Shown: positions 1 to 43,293 of the stretch, in pieces
Numbering within the stretch: position 1 is the stretch's first letter
How the letters are laid out: each line of letters begins with the position of its first letter
Assembly (NCBI RefSeq): GCF_000380185.1
Contig: NZ_KB904765.1
Location: 1 to 43,293 of the forward strand
Direction: 5' to 3'
Source: Thiofilum flexile DSM 14609
GTDB lineage: Bacteria; Pseudomonadota; Gammaproteobacteria; Thiotrichales; Thiotrichaceae
Length of the DNA stretch: 43,293 bases
Program-made: the position numbers and the translations under genes
The notes under the pieces: model-generated
Told to the model about the DNA's origin: nothing
Databases searched by the model: none
What the model saw: the letters and a program-made list of their open reading frames with translations, nothing else

Positions 1-125
1 GCCTTAATCAATCCCTAATAGAACGCAATCAAAAAATTGATAGCCTTAATCAAATAGTTGAAGAGCGTGATCAACAGGTTGCTAGCCTTAATCAAGTAGT
101 TGAAGAGCGTGATCAACAGATTGTC
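1..125 (+). repeat. 42-bp tandem repeat encoding a 14-residue coiled-coil unit
   Basis: Two nearly identical 42-bp units (42-83 and 84-125) encode SLNQ(I/V)VEERDQQ(V/I)(A/V). A degenerate third unit (LNQSLIERNQKID) precedes them and reaches the window edge. The charged, glutamine-rich 14-mer equals two heptads and predicts a coiled coil. More units may lie upstream of the window. Confidence 0.8.
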
Positions 126-2276
126 TACAAACATCAAAAACTGCTCGAAATGTCTGATTGGATACAGAAAGTTAATGACCATTCCATTAATTACACCATA
201 CGTCGCAATGGCTATTTATTAAAGCAAAAAATACTCACGCAACTTCCGCTAAGCTTAAAGCAAAAAATTTATATAAAAAACAAATTTTCTTTGATTAAGA
301 ATCATATAACATCCTTCGCTTTTTCTAATAAAAACAAAAATGCAATCACCACTAAAGATGAATATATAATAACTAATAACTATAGTCATGTATCACCAAC
401 TAAATTATTTTTACGTGAAAAACGTGATATATTTATTTTTGCTGTTATTGACTGGCATTTTCGTATACAGCGTCCCCAACACTTAGCTAAAAACTTAGCT
501 AAAGAAGGATATAGAGTTTTCTACTTTTCAAATCACTTTATTGATACTGACTTAGCAGCCTATCAAATTGAGCGACTACATGCTACGGATGAACTCTATC
601 AAGTAAAACTTCATATAAAAACAGCTCCTAGTATTTATTATGAAGCGGCCTCGAAAGAGGCTATACACATGTTACAACAGAGTATGGCTTGTTTTATCGC
701 AGATTTTAGTGCTATCTCTAGTATTTCTATCGCACAACATGCTTTTTGGTATCCTCTCATTGAATCATTGCCTAATAGTTATCACATTTATGATTGTATG
801 GATCATCATGAAGGATTTGGTAATGTTTCACCTTCATTACTAGCTATCGAACATACCATGCTAAAGAGTGTTGATCTAGTGATAACTTCCTCTGCATGGC
901 TTACAAATTTTGCTCACAGATATAATAATAATGTAGTTACTATTCGTAATGCTGGAGACTATGATCACTTTAAATCATGTCCTGATAGCATGTATATAGA
1001 TGCTAAGAATAGGAAAATTATCGGTTACTATGGTGCTATTGCAGAATGGTTTGATCTTGATCTAATAAAAACGGTTGCTCAGAAATACTCTGATTGTCTT
1101 ATTTTGCTAATTGGCAATGACACCATAAATGCTCAGAAAAAACTTAAAGATATTACGAATATTGTATTTACTGGTGAAGTAGAATATCAAAAGCTTCCAT
1201 ACTATCTCTATACTTTTGATATATGCCTATTACCATTTAAAATTATTCCTCTAACATTAGCCACAAACCCAGTGAAAATATATGAATATTTATCAGCAGG
1301 CAAACCTGTAGTATCTGTAGACCTACCTGAAATAGCACAATTTGATGGTCATGTATTAAGAGCTAGTACATCAAATGAATTTTTACAAATGATAGGTCAG
1401 ATTCTCTTAAATAAAGACGATACTCTAACTATAAAACGACGAGATTTTGCAGAAAAACAAACTTGGACTCATCGATCTAAAGATTTAATTCAACAGACCG
1501 AAAGGATTAAATTCCCACTTATTAGCATTATTGTTTTAACTTTTAACAATCTTGAGCTAACTAAGGCTTGCCTCGATAGTTTAATAGAGCGTACTAACTA
1601 TCCTAACTTTGAGATTATTGTTGTTGATAACCTATCTACTGATGGTACAGTCAACTATTTGAAAGAATTTGCCTCTAATCATCCTGAAATGAAAGTTATT
1701 TTCAATGGTGAGAACTACGGCTTTGCTAAAGGTAATAATATAGGATTAGCACAAGCAAAAGGTGACTATTTAGTTATACTTAATAATGATACTATAGTTA
1801 CTTATGGTTGGCTTTTAACCTTCTTAAGGCATTTTCAGCGTAATCCAAATCTAGGATTACTAGGACCTATTACTAATAACATTGGTAATGAAGCTAAAAT
1901 CAATACGGCCTATAGTACTCCAAGTGAGATGCCGAACGAAGTACACTCATTAACTCTCAATAAAATGGGACAACTATACCCCTTAAAAACTGCAGCTTTT
2001 TTCTGTGTTATGATGTCCCGTTATACTTATGAGAAATGTGGCTCACTTAGCGAGGACTATGGGTTAGGTTTTTTTGAAGATGATGACTATTGCCGTAGAG
2101 TAGAGTTATTAGGGCTATCTATTGCTTGCGCAGAAGATGTTTTTATTCACCATCATTTATCAGCTTCTTTTAGTAAATTAAATGATAAACAGCGCCAAAA
2201 GCTTTTTGAAAAAAACAAAGAAATATATGAAAAAAAATGGGGAAAATGGATCGCACACCATTATAGAAAAACATAA
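3..2276 (+). CDS. Coiled-coil protein with two fused glycosyltransferase domains (5' partial)
   Basis: The reading frame is open from base 3, with no stop before the ATG at 150, so the gene starts upstream of the window and 150 is only an internal methionine. Visible order: a heptad-like coiled-coil repeat (bases 3-125), a GT4/GT1-like glycosyltransferase (DWHFRIQRPQHLA near base 450, GYYGAIAEWFD near 1024, and the donor-site-like NPVKIYEYLSAGKPVV near 1267), then a GT2 (GT-A) domain from about 1510 with ISIIVLTFNN, VVDNLSTDG, GFAKGNNIG, the metal-binding LNNDT, and FFEDDDYCRR near the end. The protein probably adds two sugars to a surface glycan in the cytoplasm. Substrates cannot be read from the sequence. 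Its first glycosyltransferase domain resembles the product of the gene at 3680. Base composition is more AT-rich than in genes after 4.8 kb, which may point to transfer. The fusion is clear; the specificity is unknown. Confidence 0.85.
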   Translation, partial: LNQSLIERNQKIDSLNQIVEERDQQVASLNQVVEERDQQIVYKHQKLLEMSDWIQKVNDHSINYTIRRNGYLLKQKILTQLPLSLKQKIYIKNKFSLIKNHITSFAFSNKNKNAITTKDEYIITNNYSHVSPTKLFLREKRDIFIFAVIDWHFRIQRPQHLAKNLAKEGYRVFYFSNHFIDTDLAAYQIERLHATDELYQVKLHIKTAPSIYYEAASKEAIHMLQQSMACFIADFSAISSISIAQHAFWYPLIESLPNSYHIYDCMDHHEGFGNVSPSLLAIEHTMLKSVDLVITSSAWLTNFAHRYNNNVVTIRNAGDYDHFKSCPDSMYIDAKNRKIIGYYGAIAEWFDLDLIKTVAQKYSDCLILLIGNDTINAQKKLKDITNIVFTGEVEYQKLPYYLYTFDICLLPFKIIPLTLATNPVKIYEYLSAGKPVVSVDLPEIAQFDGHVLRASTSNEFLQMIGQILLNKDDTLTIKRRDFAEKQTWTHRSKDLIQQTERIKFPLISIIVLTFNNLELTKACLDSLIERTNYPNFEIIVVDNLSTDGTVNYLKEFASNHPEMKVIFNGENYGFAKGNNIGLAQAKGDYLVILNNDTIVTYGWLLTFLRHFQRNPNLGLLGPITNNIGNEAKINTAYSTPSEMPNEVHSLTLNKMGQLYPLKTAAFFCVMMSRYTYEKCGSLSEDYGLGFFEDDDYCRRVELLGLSIACAEDVFIHHHLSASFSKLNDKQRQKLFEKNKEIYEKKWGKWIAHHYRKT

Positions 2277-2585
2277 TTATTTGATAATAAGCAATGAATA
2301 ATTAATTTCAGTCAATCATAATTCCTTAGGTTATAGTCTGTTAGAATGCTTTATGTTAGTCATTGGTTATATATCTGATATTGAGCAATATAGCTGGTCT
2401 TTGGATTCTACAAATTATGGATTCTATATAAAAACCACCAATATTAACTTCAATACTAGACTCATTAAAAAATCAATAAAATGACAATGTCGTTAGGTTT
2501 AAAATTGACTTTAATAAAGATATTTGGCTTATTTTGATTTATTTTATTAAGATGAATATGGTATACTTTTAATAAAGAAGAAAAT
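2277..2585 (+). promoter_or_regulatory. AT-rich intergenic region with extended -10 promoter for wecB
   Basis: This 309-bp AT-rich stretch has no convincing gene. Just before wecB there is an extended -10 element: TG at 2559-2560, one base, then TATACT at 2562-2567. The -35 position is poor, which fits an extended -10 promoter. Transcription would start near 2574, leaving a leader of only about a dozen bases. A purine-rich AAGAAG (2575-2580) could act as a weak ribosome binding site. This is inference from motif match only. Confidence 0.4.
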
Positions 2586-3680
2586 ATGAAAATTCTCTGT
2601 GTAATTGGTACGCGCCCCGAAGCCATCAAAATGGCTCCAATCATTATGGCGCTAAAAAAAGAACCGTGGGCAAACGTCCGTGTTCTTGCAACAGCCCAAC
2701 ATCGGCACATGCTAGATCAAGTCAATCAATTTTTTGATATTCATCCTGATATAGACTTGAATATTATGCGCCCGAACCAAACACTCACAGCTTTAACAGC
2801 TCGCTTGTTGTTTGAACTAGATAATGTTTTGCATACAGAAAAGCCGGATGTTGTCTTGATTCAAGGTGACACAACGACTGTCATGACCGTGGCTTTAGCT
2901 TGCTTTTATCATCATATTCCTATTGGGCATGTTGAGGCTGGGTTACGTACTTGGGATATACAAAGCCCCTTTCCTGAAGAGGCTAATCGCGTTATAGCAG
3001 GAAAACTAACTCGCTGGCATTTCGCCCCTACTGAAAGCTCTCGGCAAAACCTCCTAAAAGAGGGTATAGCTAACTCTCAAATCTTCGTAACAGGTAATAC
3101 TGTTATTGATGCACTGCTAATAACAGCCTCTCAGGATTTAGAGCATAATATTAGCGTTGATCCTACTAAAAAATTAGTTTTGGTTACTTCACATCGTAGA
3201 GAAAATTTTGGTGAACCCTTCCGCAATATTTGCCGTGCATTACGTACCTTAGCAGAACGTAATCCTCATATTCAATTTCTCTACCCTGTTCACCCTAATC
3301 CGAATATTAAAGAAATTGCTTATCAATTTTTAGATAAATTGCCCAATTTTACTCTATGTGAACCATTAGACTATGCACCTTTTATCGCTGCTATGAAGCA
3401 AGCTTATCTAATCCTCACAGACTCAGGAGGAGTACAGGAAGAAGCACCTGCATTAGGTAAGCCTGTTCTCGTTCTAAGGGAGGAGACGGAGCGCCCTGAA
3501 GCTGTAGAAATGGGTGTTGTCAAATTAGTAGGTTCTAGCTATGAACAGATTGTCAAAGAAACACAACATCTATTAGATGATGAAATAGCTTATCAAGCTA
3601 TGGCAAAAGGTGTTTCTCCTTATGGTGATGGCAAAAGCGCTGAGCGTATCGTAGCAGTACTTAAACAATCTTTCAGTTAA
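2586..3680 (+). CDS. wecB: UDP-N-acetylglucosamine 2-epimerase (non-hydrolysing)
   Basis: The enzyme interconverts UDP-GlcNAc and UDP-ManNAc in the cytoplasm and so supplies ManNAc-type sugars for surface polysaccharides. The 364-residue product has the family's usual length. It opens with the nucleotide-binding GTRPEAIKMAP and has HVEAGLRTWD followed by PFPEEANR (the region of the catalytic acidic residues), TSHRRENFG (with the family's conserved His) and TDSGGVQEEAP for UDP binding. It starts at an ATG after an extended -10 promoter. Its stop codon overlaps the ATG of the next glycosyltransferase by one base (TAATG), so the two are translationally coupled. It heads the polysaccharide operon. 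The function is secure; wecB rather than mnaA is only a naming choice. Confidence 0.93.
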   Translation: MKILCVIGTRPEAIKMAPIIMALKKEPWANVRVLATAQHRHMLDQVNQFFDIHPDIDLNIMRPNQTLTALTARLLFELDNVLHTEKPDVVLIQGDTTTVMTVALACFYHHIPIGHVEAGLRTWDIQSPFPEEANRVIAGKLTRWHFAPTESSRQNLLKEGIANSQIFVTGNTVIDALLITASQDLEHNISVDPTKKLVLVTSHRRENFGEPFRNICRALRTLAERNPHIQFLYPVHPNPNIKEIAYQFLDKLPNFTLCEPLDYAPFIAAMKQAYLILTDSGGVQEEAPALGKPVLVLREETERPEAVEMGVVKLVGSSYEQIVKETQHLLDDEIAYQAMAKGVSPYGDGKSAERIVAVLKQSFS

Positions 3681-4786
3681 TGCAACTTTTGTATTTTTCA
3701 CCAGTCCCTTGGAGTAGCTTTGCTCAAAGACCTCACAAGCTTATTGATTGGTTTCAGGCCAAAACTAAAGGCGAGGTTCTTTGGGTTGACCCCTACCCTA
3801 CAAGACTGCCTAAGCTGACTGACTGGTACCACTATAAGCAAGTAAATGATGCTCCCACTAATATTAATTTTACTAAAATCCAAATATTAAAACCTGCTTC
3901 CCTCCCTATTGAACCCATACCCTTTTCTGGAATTATTAATAATTTACTCTGGATTGAACTAAACAAAAAGATAGCTAGCTTCATCAAACAAGACCTATCT
4001 ATAATAGGCGTAGGAAAACCCTCTTTACTTGCTTTACAAACCCTGAAAAAGTTTAATTACTGTCACTCCTTCTATGATGCAATGGATGACTTTCCAGCTT
4101 TTTACAGTGGTATATCTAAATGGTCTATGACAAAGAAAGAGGTAGCGATTGTAAAAAAAACATCTTATGTACTTACCTCCTCAACAGCGTTATATAATAG
4201 TTGGTATACAATACGTAATGATATTCAGCTTGTTCCTAATGCATTAGACGCTAACACTTTGCCAGCCACAGATACACGATCTATTAAACCTCATAAATCA
4301 ACAAAAGTTTTGGGCTATATAGGTACTGTTGCTGATTGGTTCGATTGGGATTGGCTCATACATTTAGCCAATCTACGACCTTTTGATACTATTGAAATAA
4401 TAGGACCAATCTATACTAGTCCACCCTTTGAGCTTCCTAGTAACGTACACATAAAACCACCCTTAGAGCATAAAGAAGCTGTTCAAACGATGTTAAGATT
4501 TGACATAGGTCTAATACCTTTTAAAAAAAATAAACTTACTCACTCAGTAGATCCTATCAAGTATTATGAATATTGCGCATTAGGATTACCGATTTTATCT
4601 ACTAGCTTTGGCGAAATGTTTAATAGAAGAAACAATGAGGAAGTATTTATAGTTGATGATTTAGCTGATATGTCTTTTCAGATTAATCAAGCACTCTCAT
4701 ATCAAGCCAACCATCCAAAATTAGAGCAATTTATTTACCATAATACTTGGCAACACCGCTTTGATAATTGTAGGCTATTATTTTGA
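3680..4786 (+). CDS. Glycosyltransferase, GT4/GT1-like
   Basis: This 368-residue protein of GT-B type probably transfers a sugar from a nucleotide donor to a lipid-linked glycan at the inner membrane. Visible signatures are FSPVPWSSFAQRPHKL at the N-terminus, GYIGTVADWFDW in the middle, and DPIKYYEYCALGLPIL near the C-terminus, which is the donor-binding region of GT-B enzymes. These align with the first glycosyltransferase domain of the gene at the left edge (GYYGAIAEWFD; NPVKIYEYLSAGKPVV), so the two are paralogues. It starts on the wecB stop (TAATG) and its stop overlaps the TTG start of the next gene, placing it inside the operon. No substrate can be assigned. Confidence 0.82.
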   Translation: MQLLYFSPVPWSSFAQRPHKLIDWFQAKTKGEVLWVDPYPTRLPKLTDWYHYKQVNDAPTNINFTKIQILKPASLPIEPIPFSGIINNLLWIELNKKIASFIKQDLSIIGVGKPSLLALQTLKKFNYCHSFYDAMDDFPAFYSGISKWSMTKKEVAIVKKTSYVLTSSTALYNSWYTIRNDIQLVPNALDANTLPATDTRSIKPHKSTKVLGYIGTVADWFDWDWLIHLANLRPFDTIEIIGPIYTSPPFELPSNVHIKPPLEHKEAVQTMLRFDIGLIPFKKNKLTHSVDPIKYYEYCALGLPILSTSFGEMFNRRNNEEVFIVDDLADMSFQINQALSYQANHPKLEQFIYHNTWQHRFDNCRLLF

Positions 4787-5778
4787 ACACTCTCCCTCTA
4801 TCCATCATCATCGTCAACTACAACGCAGGCCACTATCTACGTGATTGTGTTCAAACACTGCCTTCCGATACCGACATTATCATTGTAGACAATGCCTCAC
4901 ACGATAATAGCCTATCCCTCGTTAAGACACTTCAGCATCCTAATATTCGCATTATCCGTAATCCCACTAATCTAGGCTTTGCCACGGCTTGCAATATTGG
5001 TGCTAAAGCTAGTCAAAGTGACCTGCTTCTCTTTCTCAACCCTGACTGCCGCCTAGAGCCTGAAACACTTTCAGAACTTATCAAAGCGCTCAATAGTGCT
5101 CCCGATATAGGGATGGTTGGTGGGCTACTTCTCAATCCTGATGGTAGTGAGCAAGCAGGTGGGCGTCGCTCTGTCCCGACTCCGTGGCGCTCCTTCAGCC
5201 GTGCATTTGGGCTGTCTAAACTACTGCCACACTACTTCAAAGACTTTAATCTTCATCAGCAGCCACTCCCTACCGAACCCATAGCAGTAGAGGCTATCTC
5301 CGGTGCTTGTATGCTGATGAAAAAATCAACCTTTGAGCAAATCGGGGGTTGGGATCAGGCCTATTTTCTGCACTGTGAAGACCTTGATCTTTGCATGCGT
5401 TATCGTAAAGCTGACTATCGCATTCTCTTTGTCCCTAGCGCTCGCCTGACCCATCACAAGGGGGTTTGTAGTCAAGATCGTCCCCTCAGTGTTGAATGGC
5501 ATAAACACCAAGGTATGCTACGTTTTTATCATAAATTCTTTCGCGACCAATATCCTGGCCCGTTGATGTGGTTGGTTAATTTGAGTGTAGCCCTACGCCT
5601 AAGTAGCATTGCGTTAGTTTACAGCCTGAAACGATTGAGAACCTTGACTCATGCATACCATACTCATCAGCGGAGCCAGCAGCCTAATCGGGCACTACCT
5701 CCTCCCGCTTTGCCCTCAACACTCGCTACTAGCCCTCAGTCGACAACCACCTCGACTATCAAACCTACCCAATCTTGA
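4783..5778 (+). CDS. Glycosyltransferase family 2 (rhamnosyltransferase/WbbL-like)
   Basis: A GT-A fold glycosyltransferase that probably adds one sugar, rhamnose being a typical choice in this subfamily, to the growing surface glycan. Residues 5-100 carry SIIIVNYNAG, IIVDNASHDNS and the metal-site NPDC. SGACMLMKKS and HCEDLDLCMR follow in the acceptor half. Translation must start at the TTG at 4783, because the fold begins at residue 5; that codon overlaps the previous stop (TTGA). The last 43 residues or so are a Pro/Ser/Thr/Gln-rich tail that overlaps the next gene by 128 nt and does not look like part of the fold. An earlier ancestral stop is likely. Rhamnose specificity is only a guess. 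Confidence 0.85.
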   Translation: MNTLPLSIIIVNYNAGHYLRDCVQTLPSDTDIIIVDNASHDNSLSLVKTLQHPNIRIIRNPTNLGFATACNIGAKASQSDLLLFLNPDCRLEPETLSELIKALNSAPDIGMVGGLLLNPDGSEQAGGRRSVPTPWRSFSRAFGLSKLLPHYFKDFNLHQQPLPTEPIAVEAISGACMLMKKSTFEQIGGWDQAYFLHCEDLDLCMRYRKADYRILFVPSARLTHHKGVCSQDRPLSVEWHKHQGMLRFYHKFFRDQYPGPLMWLVNLSVALRLSSIALVYSLKRLRTLTHAYHTHQRSQQPNRALPPPALPSTLATSPQSTTTSTIKPTQS

Positions 5779-6502
5779 GTGGATCACTCATGACTTGAGC
5801 CAAAATGGTGGTTTAAACCACTCTAAACCGATAGATTACCTCATCCATTTAGCCCCACTTTGGTATTTACCCCCCCTACTTCAACAATTATCCCCTCCCT
5901 ACCCCAAACAAATTATTGCTATTGGCTCTACTAGCGTTTTAACCAAACAAGCCTCTACCTCCCACTATGAACAACAGGTAGTACAAAAACTATTACAAGC
6001 TGAGCAAGCTCTAGCGGATTTTGCCACTCAAAAATCTATTCATTGGACACTGCTGCGCCCTACTTTAATTTACGCCCAACAACGCGATAAAAATATCAGC
6101 CAAATTGCCCGCTTTATAAAACGTTTTGGCTTTTTTCCATTAGTAGGCAATGGTCAAGGATTAAGACAGCCCATTCATGCAGAAGATATTGCATTAGCCT
6201 GCTTAGCTGTTTTAAATAATGAAGCTAGTTATAATAAAGCTTACAATATCAGTGGAGGCGAGACGTTAAACTATCAGGCGATGGTCACTAAAATATTTAG
6301 CACCTTAAATCGTAAACCCCGCTTTGTCACTATTCCTGATAAAGTGTTACAGCTAATGTTAACCAGCTTACGTATAATCCCTCGTTACCATGATTTAACC
6401 CCCAATATGGCACAACGTATGAATCAAGATTTAGTATTTGATCATAGTACTGCACAATTAGATTTTGGTTTCTCACCACGCCCCTTTCAACCTTTGACCT
6501 AA
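5651..6502 (+). CDS. NAD-dependent epimerase/dehydratase (extended SDR-like)
   Basis: This 283-residue Rossmann-fold protein starts with the dinucleotide-binding motif ILISGASSLIGHYLLP. It also has IHLAPLW and IAIGSTSV at the usual strand positions and the substrate-side LLRPTLIYA and QPIHAEDIALACLAVL. It sits directly before a WbpL/WecA-type transferase, an arrangement known from O-antigen loci, where the reductase makes the sugar that the transferase loads on undecaprenyl phosphate. That role is inferred. The canonical YxxxK catalytic pair is not visible: the expected region reads SHYEQQVVQKL. The enzyme may therefore be atypical, or not an ordinary reductase. The start is the ATG at 5651, inside the 3' end of the preceding gene. 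Confidence 0.78.
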   Translation: MHTILISGASSLIGHYLLPLCPQHSLLALSRQPPRLSNLPNLEWITHDLSQNGGLNHSKPIDYLIHLAPLWYLPPLLQQLSPPYPKQIIAIGSTSVLTKQASTSHYEQQVVQKLLQAEQALADFATQKSIHWTLLRPTLIYAQQRDKNISQIARFIKRFGFFPLVGNGQGLRQPIHAEDIALACLAVLNNEASYNKAYNISGGETLNYQAMVTKIFSTLNRKPRFVTIPDKVLQLMLTSLRIIPRYHDLTPNMAQRMNQDLVFDHSTAQLDFGFSPRPFQPLT

Positions 6503-6511
6503 TATAACAAT

Positions 6512-7540
6512 ATGTCTGCTACATTAATCATTACATTAATACTATCATGGTGGGTGACTCACCATATTACTCAAAAAGCCCAAAATATTAGTTTACTCCA
6601 TGCCCCCAATCATCGCTCCATGCATGTACAAAAAACTCCACATGGTGGTGGCCTAGGTATTGTTATTGGCATGTTGCCCTTAGGGTTTTGGACGATTCTC
6701 ACTCAGCCTTTATCGCAAATACTTTATCTCGCTTCATTAGCTTTAGGTTTAGTAATCGCTATTAAAGGTTTAATCGATGATATGCGCCCATTCTCGGCTA
6801 AAATTCGTTTTAGTATTCAAGTGATGGTTTGTATTTTATTATTATGGGCTTTAGAAAACCTGCCAATTCCACCTTATAGTACGATTACTGATTTAACCCC
6901 TACCCTACTTTTTCCTCTTTTAGTATTAGCGGGTGTCTGGTGGATTAATTTATTTAACTTTATGGATGGCATTGATGGTTTAGCGGGAAGCCAAGCTATT
7001 TTTATGCTTCTAACGGCTGCTGGTTTAATTGTTTGGCATAATGAGAGTTTAAAAGATACCACTACTATTCGCTGGATGGTGGTATTGTCCGTCGCTATTT
7101 TTGGGTTTTTACTGCATAACTGGGCACCGGCGCGTATTTTCATGGGTGATGTTGGCAGTACCTTTACAGCTTTTATGATCTTGTTTTTGGCTTTGCTAAC
7201 CATTCGTTTGGGGTGGCTGAGTTATTATACGTGGCTGATTTTAGGTGCTTACTTCATTACGGATACCACTTATACCTTACTGTATCGCTTAGTTACGGGG
7301 CAAAGATGGTGGGAAGCCCATCGCAGCCACGCCTATCAACGTTTAACCTGGCAATTAAACTCTCATGCTAAAACGACCTTAGGCATACTCGCACTGAACC
7401 TTATCTGGCTGACTCCTTTAGCGGTTTTGAGTGTTATTTACCCTACTTATGGCTGGGGCTGGGTGTTAATAGCCTATGCACCCCTGCTGCTCTTAGTCCA
7501 TCGGCTAGGAGCCGGAAAACCAGAGGTCACTTCCCTATAA
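6512..7540 (+). CDS. Polyprenyl-phosphate sugar-1-phosphate transferase (WecA/WbpL family)
   Basis: An integral membrane enzyme that moves a HexNAc-1-phosphate from a UDP-sugar onto undecaprenyl phosphate, the first membrane step of O-antigen-type synthesis. At 342 residues it matches the family. Visible motifs are HGGGLGIV, the Mg-binding GLIDDMRPFS, the diagnostic NLFNFMDGIDGLAGSQ, GDVGSTF, and the cytoplasmic basic loop AHRSHAYQR. Many hydrophobic segments (about ten or eleven) run the full length. It follows the SDR gene by 9 bp and closes the polysaccharide operon. The sugar carried is probably the product of the SDR next door (QuiNAc/FucNAc-like in related loci), but that is inference. 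Confidence 0.88.
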   Translation: MSATLIITLILSWWVTHHITQKAQNISLLHAPNHRSMHVQKTPHGGGLGIVIGMLPLGFWTILTQPLSQILYLASLALGLVIAIKGLIDDMRPFSAKIRFSIQVMVCILLLWALENLPIPPYSTITDLTPTLLFPLLVLAGVWWINLFNFMDGIDGLAGSQAIFMLLTAAGLIVWHNESLKDTTTIRWMVVLSVAIFGFLLHNWAPARIFMGDVGSTFTAFMILFLALLTIRLGWLSYYTWLILGAYFITDTTYTLLYRLVTGQRWWEAHRSHAYQRLTWQLNSHAKTTLGILALNLIWLTPLAVLSVIYPTYGWGWVLIAYAPLLLLVHRLGAGKPEVTSL

Positions 7541-7654
7541 CCGTTTATCCTAAAGCTACATAAATAGTAAATATATCACCGCATTAGGGCGCTAAGTGAT
7601 TTACGTTTAGCCTATAAACTGTCATGGCACGGATGTCTTAAGGGGAACGTAATC

Positions 7655-8011
7655 ATGTTAAGAATCATTATATTACTTATGAGTTTAATCATAGCGCACA
7701 CGATATCTGTAGCACAGGCTGATACTTGTAAAAATCTACAGGCTAAAATTAGCAATAAAACCAAAGAAACGGTTGATGTCATTAGCATCGACTATCTAAC
7801 CACCGATGGTCAATGGCGTAATGGTCTGACACTACAAAAACCACTGCCACCGAGTATTGTGTGGACACAAACCTTAGATTTAGCCGACACAAGTGAGGCT
7901 AAAACTCAGCTTAAGGTCTCGTTTCAAACCAGTAAAGGTGCGAGTGACTCTAATAAAAGCGCGGCTTTTGCCTGCAAAAATAATCAGTCAGTCACAGTGG
8001 AGCTGAAATAA
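7655..8011 (+). CDS. Small secreted protein of unknown function
   Basis: The product has 118 residues. The first 22 are a clear Sec signal peptide with a hydrophobic core (IIILLMSLIIAHTISV) and a likely cut after AQA. The mature part is about 95 residues with two cysteines, one near each end (DTCKN and FACKN), which could form a disulphide in the periplasm. Alternating hydrophobic residues suggest a small beta-sandwich. A strong AGGGGA ribosome binding site at 7641-7646 fixes the start. I do not recognise the family. It stands alone between the glycan operon and ettA and may have its own promoter in the 114-bp gap before it. Confidence 0.7.
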   Translation: MLRIIILLMSLIIAHTISVAQADTCKNLQAKISNKTKETVDVISIDYLTTDGQWRNGLTLQKPLPPSIVWTQTLDLADTSEAKTQLKVSFQTSKGASDSNKSAAFACKNNQSVTVELK

Positions 8012-8048
8012 GCGAACTATCATTTAATCTCACCTTCCTAATACTTGG

Positions 8049-8091
8049 TTGTGGCTCCGTGCTTAAGGCATAATCGCCCCACAAGCCACAA
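8049..8091 (+). promoter_or_regulatory. Inverted repeat in the ettA leader
   Basis: TTGTGGCT (8049-8056) and AGCCACAA (8084-8091) are perfectly complementary with a 27-nt loop. They end two bases before the AAGGA ribosome binding site of ettA (8094-8098). A stem here could affect initiation, or could end transcripts from the gene before. No T-run follows, so a plain intrinsic terminator is unlikely. Confidence 0.3.
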
Positions 8092-8107
8092 TCAAGGATT
8101 CCTCTCA

Positions 8108-9772
8108 ATGGCACAATATATTTATACTATGAACGGTGTGGGCAAGGTTGTCCCGCCGAGTCGTTTTGTTTTAAAGGATATTTATCTCAACTTTTTTCCG
8201 GGCGCGAAAATTGGTGTTTTAGGCTATAACGGTGCGGGTAAATCGACTTTACTGCGCATTATGGCAGGGATTGATAAGGATATCGTCGGTGAGGCACGCC
8301 CTCAGCCCGGTATTAATATTGGTTACCTCTCTCAAGAGCCTCAGCTCGATGAAAGCAAAGATGTACGCGGTAATGTTGAGGAAGGCTTAAGCGTTATTAA
8401 AAACGCCCAGCAACGCCTCGATGAAGTCTATGCCGCCTATGCAGAACCGGATGCTGATTTCGATGCCCTCGCCGCAGAACAAGCGCGTTTAGAAAATATT
8501 CTGCAAGCCTCCGATGCGCATAATTTAGAGCATACCTTAGAAGTTGCCGCCGATGCTCTGCGCCTCCCCCCTTGGGATGCGGATGTGAGTAAACTATCGG
8601 GGGGTGAAAAACGCCGCGTCGCTTTGTGTCGTTTACTACTCTCAGCACCTGATATGCTGATTCTCGACGAACCGACCAACCATTTAGATGCGGAATCGGT
8701 GGCTTGGTTAGAGCGGTTTTTGCAAGAATTCCCCGGTACTGTGGTCGCAGTTACCCATGATCGCTACTTCCTCGACAATGTCGCCGGTTGGATTCTAGAG
8801 CTAGATCGTGGACAAGGTATCCCCTGGGAAGGTAATTACTCCTCTTGGTTGGAGCAAAAAGAGAAGCGTCTATCCCAAGAGCAAAAGTCTGAGCAAACCC
8901 GTCAAAAAGCGATGAAATTAGAATTAGAATGGGTACGTTCTAATCCTAAAGCCCGTCAAGCTAAAAGCAAAGCGCGTATGCAACGCTTTGAAGAACTCTC
9001 TTCTACCGACTACCAAAAACGCGCTGAGACCAATGAAATTTATATTGCCCCCGGCCCTCGCTTAGGTGATTTAGTCATTGAAGCGCAGCATATTGCTAAA
9101 GCCTTTGGTGATCGTGTGCTGTATGAAGACTTAAGCTTTAATCTACCTAAAGGTGGAATCGTCGGTATCATCGGCCCGAATGGTGCGGGTAAAACGACCT
9201 TATTCCGTATGATTACGGGGCAAGAAAAACCCGATAGTGGTGAGTTTCGTGTAGGCGATACGGTCAAAATTGCGTATGTGGATCAATCGCGTGATGCACT
9301 AGACCCTAATAAAACCGTATTCCAAGAAATAGCTGATGGACATGACCTCATGACTGTCAATGGCTATCAACTGCAATCACGGGCTTATATTGGACGCTTC
9401 AATTTTAAAGGTGAATCACAACAAAAACGTATTGGCGATTTATCCGGTGGAGAGCGCAATCGGGTACATTTAGCTAAATTATTGAAATCAGGCGGTAATT
9501 TATTATTACTCGATGAGCCAACCAATGATTTAGACGTTGAAACCCTACGTGCTTTAGAAGAAGCCCTACTCAACTTCCCCGGCTGTGCGGTCGTTATTTC
9601 GCATGATCGCTGGTTCTTAGACCGGATTGCGACGCATATTTTAGCGTTTGAGGGTGACTCTCAAGTGACGTGGTTTGAAGGTAATTATAGTGATTATGAA
9701 GAAGACTATAAGCGCCGTCATGGTAATGAACTGCATCCACAACGCATTAAATACAAGCGCTTAAAAGCTTAA
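8108..9772 (+). CDS. ettA: Energy-dependent translational throttle protein EttA (ABC-F)
   Basis: A soluble ABC-F ATPase that binds the ribosomal E site and gates the first elongation steps according to ATP/ADP level. From the ATG at 8108 the protein has 554 residues, close to the family's 555. The reading frame is open back to 8045, but AAGGA at 8094-8098 and the conserved start [13 protein letters not shown] support 8108. The two ABC domains are complete: Walker [10 protein letters not shown] and GPNGAGKTT, signatures [11 protein letters not shown] and [11 protein letters not shown], Walker B with [11 protein letters not shown] and [11 protein letters not shown]. The basic linker between them carries the tRNA-interaction region ([17 protein letters not shown]). 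There are no membrane segments. A convergent terminator follows. Confidence 0.95.
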
Positions 9773-9782
9773 TTGCTTATGT

Positions 9783-9808
9783 AGGAGCAGACCTCAGTGC
9801 CTGCTCCT
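9783..9808. terminator. Bidirectional terminator between ettA and the lytic transglycosylase
   Basis: AGGAGCAG (9783-9790) and CTGCTCCT (9801-9808) form a perfect 8-bp stem with a 10-nt loop between two converging genes. The T-runs on either side are weak and interrupted, so efficiency is uncertain, but the placement fits a shared terminator. Confidence 0.55.
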
Positions 9809-9822
9809 CTATTCTATCTCGC

Positions 9823-10935
9823 CTAAAATTGGCATTGAGCCACTTTTATCCGCATTCCTTCCCGTAAGGGAGCATTGCCTAAGCGATTAAACGCTCTAAT
9901 CTGGGCGGCATCAGTGCCGGTTTGCCAAGCGACATTATAAATCGTTTCGCCTTGAGCAGCGGTGTAATAAAACGCCCGCAGGTGTTGGCTATTCACCACA
10001 TCCGTAGTTTGATATAAGCGACGTGAAGCCATACGACAGCTTAAGGTTTGGTTGGCACCATTATAGACTTGTCCTTGAGCGGACTGTGGTGTACGCCATG
10101 CGCGTTGTTGGTTGACCGCTTGTTGTTGCTTAGCATAATAGGCTTGAGGATTAGCTAGCTTTTTATAGGCATTTAAGACCTGACGGGTATAGTTTTGAGT
10201 TTCACGATAGGGTACATGCACCCCATAACGATCCACCGTACCCTCACCAGAGTTATAAGCGGCGACCGCATGCGGGACACTGCCACGATAACGATTTAAT
10301 AACCAGCGTAGGTATAAAGTACCACCATGCACGTTTTGCCATGCATCACCGCGCTGAGTCACCCCAAAACGCCGTGCGGTAGCCGGCATTAACTGCATCA
10401 GTCCCTTAGCGCCTTTAGGCGATACCGCACGCGGTCTAAAGCAAGTTTCTGCCGTAATCACGGCTTTGACTAAATTAGGATTCACCCCATAGGTTCTTGA
10501 GGCGGATTGAATAATAGGATCATAGATACTAGCTTTTTCTTGCAAAATGCTAGGGCTATATTGGTCACATGTATGACGCCGCCGTACTGCGGTAGTAACC
10601 GGTGCTGGAAAAACAACCCTAGCGCGAGGTGTCGGTGTGACATAGGTTGTTTGCGGGGTAATATAGTTAGAACGTTTTTCGGCTTTTGCAGCACGGGGCG
10701 GGTAATAGGCATTAATAATAAAAGTCCCTAACGGCATGGACTCAGCTAAAGCACGATCACTTTGCTTGGCCTCATATTTTTTAGTGACTTGATTATTCAT
10801 AAAAAAGCGTACTGTATCAGCACTTGCCGCCTTTTGCGATGCTTGAGTTGTCGTCTCAGCCAACGTCGCCGTGGTCGTTATTAACCCTCCCACCGCTAAC
10901 ACTACTTTTGCCCATCTAGCACTCATCTGTCTCAT
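9823..10935 (-). CDS. Secreted lytic transglycosylase (SLT family 1) with C-terminal LysM-like domain
   Basis: A peptidoglycan lyase that cuts the MurNAc-GlcNAc bond with 1,6-anhydro product formation, acting in the periplasm. Of its 370 residues, the first 26 or so are a signal peptide (VVLAVGGLITTTATLA). The SLT fold spans about residues 135-255: the catalytic Glu is in ITAETCF, followed by SPKGAKGLMQLMPATA, GGTLYLRWLL and AVAAYNSGEG. The last 45 residues (TAAQGETIYNVAWQTG to GMRIKVAQ) look like a LysM glycan-binding module. The usual Glu-Ser pair is Glu-Thr here. A GAGG-type ribosome binding site lies just upstream of 10935. The middle is Gln/Ala-rich and probably a linker. It is transcribed alone, with a 16-bp palindrome in its upstream region. 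Confidence 0.88.
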   Translation of the reverse strand: MRQMSARWAKVVLAVGGLITTTATLAETTTQASQKAASADTVRFFMNNQVTKKYEAKQSDRALAESMPLGTFIINAYYPPRAAKAEKRSNYITPQTTYVTPTPRARVVFPAPVTTAVRRRHTCDQYSPSILQEKASIYDPIIQSASRTYGVNPNLVKAVITAETCFRPRAVSPKGAKGLMQLMPATARRFGVTQRGDAWQNVHGGTLYLRWLLNRYRGSVPHAVAAYNSGEGTVDRYGVHVPYRETQNYTRQVLNAYKKLANPQAYYAKQQQAVNQQRAWRTPQSAQGQVYNGANQTLSCRMASRRLYQTTDVVNSQHLRAFYYTAAQGETIYNVAWQTGTDAAQIRAFNRLGNAPLREGMRIKVAQCQF

Positions 10936-11221
10936 TCATAGACCTCACAGCTAAAGAAAACGCGCTCCTCAATGGAGTTCATTTTCTTGAAAATTAAACA
11001 CACCTAGCTTTGCTTGAAAGCACTCGCGGATTTATTGCGCATCAGCCAACATCAACAAATAGCTCCCCTATATATAGGGGTAATGCAAAAAGTTCTAATC
11101 AGTTTTAAAATTATAGATATTAATAATACTAATAGAACTGGTGTGTGCTCTAATCATACCGTATTTTACTGAAGCTTCCGCGCAAACCAGCATTAAAACG
11201 ACGAACTGTCTCGAATTAATT
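10936..11221 (-). promoter_or_regulatory. Upstream region of the lytic transglycosylase with a 16-bp perfect palindrome
   Basis: This 286-bp AT-rich gap has no gene. It holds a perfect palindrome at 11065-11080, four C, eight alternating T/A bases, four G, and a smaller ATTTTC/GAAAAT dyad at 10981-10994. The palindrome lies about 130 bp upstream of the transglycosylase start and could be an operator. No clean -35/-10 pair was identified. Confidence 0.4.
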
Positions 11222-12049
11222 TTAACGTTGGCGGATTTCTGCCAGCCATTGTTGCTCTAACTCCAGCATCATGGCTAATTCTTCTGATGAAAACCCCGCT
11301 TCTAAGCGCCCTGCGGTATAAAAGGGGCTACGAGGTGGGGTGGGTAAAGTCCCTAATAACTGCTTAAAGGTAGACTCTGGCTCTAGACCGCGCTGCTCAC
11401 AGCAATAGTGATACCAGCGCGAGCCTATACGCACATGCCCGACCTCTTCCCGCAAAATCACCTCTAATACTTCAACACTCGCAAAGTCTTTAGCTTCCCG
11501 CAAACGCTGCATCATGGGTGGTGTAACATCTAATCCCCGTGCCTCTAATACACGTGGCACTAACGCCATCCGAATCATCACATCCTGATCAGTACGGCAG
11601 GCTTGATCCCATAAACCATTATGAGCCGCTAAATCACCATACTGCATGCCTAACGTCGCCATACGCTCCCGAAGCAAGGCAAAATGATGTGCCTCTTCTG
11701 CTGCCACTTGTAACCAATCCCCATAATAGGCATCCGGCATCTCACGAAAGCGATAGACTGCATCTAGAGCTAAATTAATCGCATTAAACTCAATATGTGC
11801 CACCGCATGCAAGAGGGCTAAACGTCCCTCTAGCGTGCTCAATTTGCGTTGCTGCACAGCGGTAGGGGAAATGAGGTCGGGTTTTAGAGGGCGTCCGGGG
11901 ATAGGCACACGCTCTACCAATGTACTCGCACCATCACGGGTTAAATGTCCCTGTTGCCAGTTTTGATAGAGCGCTATGGCCTCGGCTACTTTAGCCGCAG
12001 CGTCTGTTTGCAGGAGTACCTGATAGGCACCATCATATACATTCATCAT
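11222..12049 (-). CDS. Ferritin-like protein, DUF455 family
   Basis: The 275-residue protein belongs to the DUF455 family, a ferritin-like four-helix bundle related to the di-iron tRNA hydroxylase MiaE; the family's own reaction is not established. Visible helices carry the metal-ligand pattern: HAVAHIEFNAINLALDA, then VAAEEAHHFALLRERM, then VLEVILREEVGHVRIG. The Glu and His residues in these three segments are the expected di-iron ligands. It starts 18 bp after metZ with a possible AGGT ribosome binding site, so it is probably cotranscribed with metZ. Whether it acts on RNA or on a small molecule cannot be told. Family assignment is good; function is open. Confidence 0.8.
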   Translation of the reverse strand: MMNVYDGAYQVLLQTDAAAKVAEAIALYQNWQQGHLTRDGASTLVERVPIPGRPLKPDLISPTAVQQRKLSTLEGRLALLHAVAHIEFNAINLALDAVYRFREMPDAYYGDWLQVAAEEAHHFALLRERMATLGMQYGDLAAHNGLWDQACRTDQDVMIRMALVPRVLEARGLDVTPPMMQRLREAKDFASVEVLEVILREEVGHVRIGSRWYHYCCEQRGLEPESTFKQLLGTLPTPPRSPFYTAGRLEAGFSSEELAMMLELEQQWLAEIRQR

Positions 12050-12067
12050 ACTAACCTAAGCATTACA

Positions 12068-13240
12068 TTAACCTAGGCCTCGTGCTAAATCGTTTTGAAT
12101 ATCACGAATCGACTCCAACCCCACAGATACCCGTATTAACCCCTCCTCAATTCCACTGAGTTCACGCTGCTCTGGGGTGAGACGCCCGTGTGTGGTGGTG
12201 GCTGGATGGGTAATAGTGGTCTTGGTATCTCCAAGATTAGCCGTGATCGAACAAAACTCGGTAGCATCAATCACTTTCCATGCCGCCTCGCGCCCACCCT
12301 GCACCACAAACGACACTATGCCCCCAAAACCGGACTGTTGACGTTTAGCTAGCTCATGCTGGGGATGCGTACTCAAGCCCGGATAATACACTTTAGCGAC
12401 CTTATTTTGAGTAGTGAGCCACTCAGCTAACGCTTGTGCATTTTCACCATGTGCCTTCATACGGATAGCGAGCGTTTCTAAGCCTTTGAGGAAAATCCAC
12501 GCATTAAAGGGACTCATCGCAACACCCCCCGAACGCAATACCCCAAACACATCCTTACCCACCCGCTCTTTATCACCCACAACCGCACCACCTAAAGCGC
12601 GACCTTGCCCATCTAAATATTTGGTGGCTGCATGTACCACAATATCGGCACCGAGTTCGAGTGGACGCTGCAAGGCTGGAGTACAAAAGCAATTATCAAT
12701 CACTAAGAGCGCATTATGACGATGGGCTATATCGGCAAGCGCTCGAATATCAACTATTTCGGTTAAAGGATTCGCCGGTGTTTCGGCAAATAATAAACGC
12801 GTATTGGGCTGAATCGCTTGTTCCCATGCCTCTAAATTTGTGAGATTGACAAAGGTCACACTCACATTAAAACGAGTCATATAGTTTTGTAGTAATACCG
12901 TGGTCGTACCGAATACCGAACGCGAGCAGACAACATGATCCCCTGCTTTCAATACCCCTAACATGACCGCCAAAATCGCCGCCATGCCTGAACTGGTCGC
13001 CACACAACTCTCTCCCCCTTCTAGTGCGGCTAAACGCTCTTGGAAATAGCGCACGGTAGGATTCGTCATGCGTGAATAAATATTACCCGGCACTTCATTA
13101 GCAAAGCGGGCAGCCGCTTCAGCGGCGGATTTAAATACAAAACTAGAGGTCGGAAAGATAGCCTCTGAATGCTCTCCTTCTTCAGTACGCTCATGCCCAG
13201 CGCGAATGGCTAGGGTGGCAAAATCCCATTCATTTATCAT
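12068..13240 (-). CDS. metZ: O-succinylhomoserine sulfhydrylase
   Basis: A PLP enzyme of the Cys/Met metabolism family that makes homocysteine from O-succinylhomoserine and sulfide (direct sulfhydrylation) in the cytoplasm. At 390 residues it has the expected length. It shows YSRMTNPTVRYFQERLAALE, the cofactor-stacking SSGMAAILA, VIDNCFCTPALQRPLELGAD, and the PLP lysine in VVHAATKYLDGQG. The C-terminus has GLIRVSVGLES. A position downstream of purF is common for metZ in Pseudomonas-type genomes, which supports this name over metB, metC or an O-acetylhomoserine enzyme. A GGAGG ribosome binding site precedes the ATG at 13240, and an intrinsic terminator separates it from the gene upstream. Confidence 0.9.
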   Translation of the reverse strand: MINEWDFATLAIRAGHERTEEGEHSEAIFPTSSFVFKSAAEAAARFANEVPGNIYSRMTNPTVRYFQERLAALEGGESCVATSSGMAAILAVMLGVLKAGDHVVCSRSVFGTTTVLLQNYMTRFNVSVTFVNLTNLEAWEQAIQPNTRLLFAETPANPLTEIVDIRALADIAHRHNALLVIDNCFCTPALQRPLELGADIVVHAATKYLDGQGRALGGAVVGDKERVGKDVFGVLRSGGVAMSPFNAWIFLKGLETLAIRMKAHGENAQALAEWLTTQNKVAKVYYPGLSTHPQHELAKRQQSGFGGIVSFVVQGGREAAWKVIDATEFCSITANLGDTKTTITHPATTTHGRLTPEQRELSGIEEGLIRVSVGLESIRDIQNDLARGLG

Positions 13241-13281
13241 AGTCAGTTAAGCCTCCACATAGGGGTAAAACTCACAGGCAT

Positions 13282-13302
13282 AAAAAAACCTGCATGGGCA
13301 GG
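13282..13302 (-). terminator. Intrinsic terminator after the L,D-transpeptidase gene
   Basis: On the minus strand, CCTGC-CCAT-GCAGG is followed by seven T (bases 13288-13282). The stem is short, at 5 bp, but the T-run is strong. It lies downstream of the L,D-transpeptidase gene and about 40 bp before the metZ start, so metZ probably has its own promoter or depends on read-through. Confidence 0.6.
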
Positions 13303-13372
13303 CTAAAGAAAGCATATTAACCCTTTAGCTGCACTTATTAAGCGCCCGCAAGCAGAATGCAAATCGGCGCGT

Positions 13373-13403
13373 CTATCAAGGCGCTTATACTACACCTTGA
13401 TAG
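13373..13403 (-). repeat. 9-bp perfect inverted repeat downstream of the L,D-transpeptidase gene
   Basis: CTATCAAGG (13373-13381) and CCTTGATAG (13395-13403) are exact inverted copies separated by 13 bp. No T-run follows on either strand, so it is not a standard terminator. It could be a protein-binding dyad or an mRNA 3' stem protecting the upstream message. Confidence 0.45.
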
Positions 13404-13418
13404 TGACTCAGTTAAGTA

Positions 13419-14111
13419 TTATTTCCTTTGTGCGATGACCACCAAGGTATCTTTATCGACTTGATTAAATAGATCGACCACCTCTTGATTCCGCATCCGA
13501 ATACAACCATGAGAAGCGGGAGCACCTAAGCGTCCTTCTTCATCCGTACCATGGATATAAATAAAGCGCTCTTTAGAGTCAACATTACCACCTTTATTTA
13601 ATCCCGGCTCTAAACCATCCAACCACAAAATACGGGTTGTCACATTATCCTCGCCACTACGTGCGCCGGGTGCGGTGAGAATACGGGCAATGCGACCACT
13701 ATTCGCCCGTGCTTTAAAGACAGTACCTAAAGGAGCATTGGCTCCAATTTTAGTTGCAATACGATGCACCCCTAAAGGTGTTTGATTACTACCCTTTTTA
13801 CTGCCTAATCCGGCCTCAGCCGTTGAAATCGTCCAGCGCCCCGCTTCTTGTCCGTGACGAATCAAAATCAACTCCTGACTGGTCGCATCAATCAATACCA
13901 CCGTATCACGTGGATATTGAGGAAAACGACGGGCTAGATCCTGTAACACTGAACCAAAGCCCCCCTGTGCTCCGGGTGCCGACTCCGCTAAAGGTGGTAT
14001 AGTCAAGGGAATACTCTCCGCCATTGCCACGCTCCCTATACTCAGACTAGCGGCTATCCATAATATCGATAGCCGTGGTAGCTTGTTCACGTTTACGTTT
14101 TTGTGCATCAT
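13419..14111 (-). CDS. L,D-transpeptidase (YkuD domain), secreted
   Basis: A periplasmic cysteine transpeptidase that forms 3-3 cross-links in peptidoglycan or attaches proteins to it. The catalytic motif is present near the C-terminus: [10 protein letters not shown], then [10 protein letters not shown] with the nucleophilic Cys. The frame is open to 14153, but the signal peptide begins at the tandem ATGs at 14111 and 14108 (MMHKN, then [18 protein letters not shown]). A GAGG lies about 13 bases upstream, so I place the start at 14111, giving 230 residues. Even so, the gene begins 65 nt inside the 3' end of purF, implying coupled expression. An intrinsic terminator follows. The exact physiological substrate is unknown. 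Confidence 0.85.
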
Positions 14112-15552
14112 TACGATTAGCCTCAGCCTCGGCAAAATACTCGCTCTCATCACCTGTCACATACTCCCCAGTAAACACGGAGCAGTCGAAGTGCTTTAAA
14201 CGGTTATTGCCCTTTTGAATAGATTGTATGAGATCCTCTAATTTCAGATAAAATAGACGATCCACCCCGATAGCTCTTGCCACCTCTTCTTCCGTGCGTT
14301 CATGAGCAATCAATTCCTTTGCAGCAGGCATATCGATGCCATAGATATTAGGATAACGTACCGGAGGCGAAGCTGAAGCAAAGTAAACTCGTTTCGCGCC
14401 TGCATCTCTAGCCATTTGAACGATTTCTTCGGACGTGGTTCCCCGCACGATGGAATCATCCACGAGTAGTACGTTTTTACCTTTAAACTCAATATCTAAA
14501 GCATTCAATTTCTGACGTACCGAGCGACGACGTAATTGTTGTCCGGGCATAATGAAAGTACGTCCAATATAACGATTCTTCATAAAGCCTTCACGGTAGG
14601 GCACATTTAAGGTATAAGCCATTTCTTGCGCGGCGGTACGGCTAGTATCGGGAATGGGTATGACCACATCAATATCATGATCAGGCCACACTTCTAATAA
14701 GCGTTGTGCCATGAAAATCCCCATCCGCATGCGGGCTTTATGCACAAACACATTATCAATAATCGAATCGGGGCGGGCAAAATAGACATATTCAAAGATA
14801 CAGGTGCGGTATTGAGGGTTTTTAGCACATTGACGGGTAAAGACTTTGCCATCAGCCGTAATAAAAATCGCCTCACCCGGCTCAATATCACGAATCAGTC
14901 TAAAGCCTAAGACATCCAGCGCCACACTCTCAGAGGCCAGCATATACTCTTTACCGTGCTCGGTATCACGCACCCCATACACTAGCGGGCGAATACCATT
15001 CGGATCACGAAAACCCACCAAGCCATCACGGGTGAGCATTGCTACTACCGCATAGGCACCGCGACAACGCTCATGCACCCGTGCAATAGCCGAAAAAATA
15101 TTATCGGGCATGACGTGCATAGCATTTTCACGCTGTAGCTCTTGAGCAAAGATATTTAATAGAATCTCGGAGTCGGATTCGGTGTTAATTTGCCGCTGAT
15201 CTTGTAGATAAAGCCCGCGTCTTAGCTCAGCGGCATTGGTTAAATTACCATTATGTCCTAGGGCAATACCATAGGGGCTATTGACATAAAAGGGCTGTGC
15301 TTCTGCTGAAGAAGAGGATCCTGCAGTAGGATAACGCACATGCCCAATCCCCATATGCCCTATCATTGCCCGCATGTGTTGCTCTTGGAACACATCCTTG
15401 ACCATGCCATTATCGCGACGTGAATATAGCCGCCGCCCATCACTAGTTACGATGCCTGCTGCATCTTGTCCTCGGTGTTGTAATACGGTTAAACCATCAT
15501 AGAGCGCCTGATTGACCAGATCCTGCCCCACTATCCCAATAATTCCGCACAT
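14047..15552 (-). CDS. purF: Amidophosphoribosyltransferase
   Basis: It catalyses the first committed step of purine synthesis, making 5-phosphoribosylamine from PRPP and glutamine. The 501-residue product begins MCGIIGIVG, with Cys2 as the N-terminal glutaminase nucleophile and no propeptide. The glutaminase half has [11 protein letters not shown] and GHNGNLTN; the transferase half has the PRPP-binding motif [16 protein letters not shown]. The C-terminal tail is Asp/Glu/Lys-rich, and its last 65 nt overlap the L,D-transpeptidase gene. cvpA lies upstream as in many gammaproteobacteria, but a strong hairpin with a T-rich tail separates the two here. Function is secure. Confidence 0.96.
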
Positions 15553-15602
15553 GTGCTTGCCTTTGCCGAGAAACGAAATGAAGCGAGTATTTTAAACCCA
15601 CC

Positions 15603-15635
15603 AAAACAAAACAGCCATGCAGAATGCATGGCTGT
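15603..15635 (-). terminator. Intrinsic terminator between cvpA and purF
   Basis: An 11-bp perfect stem (bases 15611-15621 with 15625-15635) and a 3-nt loop is followed on the minus strand by TTTTGTTTT. It lies after the cvpA stop and about 50 bp before the purF start. It may end the upstream operon, or partly attenuate read-through into purF. Confidence 0.7.
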
Positions 15636-15663
15636 GATAAGATAACTTGCTACTGGCCTAAAT

Positions 15664-16197
15664 TTACTCTCCTACAGGGTTGTCAGGTGAAATTGAAAGC
15701 TTTTCCATATAAGGGGAAATCTTTTCAACCACAAACAGCTTTGCCTGCGCGGCGGTTTCTTGAAATTTAGGTACTAAGGCCGACTCCTTCCACCAAGGTT
15801 TATCTGTCACAGCTGCCACATCGGCTAATACCACGAGCAGAATAATGATGATTAAACCTCGAATTAAGCCTACTGCCATTCCTAAAAAGTGATCTATCCA
15901 GCCTAAACCAATCGCTGCAAAGCCTACTTTAAAGGTATAGCTTATAATCGCGCCTACCAGTAACACACAGAAAAAAATAATGGCAGCAGCAACGCCAATC
16001 CGAGCGACATTACTTAAACCTTTAAACGGCAACAAATCAGCGACTTGTTGAAAATAAAGTGCTGTAAATGCCATCGCTGCCAACCAGCTTATTAGAGAAA
16101 AGGCTTCTCTAATAAACCCCCTTGCTAAACCAATGATGGTGGACACTAGAATGAGGGCAATAATGCCCGCATCTAGTAAACCCGCTGTTATTTCCAT
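15664..16197 (-). CDS. cvpA: CvpA family inner-membrane protein
   Basis: A 177-residue inner-membrane protein of the CvpA (colicin V production) family, known for its link to purF and to envelope robustness; its biochemical role is not settled. About four hydrophobic segments are visible: GLLDAGIIALILVSTIIGLA, LISWLAAMAFTALYF, VGVAAAIIFFCVLLVGAI and MAVGLIRGLIIIILLVVLA. GLARGFIREAF near the N-terminus is the family hallmark. A short charged tail follows. It starts 13 bp after the SPOR-domain gene, so it is in the trpF-accD-folC-SPOR-cvpA operon. A terminator separates it from purF. Confidence 0.9.
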   Translation of the reverse strand: MEITAGLLDAGIIALILVSTIIGLARGFIREAFSLISWLAAMAFTALYFQQVADLLPFKGLSNVARIGVAAAIIFFCVLLVGAIISYTFKVGFAAIGLGWIDHFLGMAVGLIRGLIIIILLVVLADVAAVTDKPWWKESALVPKFQETAAQAKLFVVEKISPYMEKLSISPDNPVGE

Positions 16198-16210
16198 TAA
16201 ATAGTATTTT

Positions 16211-17338
16211 CTAGTTGTTGTTATTCGTTACAAAGCTGTTTTGTACCAGTTGGTTTTGCCCATAACGTGCTTTCATACGTGACTGTACGGTGACAGCATC
16301 GGATTTAGCTTTATAGGTACCAATACGCACCCGATACACACGCTTACCATTTGCTACACCTTGAGCAATAAAGGCAGGATAGCCATCGGTCGCAATCGTT
16401 TGGCGAATGGTATCCGCCTTAGTGCGATCGGCTGTTGCCAATACTTGAATCACATAACCATTACGTTTAGCCGCATCGACACTGCCTGCTGATGCTTTTT
16501 GAGCGCTAGCTGTTGAGGTTGAAGTGCTTGATTTAGCGTTACTTGCCACGCTAACTGTTTGTGTTCTAGAGCTAACCTCAGGTACTGGGCGCTCATTCAC
16601 CAAACGAGGTTGAGCGGCTTTAGTAGTCGTGGTAGAAGTTAGCACAACCGTTTTTGTGCTAGGACTAGTCGCTGTGCTACTAGGTTTAGCAACGACGACT
16701 TCCTTAGTAGAAGTAGACTTGCTGGCTTGCGTTGTTTCTGCACTACCTTTGCTAGCTGTCGCTGTTGCAGCCGCTACACCTGCAGCGACACCACTTGCAA
16801 CCGCAGCCGTGCTCTCTGTTTGAGCTTCTGGCTGGGTTTCTGTGCTAGCTGTTTGGCTTTGCGCTGCTTCATTGACATTAGTGACTGCATCACTAGGAGC
16901 TGCTTGAGTTTCATCACTCCCCATGCTACCCGTTGCTGCCACAACATTACCATTTTGATCAATCGCATTACGAGTTTCTGGGCGAATTTCAAAGGTAGTG
17001 ACATTATCAGGGGTAGGTGCTTGCGCCGTTTGTAGATCTGCATTAGGTGCTGCCGTAGTCGATTGCTCTGCTGTCGCTGTAGCCGTTGCTTGTTGAGCAT
17101 CAGCCACTAAAGCCGGAGGTGAGCTAGGACCATCTGGTGCAGGAGGTAATGCATTAGGGTCAGATACACCGGGGAAACCACTAATAGGTTGCACTTGTTG
17201 CGTTTGTTGTGCGGTAGCAACTTGGTCTTGTTCCTGTTTAGGGTTTTTACCCTTTAAAAGCCAAGCTAACAATAATGCTGCAATTAACACTAGCACTACT
17301 GCGCCAATCATACGTTTGGTTGTAGACTTATTATCCAT
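16211..17338 (-). CDS. SPOR-domain membrane protein (DedD-like)
   Basis: A single-pass inner-membrane protein whose C-terminal SPOR domain binds denuded glycan strands at the division septum. The ATG at 17338 (MDNKSTTKR) is preferred over a TTG at 17347, because the AAAGGAG at 17350-17356 would be only 2 nt from the TTG. The product has 375 residues: a transmembrane helix (IGAVVLVLIAALLLAWLL), about 230 residues of Ala/Thr/Ser/Gln-rich linker, and a SPOR domain in the last 80 or so (GYVIQVLATADRTKADTI, VYRVRIGTYKAKSDA). The long low-complexity linker is unusually rich in Thr and Ala. Its place between folC and cvpA matches dedD in other gammaproteobacteria. Confidence 0.87.
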   Translation of the reverse strand: MDNKSTTKRMIGAVVLVLIAALLLAWLLKGKNPKQEQDQVATAQQTQQVQPISGFPGVSDPNALPPAPDGPSSPPALVADAQQATATATAEQSTTAAPNADLQTAQAPTPDNVTTFEIRPETRNAIDQNGNVVAATGSMGSDETQAAPSDAVTNVNEAAQSQTASTETQPEAQTESTAAVASGVAAGVAAATATASKGSAETTQASKSTSTKEVVVAKPSSTATSPSTKTVVLTSTTTTKAAQPRLVNERPVPEVSSRTQTVSVASNAKSSTSTSTASAQKASAGSVDAAKRNGYVIQVLATADRTKADTIRQTIATDGYPAFIAQGVANGKRVYRVRIGTYKAKSDAVTVQSRMKARYGQNQLVQNSFVTNNNN

Positions 17339-17401
17339 TTGTCCCAATACTCCTTTACCTACGACATTCTAAATGTGATTAATTTAACACCCAACCCATA
17401 C

Positions 17402-18676
17402 TTATAGAGTATTGGGAGAGAAATGTTTTAGTACGCCCGATACTACCAGAAAAGAGCCGAATGCCACTACTCTATCTCGCGTGTTGCACTGATTTATAGC
17501 ACCTTTTAACGCAGATGCTAAATCAGAATAAGCATAAATCACTGCATTCGGATTCACTTTTTCTAAAGTATCCACTAACTCATTCAGCGGTAAAGCCCGC
17601 TTATCTACTAATGCAAATACATGCCACGTATTAATTACCTGAGCTAAGGTATTTGCCACCTCTACTAAATCTTTATCCGCTAGTATAGAAAAAACGGCAT
17701 GTGTCTGGCCTGCAAATGTTGGTGTTTTAAGCCAACTCGCTAAAGACTGAGCAGCATGACCATTATGCGCTACATCAATCCAGATGGGAGGTTGCACGGA
17801 TACTGGTTGCAAACGCCCCATTAACTGTACTTGTCGCAATCCCTGACGTATAGGTTCTAAACCCACCTTAACTTCAGTCGTCACGCCTAATCGTTGTAAA
17901 GCCATAATGACTAGCGCCGCATTAAGCTGTTGCACCTCGCCTAATAAGGCAGGCAGGGGATAATACTCTATTCCTTGCGGTGTGCTAAGCCTAAAGTCCT
18001 GCGCTGTGGTTTGTAAAACCTTAAAATCAGCTCCATATTGTAGTACTAAAGCACCCTTAGCGTTGGCTGTCTTTTGAATAGAGGCAGGAGGATTAGGATC
18101 GCCACTGATTAAATACTTACCTTGACGTGCAATAGCAGCCTTTTCTGCACCAATACTCTCGCGGTCAGAGCCTAACCATTCCACATGATCAATGCCTATG
18201 CTCGTCACAATAGCGATTTCAGCATCCCAGATATTGACTGCATCTAAGCGCCCCCCTAGCCCCACCTCTAATACCGCAATATCCACCGACTGCTGTACAA
18301 AACAATACACCGCCGCAAGGGTTCCAAACTCAAAATAGGTTAAATGGATCTCACCGCGTGCTGCCTCGATGGCCTCAAATGCCTCAACAATCAAGGCATC
18401 AGAAGCTGGATGACCATTCAAGGCAATACGCTCATTATAGGCTTGAATATGAGGCGAGGTATAAGTCCCCACTTGATAGCCCGCAGCGACTAAGCAAGCA
18501 GTCAACATGGCACAAGTCGAGCCTTTGCCATTCGTACCCGCGACCGTAATCACTGGAAACGGTAAATCACTTAGCCCTAACCGAGTAGCCACCTCTGCCA
18601 CGCGCTCTAAGCCCAATTGAATCGCTGCCCTAGGTTGCGACTCCTGCCAAGCCAACCAGTCTGCTAATGTTTTCAA
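17402..18676 (-). CDS. folC: Bifunctional folylpolyglutamate/dihydrofolate synthase
   Basis: It adds glutamate to dihydropteroate to make dihydrofolate and extends the polyglutamate tail of folates, with ATP, in the cytoplasm. The 424-residue product has the P-loop [14 protein letters not shown] near residue 45, the Mur-ligase-like [13 protein letters not shown] and [15 protein letters not shown], and [10 protein letters not shown] in the C-terminal half. The start is a TTG at 18676 that overlaps the accD stop (TTGA), giving tight translational coupling. No better ATG exists near it, and the conserved N-terminus begins just after (LADWLAWQE). It lies in the same operon as accD and trpF, as in most gammaproteobacteria. 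Confidence 0.94.
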
Positions 18677-19560
18677 GCAGCCGCCTCAGTAGCTAGCAGC
18701 GGTTTTTGCTGATGTTGCAGTAAAGTCAGCAAATCAGCAATGGTTTCGCGCATCTGATTGCGCTCTACAATCATATCAATTGCACCCTTCTCCAATAAAA
18801 ACTCACTGCGCTGAAAACCATCTGGTAATTTCTCACGCACGGTCTGCTCAATCACGCGAGGGCCTGCAAACCCCACCAATGCCTTTGGCTCAGCAATATG
18901 AATATCACCTAACATAGCAAAACTAGCCGATACCCCACCTAAGGTAGGATCGGTGAGTACTGAAATAAAAGGTAAGCCTTTTTCGGCTAAACGAGTCAAG
19001 GCGGCACTGGTTTTAGCCATTTGCATCAGAGAAAACAAGGCCTCTTGCATCCGTGCGCCCCCACTAGCGGCAAAGCATATAAACGGTACATTAGCCTCTA
19101 TAGCAGCATTCACCCCGCGCACAAAACGCTCGCCTACCACCGACCCCATAGACCCGCCCATAAAGCGGAAATCAAAAGCAGCGGCGACTAAGGGCACACC
19201 TAATACTGCACCTTTCATAACGATTAAAGCGTCTTTTTCGCCTGTTTCCTTTTGTGCTCCGGCTAAGCGGTCTTTATAACGTTTAGTATCCTTAAAGCCT
19301 AAAATATCAACAGGTGTAACGGTCGCGCCAATCTCTTCTCGTCCATTAGTGTCTAAAAACACCTCTAACCGATGCCGCGCATTAATACGCATATGGTGAC
19401 CACACTTAGGGCACACCTCATTATTCCGCTCTAACTCACTCCCGTATAAAATCGAGTGACAGGCTGAACACTGTTGCCATAAGCCTTCGGGAATCGATTT
19501 TTTGGTATTCGATTTTTCAGTACGAATACGCGATGGTAATAATTTTTCAAACCAGCTCAT
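18673..19560 (-). CDS. accD: Acetyl-CoA carboxylase carboxyltransferase subunit beta
   Basis: This is the beta subunit of the carboxyltransferase that makes malonyl-CoA for fatty-acid synthesis, working with AccA. The 295-residue protein has the N-terminal zinc ribbon (CSACHSILY and CPKCGHHM) and the crotonase-like core with [35 protein letters not shown] and [16 protein letters not shown]. The ATG at 19560 overlaps the trpF stop by 4 nt (ATGA), and its own stop overlaps the folC TTG. The gene is complete and ordinary. Confidence 0.96.
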
Positions 19561-20195
19561 GCTTTATTTCCTTGCTCGCATTCAACACGCTTTACCTCAT
19601 TGAGTAACGCTGTTACTTTGATGGGATCTTTAACGCCTGGTGCTGATTCTACTCCACTACTCACATCGATGGCATAAACCCGCGTGGTTTTAAGCGCTTG
19701 ATAGACATTATTTGCGGTTAACCCACCGGCTAAAATGAGCGCTTGTGGATAATCATGAGGTAACTGTGTCCAATCAAAGGTTTTACCCGTGCCGCCTGCT
19801 GCCCCTGGAGCATGACTATCTACCAGTAAACCCTGTGCATCTGGATAGTCACGCGCTAAATCATAGAAATTCTGCTCCAGCATTCCCAAGGCTTTAATAT
19901 AAGGCCGCCCAAAAGCACGGCAAAACTCGGCACTTTCCTTGCCATGAAACTGCACCACATCCAGTGTCACTTGATCTAATACCGTAGTAATAAATTCTGG
20001 TTCTGCATCCAGAAATAAGCCTACTCGTGTCACAAAAGGAGGTAGCGCGTGGCTAATGGCTCTTGCTTGTTCAAGGCTTAGATTGCGTGGACTTTTAGCA
20101 TAAAACATTAATCCTATGGCATCTGCACCCGCATGGCTTACCATCAGCGCATCAGCAATCGAGGTAATACCACAGACCTTCACTCGACAACGCAC
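19557..20195 (-). CDS. trpF: Phosphoribosylanthranilate isomerase
   Basis: It catalyses the Amadori rearrangement of phosphoribosylanthranilate in tryptophan synthesis. The 212-residue TIM barrel shows VKVCGIT with the catalytic Cys, [26 protein letters not shown], the catalytic Asp in [32 protein letters not shown] and [15 protein letters not shown]. The start is a GTG at 20195 with AAGGAAG eight bases upstream. It begins the operon with accD and folC. A strong terminator for the giant secreted protein lies 70 bp upstream, so the operon promoter should fall within 20196-20270; no sharp consensus was seen there. Confidence 0.95.
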
Positions 20196-20268
20196 AAACC
20201 GCTTCCTTACTTAAAAAGAAAGAGTTATAGGCTATCATAAGAAGAAATAAGAGGCGATGGTGGATTAA

Positions 20269-20304
20269 AGTAAAAGGCCACCTACTTTGCAGCAGGTGGC
20301 CTTT
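20269..20304 (-). terminator. Intrinsic terminator after the giant secreted-protein gene
   Basis: A perfect 11-bp stem (20294-20304 with 20273-20283) with a 10-nt loop lies 21 bp past the stop of the 2723-codon gene. On the minus strand it is followed by a T-rich tail (TTTTACTTTAA when the end of the stem is included). It isolates the giant gene from trpF. Confidence 0.72.
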
Positions 20305-20325
20305 GCCTTTTATATTAGCCGCATA

Positions 20326-23300
20326 TTAGCGAGTGACTGAACGCATCCCTCCTTGAATCACATAGTTAGCGGAGAAGGTGGAATTCACTGGATGCAATAA
20401 GACATTGCCCACAATAATATTCACATCATTATTAGGCCCTGCGAATAAGGTCACACCATTCATATCCACATCGCTAGTGAAATAGCCCTGTAGACTAAAG
20501 TTGGTATTAAAGAGCTGATTGGCTGTAGCACTTAAGACATTCCCTAAAATATTATTCAGGTCATTACCGGGGCCATTAGCGATCACTTGCTCGTCCTTAT
20601 TCACATCACCCGCCCACAGTACCGCAACACTGCCCACAGCTAAGCGGCTTTGTGTGCCATATATGGCGGTTGCAGGTAAGGTGAAGTCTATAACAGCGGG
20701 CGCTGTGGTCGTTAACGCAATCGGAGCGGCTGTCATTACCCCTAAGTGATTACGATGCCGCACTGAGACAAAGTAATTACCCGCCGTCACCCCACTGAAG
20801 CTTAGGCTGGTGGAGCCGGCTGTGTTCATCACATCACCATCACGCTGGATCAAAGCCGCCTGCCGTGCAACCAAGGTTCCCGGCGCTCCGCTTTGGCGTA
20901 ACTCCACTAAGACCCAATCCACCACAGCATTGCTACCTGTGACCGTCAATACACTCGGCGCTATAGTCTCTGTGCCAGTGTAATTAAACGGTGCAACAGT
21001 ATAGGGTTGAGCACTCGGTATTAAGCTTAAGGTACGCAGCGTATCATTCATTAGCTGAGTGCTAGTACTGTAAGGCCCCTGTAATAAGGCTTTAAGCTGT
21101 AAGCTCAGCGCACCTGCTGTAACAGTGATACTCAGTTGTTGCGTATCCACTCCGCCTCGACCATCACTTACCTGTACAATCACCTCATAGACATTATTAG
21201 CATCACTATCAAGAGGATTACTAAAGCTCGGTGCTGCTTTAAAGGTTAATTCTCCGGTGCTGGCATTAATCACTAATTGCGCGGCATCCGCTCCCCCAAC
21301 GATACTATAGGTCAGGGCATCATTATCCGCATCTACTGCCGTCACTGTCGTTACGGCGGTAGTATTTTCCGTGATACTAATAGCCGCTGTATCGCCCCCG
21401 CCATCACTGCTAATCACAGGTGCATCATTATTACGACAATCCACTGGAGCACCGTAATTACCTAAGTAATTATTCTCTAATCCACCCCAACCAAAGTTGG
21501 TAAAGAGATTTAAGGAGGAGCTATTCACAGAGTTAGGGTCTTGGGCAAAAAGATCGGTATTCTCCATAATAGTGACATTACCACTACACACCGCTGGATT
21601 AGCAAAGCTAAAGATTTCCAACTCTTGCCCGGCTTGCCAATTGAAGTCCATGGAGCAGCAAGACGTGAAGGAGAAGGTCAAATAATCAACGGCGGTATTT
21701 TCCACCGGCGCATTGGCACGGTTGAGTGACCAGTTAATATTAGGTATCGCACTTTGGAAATCGCTTATCGCAAACTGCCCACCCGTAGGCACCATTAGCG
21801 TAATTTGACCAATGAGATTGATATTCATATCAGGATTACGGGTAGGACGCATATAGACATGGTAACGTCCATCGGCCTCTCTACGCACGGTATACTCCAA
21901 GACTTTAATAGCAATAATATGAATGCTTAGGTCTTGAATATCACTACCACCATTACCATCGTCCACTTTCACCTGTAGCTCGTAAATGCTATCGCCATTG
22001 CTATCCGTCGGTTGGGCATAGAAGGGCGCGGTATTAAAGCTCAAAACGCCGGTACTAGCATTAATATTAAAGAGCGCACTGTCTGCCCCGCCACTAATAC
22101 TATAGGTGAGGGTATCATTATCAACATCACTCGCTGCTACAGTCGTGACCGCTAAGGCACCCTCCTCTAGAGTAAGTGCCGCAGTATTCCCACCGCCATC
22201 ACTCATAATAATAGGTGCTGCATTAGGCATTGCCACCACCTCTGTAGTACGCCAAGCTACTTCAGTCGCTGTATGTGGGTAGGCATTGAGTACATCCGTA
22301 ATACTCGCATTCACAGGCCCAAACACCGTGTCATCGGTATCCGGTGTACTATCCAAACCATCGCGATCAGGATCAGTATTGGCAAGATAAAAACCATTTT
22401 CATTGGCATCCATCCGACCGTCATTATCACTGTCCGTATCTAAATAGTCTGGATTATCGGCTACCTCCGTATTGACGGGTGTCAGACCGATACTAGAAGC
22501 TGTGGTGATGTTATTTGTTGCTGCATCATAAACATCCAATAAACCATCACGATCCACATCGGCAGTCGTAGGCGCAATATAACCTGTTGTGGTCTGTGCC
22601 TCGATATTGTCAGGTATTCCATCCCCATCACTATCTAAGTCAATATCATTGGTCAGGCCATCTAGATCCACATCCTGCCCCGAACACGCCTCAATAAAGT
22701 AGGCCTCTTGTAACCAACTGACTTGCGTACTACCACTCACACCATATAAACGATATTGGATATACGCAATCGTATTGGTTAAGGGGAATTGATACGCCAA
22801 TTGAGTACTTTGCGTTCCTGTCGTCGGTGTTACCACGGTTTGAGGATCACCTAGATTCACCCAACTAGTACCCGTCCAGCCTTGAGGCTGAATGACTGAA
22901 CCTACGACTATAGGGGTTTGAGTAGTGAAAGCCGTTAACTCAATGCGAGTCAGCACTTTAGGCGTCGGTAAGGTAAAGGCTAATACCGATTTATTCACAA
23001 TCGACTCATTCGTCGAATAGATTTGATTATTGGTATCTTTATTATCTACTAATAGTGATAAAGCACCCGTCCAATTCAGATCTGAGCTTACGGTGATCCC
23101 GGTTTTACTTGTCGGTTTAGAGGTGCATACTTCATTAATATCGAGAATCCCATCATTGTCATCATCAATATCTAGTAGATTATATACACCATCCTGATCG
23201 CTATCAGGGAAGGCTGCCGCACAGGTGTATTGCGGACGAGATAAACCATAATAACCTAATTTACCACTACTAAGCGCTTGTCCCCCTTTAGTAAAGGTCG

Positions 23301-26300
23301 GAATAGCCGCTTCAGGATTAGCTACGGTTGATACGGTTGCTGTATTGTATTGCGCGGCATACATCACATCATTAGGCCCGCGTAGGATGACACCTCCCTG
23401 ACCATTCCCAGTAGCACCGGTAATATCCTGTTGGCTCGCGAATACGGCGGCTGCGGTATTATTCCCCGCTAAGGTATAACGGAAAATCCGTGCTACCCCA
23501 CCTTGTCCACTGACATAGAGATGACTTCCGGTCGGACTGAAATCTGCACTAGCGACATAAGTTCCAATAGAAGGGGTTCCATTGAGACTCATTGCCCAGT
23601 TTTCAGATAGTTCACCACTTTGAGCATTAAAGGTGAATAAGCGAATAACATTATTGGCCGTCGTGGTACGGCCATTAGCTACTACCGAGACGATTTGGCT
23701 GCGATTGGGTGATAAAGCTAAGGAACTGCCATTGCCACCGGCAGGGTTATTACTACTTGCCAGTGAGGTACGTACCACACCCGTAGGCCCATTGGCTCCA
23801 AACTCATAAGCAGTGTATTGATTGGTGCCTAATTTAAAGGTAATGACCCACACTTTACTGCCATCATGATTAGGGACAGCAAGTACCGCCCCCGCTGAGC
23901 TAGTGGTGGCTCCTAAGAGGGTATTTTTGCTAGTTACTGCACCATAGCCCCCTTGTTGAGTCATATCCACCTGATGCCAATATAACTGACCGTTGGTAGT
24001 CGTCCCACTGCTGGTCACTACAAAATATTGGGTATTACTGCCGGGGGCTGCAAAGGCCGCCACCCCTTGAGGGGAGTTGGTATTGCCTGTCACTGTACCA
24101 TTAGTCATGGCAACGTTTGTCGCGGTGTAAATAGTCGTGCCACTGACATAGAACATCAGTTGCCCACCGGCATTACTCACACTCACATTCCCCCCCGTCC
24201 CCATATTATTACCGTGACTGAGGGCAGTGACTGTGCTACCACTCACACCAAAATCTAAGCCTGCACCCACACCAAAGTGCCAATAACGTTGCTCGGCACG
24301 AGTATCAGCCACACTACAGCTTTGCGCGGGTAACATGGTACGCCAGTTCGGACTGATCCCATTATTAGGATAGGCCGCCATGACCCCACCACTCACCACT
24401 AAGGCTTTGGTAGGCCCTGGATTGGGAGCACCATAGAGGCTGGTATTATTATCAATCGCATCATTCAGACCGTCTTGATCCACATCACTACTGCCTAAAG
24501 TAATCCCAGTCTCTTGAGTATCACTTAGACCATCATTATCCGCATCCGTATCTAAATAATCAGGACTACCATCGCCATCAAAATCATAGGGCGTTAGACC
24601 ACTACTAGGACTATAAGCGGTATCGAGACCATCCATACCGATGGTGCCACTCGGTGCGATATAATCAAAGCTCGTTTGTGCCTCGATATTGTCGGGAATC
24701 CCATCGCCATCACTATCTAGGTCTTGATCATTGCTGAGGCCATCACGATCATAATCACAATCCACAATCGCTATTAAACCATTCCCACCATCAGCGCTGA
24801 CATTCGCCGTACCAATGCCGGTCATATAGCCGACTTGACCTTGTCCACCGGATAGAGTCCCTGCACCTGCGATCAGAACACCATTCAGACCCGTAGACAA
24901 ATAACCTGAACCCCCAGCCCCTGAAGTGTCTTGTTCATCCGTAGTATTGAGCTGACTATAACCTGCGCCACCACCAAAATAGCCACCGCCACCACCACCG
25001 CCGCCACCTGTATTGGCTGTGAGCGAAGGGACAGCACTTCCGCCTAAAAATTGTGATCCATTTCCACCACCTTGCTGAGGATTGTTAGGGTTCACCGCAC
25101 CTAAACCACCGGCTAGTTGTGTTCCACCTGTGGCAAAGTAGCTAACTCCGCTATTACTAGCATCCATCCCCAGAATTCCACCGCCAGCACCTGCTATAGC
25201 CACCGTAGGTGTTGCACCACCCGCGGCACCACCACCACCGCCTGCTGTTATTAACTCGAACGTTCCTCGTCTAATGGCAGAACGTCCACCACCCGACCCG
25301 CCAACATAGGCATCTATTGCCGAGCCGCCCGCACCCCCACCACCATAAGTAGTAGTCAATGAATTAGGTGAACGTCTACCGCCTTGACCTACAATAAAGG
25401 TTAAGCTTTCTCCCGGTGTAACGGGCAAAATAGCTGAGGCGAAACCGCCCCCTCCACTAACACCATTAAGTGCAGCTCGCCCCCCACCGGCAGCCCCCCA
25501 CACATTTACTTTGATTGAGCTTCGATTTGCAGGCACAACATAGGTTTGATCTGAGCCTGTATAGTTAAAATAAACAGGTTTACATTCTTCAGTATCTTGA
25601 ACGCCATCATTGTCATCATCCAGATCGATCAGGTTATGAATACCGTCACCATCGGTATCTGGATAGGCATTAGTACAGGTATATTGCGGTTGAGACAGAC
25701 CATAATAGCCTAATTTACCACTAGCTAATGCTTGCCCACCTTTAGTAAAGGTAGGAGTGGCGGCTTCAGGATTAGCAATCGTGGATACGGTTGTGGTAGT
25801 GGTTTGGGCAGCATACATCATCCCATTAGGGCCACGTTGAATCACGCCCCCCGTACCATTACCCCCTGCTCCGGTAATATCGAGCTGGCTCGCTAATACG
25901 GCAGCACCCGTGCTATTACCTGTCAAGGTATAGCGGAAAATTCGCGCGGTTCCACCCCGTCCACTGACATATAAATGGCTTCCCGTAGGGCTAAAGTCTG
26001 CACTAGCAACATGAATTCCAATGGATGGAGTCCCATTCAGGCTCATCGTCCAGTTTTCGGATAATTCACCGCTTTGTGCATTAAAGGTGAATAGGCGTAT
26101 GGCATTATTAGCCGCTGTAGTACTGCCACTAGAAACCACGGATACAATCTGGCTCCGATCAGGAGAAAGTGCTAAGGAACTACCTGTACCAGAAACAGAA
26201 TTAATACTACTAGCCGTAGACGTACGCACAACACCCGTAGGGCCTGCGGCACTAAATTCATAGGCTAGGTATTGATTGGTACCTAATTTGAAAGTAATCA

Positions 26301-28497
26301 CCCAGACCTTACTGCCATCATGATTAGGTACCGCTAATACCGCACCAGAAGCACTAGCAGCCGCCCCTAAGGTGGTATTTTTACTAATAACAGCGCCATA
26401 GCCCCCTTGTTGGGTCATATCGACTTGATGCCAGTAGAGTTGCCCATTGGAGTTTACCCCACTACTGGTCACCACAAAATAGCGATCATTACTGCCCGGA
26501 GCGGCAAAGGCTGCTATCCCTTGTGGAGCAGTGGTGTTACCGGTGAGGCCGGTTCCATTACTCATAGCCGCACCAGAAGCATTATAGATCGTAGTACCAC
26601 TGGCATAGAACATGAGCTGCCCACCCATATTACTCACTGTGACGGTAGTACCATTGCCTAGATTATTGCTATGGCTTAGGGCGGTCACCGTGCTACCACT
26701 TGCGCCAAAATCTAAGCCTGTGCCATAACCTAAATACCAGTAACGCTGTTGTGCGCGTGCTCCAGCAACACTACAACTGTTTGCCGCGAACATCGTGCGC
26801 CAGTTGGGACTAACGCCATTATTAGGATAGGCCGCCATCACGCCCCCACTCGGAACTAAGGCCTTAGTAGGGTCTGGGTTGGCTGCACCAAATTGACTGG
26901 TATTATTATCCACTGCATCGTTTAGACCGTCCTGATCAATGTCGGTACTACCTAAGGTAATGCCAGCCTCTTGAGTATCACTGAGACCATCATTATCGGC
27001 ATCGGCATCAAGGAAATCTGGAATACCATCCCCATCAAAATCATAGGGAGTCAGACCTGTACCATAGGCAGTATCAATACCACTGGTACTTAAAGTGCCA
27101 CTCGGTGCGATATAGCTAAAGCTATTTTGTGCTTCGATATTATCGGGAATACCATCCCCATCACTATCCACATCTTTATCATTCGATAGACCATCACCAT
27201 CAACATCTTGCCCACCCTCAACCGTGTCCGCGATGCCATCGTTATCATCATCTGAATCACGATAATCTAAGATACCGTCTTGATCCGTATCTGGCATATT
27301 TTTGGTACAATTGCCTACGGTTTGCGGTAAACCATAATTGATTACCTTACCGGTTGCTAAGGCTTGTGCGCCATCATTAAAAACGGGAGCGGCCCCATCG
27401 GGATCACTAATGGTAGATAGCGTGTTGGTATTATATTTTGCCACATACATCTTACCATCCGCCCCACGCTGAATCGCGCCCCCAGCACCATTGGTCGCAG
27501 CACCTGTGACATCTAAGCGAGAGGCTAAAATAGTTGCCGGTGTATTACTGCTCAGATCATAACGAAACACCTTAGCATTCACATCCTTACCACTTAAGTA
27601 GAGATAGCGTCCGCTCGGTGAAAAATCCATACCATAAAGGGTTGAACCAATCGCAGGACTCGAAGGAATATTCATTCTCCAAGCCTCACTGAGCACCCCC
27701 GTATCGGCATTAAAATTAAATAAGCGAATGGGAGCAGCCGAACCACCTGCACCACTAGGGCTAACCGATAGAATTTGTTGTCCATTAGGTGATAAACGTA
27801 GCGCACCAAAATTACTATTCGGATTATTACTACTTGCCGTTGAGGTCACTACATTACCAGTAGGCCCCCCACTATCAAACTCATAAGCGAGATAAGTCGC
27901 CGCCCCATAGGTATAGGTGATGACCCACGCTTTAGTGCCATCGCTATTAGGGGCGATGAGCACAGGACCTGCGGTAGTAGCCGTACCTAAGACTTGGTTT
28001 TTAGTCGTTACCGTCCACACACCACTAGTATTTAACTCTACTAAGTGATAGTACAACTGACCAGCAGTGCCCGCGGCACTACTAGTAATCAGTACATAAC
28101 GATCAGGACGGTTCGGTGCCATAAACGCGCCCACATTCTGTGCCGCTGTGCTACCTGTTAGGCCAGTACCATTGGTTAGTACGGCATTATTGGAGCCATA
28201 GATACTTGTCCCTTGGCTATAAAAGAGTAACTCTCCCCCTGTCTTCGTAACACTGACCGCGCCTCCCCAGCTAAGGTCATTGCTATGTGTCAAGGTGTTT
28301 ACAGTTGAGCCAGTCGTGCCAAAATCTAAACCTGCGCCCACACTAAAGTGCCAATACTGTTGTTGCGCACGTGCATCAGTGGCATTACATACCTGAGCAC
28401 CTGCTGCATAAACAGTAGGACTAAACGTGATGAGGGAAAGCAAGAGCCACAGGAATAGCAATCGATAGTTTGCTAGGTGCTGATGAATTATTCGCAT
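20326..28497 (-). CDS. Giant secreted multidomain protein (propeller-like modules, TSP3, Gly-rich, cadherin-like, dockerin-like)
   Basis: A 2723-residue exported protein, probably a surface adhesin or matrix component. A signal peptide ([19 protein letters not shown]) ends near residue 31. Three related modules of about 360 residues start near residues 37, 574 and 1394, each opening with an AR-x-(Q/E)-Q-x-YW block and then GLDFG. They resemble the WYFG-x-x-AGLDF beta-propeller domain of Bacteroidota surface proteins. Calcium-binding thrombospondin-3-like runs (DxDxDGI, DNDGL) follow each module. A glycine-rich domain (about 972-1244) sits inside the second run. Then come a discoidin-like domain (about 1795-1940), more TSP3, two cadherin-like repeats (about 2090-2195 and 2357-2457) flanking an unknown domain with CC at about 2290, and a C-terminal module (2462-2723) with two GPNxD loops. 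That module is shared with the divergent neighbour. No cell-wall or PEP-CTERM anchor is visible. Domain names are from pattern recognition. Confidence 0.88.
23215..26780 (-). repeat. Second and third copies of the propeller-like module
   Basis: Within the giant gene, bases about 26780-25675 and about 24315-23215 encode near-duplicate modules. Both contain [38 protein letters not shown] and [14 protein letters not shown]. The first copy (about 28390-27305) is more diverged ([10 protein letters not shown]). The similarity suggests that the second duplication is the recent one. The spacing between copies 2 and 3 is about 850 bp longer than between 1 and 2, because of the inserted glycine-rich domain. 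Confidence 0.75.
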
Positions 28498-28878
28498 TAT
28501 GATTACCCGAAATATAGGTCAAAACCCCTAATAGAGTTTTTATAACCTTCATTAATTTTATTCATTATCGCTCTATAGGTTACTCTATAAAATCTAGCCG
28601 TTAAAGTAGCGCAAAGTATCTAAACCAAAAAATAATCAACAATTATTGTATATTTTTTATTCACTTAATTTTAATAAGCCTATTTACCAGTCAACTTATC
28701 AGGGGATATGACTAATAGAGAGCGTGCCAAGCTCAGTTCATCATGAAATCTAGAGTTCATTACCTCTATTTCACATGACTGTTAAATTTGATTGCCATTA
28801 GAAAACTTGTTAAAATTCATTAGCATTAGTTATTTAATATAATTTATAACAATAGACTGGTACGGGAGTATATCCACC
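28498..28878 (+). promoter_or_regulatory. Divergent control region between the two large secreted-protein genes
   Basis: This 381-bp AT-rich region separates the two divergent genes and holds no gene of its own. On the plus strand a consensus TATAAT lies at 28838-28843 with a weak TTCATT at 28816-28821 (16-bp spacer). A GGGAG ribosome binding site precedes the start at 28879. A comparable promoter for the minus strand was not clear; the repeated CTCTATA (28571-28577 and 28583-28589) is a possible regulator site. Shared regulation of the pair is likely but inferred. Confidence 0.4.
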
Positions 28879-29985
28879 ATGTATCACCACACGCCTTATA
28901 GTCAGTTACGTGCGCTGGCTAGAATGCTTAGCCTATGCTGTGTGCTTTTGGTCTGTAATTTGCTGTATGCCACGAATACCTTAGCGGCGACAGACATTGA
29001 TAATGATAACGATGGTATTACTAATACAACAGAGGGGATGACTTGCACTACACCAAGTGCCACCTTCAGTGATCTGATTGGCTCCACCTATTACGCCTCT
29101 GCTACCACCACATCAACCCGAAGCGCTGGAGCTTCCTTTGGCCCAGATAAGCTCATCAATGGCGTTTTAACTGATCAAAATGCCTACGATGGGGCAACAG
29201 AACCCTTTAACCCACCGCTAGACATTACCATCACTAATGTCAAACCGATGGATGCTAGTGGTTTGTATCTGGCTAATGATATTGGTGTTCCTGGGGATGG
29301 TATTAAAGACTTTACGATAGAATTTTTTAACACACAAGGAGCCTCCCTTGGGATCGAAACCTTGGTCGGCTCTGGGGTAACTAATATTGCCACGATAAAT
29401 TTTTCTAAGACCTATAGCTCGATCAAGTCCTTTAAGCTCCTGATTACTACGACAGGCCCCAGCGGTGGCGGTGCAGCTGGTGCAGTACAAATTCGAGAAA
29501 TGGCCTTGCATGGGCGTATTTCTGCGGTGTGTAGCGGCCCAGATACGGATGCGGATGGCATCCCCAACTATCTAGATTTAGACTCCGACAATGACAGTAT
29601 TCCTGATAACGTAGAAGCCCAAACCACGGTCGGTTACATTGCCCCGAGTGGTATAGACAGTGATAGTAATGGTCTGGATGATGCCTATGAAACATCCCCC
29701 GGTGCCGGCCAAGGCTTAACACCAGTGAATACCGATGGCGCGGATAATGCGGACTATCTCGACCTTGATAGTGATAACGATGGCCTCACCGATCTGGCGG
29801 AGTCGGGACTTAATCGCCCCGATGCTAATAGCGATGGCAAGACGGATAACGCGGTCGGTAATAATGGCTATGACAATACCCTTGAGGCAGCCGATAACTA
29901 CAGTGACCCGAATGGTCCCATTAATACCCCACAGACGGCGTGCTGCAGGGGGTATACCGCTCACTCAAGATGTAAATTATCGTGA
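28879..29985 (+). CDS. Secreted TSP3/discoidin-like protein, N-terminal part of a frameshifted gene
   Basis: This 368-codon frame encodes the front of a second large exported protein. The signal peptide ([22 protein letters not shown]) is followed at once by a calcium-binding run ([15 protein letters not shown]). A discoidin-like beta domain comes next (about residues 55-215, with [15 protein letters not shown] and [10 protein letters not shown]), then thrombospondin-3-like repeats ([32 protein letters not shown]). The last 13 or so residues ([15 protein letters not shown]) look out of frame. The natural continuation ([10 protein letters not shown]) is in the +1 frame just beyond, so one extra base, probably in the G5 tract at 29948-29952, breaks the gene. 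It may be a real pseudogene, a phase-variable tract, or a sequence error. Confidence 0.75.
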
Positions 29986-32203
29986 TACCACACTGAATGT
30001 TGACTACAGTGATGCACCTGCAAATGGCTCTACCGCCCCTAATGGTACTAATACGACTGCCTATGGTATCGCCAGTCATATATTCTCTAACCTCCGTCTA
30101 GGGGCTAGTATCACCACTGAAACTAGTGCCGTTACAGGTGCTGATAATGGATCGGATGATGGTGTAGCGACCCCCGTTCTCATTGCGGGTCAAAGTACAA
30201 ATATCACCGTTCACATTACAGAACCCGCTATAGATATGGCTTATCTACAGGCATGGATTGACTGGAATGGAGATGGTGACTTTGCCGATACGGTAGATGG
30301 TATCCCTGAACAGATTAGTGTTAATGCACAGGATAATATTTCCCTAGTTTCAGGACGCACTAATGATAACGATACTGTCAGTGGTCAAATTACCTTAGCT
30401 ATCACCGTACCTATATCGGCCATTCATAGTACACCTACCGTGGCTCGTTTCCGCTGGTCTAGCGTAATGGGACTCAATAGTACCACTCAAGCACCCGATG
30501 GCGAGGTGGAAGATTATCAGTGGACGATACAAGCGCCGCTCACGCCCCCTACTTTAACCACTAATGGTGGTAATCCCATTACTACCTCCAGCAGTGAATC
30601 CATTTTAAGCACCGACGTCCCCGCTGCTCTCGTGGATATTAATGCTACTGATGTCGAGGATGGTTCAGAGCTAGCCTTAACCTATAGTCTATCCGGTGCC
30701 GATGCAGCCCTTTTTACTATCCAAAGTGATGGTACGATTCGTTTTATCAACAATCCTGATTATGAAACCCCGCTCGATGCTAATGGTGATAATCAATATG
30801 ACATCACGGTCACGGTCAGTGATAGTGATGGCATGACCGCCACCCAAACCGTTACGATTCAAGTCACGAATGTGGATGAAGATCGGGATAATGATGGGCT
30901 ATTAGATTCGGTGGAGGCTCTACTCGGTACTGATCCCTTAGATGCCGATACGGATAACGACGGTTTACCAGATGGAATCGAAGATGCTAATCATGATGGT
31001 GTAATAGATAGCGGTGAAACTAATCCCTTAGATGCCGACTCCGACGATGATGGCCTGAGTGATGGAGCGGAAGATGCTAATCACAATGGTGTCGTCGATA
31101 GTGGTGAAACCAATCCCCTCGATGCCGACTCGGACAATGACGGCTTACAAGATGGTACGGAATTAGGTGTAAGTACACCGATTGCGGGGGGTACTAGTTC
31201 GGGTACTACCCCAGTAAGCTTTGCGGGAACCAATAGCGCTAACTTTATTCCCGACAGTGATCCCGCTACTACAACTGACCCACTCAACCCCGACAGTGAT
31301 GGCGGTGGCGTGTGTGATGGTAGCCTTGAAGTGGTGGGAGTTTGCCGAGCTGGAGAGGATACTAATAACAATGGTCTGTTAGATAGCGGTGAGACTAATC
31401 CCGCTCAGGCCGCCGATGACTCACCCTTAACCCTAAAACTACAGCTACGGGCGCTATTACAGGGTGCCTATAATAATGCTACGGGTCTGATGCGTGATGA
31501 TCTACGCTCAAGAGGTTTTCTACCCCTGCAACAACCATATGCTTCTGCTCCCTATGCGTATGCCGGTAGTGAAACCACCACAAGCACCCTATTAGCCGTT
31601 ACGGGGAACGATGCGGCAGTGGACTGGATGCTGGTTGAGCTATGGGATGCGAATGGCACTACCCTAATGGCACGTCAAGCCACCCTAGTTCAGAGCGATG
31701 GCGACCTGATGGATAGCACGAGCGGTAGTGTAGCATTGCAATTCCCCAATCTTGCTGCTGGCGATTATCAGATTGCCTTGCGCCACCGCAACCATCTCGA
31801 TATTCGCACCTTAAATGCGGTGAGTCTCAATACCAGCACGGTAACACTAGTGGACTTTACGCTGCCCACTACCCTCACGCTCGGTAACTATTCACGGCAA
31901 GAAACGGGGAATATAGCCCTGATGTGGACGGGCGATACCAATATTAATCAAAACATTATTGGAGCCGGCCCCGATCTAGATACTAATGTCATTCTAGGGC
32001 AAGTGTTTACCGCCCCTCTAAATACCAGTATCAACACTAACTATATCCTACAGGGGTATTATAGTGGTGATCTGAATCTCGATGGTGACACTATCTTTTC
32101 AGGCCCCAATAATGATGTGAATCAAATCCTTGCCAATGTCCTATTGCATCCGCTGAATAGCACGCTTTCAGCCAATTATGTCATTCACGGAGGCTTGCAA
32201 TAA
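29942..32203 (+). CDS. C-terminal part of the frameshifted secreted protein (GEVED, cadherin-like, TSP3, dockerin-like)
   Basis: The frame that continues the protein begins to make sense at about 29942 ([15 protein letters not shown]). The same frame is open back to 29735, but that part only mirrors the first frame. About 750 residues follow: a GEVED-type domain ([14 protein letters not shown] to [11 protein letters not shown]), a cadherin-like repeat (about 30600-30870), a calcium-binding run with repeated [10 protein letters not shown] and SGETNP units (30880-31420), and the 260-residue C-terminal module ending in [20 protein letters not shown]. That module closely matches the end of the divergent giant protein. 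The two halves together would give about 1107 residues. With no signal peptide of its own, this half would not be exported unless the frame is restored. Confidence 0.75.
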
Positions 32204-32348
32204 TACGGGACTAATGGCTATCACTAGTGCAAGGCTAGTGTGTTAACTCCGATCAGCAGGGCAATGGATTGCCCTGCTACTCATCCCAGCACACTTATAC
32301 ATTAAAAAGTTATACATTCACCTCATCACCCGCCCTATCTCAAAACTC
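32204..32348 (+). terminator. Hairpin pair between convergent genes
   Basis: Two stems lie after the secreted-protein stop. CACTAG/CTAGTG (32222-32240) is short. AGCAGGGCA (32255-32263) with TGCCCTGCT (32270-32278) is a perfect 9-bp stem with a 6-nt loop. No T-run follows on either strand, so termination is likely weak or needs Rho. A 9-bp direct repeat, TTATACATT, follows around 32300. Confidence 0.4.
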
Positions 32349-32579
32349 CTATTGCCGCAGAAAAATCGGCTCTCTCATCAATACCTGTGGCCCTTTATCG
32401 GTATAGTCAATGATACGCCGCTCCTCAGTTGCTACCAGAATCTCAATATGGTAACCCTCCTCAGACGGAAAGCGGTTTTTCATATCTTCAAGAACCTCAT
32501 CCAACCAAGGTACATTCACATTAATTTCACACCATGCTTTAGCTTTGTGCGAAATAATCAAGCGATATTGTTTTGGCAT
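32349..32579 (-). CDS. Small protein of unknown function, 76 residues
   Basis: I do not recognise this family. The product is a soluble-looking 76-residue alpha/beta protein with one cysteine (KAWCEINVNV), an acidic helix (WLDEVLEDMKNRFPSEEG) and a strand-rich end (YHIEILVATEERRIIDYTD). There is no signal peptide or membrane segment. It starts 4 bp after the MOSC gene, with AAGGAG eight bases before its ATG, so it is translated from the same message. Its context suggests an accessory role for the MOSC/amidotransferase operon. It is probably a real gene, given the strong ribosome binding site and spacing. Confidence 0.65.
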   Translation of the reverse strand: MPKQYRLIISHKAKAWCEINVNVPWLDEVLEDMKNRFPSEEGYHIEILVATEERRIIDYTDKGPQVLMREPIFLRQ

Positions 32580-32583
32580 AAAC

Positions 32584-33297
32584 CTACTCCTTCTTGCTTA
32601 CAAACGCCGACCCATTGATGCGGGAATTCCAATCTTCAATCTCACCCCGCTTCAGGCGGTTTTCAATCATGCGCCGCCATGACTCTACTAGCGGCAGTTC
32701 CAGCATTTGCTCTAACATTGGATAATCCAGTGAGCGGTGATAGAGAATCTCCAGCATGCGAGCTAGCGTCCATACCGGATAAGGACGTTGTACCAACTCA
32801 ATCGCATCACCTGCCTGCAATACACCAGCCTCCAGCACACGGCAATACCAGCCAGTTCGTAAACTGTGCTGTACTCGCCTAGCCATATCTGGCTGACCAA
32901 ACCGGTCATTGAGTTTCCAGCAGGGTTGACGCGCCTGTGATACTTCTAACAGCACATTACCGATTCGTAATTGATCAGCCAGGCAGATGGATGTCTCCGT
33001 TACTCCTGTTGTACACAGGTTTTCGCCAAATGCCCCCGCCTTTTCGAGTACTGGAGGCCTACCCAACGCTTCAATCCAGAATGGATAATGTTCCAATGCA
33101 TAAAAGTGTACGGCTTTATCCACACCACCATGAACTCGCAAGTCCCCCTGCTCATCCCCCTCAAGTCCTACAACACTCACATGAACAGGCGCTTTAAGCA
33201 CTTGTTTGTCAATCGCACTATATGTACCTGCCCGTGTATAAGGTCGGGATTTTCCTGTCAGCACCGATTCAACCCTACCTAATAAATACCCTGTCAT
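32584..33297 (-). CDS. MOSC domain protein, YiiM-like
   Basis: The 237-residue protein resembles YiiM, a molybdenum-cofactor-dependent enzyme family that reduces N-hydroxylated compounds such as 6-hydroxylaminopurine. Visible: VVGLEGDEQGDLRVHGGVDKAVHFYALEH cut across residues 40-70, GAFGENLCTTG, and the MOSC cysteine in ARQPCWKLNDRFG, where molybdenum is bound in the family. The C-terminal 60 residues would be the small helical domain of YiiM. The ATG overlaps the stop of the upstream amidotransferase by 4 nt (ATGA). The operon may handle toxic base analogues or nitrogen compounds; that part is inference. Confidence 0.85.
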   Translation of the reverse strand: MTGYLLGRVESVLTGKSRPYTRAGTYSAIDKQVLKAPVHVSVVGLEGDEQGDLRVHGGVDKAVHFYALEHYPFWIEALGRPPVLEKAGAFGENLCTTGVTETSICLADQLRIGNVLLEVSQARQPCWKLNDRFGQPDMARRVQHSLRTGWYCRVLEAGVLQAGDAIELVQRPYPVWTLARMLEILYHRSLDYPMLEQMLELPLVESWRRMIENRLKRGEIEDWNSRINGSAFVSKKE

Positions 33298-33998
33298 GGT
33301 AACTCCAGCGCATCTAGCCAGCGTTTGAGTACGGTTTCTGCTGCCTGCTGTAACTTCGCCTGTGCATGAGTAGCCTGACTGCGAATAAGGTTAGGATCAA
33401 TACCCGCCTGACTCAATTCAACTGCATGACCTATCAGCCACTGCTCAATACGATTACAATCTACTTCAAGATGAAATTGCAGCCCAAGGGCATAACTCCC
33501 TAGCGCAAAAGCCTGATGTGGGCAAAGTGTAGTGGTTGCCAGACTCTCTGCTCCTGTTGGGATCGCAAATTGATCACCATGCCAATGCAAAACAGGTATA
33601 TCGGATGTCAGCCCACTCAACACGGAGGTTTTGCCTACATCGGTAAGTTGCAGGGGGGTAAAACCAATCTCTTTGTGTCCCATGCTGTCTACTGTCGCCC
33701 CTAAAGCCTGTGCCATAAGCTGCGCCCCCAGACAGATACCGAGTATTGGTCGCTGAGCCTGCAGACGCTCACGGATAAATTGCAGCTCTGCGTTCAAAAA
33801 CGGATAACTCATCTGCTCATACACACCAATCGGTCCACCCAATACCACCAGCACATCAATCTGCTCAGGGCTAAGCATCTCTAACTCATCCACTCCCATA
33901 TCGTAATAACAAACTTTATAACCTCTTTGAATCAAGAGAGGCTCCCATACGCCCAGATCCTCAAAAGGTACATGACGCAATACAATTAGACTTTTCAT
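33294..33998 (-). CDS. Class I glutamine amidotransferase-like protein
   Basis: A 234-residue stand-alone GATase1 domain. The nucleophile elbow is ILGICLGAQLMAQALG with the catalytic Cys, and GLQFHLEVDCNRIEQW carries the His and Glu of the triad. The N-terminus (LIVLRHVPFEDLGVWEPLL) is typical of the GMP-synthase-like stand-alone group, which often acts as a gamma-glutamyl hydrolase or unknown amidase. It is the first gene of a three-gene operon with the MOSC protein and a 76-residue protein, and it is divergent from a MocR regulator only 28 bp away. No ribosome binding site is visible before its ATG. The substrate is unknown. Confidence 0.85.
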   Translation of the reverse strand: MKSLIVLRHVPFEDLGVWEPLLIQRGYKVCYYDMGVDELEMLSPEQIDVLVVLGGPIGVYEQMSYPFLNAELQFIRERLQAQRPILGICLGAQLMAQALGATVDSMGHKEIGFTPLQLTDVGKTSVLSGLTSDIPVLHWHGDQFAIPTGAESLATTTLCPHQAFALGSYALGLQFHLEVDCNRIEQWLIGHAVELSQAGIDPNLIRSQATHAQAKLQQAAETVLKRWLDALELP

Positions 33999-34040
33999 TT
34001 TTGTACCAATACAATATAGTTAATGAATGAATACAATATA
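33979..34040. promoter_or_regulatory. Direct repeats in the divergent MocR/amidotransferase control region
   Basis: The 11-mer AATACAATATA occurs twice in the same orientation, at 34008-34018 and 34030-34040, with a period of 22 bp (two helical turns). A partial third copy, AATACAAT, lies at 33979-33986 inside the amidotransferase start. The second copy covers codons 2-5 of the MocR gene. Tandem direct repeats are the usual operator form for MocR/PdxR regulators, so autoregulation and control of the divergent operon are likely. Confidence 0.6.
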
Positions 34041-35331
34041 TATCAAAGCCTCGAATACTGTCGAGATTATCAGTGCTCTGGAAGAGCAGATTCGCGCTGG
34101 ACGATTGAAGTCAGGTGAGTCACTGCCCACCATTCGCGAACTTGCCAGCCAGTTGGGTATTAGTCCCAATACCGTTGCCAATGCTTACGCCAAATTAAGG
34201 GATGCGGGTCTGATCGTATCGGATGGGCGCAAGGGAACCTCTGTCGCTTTGCCGCCGTCTCATAGTGAACTTCTGACCGTATTGCCTGCCGGTTTGATGG
34301 ATCTGGCTAGTGGTAATGTAGATACCAAACTATTACCCCCACTAGATACAGCTTATCTAAGCCTACAAGCGCCACTCACCGGTTATGACGCATTAGGTGA
34401 TGCGGATGAATTGCTGGATATTGCCAAGCAGTGGCTTATCAAAGAGCAAATTCCTGCGAATGATATAGGTGTCTTTTCTGGTACGTTGGAGGCCATTGCT
34501 ATAGCGTTGCGCCTGCGGCTACCTCCGGGTGCTCGTGTCTGGGTGGAAGATCCCTGTTGGCCTCCGCTGATAGCTCTGCTGACCAGCCTACGCCTCAAAC
34601 CAATCCCACTATCCGTCGATGTAGATGGTTGCCTTGTACCTACTCTAGACAAACAGGTCATGGCTATGATTCTGACCCCTCGTGCACACAATCCAACTGG
34701 AGCCAATATAAGTAAGGAGCGTTTAAATGCCATTTTGGCCCTATTACAACAGCAACCTCAGACCCTACTGATTCTAGATGATTATTGGGGGCCACTGGCG
34801 CAACAGGCATTACCACAGTGCAAAAATCTGCCACCCCACTGGCTTTATATTCTCTCCATGAGCAAATTTTTAGGGCCTGACCTAAGGGTAACACTAGTCA
34901 GTGGCTCTGCTGCGCTAGTGGAAGATATGCGTCGCCAGCAATCATTGGGATCGCGCTGGGTCAGCCTATTATTGCAAAAGCTAACCGCCCAATTGTGGAT
35001 ACAAAGCCATCATCATCAAACCCTCACGCATGCAAGCAAAAGCTATGCCCGCCGCCGCACTATGCTGATTGAGAGTATGGTAAAACAGGGAGTGAATACT
35101 CCGATGGCTGAAGGTGAAGGCTTACATATCTGGTTGCCAGTCGATGATGAAGCCGCAACTTTACAAGCATTAGCCGTCAAAGGCTGGGGAGTACAGGCAG
35201 GCAGCCCCTTCCGTCTTCGGGCAGAGCCTGCCATTCGCATCAGTCTAGGTAATCTACCAGAAGATGCGATTCGACCATTGGCACAGGATATTGCTGACAG
35301 CCTACGTCGACCTAAGCGGGCATGGATATAA
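34027..35331 (+). CDS. MocR-type transcriptional regulator (GntR HTH + aminotransferase-like domain)
   Basis: A 434-residue chimera of a winged-helix GntR domain and a fold-type-I PLP domain. Residues 1-75 are the DNA-binding part (LKSGESLPTIRELASQLGIS, NTVANAYAKLRDAGLI). After a linker, the aminotransferase-like part has VWVEDPCWPPLIALL, PRAHNPTGANIS and the PLP lysine in SMSKFLGPDLRVTLVSG. Family members sense vitamin B6 compounds or amino-acid-PLP adducts and bind direct repeats. Two such repeats overlap its start. It is divergent from the amidotransferase/MOSC operon, which is its probable target. No clear ribosome binding site precedes the ATG, so translation may be leaderless or near-leaderless. 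Confidence 0.88.
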   Translation: MNTIYIKASNTVEIISALEEQIRAGRLKSGESLPTIRELASQLGISPNTVANAYAKLRDAGLIVSDGRKGTSVALPPSHSELLTVLPAGLMDLASGNVDTKLLPPLDTAYLSLQAPLTGYDALGDADELLDIAKQWLIKEQIPANDIGVFSGTLEAIAIALRLRLPPGARVWVEDPCWPPLIALLTSLRLKPIPLSVDVDGCLVPTLDKQVMAMILTPRAHNPTGANISKERLNAILALLQQQPQTLLILDDYWGPLAQQALPQCKNLPPHWLYILSMSKFLGPDLRVTLVSGSAALVEDMRRQQSLGSRWVSLLLQKLTAQLWIQSHHHQTLTHASKSYARRRTMLIESMVKQGVNTPMAEGEGLHIWLPVDDEAATLQALAVKGWGVQAGSPFRLRAEPAIRISLGNLPEDAIRPLAQDIADSLRRPKRAWI

Positions 35332-35455
35332 TGAGACACAAATAATAGCTTTTACCATCCTAGCAATCTGTCCGAAATCGTGGGACTCCTGACCTTTCCG
35401 TGCAGTAGCAAATGCTTACAATGAGCCTTTCTATTTACATACTGGCTCATTGCCC

Positions 35456-36466
35456 ATGTCAGAGACTATTCACATTCAGAAAACCCTAGATATTGCCCTA
35501 TTAGCCTACGATCAGGCTAATGCTGTGGATGTCTTTGGTCCCTTACAAGTATTTGCTAGTGCTAGCACTATCCTGCTGGAGCGGCTCAAGCTTCGCACGG
35601 AGCCGGCCTACCGTACCCGTGTGCTTAGTATTGATAGTACTGAAGTACGACTAGCAACGGGTACTCGTATTCACTGCGATGGCCTACTCACTGACCTAGG
35701 CACAGAACTGCCTGATACCCTATTAATAGTAGGGGGTGATCCCGCACCACAGTTAGCGCAGAATATTGAACTTATCACCCATCTAGGGCAACTGCTACCA
35801 GACCTACCCCGTGTAGGTTCGGTGTGTAGTGGTGCCTTTTTACTCGCGGCAACGGGTTGCCTGAATGGGCGACGGGCGACGACTCACTGGCGACGCTATG
35901 AGCTGTTTCGCGAGCGTTTCCCGCAGGTGGAGTTGATGATTGATGCCATTCATACCGAAGACGATCATTATCATTGCTCTGCTGGCGTGACGGCTGGCAT
36001 GGATTTAGCTTTGCGGCTGGTAGAGGATGATTTTGGGCGCAAGGTAGCACTAGAAACCGCACGAGAAATGGTCATGTTCTATCACCGTCCGGGTGGGCAG
36101 AGCCAATACAGTAATCTCACGGGTCTGAAACCCGCCGCCACTCCAGCGCTACAGAAAGTGCAGGACTGGATCAGTACCCACCTAAGCCAGAATTTAGAGG
36201 TCGGAATACTAGCCGAACAAGCAGCGATGAGCACACGCCACTTTTCGCGTAAATTTCAGCAAGAAATTGGCCTGTCCCCAGCGCGTTATGTCACACTTGC
36301 ACGTCTGCATCAGGCACGGTTACAACTAGAATCCAGTCCGCAGACCCTGAAAAGCATTGCCCGTCAGTGTGGCTATCCCGATGCAGAAATCATGCGTCGT
36401 GCGTTTATCCGTGAACTGAATGTCTCGCCCACAGAATACCGCCAGCGATTCTGTCTGTACTCATAA
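35456..36466 (+). CDS. GlxA family transcriptional regulator (DJ-1/PfpI + AraC HTH)
   Basis: The protein combines an N-terminal DJ-1/PfpI-like domain (about residues 10-190) with a C-terminal AraC helix-turn-helix pair. The first domain has the elbow VGSVCSGAFLLAATG with Cys, then RRATTHWRR and HCSAGVTAGMDLALRLVE. The second has LAEQAAMSTRHFSRKFQQE and SIARQCGYPDAEIMRRAF. A TTG at 35450 also opens the frame, but the ATG at 35456 is preferred, giving 336 residues. The MFS transporter follows 33 bp after its stop on the same strand and may be its target. The effector is unknown. Confidence 0.87.
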   Translation: MSETIHIQKTLDIALLAYDQANAVDVFGPLQVFASASTILLERLKLRTEPAYRTRVLSIDSTEVRLATGTRIHCDGLLTDLGTELPDTLLIVGGDPAPQLAQNIELITHLGQLLPDLPRVGSVCSGAFLLAATGCLNGRRATTHWRRYELFRERFPQVELMIDAIHTEDDHYHCSAGVTAGMDLALRLVEDDFGRKVALETAREMVMFYHRPGGQSQYSNLTGLKPAATPALQKVQDWISTHLSQNLEVGILAEQAAMSTRHFSRKFQQEIGLSPARYVTLARLHQARLQLESSPQTLKSIARQCGYPDAEIMRRAFIRELNVSPTEYRQRFCLYS

Positions 36467-36499
36467 TATTCTGACTCACATAACCTTAAGGTATTGCTT

Positions 36500-37672
36500 A
36501 TGAATCGAAGTCTTGCCCTACTCACACTCGCACAGGCTAGTTATTGGTCTGCCGTCCTCATCGGGGTTAGCCTATCACCCCTCATTGGTGCTCAACTGAC
36601 GCCCATAGAGGGGCTTGCTACCCTGCCCTATACTTTGGTTAGTCTTAGCGCTTTGATCTGTACTTATTCTTTCTCTCAATTAGTACAACACACGGGCTGG
36701 CGTGCTGGATTTCGGCTCGGAGCTGCCGCCGGATTACTAGCCGCATTGGTGAGTGTGTGGGCTATCGCTTTAGGTAATTTTTACCTATTTTGTGCTGCTA
36801 GTATCCTAATGGGACTGTATCAAGCCAGCGCTGCGTTTTATCGGCTTGCGGCTTTGGATAGTGTGCCGGCTACTCGCAAGGGTAGCGCGGTCGGTTGGGT
36901 ATTGAGCGGCAGCCTGATTGCAGCCCTACTCGGCCCCACATTAGCGATCTATGCAGGGCAGTGGTTACCGAATATCCTATATGCAGGCCCCTATCTATTA
37001 GCTGCGGGGTTTGGGTTGCTAGCACTGCTACTCATTAGCGCCTTGCCAGTCATACCAAGAGCCGCACCCCAACCAGCGAGCAGCAACGAGCAGAAGGGAT
37101 TTCTGCGTCGCACCTCTTACTGGCAAGGCACCATCAATACCGCCTTTGGACAATTTGCCATGCTCTTGATGATGATTGTCGCCCCCCTGAGCATGCACCA
37201 GCATCAGCACTATCCCACTAGTATAGGTTTATCGGTGATCGGCTGGCATCTGATTGGCATGTTTCTACCCTCCTTTGTGAGCGGTAAGCTGCTGGATAAG
37301 TTTTCCGCCCCCACTATGATTTATACAGGCTTTGGGGTACTGGCAGGCAGTGCATTGATAGCTCTGGCTGGAACCACTACTCTGCACTACTATTTGTCAC
37401 TGTTCCTGCTTGGTATAGGTTGGAATTTTCTCTATGTAGCGGGGACTTGGCAATACAATAGCCAGCTAGAGGCGGCTGAAAAAGGACGTGCCCAAGGGCT
37501 AACGGAACTGCTGATTGCACTAGCGACTGCACTCGGTGCGGCACTAGGAGGCGTGCTATTGAGTTTGGCTGATTGGCAAAATTTAAATGGGGGATTGTTG
37601 GTCACACTGATAGTGATGGTGGTATTGAATTTGAGATTTCCGGCTGCTGCACTGCGACTATCCCGCTCCTGA
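36500..37672 (+). CDS. MFS transporter
   Basis: A 390-residue major facilitator protein with about twelve hydrophobic helices and a short cytoplasmic loop in the middle (RAAPQPASSNEQKG). The frame opens at a TTG at 36494, but the AAGG at 36488-36491 sits eight bases before the ATG at 36500, so that start is chosen. The family's signature loop between helices 2 and 3 is only weakly kept (QLVQHTGWRAGFRLGA). The substrate cannot be predicted. The GlxA-type regulator just upstream may control it. A perfect 9-bp hairpin ends the unit. Confidence 0.85.
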   Translation: MNRSLALLTLAQASYWSAVLIGVSLSPLIGAQLTPIEGLATLPYTLVSLSALICTYSFSQLVQHTGWRAGFRLGAAAGLLAALVSVWAIALGNFYLFCAASILMGLYQASAAFYRLAALDSVPATRKGSAVGWVLSGSLIAALLGPTLAIYAGQWLPNILYAGPYLLAAGFGLLALLLISALPVIPRAAPQPASSNEQKGFLRRTSYWQGTINTAFGQFAMLLMMIVAPLSMHQHQHYPTSIGLSVIGWHLIGMFLPSFVSGKLLDKFSAPTMIYTGFGVLAGSALIALAGTTTLHYYLSLFLLGIGWNFLYVAGTWQYNSQLEAAEKGRAQGLTELLIALATALGAALGGVLLSLADWQNLNGGLLVTLIVMVVLNLRFPAAALRLSRS

Positions 37673-37679
37673 CTAAATT

Positions 37680-37712
37680 TTCCGGCACTACAGGGATAGG
37701 GTGCCGGAATTT
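37680..37712 (+). terminator. Terminator after the MFS gene
   Basis: TTCCGGCAC (37680-37688) and GTGCCGGAA (37701-37709) form a perfect 9-bp stem with a 12-nt loop, followed by TTT. It lies 7 bp after the MFS stop codon. The T-run is short, so strength is uncertain. Confidence 0.55.
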
Positions 37713-37797
37713 CTGCAATACTCACCCATCACATCTCTTTTACAACATCATCCCAATTTGTGTATAAAGAGCTGACTTAAACCATTAGGTACATGCC

Positions 37798-38010
37798 ATG
37801 CTTTCGTTAGATATGTCCCAGTTGCTTTGGGGTATACTTTTCAGCGCTATTGGATTTGTATATTTCTTCTACGGCAAACGGATGCGAGCTATTGTACCTT
37901 TATTGTGTGGCCTAGTGCTGATGGTCTACCCCTACTTTGTCTCGAACACCTTAGTGCTGGTTCTGATCGGTACAGTACTATCCGTACTTCCCTACTTTGT
38001 CAGTATATGA
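37798..38010 (+). CDS. Small two-helix membrane protein
   Basis: This 70-residue product is almost wholly hydrophobic. Two or three membrane segments are visible (LLWGILFSAIGFVYFFY, VPLLCGLVLMVYPYFV, LVLVLIGTVLSVLPYFV), with a basic turn GKRMRAI after the first. Similar short proteins are widespread in proteobacteria and sometimes carry an amino-acid-transport label, without known function. The ATG at 37798 is used; Met6 is an alternative. It lies between a terminator and a convergent lectin gene, so it is probably transcribed alone. Confidence 0.65.
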   Translation: MLSLDMSQLLWGILFSAIGFVYFFYGKRMRAIVPLLCGLVLMVYPYFVSNTLVLVLIGTVLSVLPYFVSI

Positions 38011-38068
38011 GTAGCAAAAGCGCCAACACTATAGCGATTCAGACAACGAATGATCTTGGTGCTTACAG

Positions 38069-38563
38069 TTATGGAAGAAAACGCCACAACTGACAAGATC
38101 CACCATCAAAATCAGAACCAGGATGCATAGTCAATTCATCCTTGCAATACTTCGCATCTAAATACTTATTATTATATTTGAGTTGCAGACGACTCCAGCC
38201 GCCCCCGACAGGCACTAAGCGCCACAACTGACAAGATCCACCATCAAAATCAGAACCAGGATGCATCACCAATTTATCTGTACAATAACTTGCATCTAGA
38301 TACTTATTATTATATTTGAGTTGTAAACGCCCCCATCCTCCTCCAACAGGTACTAAGCGCCACTTTTGGCAAGCACCATCTGCATAATCAGAACCAGGAT
38401 GCATCACCAACTCTTCCCCACAATATTTTGCATCCAGAAACTTATTATTATACTTGAGCTGTAGACGTGCAAACCCATCTCTATCTGCCTGTACTTGTGA
38501 AACACCTATGCTCAAGCCCAAACTGGAAGCAACAAGTAAAATCAATACTTTACGGCTAAACAT
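38069..38563 (-). CDS. Secreted beta-trefoil (ricin-type) lectin with three near-identical repeats
   Basis: A 164-residue exported protein. A signal peptide (VLILLVASSLGLSIGVSQVQA) ends near residue 26, and the rest consists of three 46-residue repeats starting at residues 33, 79 and 125; the last stops after 40. Each has RLQLKYNNK(F/Y)LDA, MHPGSD, and the ricin-family QxW motif (CQKWRLVP, CQLWRLVP, CQLWRFLP). Three QxW repeats make one beta-trefoil, so the whole mature protein is a single sugar-binding domain. Two Cys per repeat may pair in the periplasm or outside. The repeats are nearly identical at DNA level too. An AGGAG ribosome binding site precedes the ATG. The ligand is unknown. Confidence 0.82.
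   Translation of the reverse strand: MFSRKVLILLVASSLGLSIGVSQVQADRDGFARLQLKYNNKFLDAKYCGEELVMHPGSDYADGACQKWRLVPVGGGWGRLQLKYNNKYLDASYCTDKLVMHPGSDFDGGSCQLWRLVPVGGGWSRLQLKYNNKYLDAKYCKDELTMHPGSDFDGGSCQLWRFLP
38072..38467 (-). repeat. Three tandem 138-bp units in the lectin gene
   Basis: Units at 38467-38330, 38329-38192 and 38191-38072 (the last cut to 120 bp by the stop codon). Units 2 and 3 share long identical stretches, for example the block beginning at 38082 and again exactly 138 bp later at 38220. This points to recent duplication or gene conversion between units. Confidence 0.8.
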
Positions 38564-38619
38564 GTCAAAGCACTCCTATTTCAGAAAATAGCACTCGATG
38601 GCTATCTATTGGCAGAGAA

Positions 38620-38648
38620 ATTATTCTCAATAACCAATATAGTACCAA
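38620..38648 (-). promoter_or_regulatory. Sigma-70-type promoter for the lectin gene
   Basis: On the minus strand TTGGTA (38648-38643) and AATAAT (38625-38620) are separated by exactly 17 bp. This is a good match to the -35/-10 consensus, about 57 bp upstream of the lectin ATG. Confidence 0.5.
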
Positions 38649-38674
38649 AATAGATTTTTAGCAAAAAATGATCA

Positions 38675-38700
38675 ATACACCCCCCTCATGAAGGGGTATA
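38675..38700 (-). terminator. Weak terminator candidate after the DMT transporter pair
   Basis: On the minus strand an ATACCCC arm pairs with a GGGGTGTAT arm (one bulged base) around a short loop. A run of six T follows after a seven-base gap (38668-38663). The gap makes it a weak candidate. Confidence 0.3.
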
Positions 38701-38778
38701 GGTGATAACTAGTTATTAACTAATAAAAAATAGTAATGTTTGAGGGCAGGAACGAAAAGATGAGAGCTGGATACTGAC

Positions 38779-39210
38779 TTACCTTGCCCTATTCCAAGCA
38801 GCTAGAATCACCCCACCTGCAATCAGGGCAATACCCAATATTCGGACTACATTGACGCTGCCCCCTTGAATAATATCAAACAACACCGATGAGACAATCT
38901 GACCTGAGATAATCAACATGGAGGCATTCACTGCCCCCAGTCGAGGGAACACATAGCTACTACTGAATACAAACAGAGCACCCCATAAGCCGCCCAGCCA
39001 GGCATAAAACGGTACTTGCTGAAATTCAAACTGTCCGAGCGCAAAGCCATACACCACAGCCACTATACAGCAGAGAAATAGGAACCCTACTGCATGATTC
39101 CAAAACGAGGCTTGCAAGGAGCCTACATAGTGTCCGAGCTGACCATTAATGGTGCGGCTCAGAGCAATCAATACCCCATTGAATAGGGCAAGAAAAATTA
39201 GAAAACTCAT
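38779..39210 (-). CDS. DMT family half-transporter (DUF606/YdcZ-like), second of a pair
   Basis: The 143-residue membrane protein has about five hydrophobic helices and belongs to the DUF606/YdcZ group of the drug/metabolite transporter superfamily. Family signs are the N-terminal NGVLIALSRTINGQLGHYVGS followed by ASFWNHAVGFLFL. It starts 4 bp after a related half-transporter. Paired half-size DMT proteins often work as a heterodimer of opposite topology, so the two probably make one pump or uptake system. The substrate is unknown. Confidence 0.82.
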   Translation of the reverse strand: MSFLIFLALFNGVLIALSRTINGQLGHYVGSLQASFWNHAVGFLFLCCIVAVVYGFALGQFEFQQVPFYAWLGGLWGALFVFSSSYVFPRLGAVNASMLIISGQIVSSVLFDIIQGGSVNVVRILGIALIAGGVILAAWNRAR

Positions 39211-39214
39211 TAGC

Positions 39215-39676
39215 TCAATGCCCTGTTAGGTCAAATACAATTAGCAAGCTGCCCGTCGTCACCAGCAAAATCACTAGACTATCAACCCACGTAATACGCC
39301 GCTGTATTGAGCCTAGAATCCCGAAGGAATCCGAAAAAATACTAAACACCACCTGCCCAACCAACCCTAGGGCAATCACGCTAGACAGTGGTACGCCTCC
39401 ATTTAAGGTAAACGTTGATAGAATCACCGTCATAGCCCCCGAAAACCCGCCCAGATAATAAAACCAAGCAGGCCGCCCCCGCTGCGGTTGCTGTGTTTTA
39501 CCCCAACGGCTTATCAGCATGATCAGTAATAATGCACCCAGCGCTCCAACGCCATGAGCCACCCATGAAGCCATGAGGGGAGAGGTATTTTTAGCCAATA
39601 CCCCATTGGTCTGGATCACGAGGGTTAAGAGCATGCCACTGAAAATGCCCAGCAACATAGGTTTTACATCCCGCAT
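39215..39676 (-). CDS. DMT family half-transporter (DUF606/YdcZ-like), first of a pair
   Basis: A 153-residue membrane protein with about five helices: MLLGIFSGMLLTLVIQTNGV, ASWVAHGVGALGALLLIML, FYYLGGFSGAMTVILSTF, and two more toward the C-terminus. It is homologous to the next gene (GxLxxxSxxxNG...ASWVAHGVG against ASFWNHAVG). The frame also opens at a TTG at 39679, but the ATG at 39676 with a G-rich stretch eight bases before it is the better start. It follows the EIQSDW-motif gene by about 20 bp, so it may be cotranscribed with it and rtcB. Function is inferred from family only. Confidence 0.82.
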   Translation of the reverse strand: MRDVKPMLLGIFSGMLLTLVIQTNGVLAKNTSPLMASWVAHGVGALGALLLIMLISRWGKTQQPQRGRPAWFYYLGGFSGAMTVILSTFTLNGGVPLSSVIALGLVGQVVFSIFSDSFGILGSIQRRITWVDSLVILLVTTGSLLIVFDLTGH

Positions 39677-39694
39677 CAATAGCCCCCGATATGG

Positions 39695-40639
39695 CTATGC
39701 CGCTGATTTCTCATCATGACAATCTCCTTGTATGGGTAATTTGAACCATACCCCCTGCCCGCTGCGCTGCAGGTAATTCACGAAGCGCACCGGCTGTAAA
39801 AAGTTAGGGGCTTTATGAGTAGGCTCAAAACAGAACTTTTTTGGTAGCTCAGTATACAGTGAACGGGGCGGCAGGTCGGTTTCACGTTCTAGCCCCTTGA
39901 GCTTATTGCCAGTTTCAAAGCTGTTATAAAACACCTTGCCAATACCCAGCTCATGACGGATAAAACGCACGGCTGCTGCCAGTATCGCCTCGGACCACAC
40001 CCGCGCATAAGGCCGCAATGCCTCACGATAGGCCTGCATTGCCTCTGAACCATAGATTCGGTCGTGATACGGTTCACAGGATTTACGCACCCAGTCAGAC
40101 TGGATTTCCTCAATCAGTGCTTCATCACTGGCAAAATCAAGATCAATCCGCGCCCAAGCCAGTGTTTCATAATCACCATCCCGCCGTACCGGATGATTGC
40201 GATAGGAAAAAGGCGCAACCTCTGGAGTATTCAGTAGGCTACGTAAATAACGGACATGATCGCTGGCAAAATTTAGCTGTAGTACCAGATGGTAGCCGGT
40301 ACGGGTTAGCTGATGCCAAGCACGCCGCTGATGTTTATCCGTCCCCCACTCACCCAGTGTCAACATGAAATGCAGCGGTTTGCAATGTGTGTATTCTCCC
40401 CGTGCCAGCTCTAGATGCCAAGGCTCTAGCACCCCCTTACCGGCTCGTGCCAGCGCATCGCGCACAATGGGCTTACTCAACAGCCGTGCATAAGGTGACT
40501 GACGCAGTCTAGCAATCGCCATGCCGTCACCAATATAGTCCTGTAATAACTGAATAGCGTAGCTGTCTGGTACATAACGAAATACTCTACGCTGCTCGCT
40601 CAGGCAAGCGTGAATCATTTCAAGCTGTGTTTTTTCCAT
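39695..40639 (-). CDS. Unknown protein with the EIQSDW motif of phage polyvalent proteins
   Basis: The 314-residue soluble protein has no known function. Its middle (about residues 165-200) reads TLAWARIDLDF, then ALIEEIQSDW. From memory, the same arrangement (an NHF/HP block, a short strand pair, then EE(I/V)QSDW) occurs in large polyvalent and PLxRFG-type proteins of phages and prophages. Further matches follow: a Trp-containing helix (WSEAILAAAVRFIRHELG), KVFYNSFETGNKLKG, and SLYTELPKKFCFE, like the YDKxLPK end of those domains. The N-terminal third is unlike them. It is translated from GGGGAGCC just upstream of the ATG at 40639, directly after rtcB and an unusual hairpin. A role in RNA repair is suggested only by position. 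Confidence 0.7.
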   Translation of the reverse strand: MEKTQLEMIHACLSEQRRVFRYVPDSYAIQLLQDYIGDGMAIARLRQSPYARLLSKPIVRDALARAGKGVLEPWHLELARGEYTHCKPLHFMLTLGEWGTDKHQRRAWHQLTRTGYHLVLQLNFASDHVRYLRSLLNTPEVAPFSYRNHPVRRDGDYETLAWARIDLDFASDEALIEEIQSDWVRKSCEPYHDRIYGSEAMQAYREALRPYARVWSEAILAAAVRFIRHELGIGKVFYNSFETGNKLKGLERETDLPPRSLYTELPKKFCFEPTHKAPNFLQPVRFVNYLQRSGQGVWFKLPIQGDCHDEKSAA

Positions 40640-40653
40640 AATAGGCTCCCCGG

Positions 40654-40722
40654 AATTTTCCGGCTATCCTGTCCTGCCAGTCTCTACAAAAAAGACGGCA
40701 GGAACAGAAAGACCGGAAAATT
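40654..40722 (-). repeat. Nested inverted repeats between rtcB and the EIQSDW gene
   Basis: An outer perfect 10-bp stem (AATTTTCCGG at 40654-40663 with CCGGAAAATT at 40713-40722) encloses an inner 7-bp stem (40072-type spacing aside, bases 40672-40678 with 40697-40703). A further GTC/GAC pair extends the inner stem past one bulged base. The element starts 1 bp after the rtcB stop codon and ends just before the next gene's ribosome binding site. There is no T-run, so it is not a simple terminator. Confidence 0.6.
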
Positions 40723-40723
40723 A

Positions 40724-41920
40724 TTAACCCTTTATACAAATCACCTGTTTCAAGGTATGTACGACTTCAACCAGATCGATCTGGTTTTGCATCACTACAT
40801 CGATATCCTTGTAGGCACCGGGGATTTCATCTACTAAGTTCTTATCCTTGCGGCACTCCACCCCATTGGTTTGAGCTATCAGATCACGGGTATTAAAACG
40901 TCGTCTCGCTTCGGTACGACTCATGCGCCGCCCCGCACCATGCGAGCAGGAACAGAAGGATTGTTCATTACCTAAACCGCGCACAATATAGGATTTCGCC
41001 CCCATACTGCCCGGAATAATGCCTAACTCTCCTTCCTGAGCACTGATCGCTCCCTTGCGGGTGACATAGACCTCGGCTCCGAAATGGGTTTCCTTTTCTA
41101 CATAGTTGTGGTGGCAATTGATGGCCTCGCGCGTCGTGGTGAAAGCAGGCAACTCGGTTTGCAAAGCATCCAACACTAGGCGCAACATTTCGCGGCGGTT
41201 AGTCATAGCATAATCCTGTGCCCAACCCACCGCTTCGATATAATCATCAAAATGCTGTGTACCTTCGGTGAAATAGGCCAGACTCTGATCCGGTAACTGC
41301 CCTAATTCTCGTCCGACATCCTTTTTCGCTTTTTCAATGAAATAGCGCCCGATGGCATTACCAATACCACGGCTACCAGAGTGCAGCATGACCCACACAT
41401 CCTCACTTTCATCAATACAAAGCTCAATGAAGTGATTGCCGCCTCCAAGTGTGCCAAGCTGTTTACCCCAAGAGTGGTCAAAGTTCTTCAGCATCTTTAC
41501 GAGGCCCGCATGTTTGTCGGCAATGACATTCAGGTGCTTTGCCATATTTTTCAGAGTCGCCCCCTGTATAGTGGCCTTGCGGTGTTCATTAAAACCAACG
41601 GGCACGCGCTTTTCGATTTCGTTACGCACGCTATAGAGATTATCGGGTAATTGTCCGGCCTTGAGCGATAGGCGTACTGCGTTCATGCCGCAACCAATAT
41701 CTACCCCGACTGCTGCCGGAATAATCGCGCCACGCGTTGGAATCACAGAGCCAACGGTAGCACCTGTTCCGACATGCACATCCGGCATAGCGGCAATATG
41801 ACTATGAATAAAGGGGAGTTGCGCCATATTTCCCAATTGGGTTAGGGAGGCATTGTCCACATCGCTGGTATAGACTTTAACGGGAACCTTGCCCGTATTG
41901 AGCATAAATTGAATAGGCAT
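40724..41920 (-). CDS. rtcB: RNA-splicing ligase RtcB
   Basis: It joins RNA ends bearing 2',3'-cyclic phosphate or 3'-phosphate to 5'-hydroxyl ends, using GTP and Mn2+, through a His-GMP intermediate; in bacteria it serves RNA repair. The 398-residue protein shows the metal-site segment VGVDIGCGMNAVR (Asp74, Cys77), LGGGNHFIELCID, MLHSGSRGIGNAIG, CHHNYVEKE, and the guanylylation region FCSCSHGAGRRMSR. Length is close to E. coli RtcB. AAGG lies nine bases before the ATG at 41920. No rtcA, rtcR, archease or Ro/TROVE gene is in the window. A structured leader with a terminator precedes it, so it is probably controlled by attenuation. Confidence 0.95.
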   Translation of the reverse strand: MPIQFMLNTGKVPVKVYTSDVDNASLTQLGNMAQLPFIHSHIAAMPDVHVGTGATVGSVIPTRGAIIPAAVGVDIGCGMNAVRLSLKAGQLPDNLYSVRNEIEKRVPVGFNEHRKATIQGATLKNMAKHLNVIADKHAGLVKMLKNFDHSWGKQLGTLGGGNHFIELCIDESEDVWVMLHSGSRGIGNAIGRYFIEKAKKDVGRELGQLPDQSLAYFTEGTQHFDDYIEAVGWAQDYAMTNRREMLRLVLDALQTELPAFTTTREAINCHHNYVEKETHFGAEVYVTRKGAISAQEGELGIIPGSMGAKSYIVRGLGNEQSFCSCSHGAGRRMSRTEARRRFNTRDLIAQTNGVECRKDKNLVDEIPGAYKDIDVVMQNQIDLVEVVHTLKQVICIKG

Positions 41921-41955
41921 AAAAACCTTATCTTATTCAGTTTTGCTCCGAGCAT

Positions 41956-42125
41956 AAAAAAACCCGGAGACTGATGCCATCCGGGTTTTCGACATGCAAC
42001 ACACTCGTGCGTCTTGCCGGATGACTGTACATTTCATGTTCAGTCTCCCGGCTATAGCGGGAGACTTTAGGTATTCATGAATCCTAGATTTGAGTTATGT
42101 TGTACAAGCATGTCGTCCGTCTCCC
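41956..42125 (-). ncRNA. Structured rtcB leader with terminator: candidate attenuator or small RNA
   Basis: On the minus strand upstream of rtcB, four segments can pair in alternative ways: 1, GGGAGAC (42125-42119); 2, AGTCTCCCG (42066-42058); 3, CGGGAGACTG (42050-42041); 4, CAGTCTCCGGG (41973-41963). Segments 2 and 3 form a perfect 9-bp hairpin. Segment 4 belongs to a terminator with a perfect 10-bp stem (41989-41980 with 41968-41959) followed by seven T. Segment 3 can pair instead with segment 4 over 8 bp (GGAGACTG with CAGTCTCC), which would break the terminator; segment 1 can then take segment 2. An outer stem (GCATGTCG at 42108-42115 with CGACATGC at 41990-41997, extended by GCAACA/TGTT) encloses the central part. 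No riboswitch class was recognised. Confidence 0.6.
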
Positions 42126-42155
42126 TAATCATAAAAGTTAATAGTGTTATACAGG

Positions 42156-42182
42156 CTAATACTAGCAGTAGAAATATGTCAA
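42156..42182 (-). promoter_or_regulatory. Candidate promoter for the rtcB leader
   Basis: On the minus strand a perfect TTGACA (42182-42177) is followed after 15 bp by TATTAG (42161-42156). A second -10-like TATGAT lies at 42133-42128 without a good -35. Either would start transcription just ahead of, or at, segment 1 of the leader. The short spacer keeps confidence low. Confidence 0.35.
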
Positions 42183-42244
42183 GCTTTTTTCCATGCTAAA
42201 GTATCACGCCCTATTGAATGCAGATAAGTGGTCGAATCTCTCGC

Positions 42245-42979
42245 TTAATCATTATTCTGGCTAGAATACAGTCCCACTAAACGCGACAGTAAAATTACGG
42301 TATAGAGCACGCCGGTCAAAGCCTCAAAGGAAGCAAAGGCTTGAGCATAAAAATAAGCGGGGGTAATGTCGCCATAGCCTAAAGTGGTCAGCGTCACATA
42401 GCTATAATACAAGAGCTGCTGCCATTGGATTTTAGCGCCCGAACTAGCTACAAAAGAGCCTGGCTCAATCCATTCAATCGTAGCAAAAATAGCGGCAAAA
42501 CCTGAGCCAATCACTAGATAAAGCGTGGTAGCAGAAATAACAATATCCGTCATGACCTTACGCGCTCGAAAGGTATATTGTGCTAGTATGAAACACATAA
42601 CCCCGTGATAGAGGATAGAGGTAATCGCCACCATCAGGCTAGCCCAACCAGAGGGAGCATAGGCCGGTACATAGGTATTCAACATACCAGCTATCAATGC
42701 CACCATTCCGCAGAAAGTAACCAGATAACGTAACCGATAGTCTGGAGTTAACGCCCACGTACCTAGTACAAAAATGCTGCTGTAATACAAATAAAAAATA
42801 CCCGGCCAAATACCACTAGCATTGGACAATGGATAAATCAGGTTATGGATGATCATGGCGATTAAAAGAGCCATATTAGCTTTAACTCCACCACGCCCTG
42901 AATAGCGAGCCATTAGGATCTTCAATATACGCATGTCAACATCCCCCAAACCAGCCCGCTCTGAGAGCTGGATAATCAT
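42245..42979 (-). CDS. Potassium channel-like membrane protein (two-helix pore domain)
   Basis: The 244-residue inner-membrane protein ends in a pore domain. VTLTTLGYGDITP is the K+ selectivity filter with its pore helix (YYSYVTL before it), flanked by helices ISATTLYLVIGSGFAAIFAT and FASFEALTGVLYTVILLS. About four more hydrophobic segments precede it (NMALLIAMIIHNLIY, IFYLYYSSIFVLGTWAL, LVTFCGMVALIAGML, LMVAITSILYHGVMCFIL). No cytoplasmic RCK domain is present, so gating is unclear. The start at 42979 is 25 bp from the end of an IS element, which may have replaced its promoter. Family assignment rests on the filter. Confidence 0.85.
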   Translation of the reverse strand: MIIQLSERAGLGDVDMRILKILMARYSGRGGVKANMALLIAMIIHNLIYPLSNASGIWPGIFYLYYSSIFVLGTWALTPDYRLRYLVTFCGMVALIAGMLNTYVPAYAPSGWASLMVAITSILYHGVMCFILAQYTFRARKVMTDIVISATTLYLVIGSGFAAIFATIEWIEPGSFVASSGAKIQWQQLLYYSYVTLTTLGYGDITPAYFYAQAFASFEALTGVLYTVILLSRLVGLYSSQNND

Positions 42980-43004
42980 GCTATGTAATAAACGTTACTA
43001 TTTA

Positions 43005-43293
43005 ACCTGAGTTCGATATAAGGAAAAAAGCCACACAACCTGAGATACTCATAGGATCACAACACCCTATATCCAATCTCCTGAAGGTGGCTTACTATGA
43101 TGCTAACACGATTATTCTGCGACCTAGATGATTTTTGCCAAACCTTTCTACCGGTCTGGAAACCCACCTTGCTAACGGCAGATGGAAAAGCGACCCGCCG
43201 CCGTGAAAGTAGCTTGTGTGCTAGCGAAGTCATGACGTTACTAGTGCATTACCATCAGTCGGGTTACCGTAATTTTAAGGGGTTCTATCAGCG
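43005..43293 (+). mobile_element. IS982-family insertion sequence, left end (cut by window edge)
   Basis: A terminal sequence beginning ACCTGAGTTCG at 43005 is followed 92 bp later by the start of a transposase of IS982 type. The right end lies outside the window, so the matching inverted repeat and any target duplication cannot be checked. The exact boundary is inferred from the resemblance to IS982-type ends. Confidence 0.65.
43097..43293 (+). CDS. IS982-family transposase (3' partial)
   Basis: The frame from the ATG at 43097 is open to the window edge, giving 65 codons. The product matches the N-terminus of IS982 DDE transposases: LFCDLDDFCQTFLPVW, then SSLCASEVMTLLVHYHQSG and YRNFKGFYQ. 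The catalytic acidic residues lie further on, outside the window. AAGGTGG at 43084-43090 is a good ribosome binding site; Met2 at 43100 is an equal alternative start. Whether the element is intact cannot be judged. Confidence 0.8.
   Translation, partial: MMLTRLFCDLDDFCQTFLPVWKPTLLTADGKATRRRESSLCASEVMTLLVHYHQSGYRNFKGFYQ

Follow-up and report, generated by a model that had tools for sequence, protein, structure and literature searches.

Introduction

What governs an rtcB gene that has no sigma-54 promoter? To our knowledge, the control of such genes has been little described. The window studied here, which is the whole stretch of 43,293 nucleotides from contig NZ_KB904765.1 of Thiofilum flexile DSM 14609, carries an rtcB gene on its minus strand, and an earlier note on this DNA had claimed that a transcription-attenuator-like leader made of four segments precedes it. 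The segments are indeed found there, all on the minus strand: GGGAGAC at 42125-42119, AGTCTCCCGC at 42066-42057, GCCGGGAGACTG at 42052-42041, and GTCTCCGGG followed by seven T ending at 41956. The claim of an attenuator-like leader is borne out, as the element is conserved with covariation in the family of the window (Thiothrix and relatives). When the conservation check that the note had proposed was carried out in relatives by means of a covariance model and coevolution tests, the segments proved to be kept before rtcB beyond chance. The view that no known RNA class fits holds as well, since the leader matches no Rfam class. The sensor, for which the note had named RNA damage, a ligand or RtcB itself, had been left open; the anatomy described below points to a ribosome on a short open reading frame (ORF). 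We think that the leader is quite probably an attenuator of transcription that is set by a ribosome, as in the his operon.

Organization of the leader

The leader contains six switch strands (Table 1). The helices S1:S2, S3:S4 and S5:S6, the last of which is the terminator, are exclusive of S2:S3 and of the antiterminator S4:S5. The mutually exclusive helices expected of a leader-peptide attenuator, one of them an intrinsic terminator, are thus present. Several elements had been absent from the earlier description, namely the identity of segment 1 as a Shine-Dalgarno (SD) site, a 14-codon upstream ORF (uORF) between segments 1 and 2, and strands S4 and S5.

Table 1. Elements of the leader and the two genes behind it, with positions in the window
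Feature	Position	Strand	Sequence and role	Evidence
Sigma-70-type promoter-like pair	42156..42182	-	TTGACA 42182-42177, spacer 15, TATTAG 42161-42156	Consensus match only
S1	42119..42125	-	GGGAGAC; first strand of the switch, also the SD site for the uORF	S1:S2 coevolution
S0	42108..42115	-	CGACATGC; region of uORF start, with S0' as possible partner	S0:S0' coevolution
Leader uORF	42067..42111	-	MLVQHNSNLGFMNT; 14 codons and TAA	ORF at the same place in family rtcB loci
S2	42057..42066	-	AGTCTCCCGC; directly 3' of the uORF stop; partner S1 or S3	Coevolution, covariation
S3	42041..42052	-	GCCGGGAGACTG; partner S2 or S4	Coevolution, covariation
S4	42016..42027	-	CAGTCATCCGGC; partner S3 or S5	Coevolution, covariation
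S0'	41990..41997	-	GCATGTCG; partner is the uORF start region	Coevolution
S5	41976..41988	-	AAACCCGGATGGC; pairs with S6 as 5' terminator arm, or with S4 in the antiterminator	Coevolution, covariation
S6	41960..41968	-	TCCGGGTTT; 3' arm of the intrinsic terminator	Folding, coevolution, covariation
T7 tract	41956..41962	-	Terminator tract	Sequence
rtcB	40724..41920	-	RNA ligase, 398 aa	PF01139, E 1.4e-128
rtcB-associated gene	39695..40639	-	314 aa, function not assigned; relatives also behind a leader without rtcB	Association with rtcB; weak GNAT-like fold

The 184-nt leader folds with a predicted energy of -61.2 kcal/mol (z -4.5 against dinucleotide shuffles, with none of 200 shuffles equally stable). 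No family reached its gathering threshold when the window was scanned with Rfam, which did not find a Y RNA there either; ARAGORN found no tRNA in the window, and the sole Rfam match on 14 related loci was a tRNA gene. The promoter-like pair was not listed by a stock promoter scan. Among 29 leader-type rtcB genes, the best TTGACA-/TATAAT-like pair lies 25-31 nt before the SD site in 17, and is elsewhere or weak in the rest. Strong folding, a promoter-like pair and a terminator would together yield a discrete RNA of about 190 nt, and under relaxed thresholds the best weak Rfam score on the leader is that of a small RNA, GadY, at 18.9 bits against a gathering value of 45, a score that owes much to the hairpins and the terminator. 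However, conservation tracks the mutually exclusive helices and the ORF, and the element stays before rtcB or rtcB-linked genes. In our opinion it is very improbable that the leader primarily yields a stable, terminator-ended small RNA with a function in trans, the switch being secondary.

Coevolution and covariation of the strands

Alignment A1 comprises 29 leaders (L003-L032 minus L012 and L014, plus L039). For each helix, the duplex energies of strands from the same species were compared with those of partners permuted among species, using 5000 permutations. For S1:S2, S2:S3, S3:S4, S4:S5, S5:S6 and S0:S0', none of the 5000 permutations was as good. These counts rest on related sequences, and non-neighbouring pairings were used as the control for relatedness: S1:S4, S2:S5, S1:S6 and S2:S4 were equalled in 2852, 1755, 2647 and 5000 of 5000 permutations, respectively. 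Single leaders vary, with the weakest cognate S1:S2 at -2.7 kcal/mol and the weakest S0:S0' at -0.5 kcal/mol.

Covariation was evaluated on alignment A2, formed by 23 of the 29 leaders after leaving out near-identical ones. In the terminating structure (S3:S4 with S5:S6), 92.4% of the cells are paired and 11 of 19 pairs show two-sided changes, none of 500 shuffles being as high on any measure. The opposing structure (S2:S3 with S4:S5) has 93.9% of its cells paired and two-sided changes in 10 of 18 pairs; none of 500 shuffles reached it on four measures, and 63 of 500 did so on the fifth, which counts further pair types.

These tests favour the present wiring over the one proposed earlier, in which segment 3 paired with segment 4 (that is, S3:S6) as antiterminator. 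Such pairing is possible in the species of the window, but across the leaders it is weakly kept (282 of 5000 permutations as good, versus 0 of 5000 for S4:S5), and on this weak coevolution that wiring was rejected as unsupported. Pairing of segments 1 and 2 had been assigned to read-through; S1:S2 belongs instead to the terminating state.

A ligand-binding riboswitch, or an autoregulatory site bound by RtcB, would likewise have alternative structures and a terminator. Yet no Rfam family reaches its gathering score on the leader, and in alignment A1 the invariant or nearly invariant columns all fall within the U-tract and the switch strands or directly adjoin them by one base; no conserved aptamer-like loop core was found by column conservation. 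Conservation of the uORF also speaks against readings of this kind, to which we give very little credence.

The leader ORF

The uORF of the window, ATGCTTGTACAACATAACTCAAATCTAGGATTCATGAATACCTAA, has a stop codon that abuts S2. The upstream regions of 30 family rtcB loci (L003-L032, several of them named Thiothrix records) were read, and a script found an SD-led uORF with its stop at S2 in 29; in the remaining locus (L012), the sequence of which has unread bases, the uORF was seen by eye. Ten further leaders lie outside alignment A1, and nine of them have an SD-led uORF ending at S2, including one that starts with GTG and one that ends in TGA (G029); the script found no SD-led uORF in the tenth (G251). 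The peptides differ among the family loci (MLNKHRRSNSIN, MRKFNLNNT, MFNYQSRLIS, MHALALNNT and others), which indicates that the ORF is kept rather than its product.

For codon counts, we picked 23 uORFs so as to reduce the share of close relatives. Their 239 codons in frame 0 include no internal stop; there are 21 stops among the 216 codons of frame 1 and 16 among the 216 of frame 2. As frame 0 is free of stops by construction, these numbers describe the background only. There is no run of control codons for any one amino acid in the uORFs, although Asn is modestly enriched. Such a run is typical of the attenuators of biosynthetic operons, not of every leader-peptide attenuator.

Could the leader nevertheless sense one charged tRNA, for instance tRNA-Asn? 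Asn codons number 34 in the thinned set, with 20.7 expected from shuffles (p 0.001); reading the two remaining frames gives 17 and 13. At least one Asn occurs in 21 of the 23 uORFs. Their positions vary, though, and the Asn is often the last codon, where the folding model described below predicts termination anyway. Moreover, the codons over which that model switches on (2 to about 4) are not constant among the leaders (L-V-Q, L-N-K, F-N-Y and R-K-F are examples), and Phe is likewise enriched (p 0.004) among the many residues tested. We consider sensing of a single charged tRNA unlikely. As the early codons differ among species, general failure of elongation would be favoured as the signal over shortage of one amino acid.

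Predicted mechanism

The effect of a ribosome was modelled by constrained folding, in which folding of each leader stopped after S5, at the point of choice that precedes synthesis of S6, and the bases covered by the ribosome were barred from pairing. This is an equilibrium calculation in which kinetics and transcription speed are ignored. Without a ribosome, S4:S5 outweighs S3:S4 in five of the 29 leaders (L015, L025, L030, L032 and L039). With a ribosome on the start codon, codon 2 or codon 3, it wins in 20, 27 and 25 of the 29, and with the stop codon in the A site it wins in one. With three other footprint sizes the number of such leaders stayed at 5 without a ribosome; it ranged from 20 to 26 for the start codon, from 25 to 26 for codon 2, from 23 to 27 for codon 3 and from 1 to 2 for the stop. 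When the letters of S2 were shuffled, the antiterminator won in 20 of 145 cases without a ribosome, 37 with one on the start codon, 46 on codon 2 and 5 at the stop. The leader of the window is predicted to be switched on by a ribosome at codons 1-3 and off from codon 4. Exceptions are L020 and L021, which never switch on, and L032, which is on even with the ribosome at the stop codon. In constrained folding, then, the choice of helix depends on the position of the ribosome, as in a leader-peptide attenuator.

The following sequence of events is proposed. RNA polymerase would start at the housekeeping-type promoter. If no ribosome occupied the uORF, S1 would pair with S2, or the S0 helix would form, followed by S3:S4 and S5:S6, and transcription would stop before rtcB. 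During normal translation, the ribosome at the stop codon would cover S2, S3:S4 would form and transcription would also end. A ribosome held on the first codons would cover S1 and leave S2 free; S2:S3 would form, S4 would pair with S5, and rtcB would be transcribed in the absence of a terminator. Because read-through needs S1 covered while S2 is free, the leader would report ribosomes that start but fail to elongate, and would respond by turning on an RNA ligase. The expected triggers would be cut ribosomes or tRNAs, or a blocked A site. The analysis shows the uORF, six coevolving strands and a folding that is predicted to depend on where the ribosome sits, whereas the action in the cell and the natural signal are inferred.

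Chance level and distribution

Chance occurrence was evaluated by searching for a chain of five alternating helices, the last of them a terminator, with a threshold of -70, and with a joint test that adds an SD-led uORF ending at S2. The region of the window scores -95.0, which none of 30 shuffles of that region reached. Scores of -70 or better were obtained by four of 3480 shuffles and by four of 308 real control upstream regions, none of them with a matching uORF. The joint test was passed by 22 of the 29 distinct rtcB upstream regions of the family, and by none of the 3480 shuffles or the 308 other upstream regions of the same loci. Of 70 upstream regions of rtcB from outside the family, 14 reach the threshold and four (L039, L056, L061 and L075) pass the joint test; among the 10 that fail the uORF rule, L040, L077 and L078 look real by eye, and several others look like chance. 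The threshold is also reached by six of the ten further leaders outside alignment A1. Distant members present different letters and the same scheme, so the architecture appears to outlive the sequence.

A covariance model was built on S2-S6 and run on 63 genomes of the family, in which the genus of the window is represented by one. It gave 38 matches at E 2e-8 or better. In 35 of them an rtcB gene follows at a distance of no more than about 220 bases, two of the 35 copies being partial or split; the other three lie at a contig end (G017) or have rtcB-associated genes downstream (G008 and G045). The leader is present before all 33 full-length rtcB genes of the leader type found in the family, a count that is partly circular because 22 of them are in the alignment of the model and 11 are outside it, G004, G015 and G016 being the more distant. 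One further copy of this type (G037), with the first 90 residues missing from the match, had no covariance-model match. Elsewhere in the genome of the window no second leader was found; there is one 23-base match at E 0.06.

When the search was extended to the class, 17 of 369 genomes matched at E 0.01 or better, three of them family members. Outside the family, G294 has a weak match (E 0.0027) before rtcB, with the SD-led uORF MHKSNKQQLT. The leader in G251, like that in G008, precedes a homologue of the window gene at 39695-40639, and in G362 a short stretch separates it from a downstream gene whose relatives in L058 and L060 are close to rtcB. In the family genome G045, the leader stands before the gene for a small basic protein, one that in other loci comes after rtcB or after the partner gene. 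The presence of the leader before rtcB-associated genes indicates that it tracks the rtcB gene set, not rtcB alone. Eleven of the 14 class matches outside the family were rejected as true leaders and taken as chance, since the script found no uORF in them and the stretch examined contained no rtcB-linked gene.

Genes associated with the leader

The gene at 39695-40639 adjoins rtcB in many gammaproteobacteria. At the cut-offs used, searches of Pfam, NCBIfam and PADLOC gave no match for its product. The AlphaFold model (pLDDT 87.8) gave a best Foldseek E of 0.098 and VIA-align Z values of at most 7.8, with GNAT entries in the top rows. The fold may thus be called weakly GNAT-like; naming the product as a GNAT was rejected, as these structural matches are too weak.

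Other genes recur in the neighbourhood. A small basic protein of about 58 aa, with the motifs RKGGAH and SRSG, recurs behind rtcB or the partner gene in L150, L153, L033 and others; L150 has it about 110 bases past the leader, with no other gene found between the two. A protein family of at least about 280 aa, for which Pfam gave nothing significant, occurs near rtcB or the partner gene (L154 3325-4170, L058 365-1198 and L060 1592-2413), and the member in L154 is downstream of a leader. Within the window, 38069-38563 is predicted to encode a ricin-type beta-trefoil lectin domain protein (PF14200). In the Thiothrix-like loci L004-L018, the T tract of the terminator is directly followed by the start codon of rtcB. 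This places the 3' arm of the hairpin where the rtcB ribosome-binding site would also be, and judging from this arrangement a second, translational layer of control is possible in these loci.

Two rtcB types and two controls

The genome of the window has a second rtcB, 58% identical to the first, together with a gene for RtcR. Among the family genomes, 31 long copies of the second type were counted. A sigma-54 -24/-12 site with at least 10 of the 12 consensus bases was found in all 17 fetched upstream regions of the second type, each site being reached by 0 to 2 of 40 shuffles, and in none of the 29 upstream regions of the leader type. Sigma-54 control of the leader-type gene was rejected on that count, and control by RtcR and sigma-54 probably serves the other rtcB type in the family. 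According to excerpts of PMC7790460, RtcR senses tRNA halves with cyclic phosphate ends and controls rtcBA. As far as these excerpts go, RtcR with sigma-54 resembles the leader of the window in that an rtcB gene is controlled, and differs in that a protein activator acts there at a sigma-54 promoter.

Comparison with known systems

The his operon attenuator of enterobacteria has six strands, in which helices 1, 3 and 5 terminate and helices 2 and 4 antiterminate, and a ribosome over the first strand leads to read-through. The leader of the window shares this six-strand logic. It differs from the his attenuator in having no run of a single codon, in using the SD site itself as the first strand, in the lack of conservation of the peptide sequence, and in having an RNA ligase as target.

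The closest precedent is the leader of armZ (PA5471, RtcB-like) in Pseudomonas aeruginosa. In the excerpts available of PMC12057347 and PMC3516279, a 13-aa leader peptide, PA5471.1, and predicted terminators are described, and an attenuation is proposed in which impaired ribosomes lead to read-through; an excerpt of PMC3575510 terms this control translational attenuation. According to the excerpts of PMC12057347, armZ adjoins prfH and its role is that of a MexZ anti-repressor. Both systems, as far as the armZ one is described in these excerpts, have a short leader ORF before a gene of the RtcB family. Mutation of the PA5471.1 start codon reportedly gives constitutive expression of armZ, whereas our model of the window leader predicts termination without a ribosome. 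By score, the RtcB of the window falls outside the PrfH-coupled subfamily TIGR03073 (150.8 bits against a cut-off of 271.8).

The PA5471 leader is known here from the literature, and five PrfH-coupled genes above the cut-off were analysed. Strong SD sites with uORFs of 12-13 residues were found in L175 and L179, and L176 offered a single weak candidate. Before all five genes, the search for six-strand chains stayed short of -70. In L175, the 13-codon uORF MKNTLLPFADLFS has a 3' half complementary over 15 bases to a stretch just before the ligase gene, which looks like a different and simpler type of leader-ORF control.

Colicin E3 cuts 16S rRNA, and according to PMC9223846 an E. coli strain is protected against it by RtcB2-PrfH. 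By analogy, damaged ribosomes would be a plausible signal for the window leader. Among the matches listed by a literature search in which subscription journals are thinly covered, no rtcB leader was recognised apart from PA5471.1.

Conclusions

The leader before rtcB is a real and conserved member of the leader-ORF attenuators, and apparently an undescribed one. Two traits are unusual, namely the use of the SD site as the first switch strand and the absence of a conserved control codon. The proposed mechanism finds good support in the comparison of leaders and in their folding.

We put forward more tentatively, as a proposal that may well prove wrong, that the leader works as an AND gate (ribosome initiated AND not elongated) which senses any broken translation machinery and switches an RNA-repair regulon formed by rtcB, its GNAT-like partner and the small basic protein. 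This would operate in parallel to the second rtcB, controlled by RtcR, which would sense cut RNA itself.

If the attenuation model holds, a cheap RNA device would tie failing translation directly to RNA repair, and two rtcB copies in one cell would respond to two kinds of signal. Taken together with armZ, it would suggest that control of RtcB-family genes by a leader ORF is a recurrent solution. The genes found behind the leader would also become candidates for new RNA-repair or ribosome-rescue factors.
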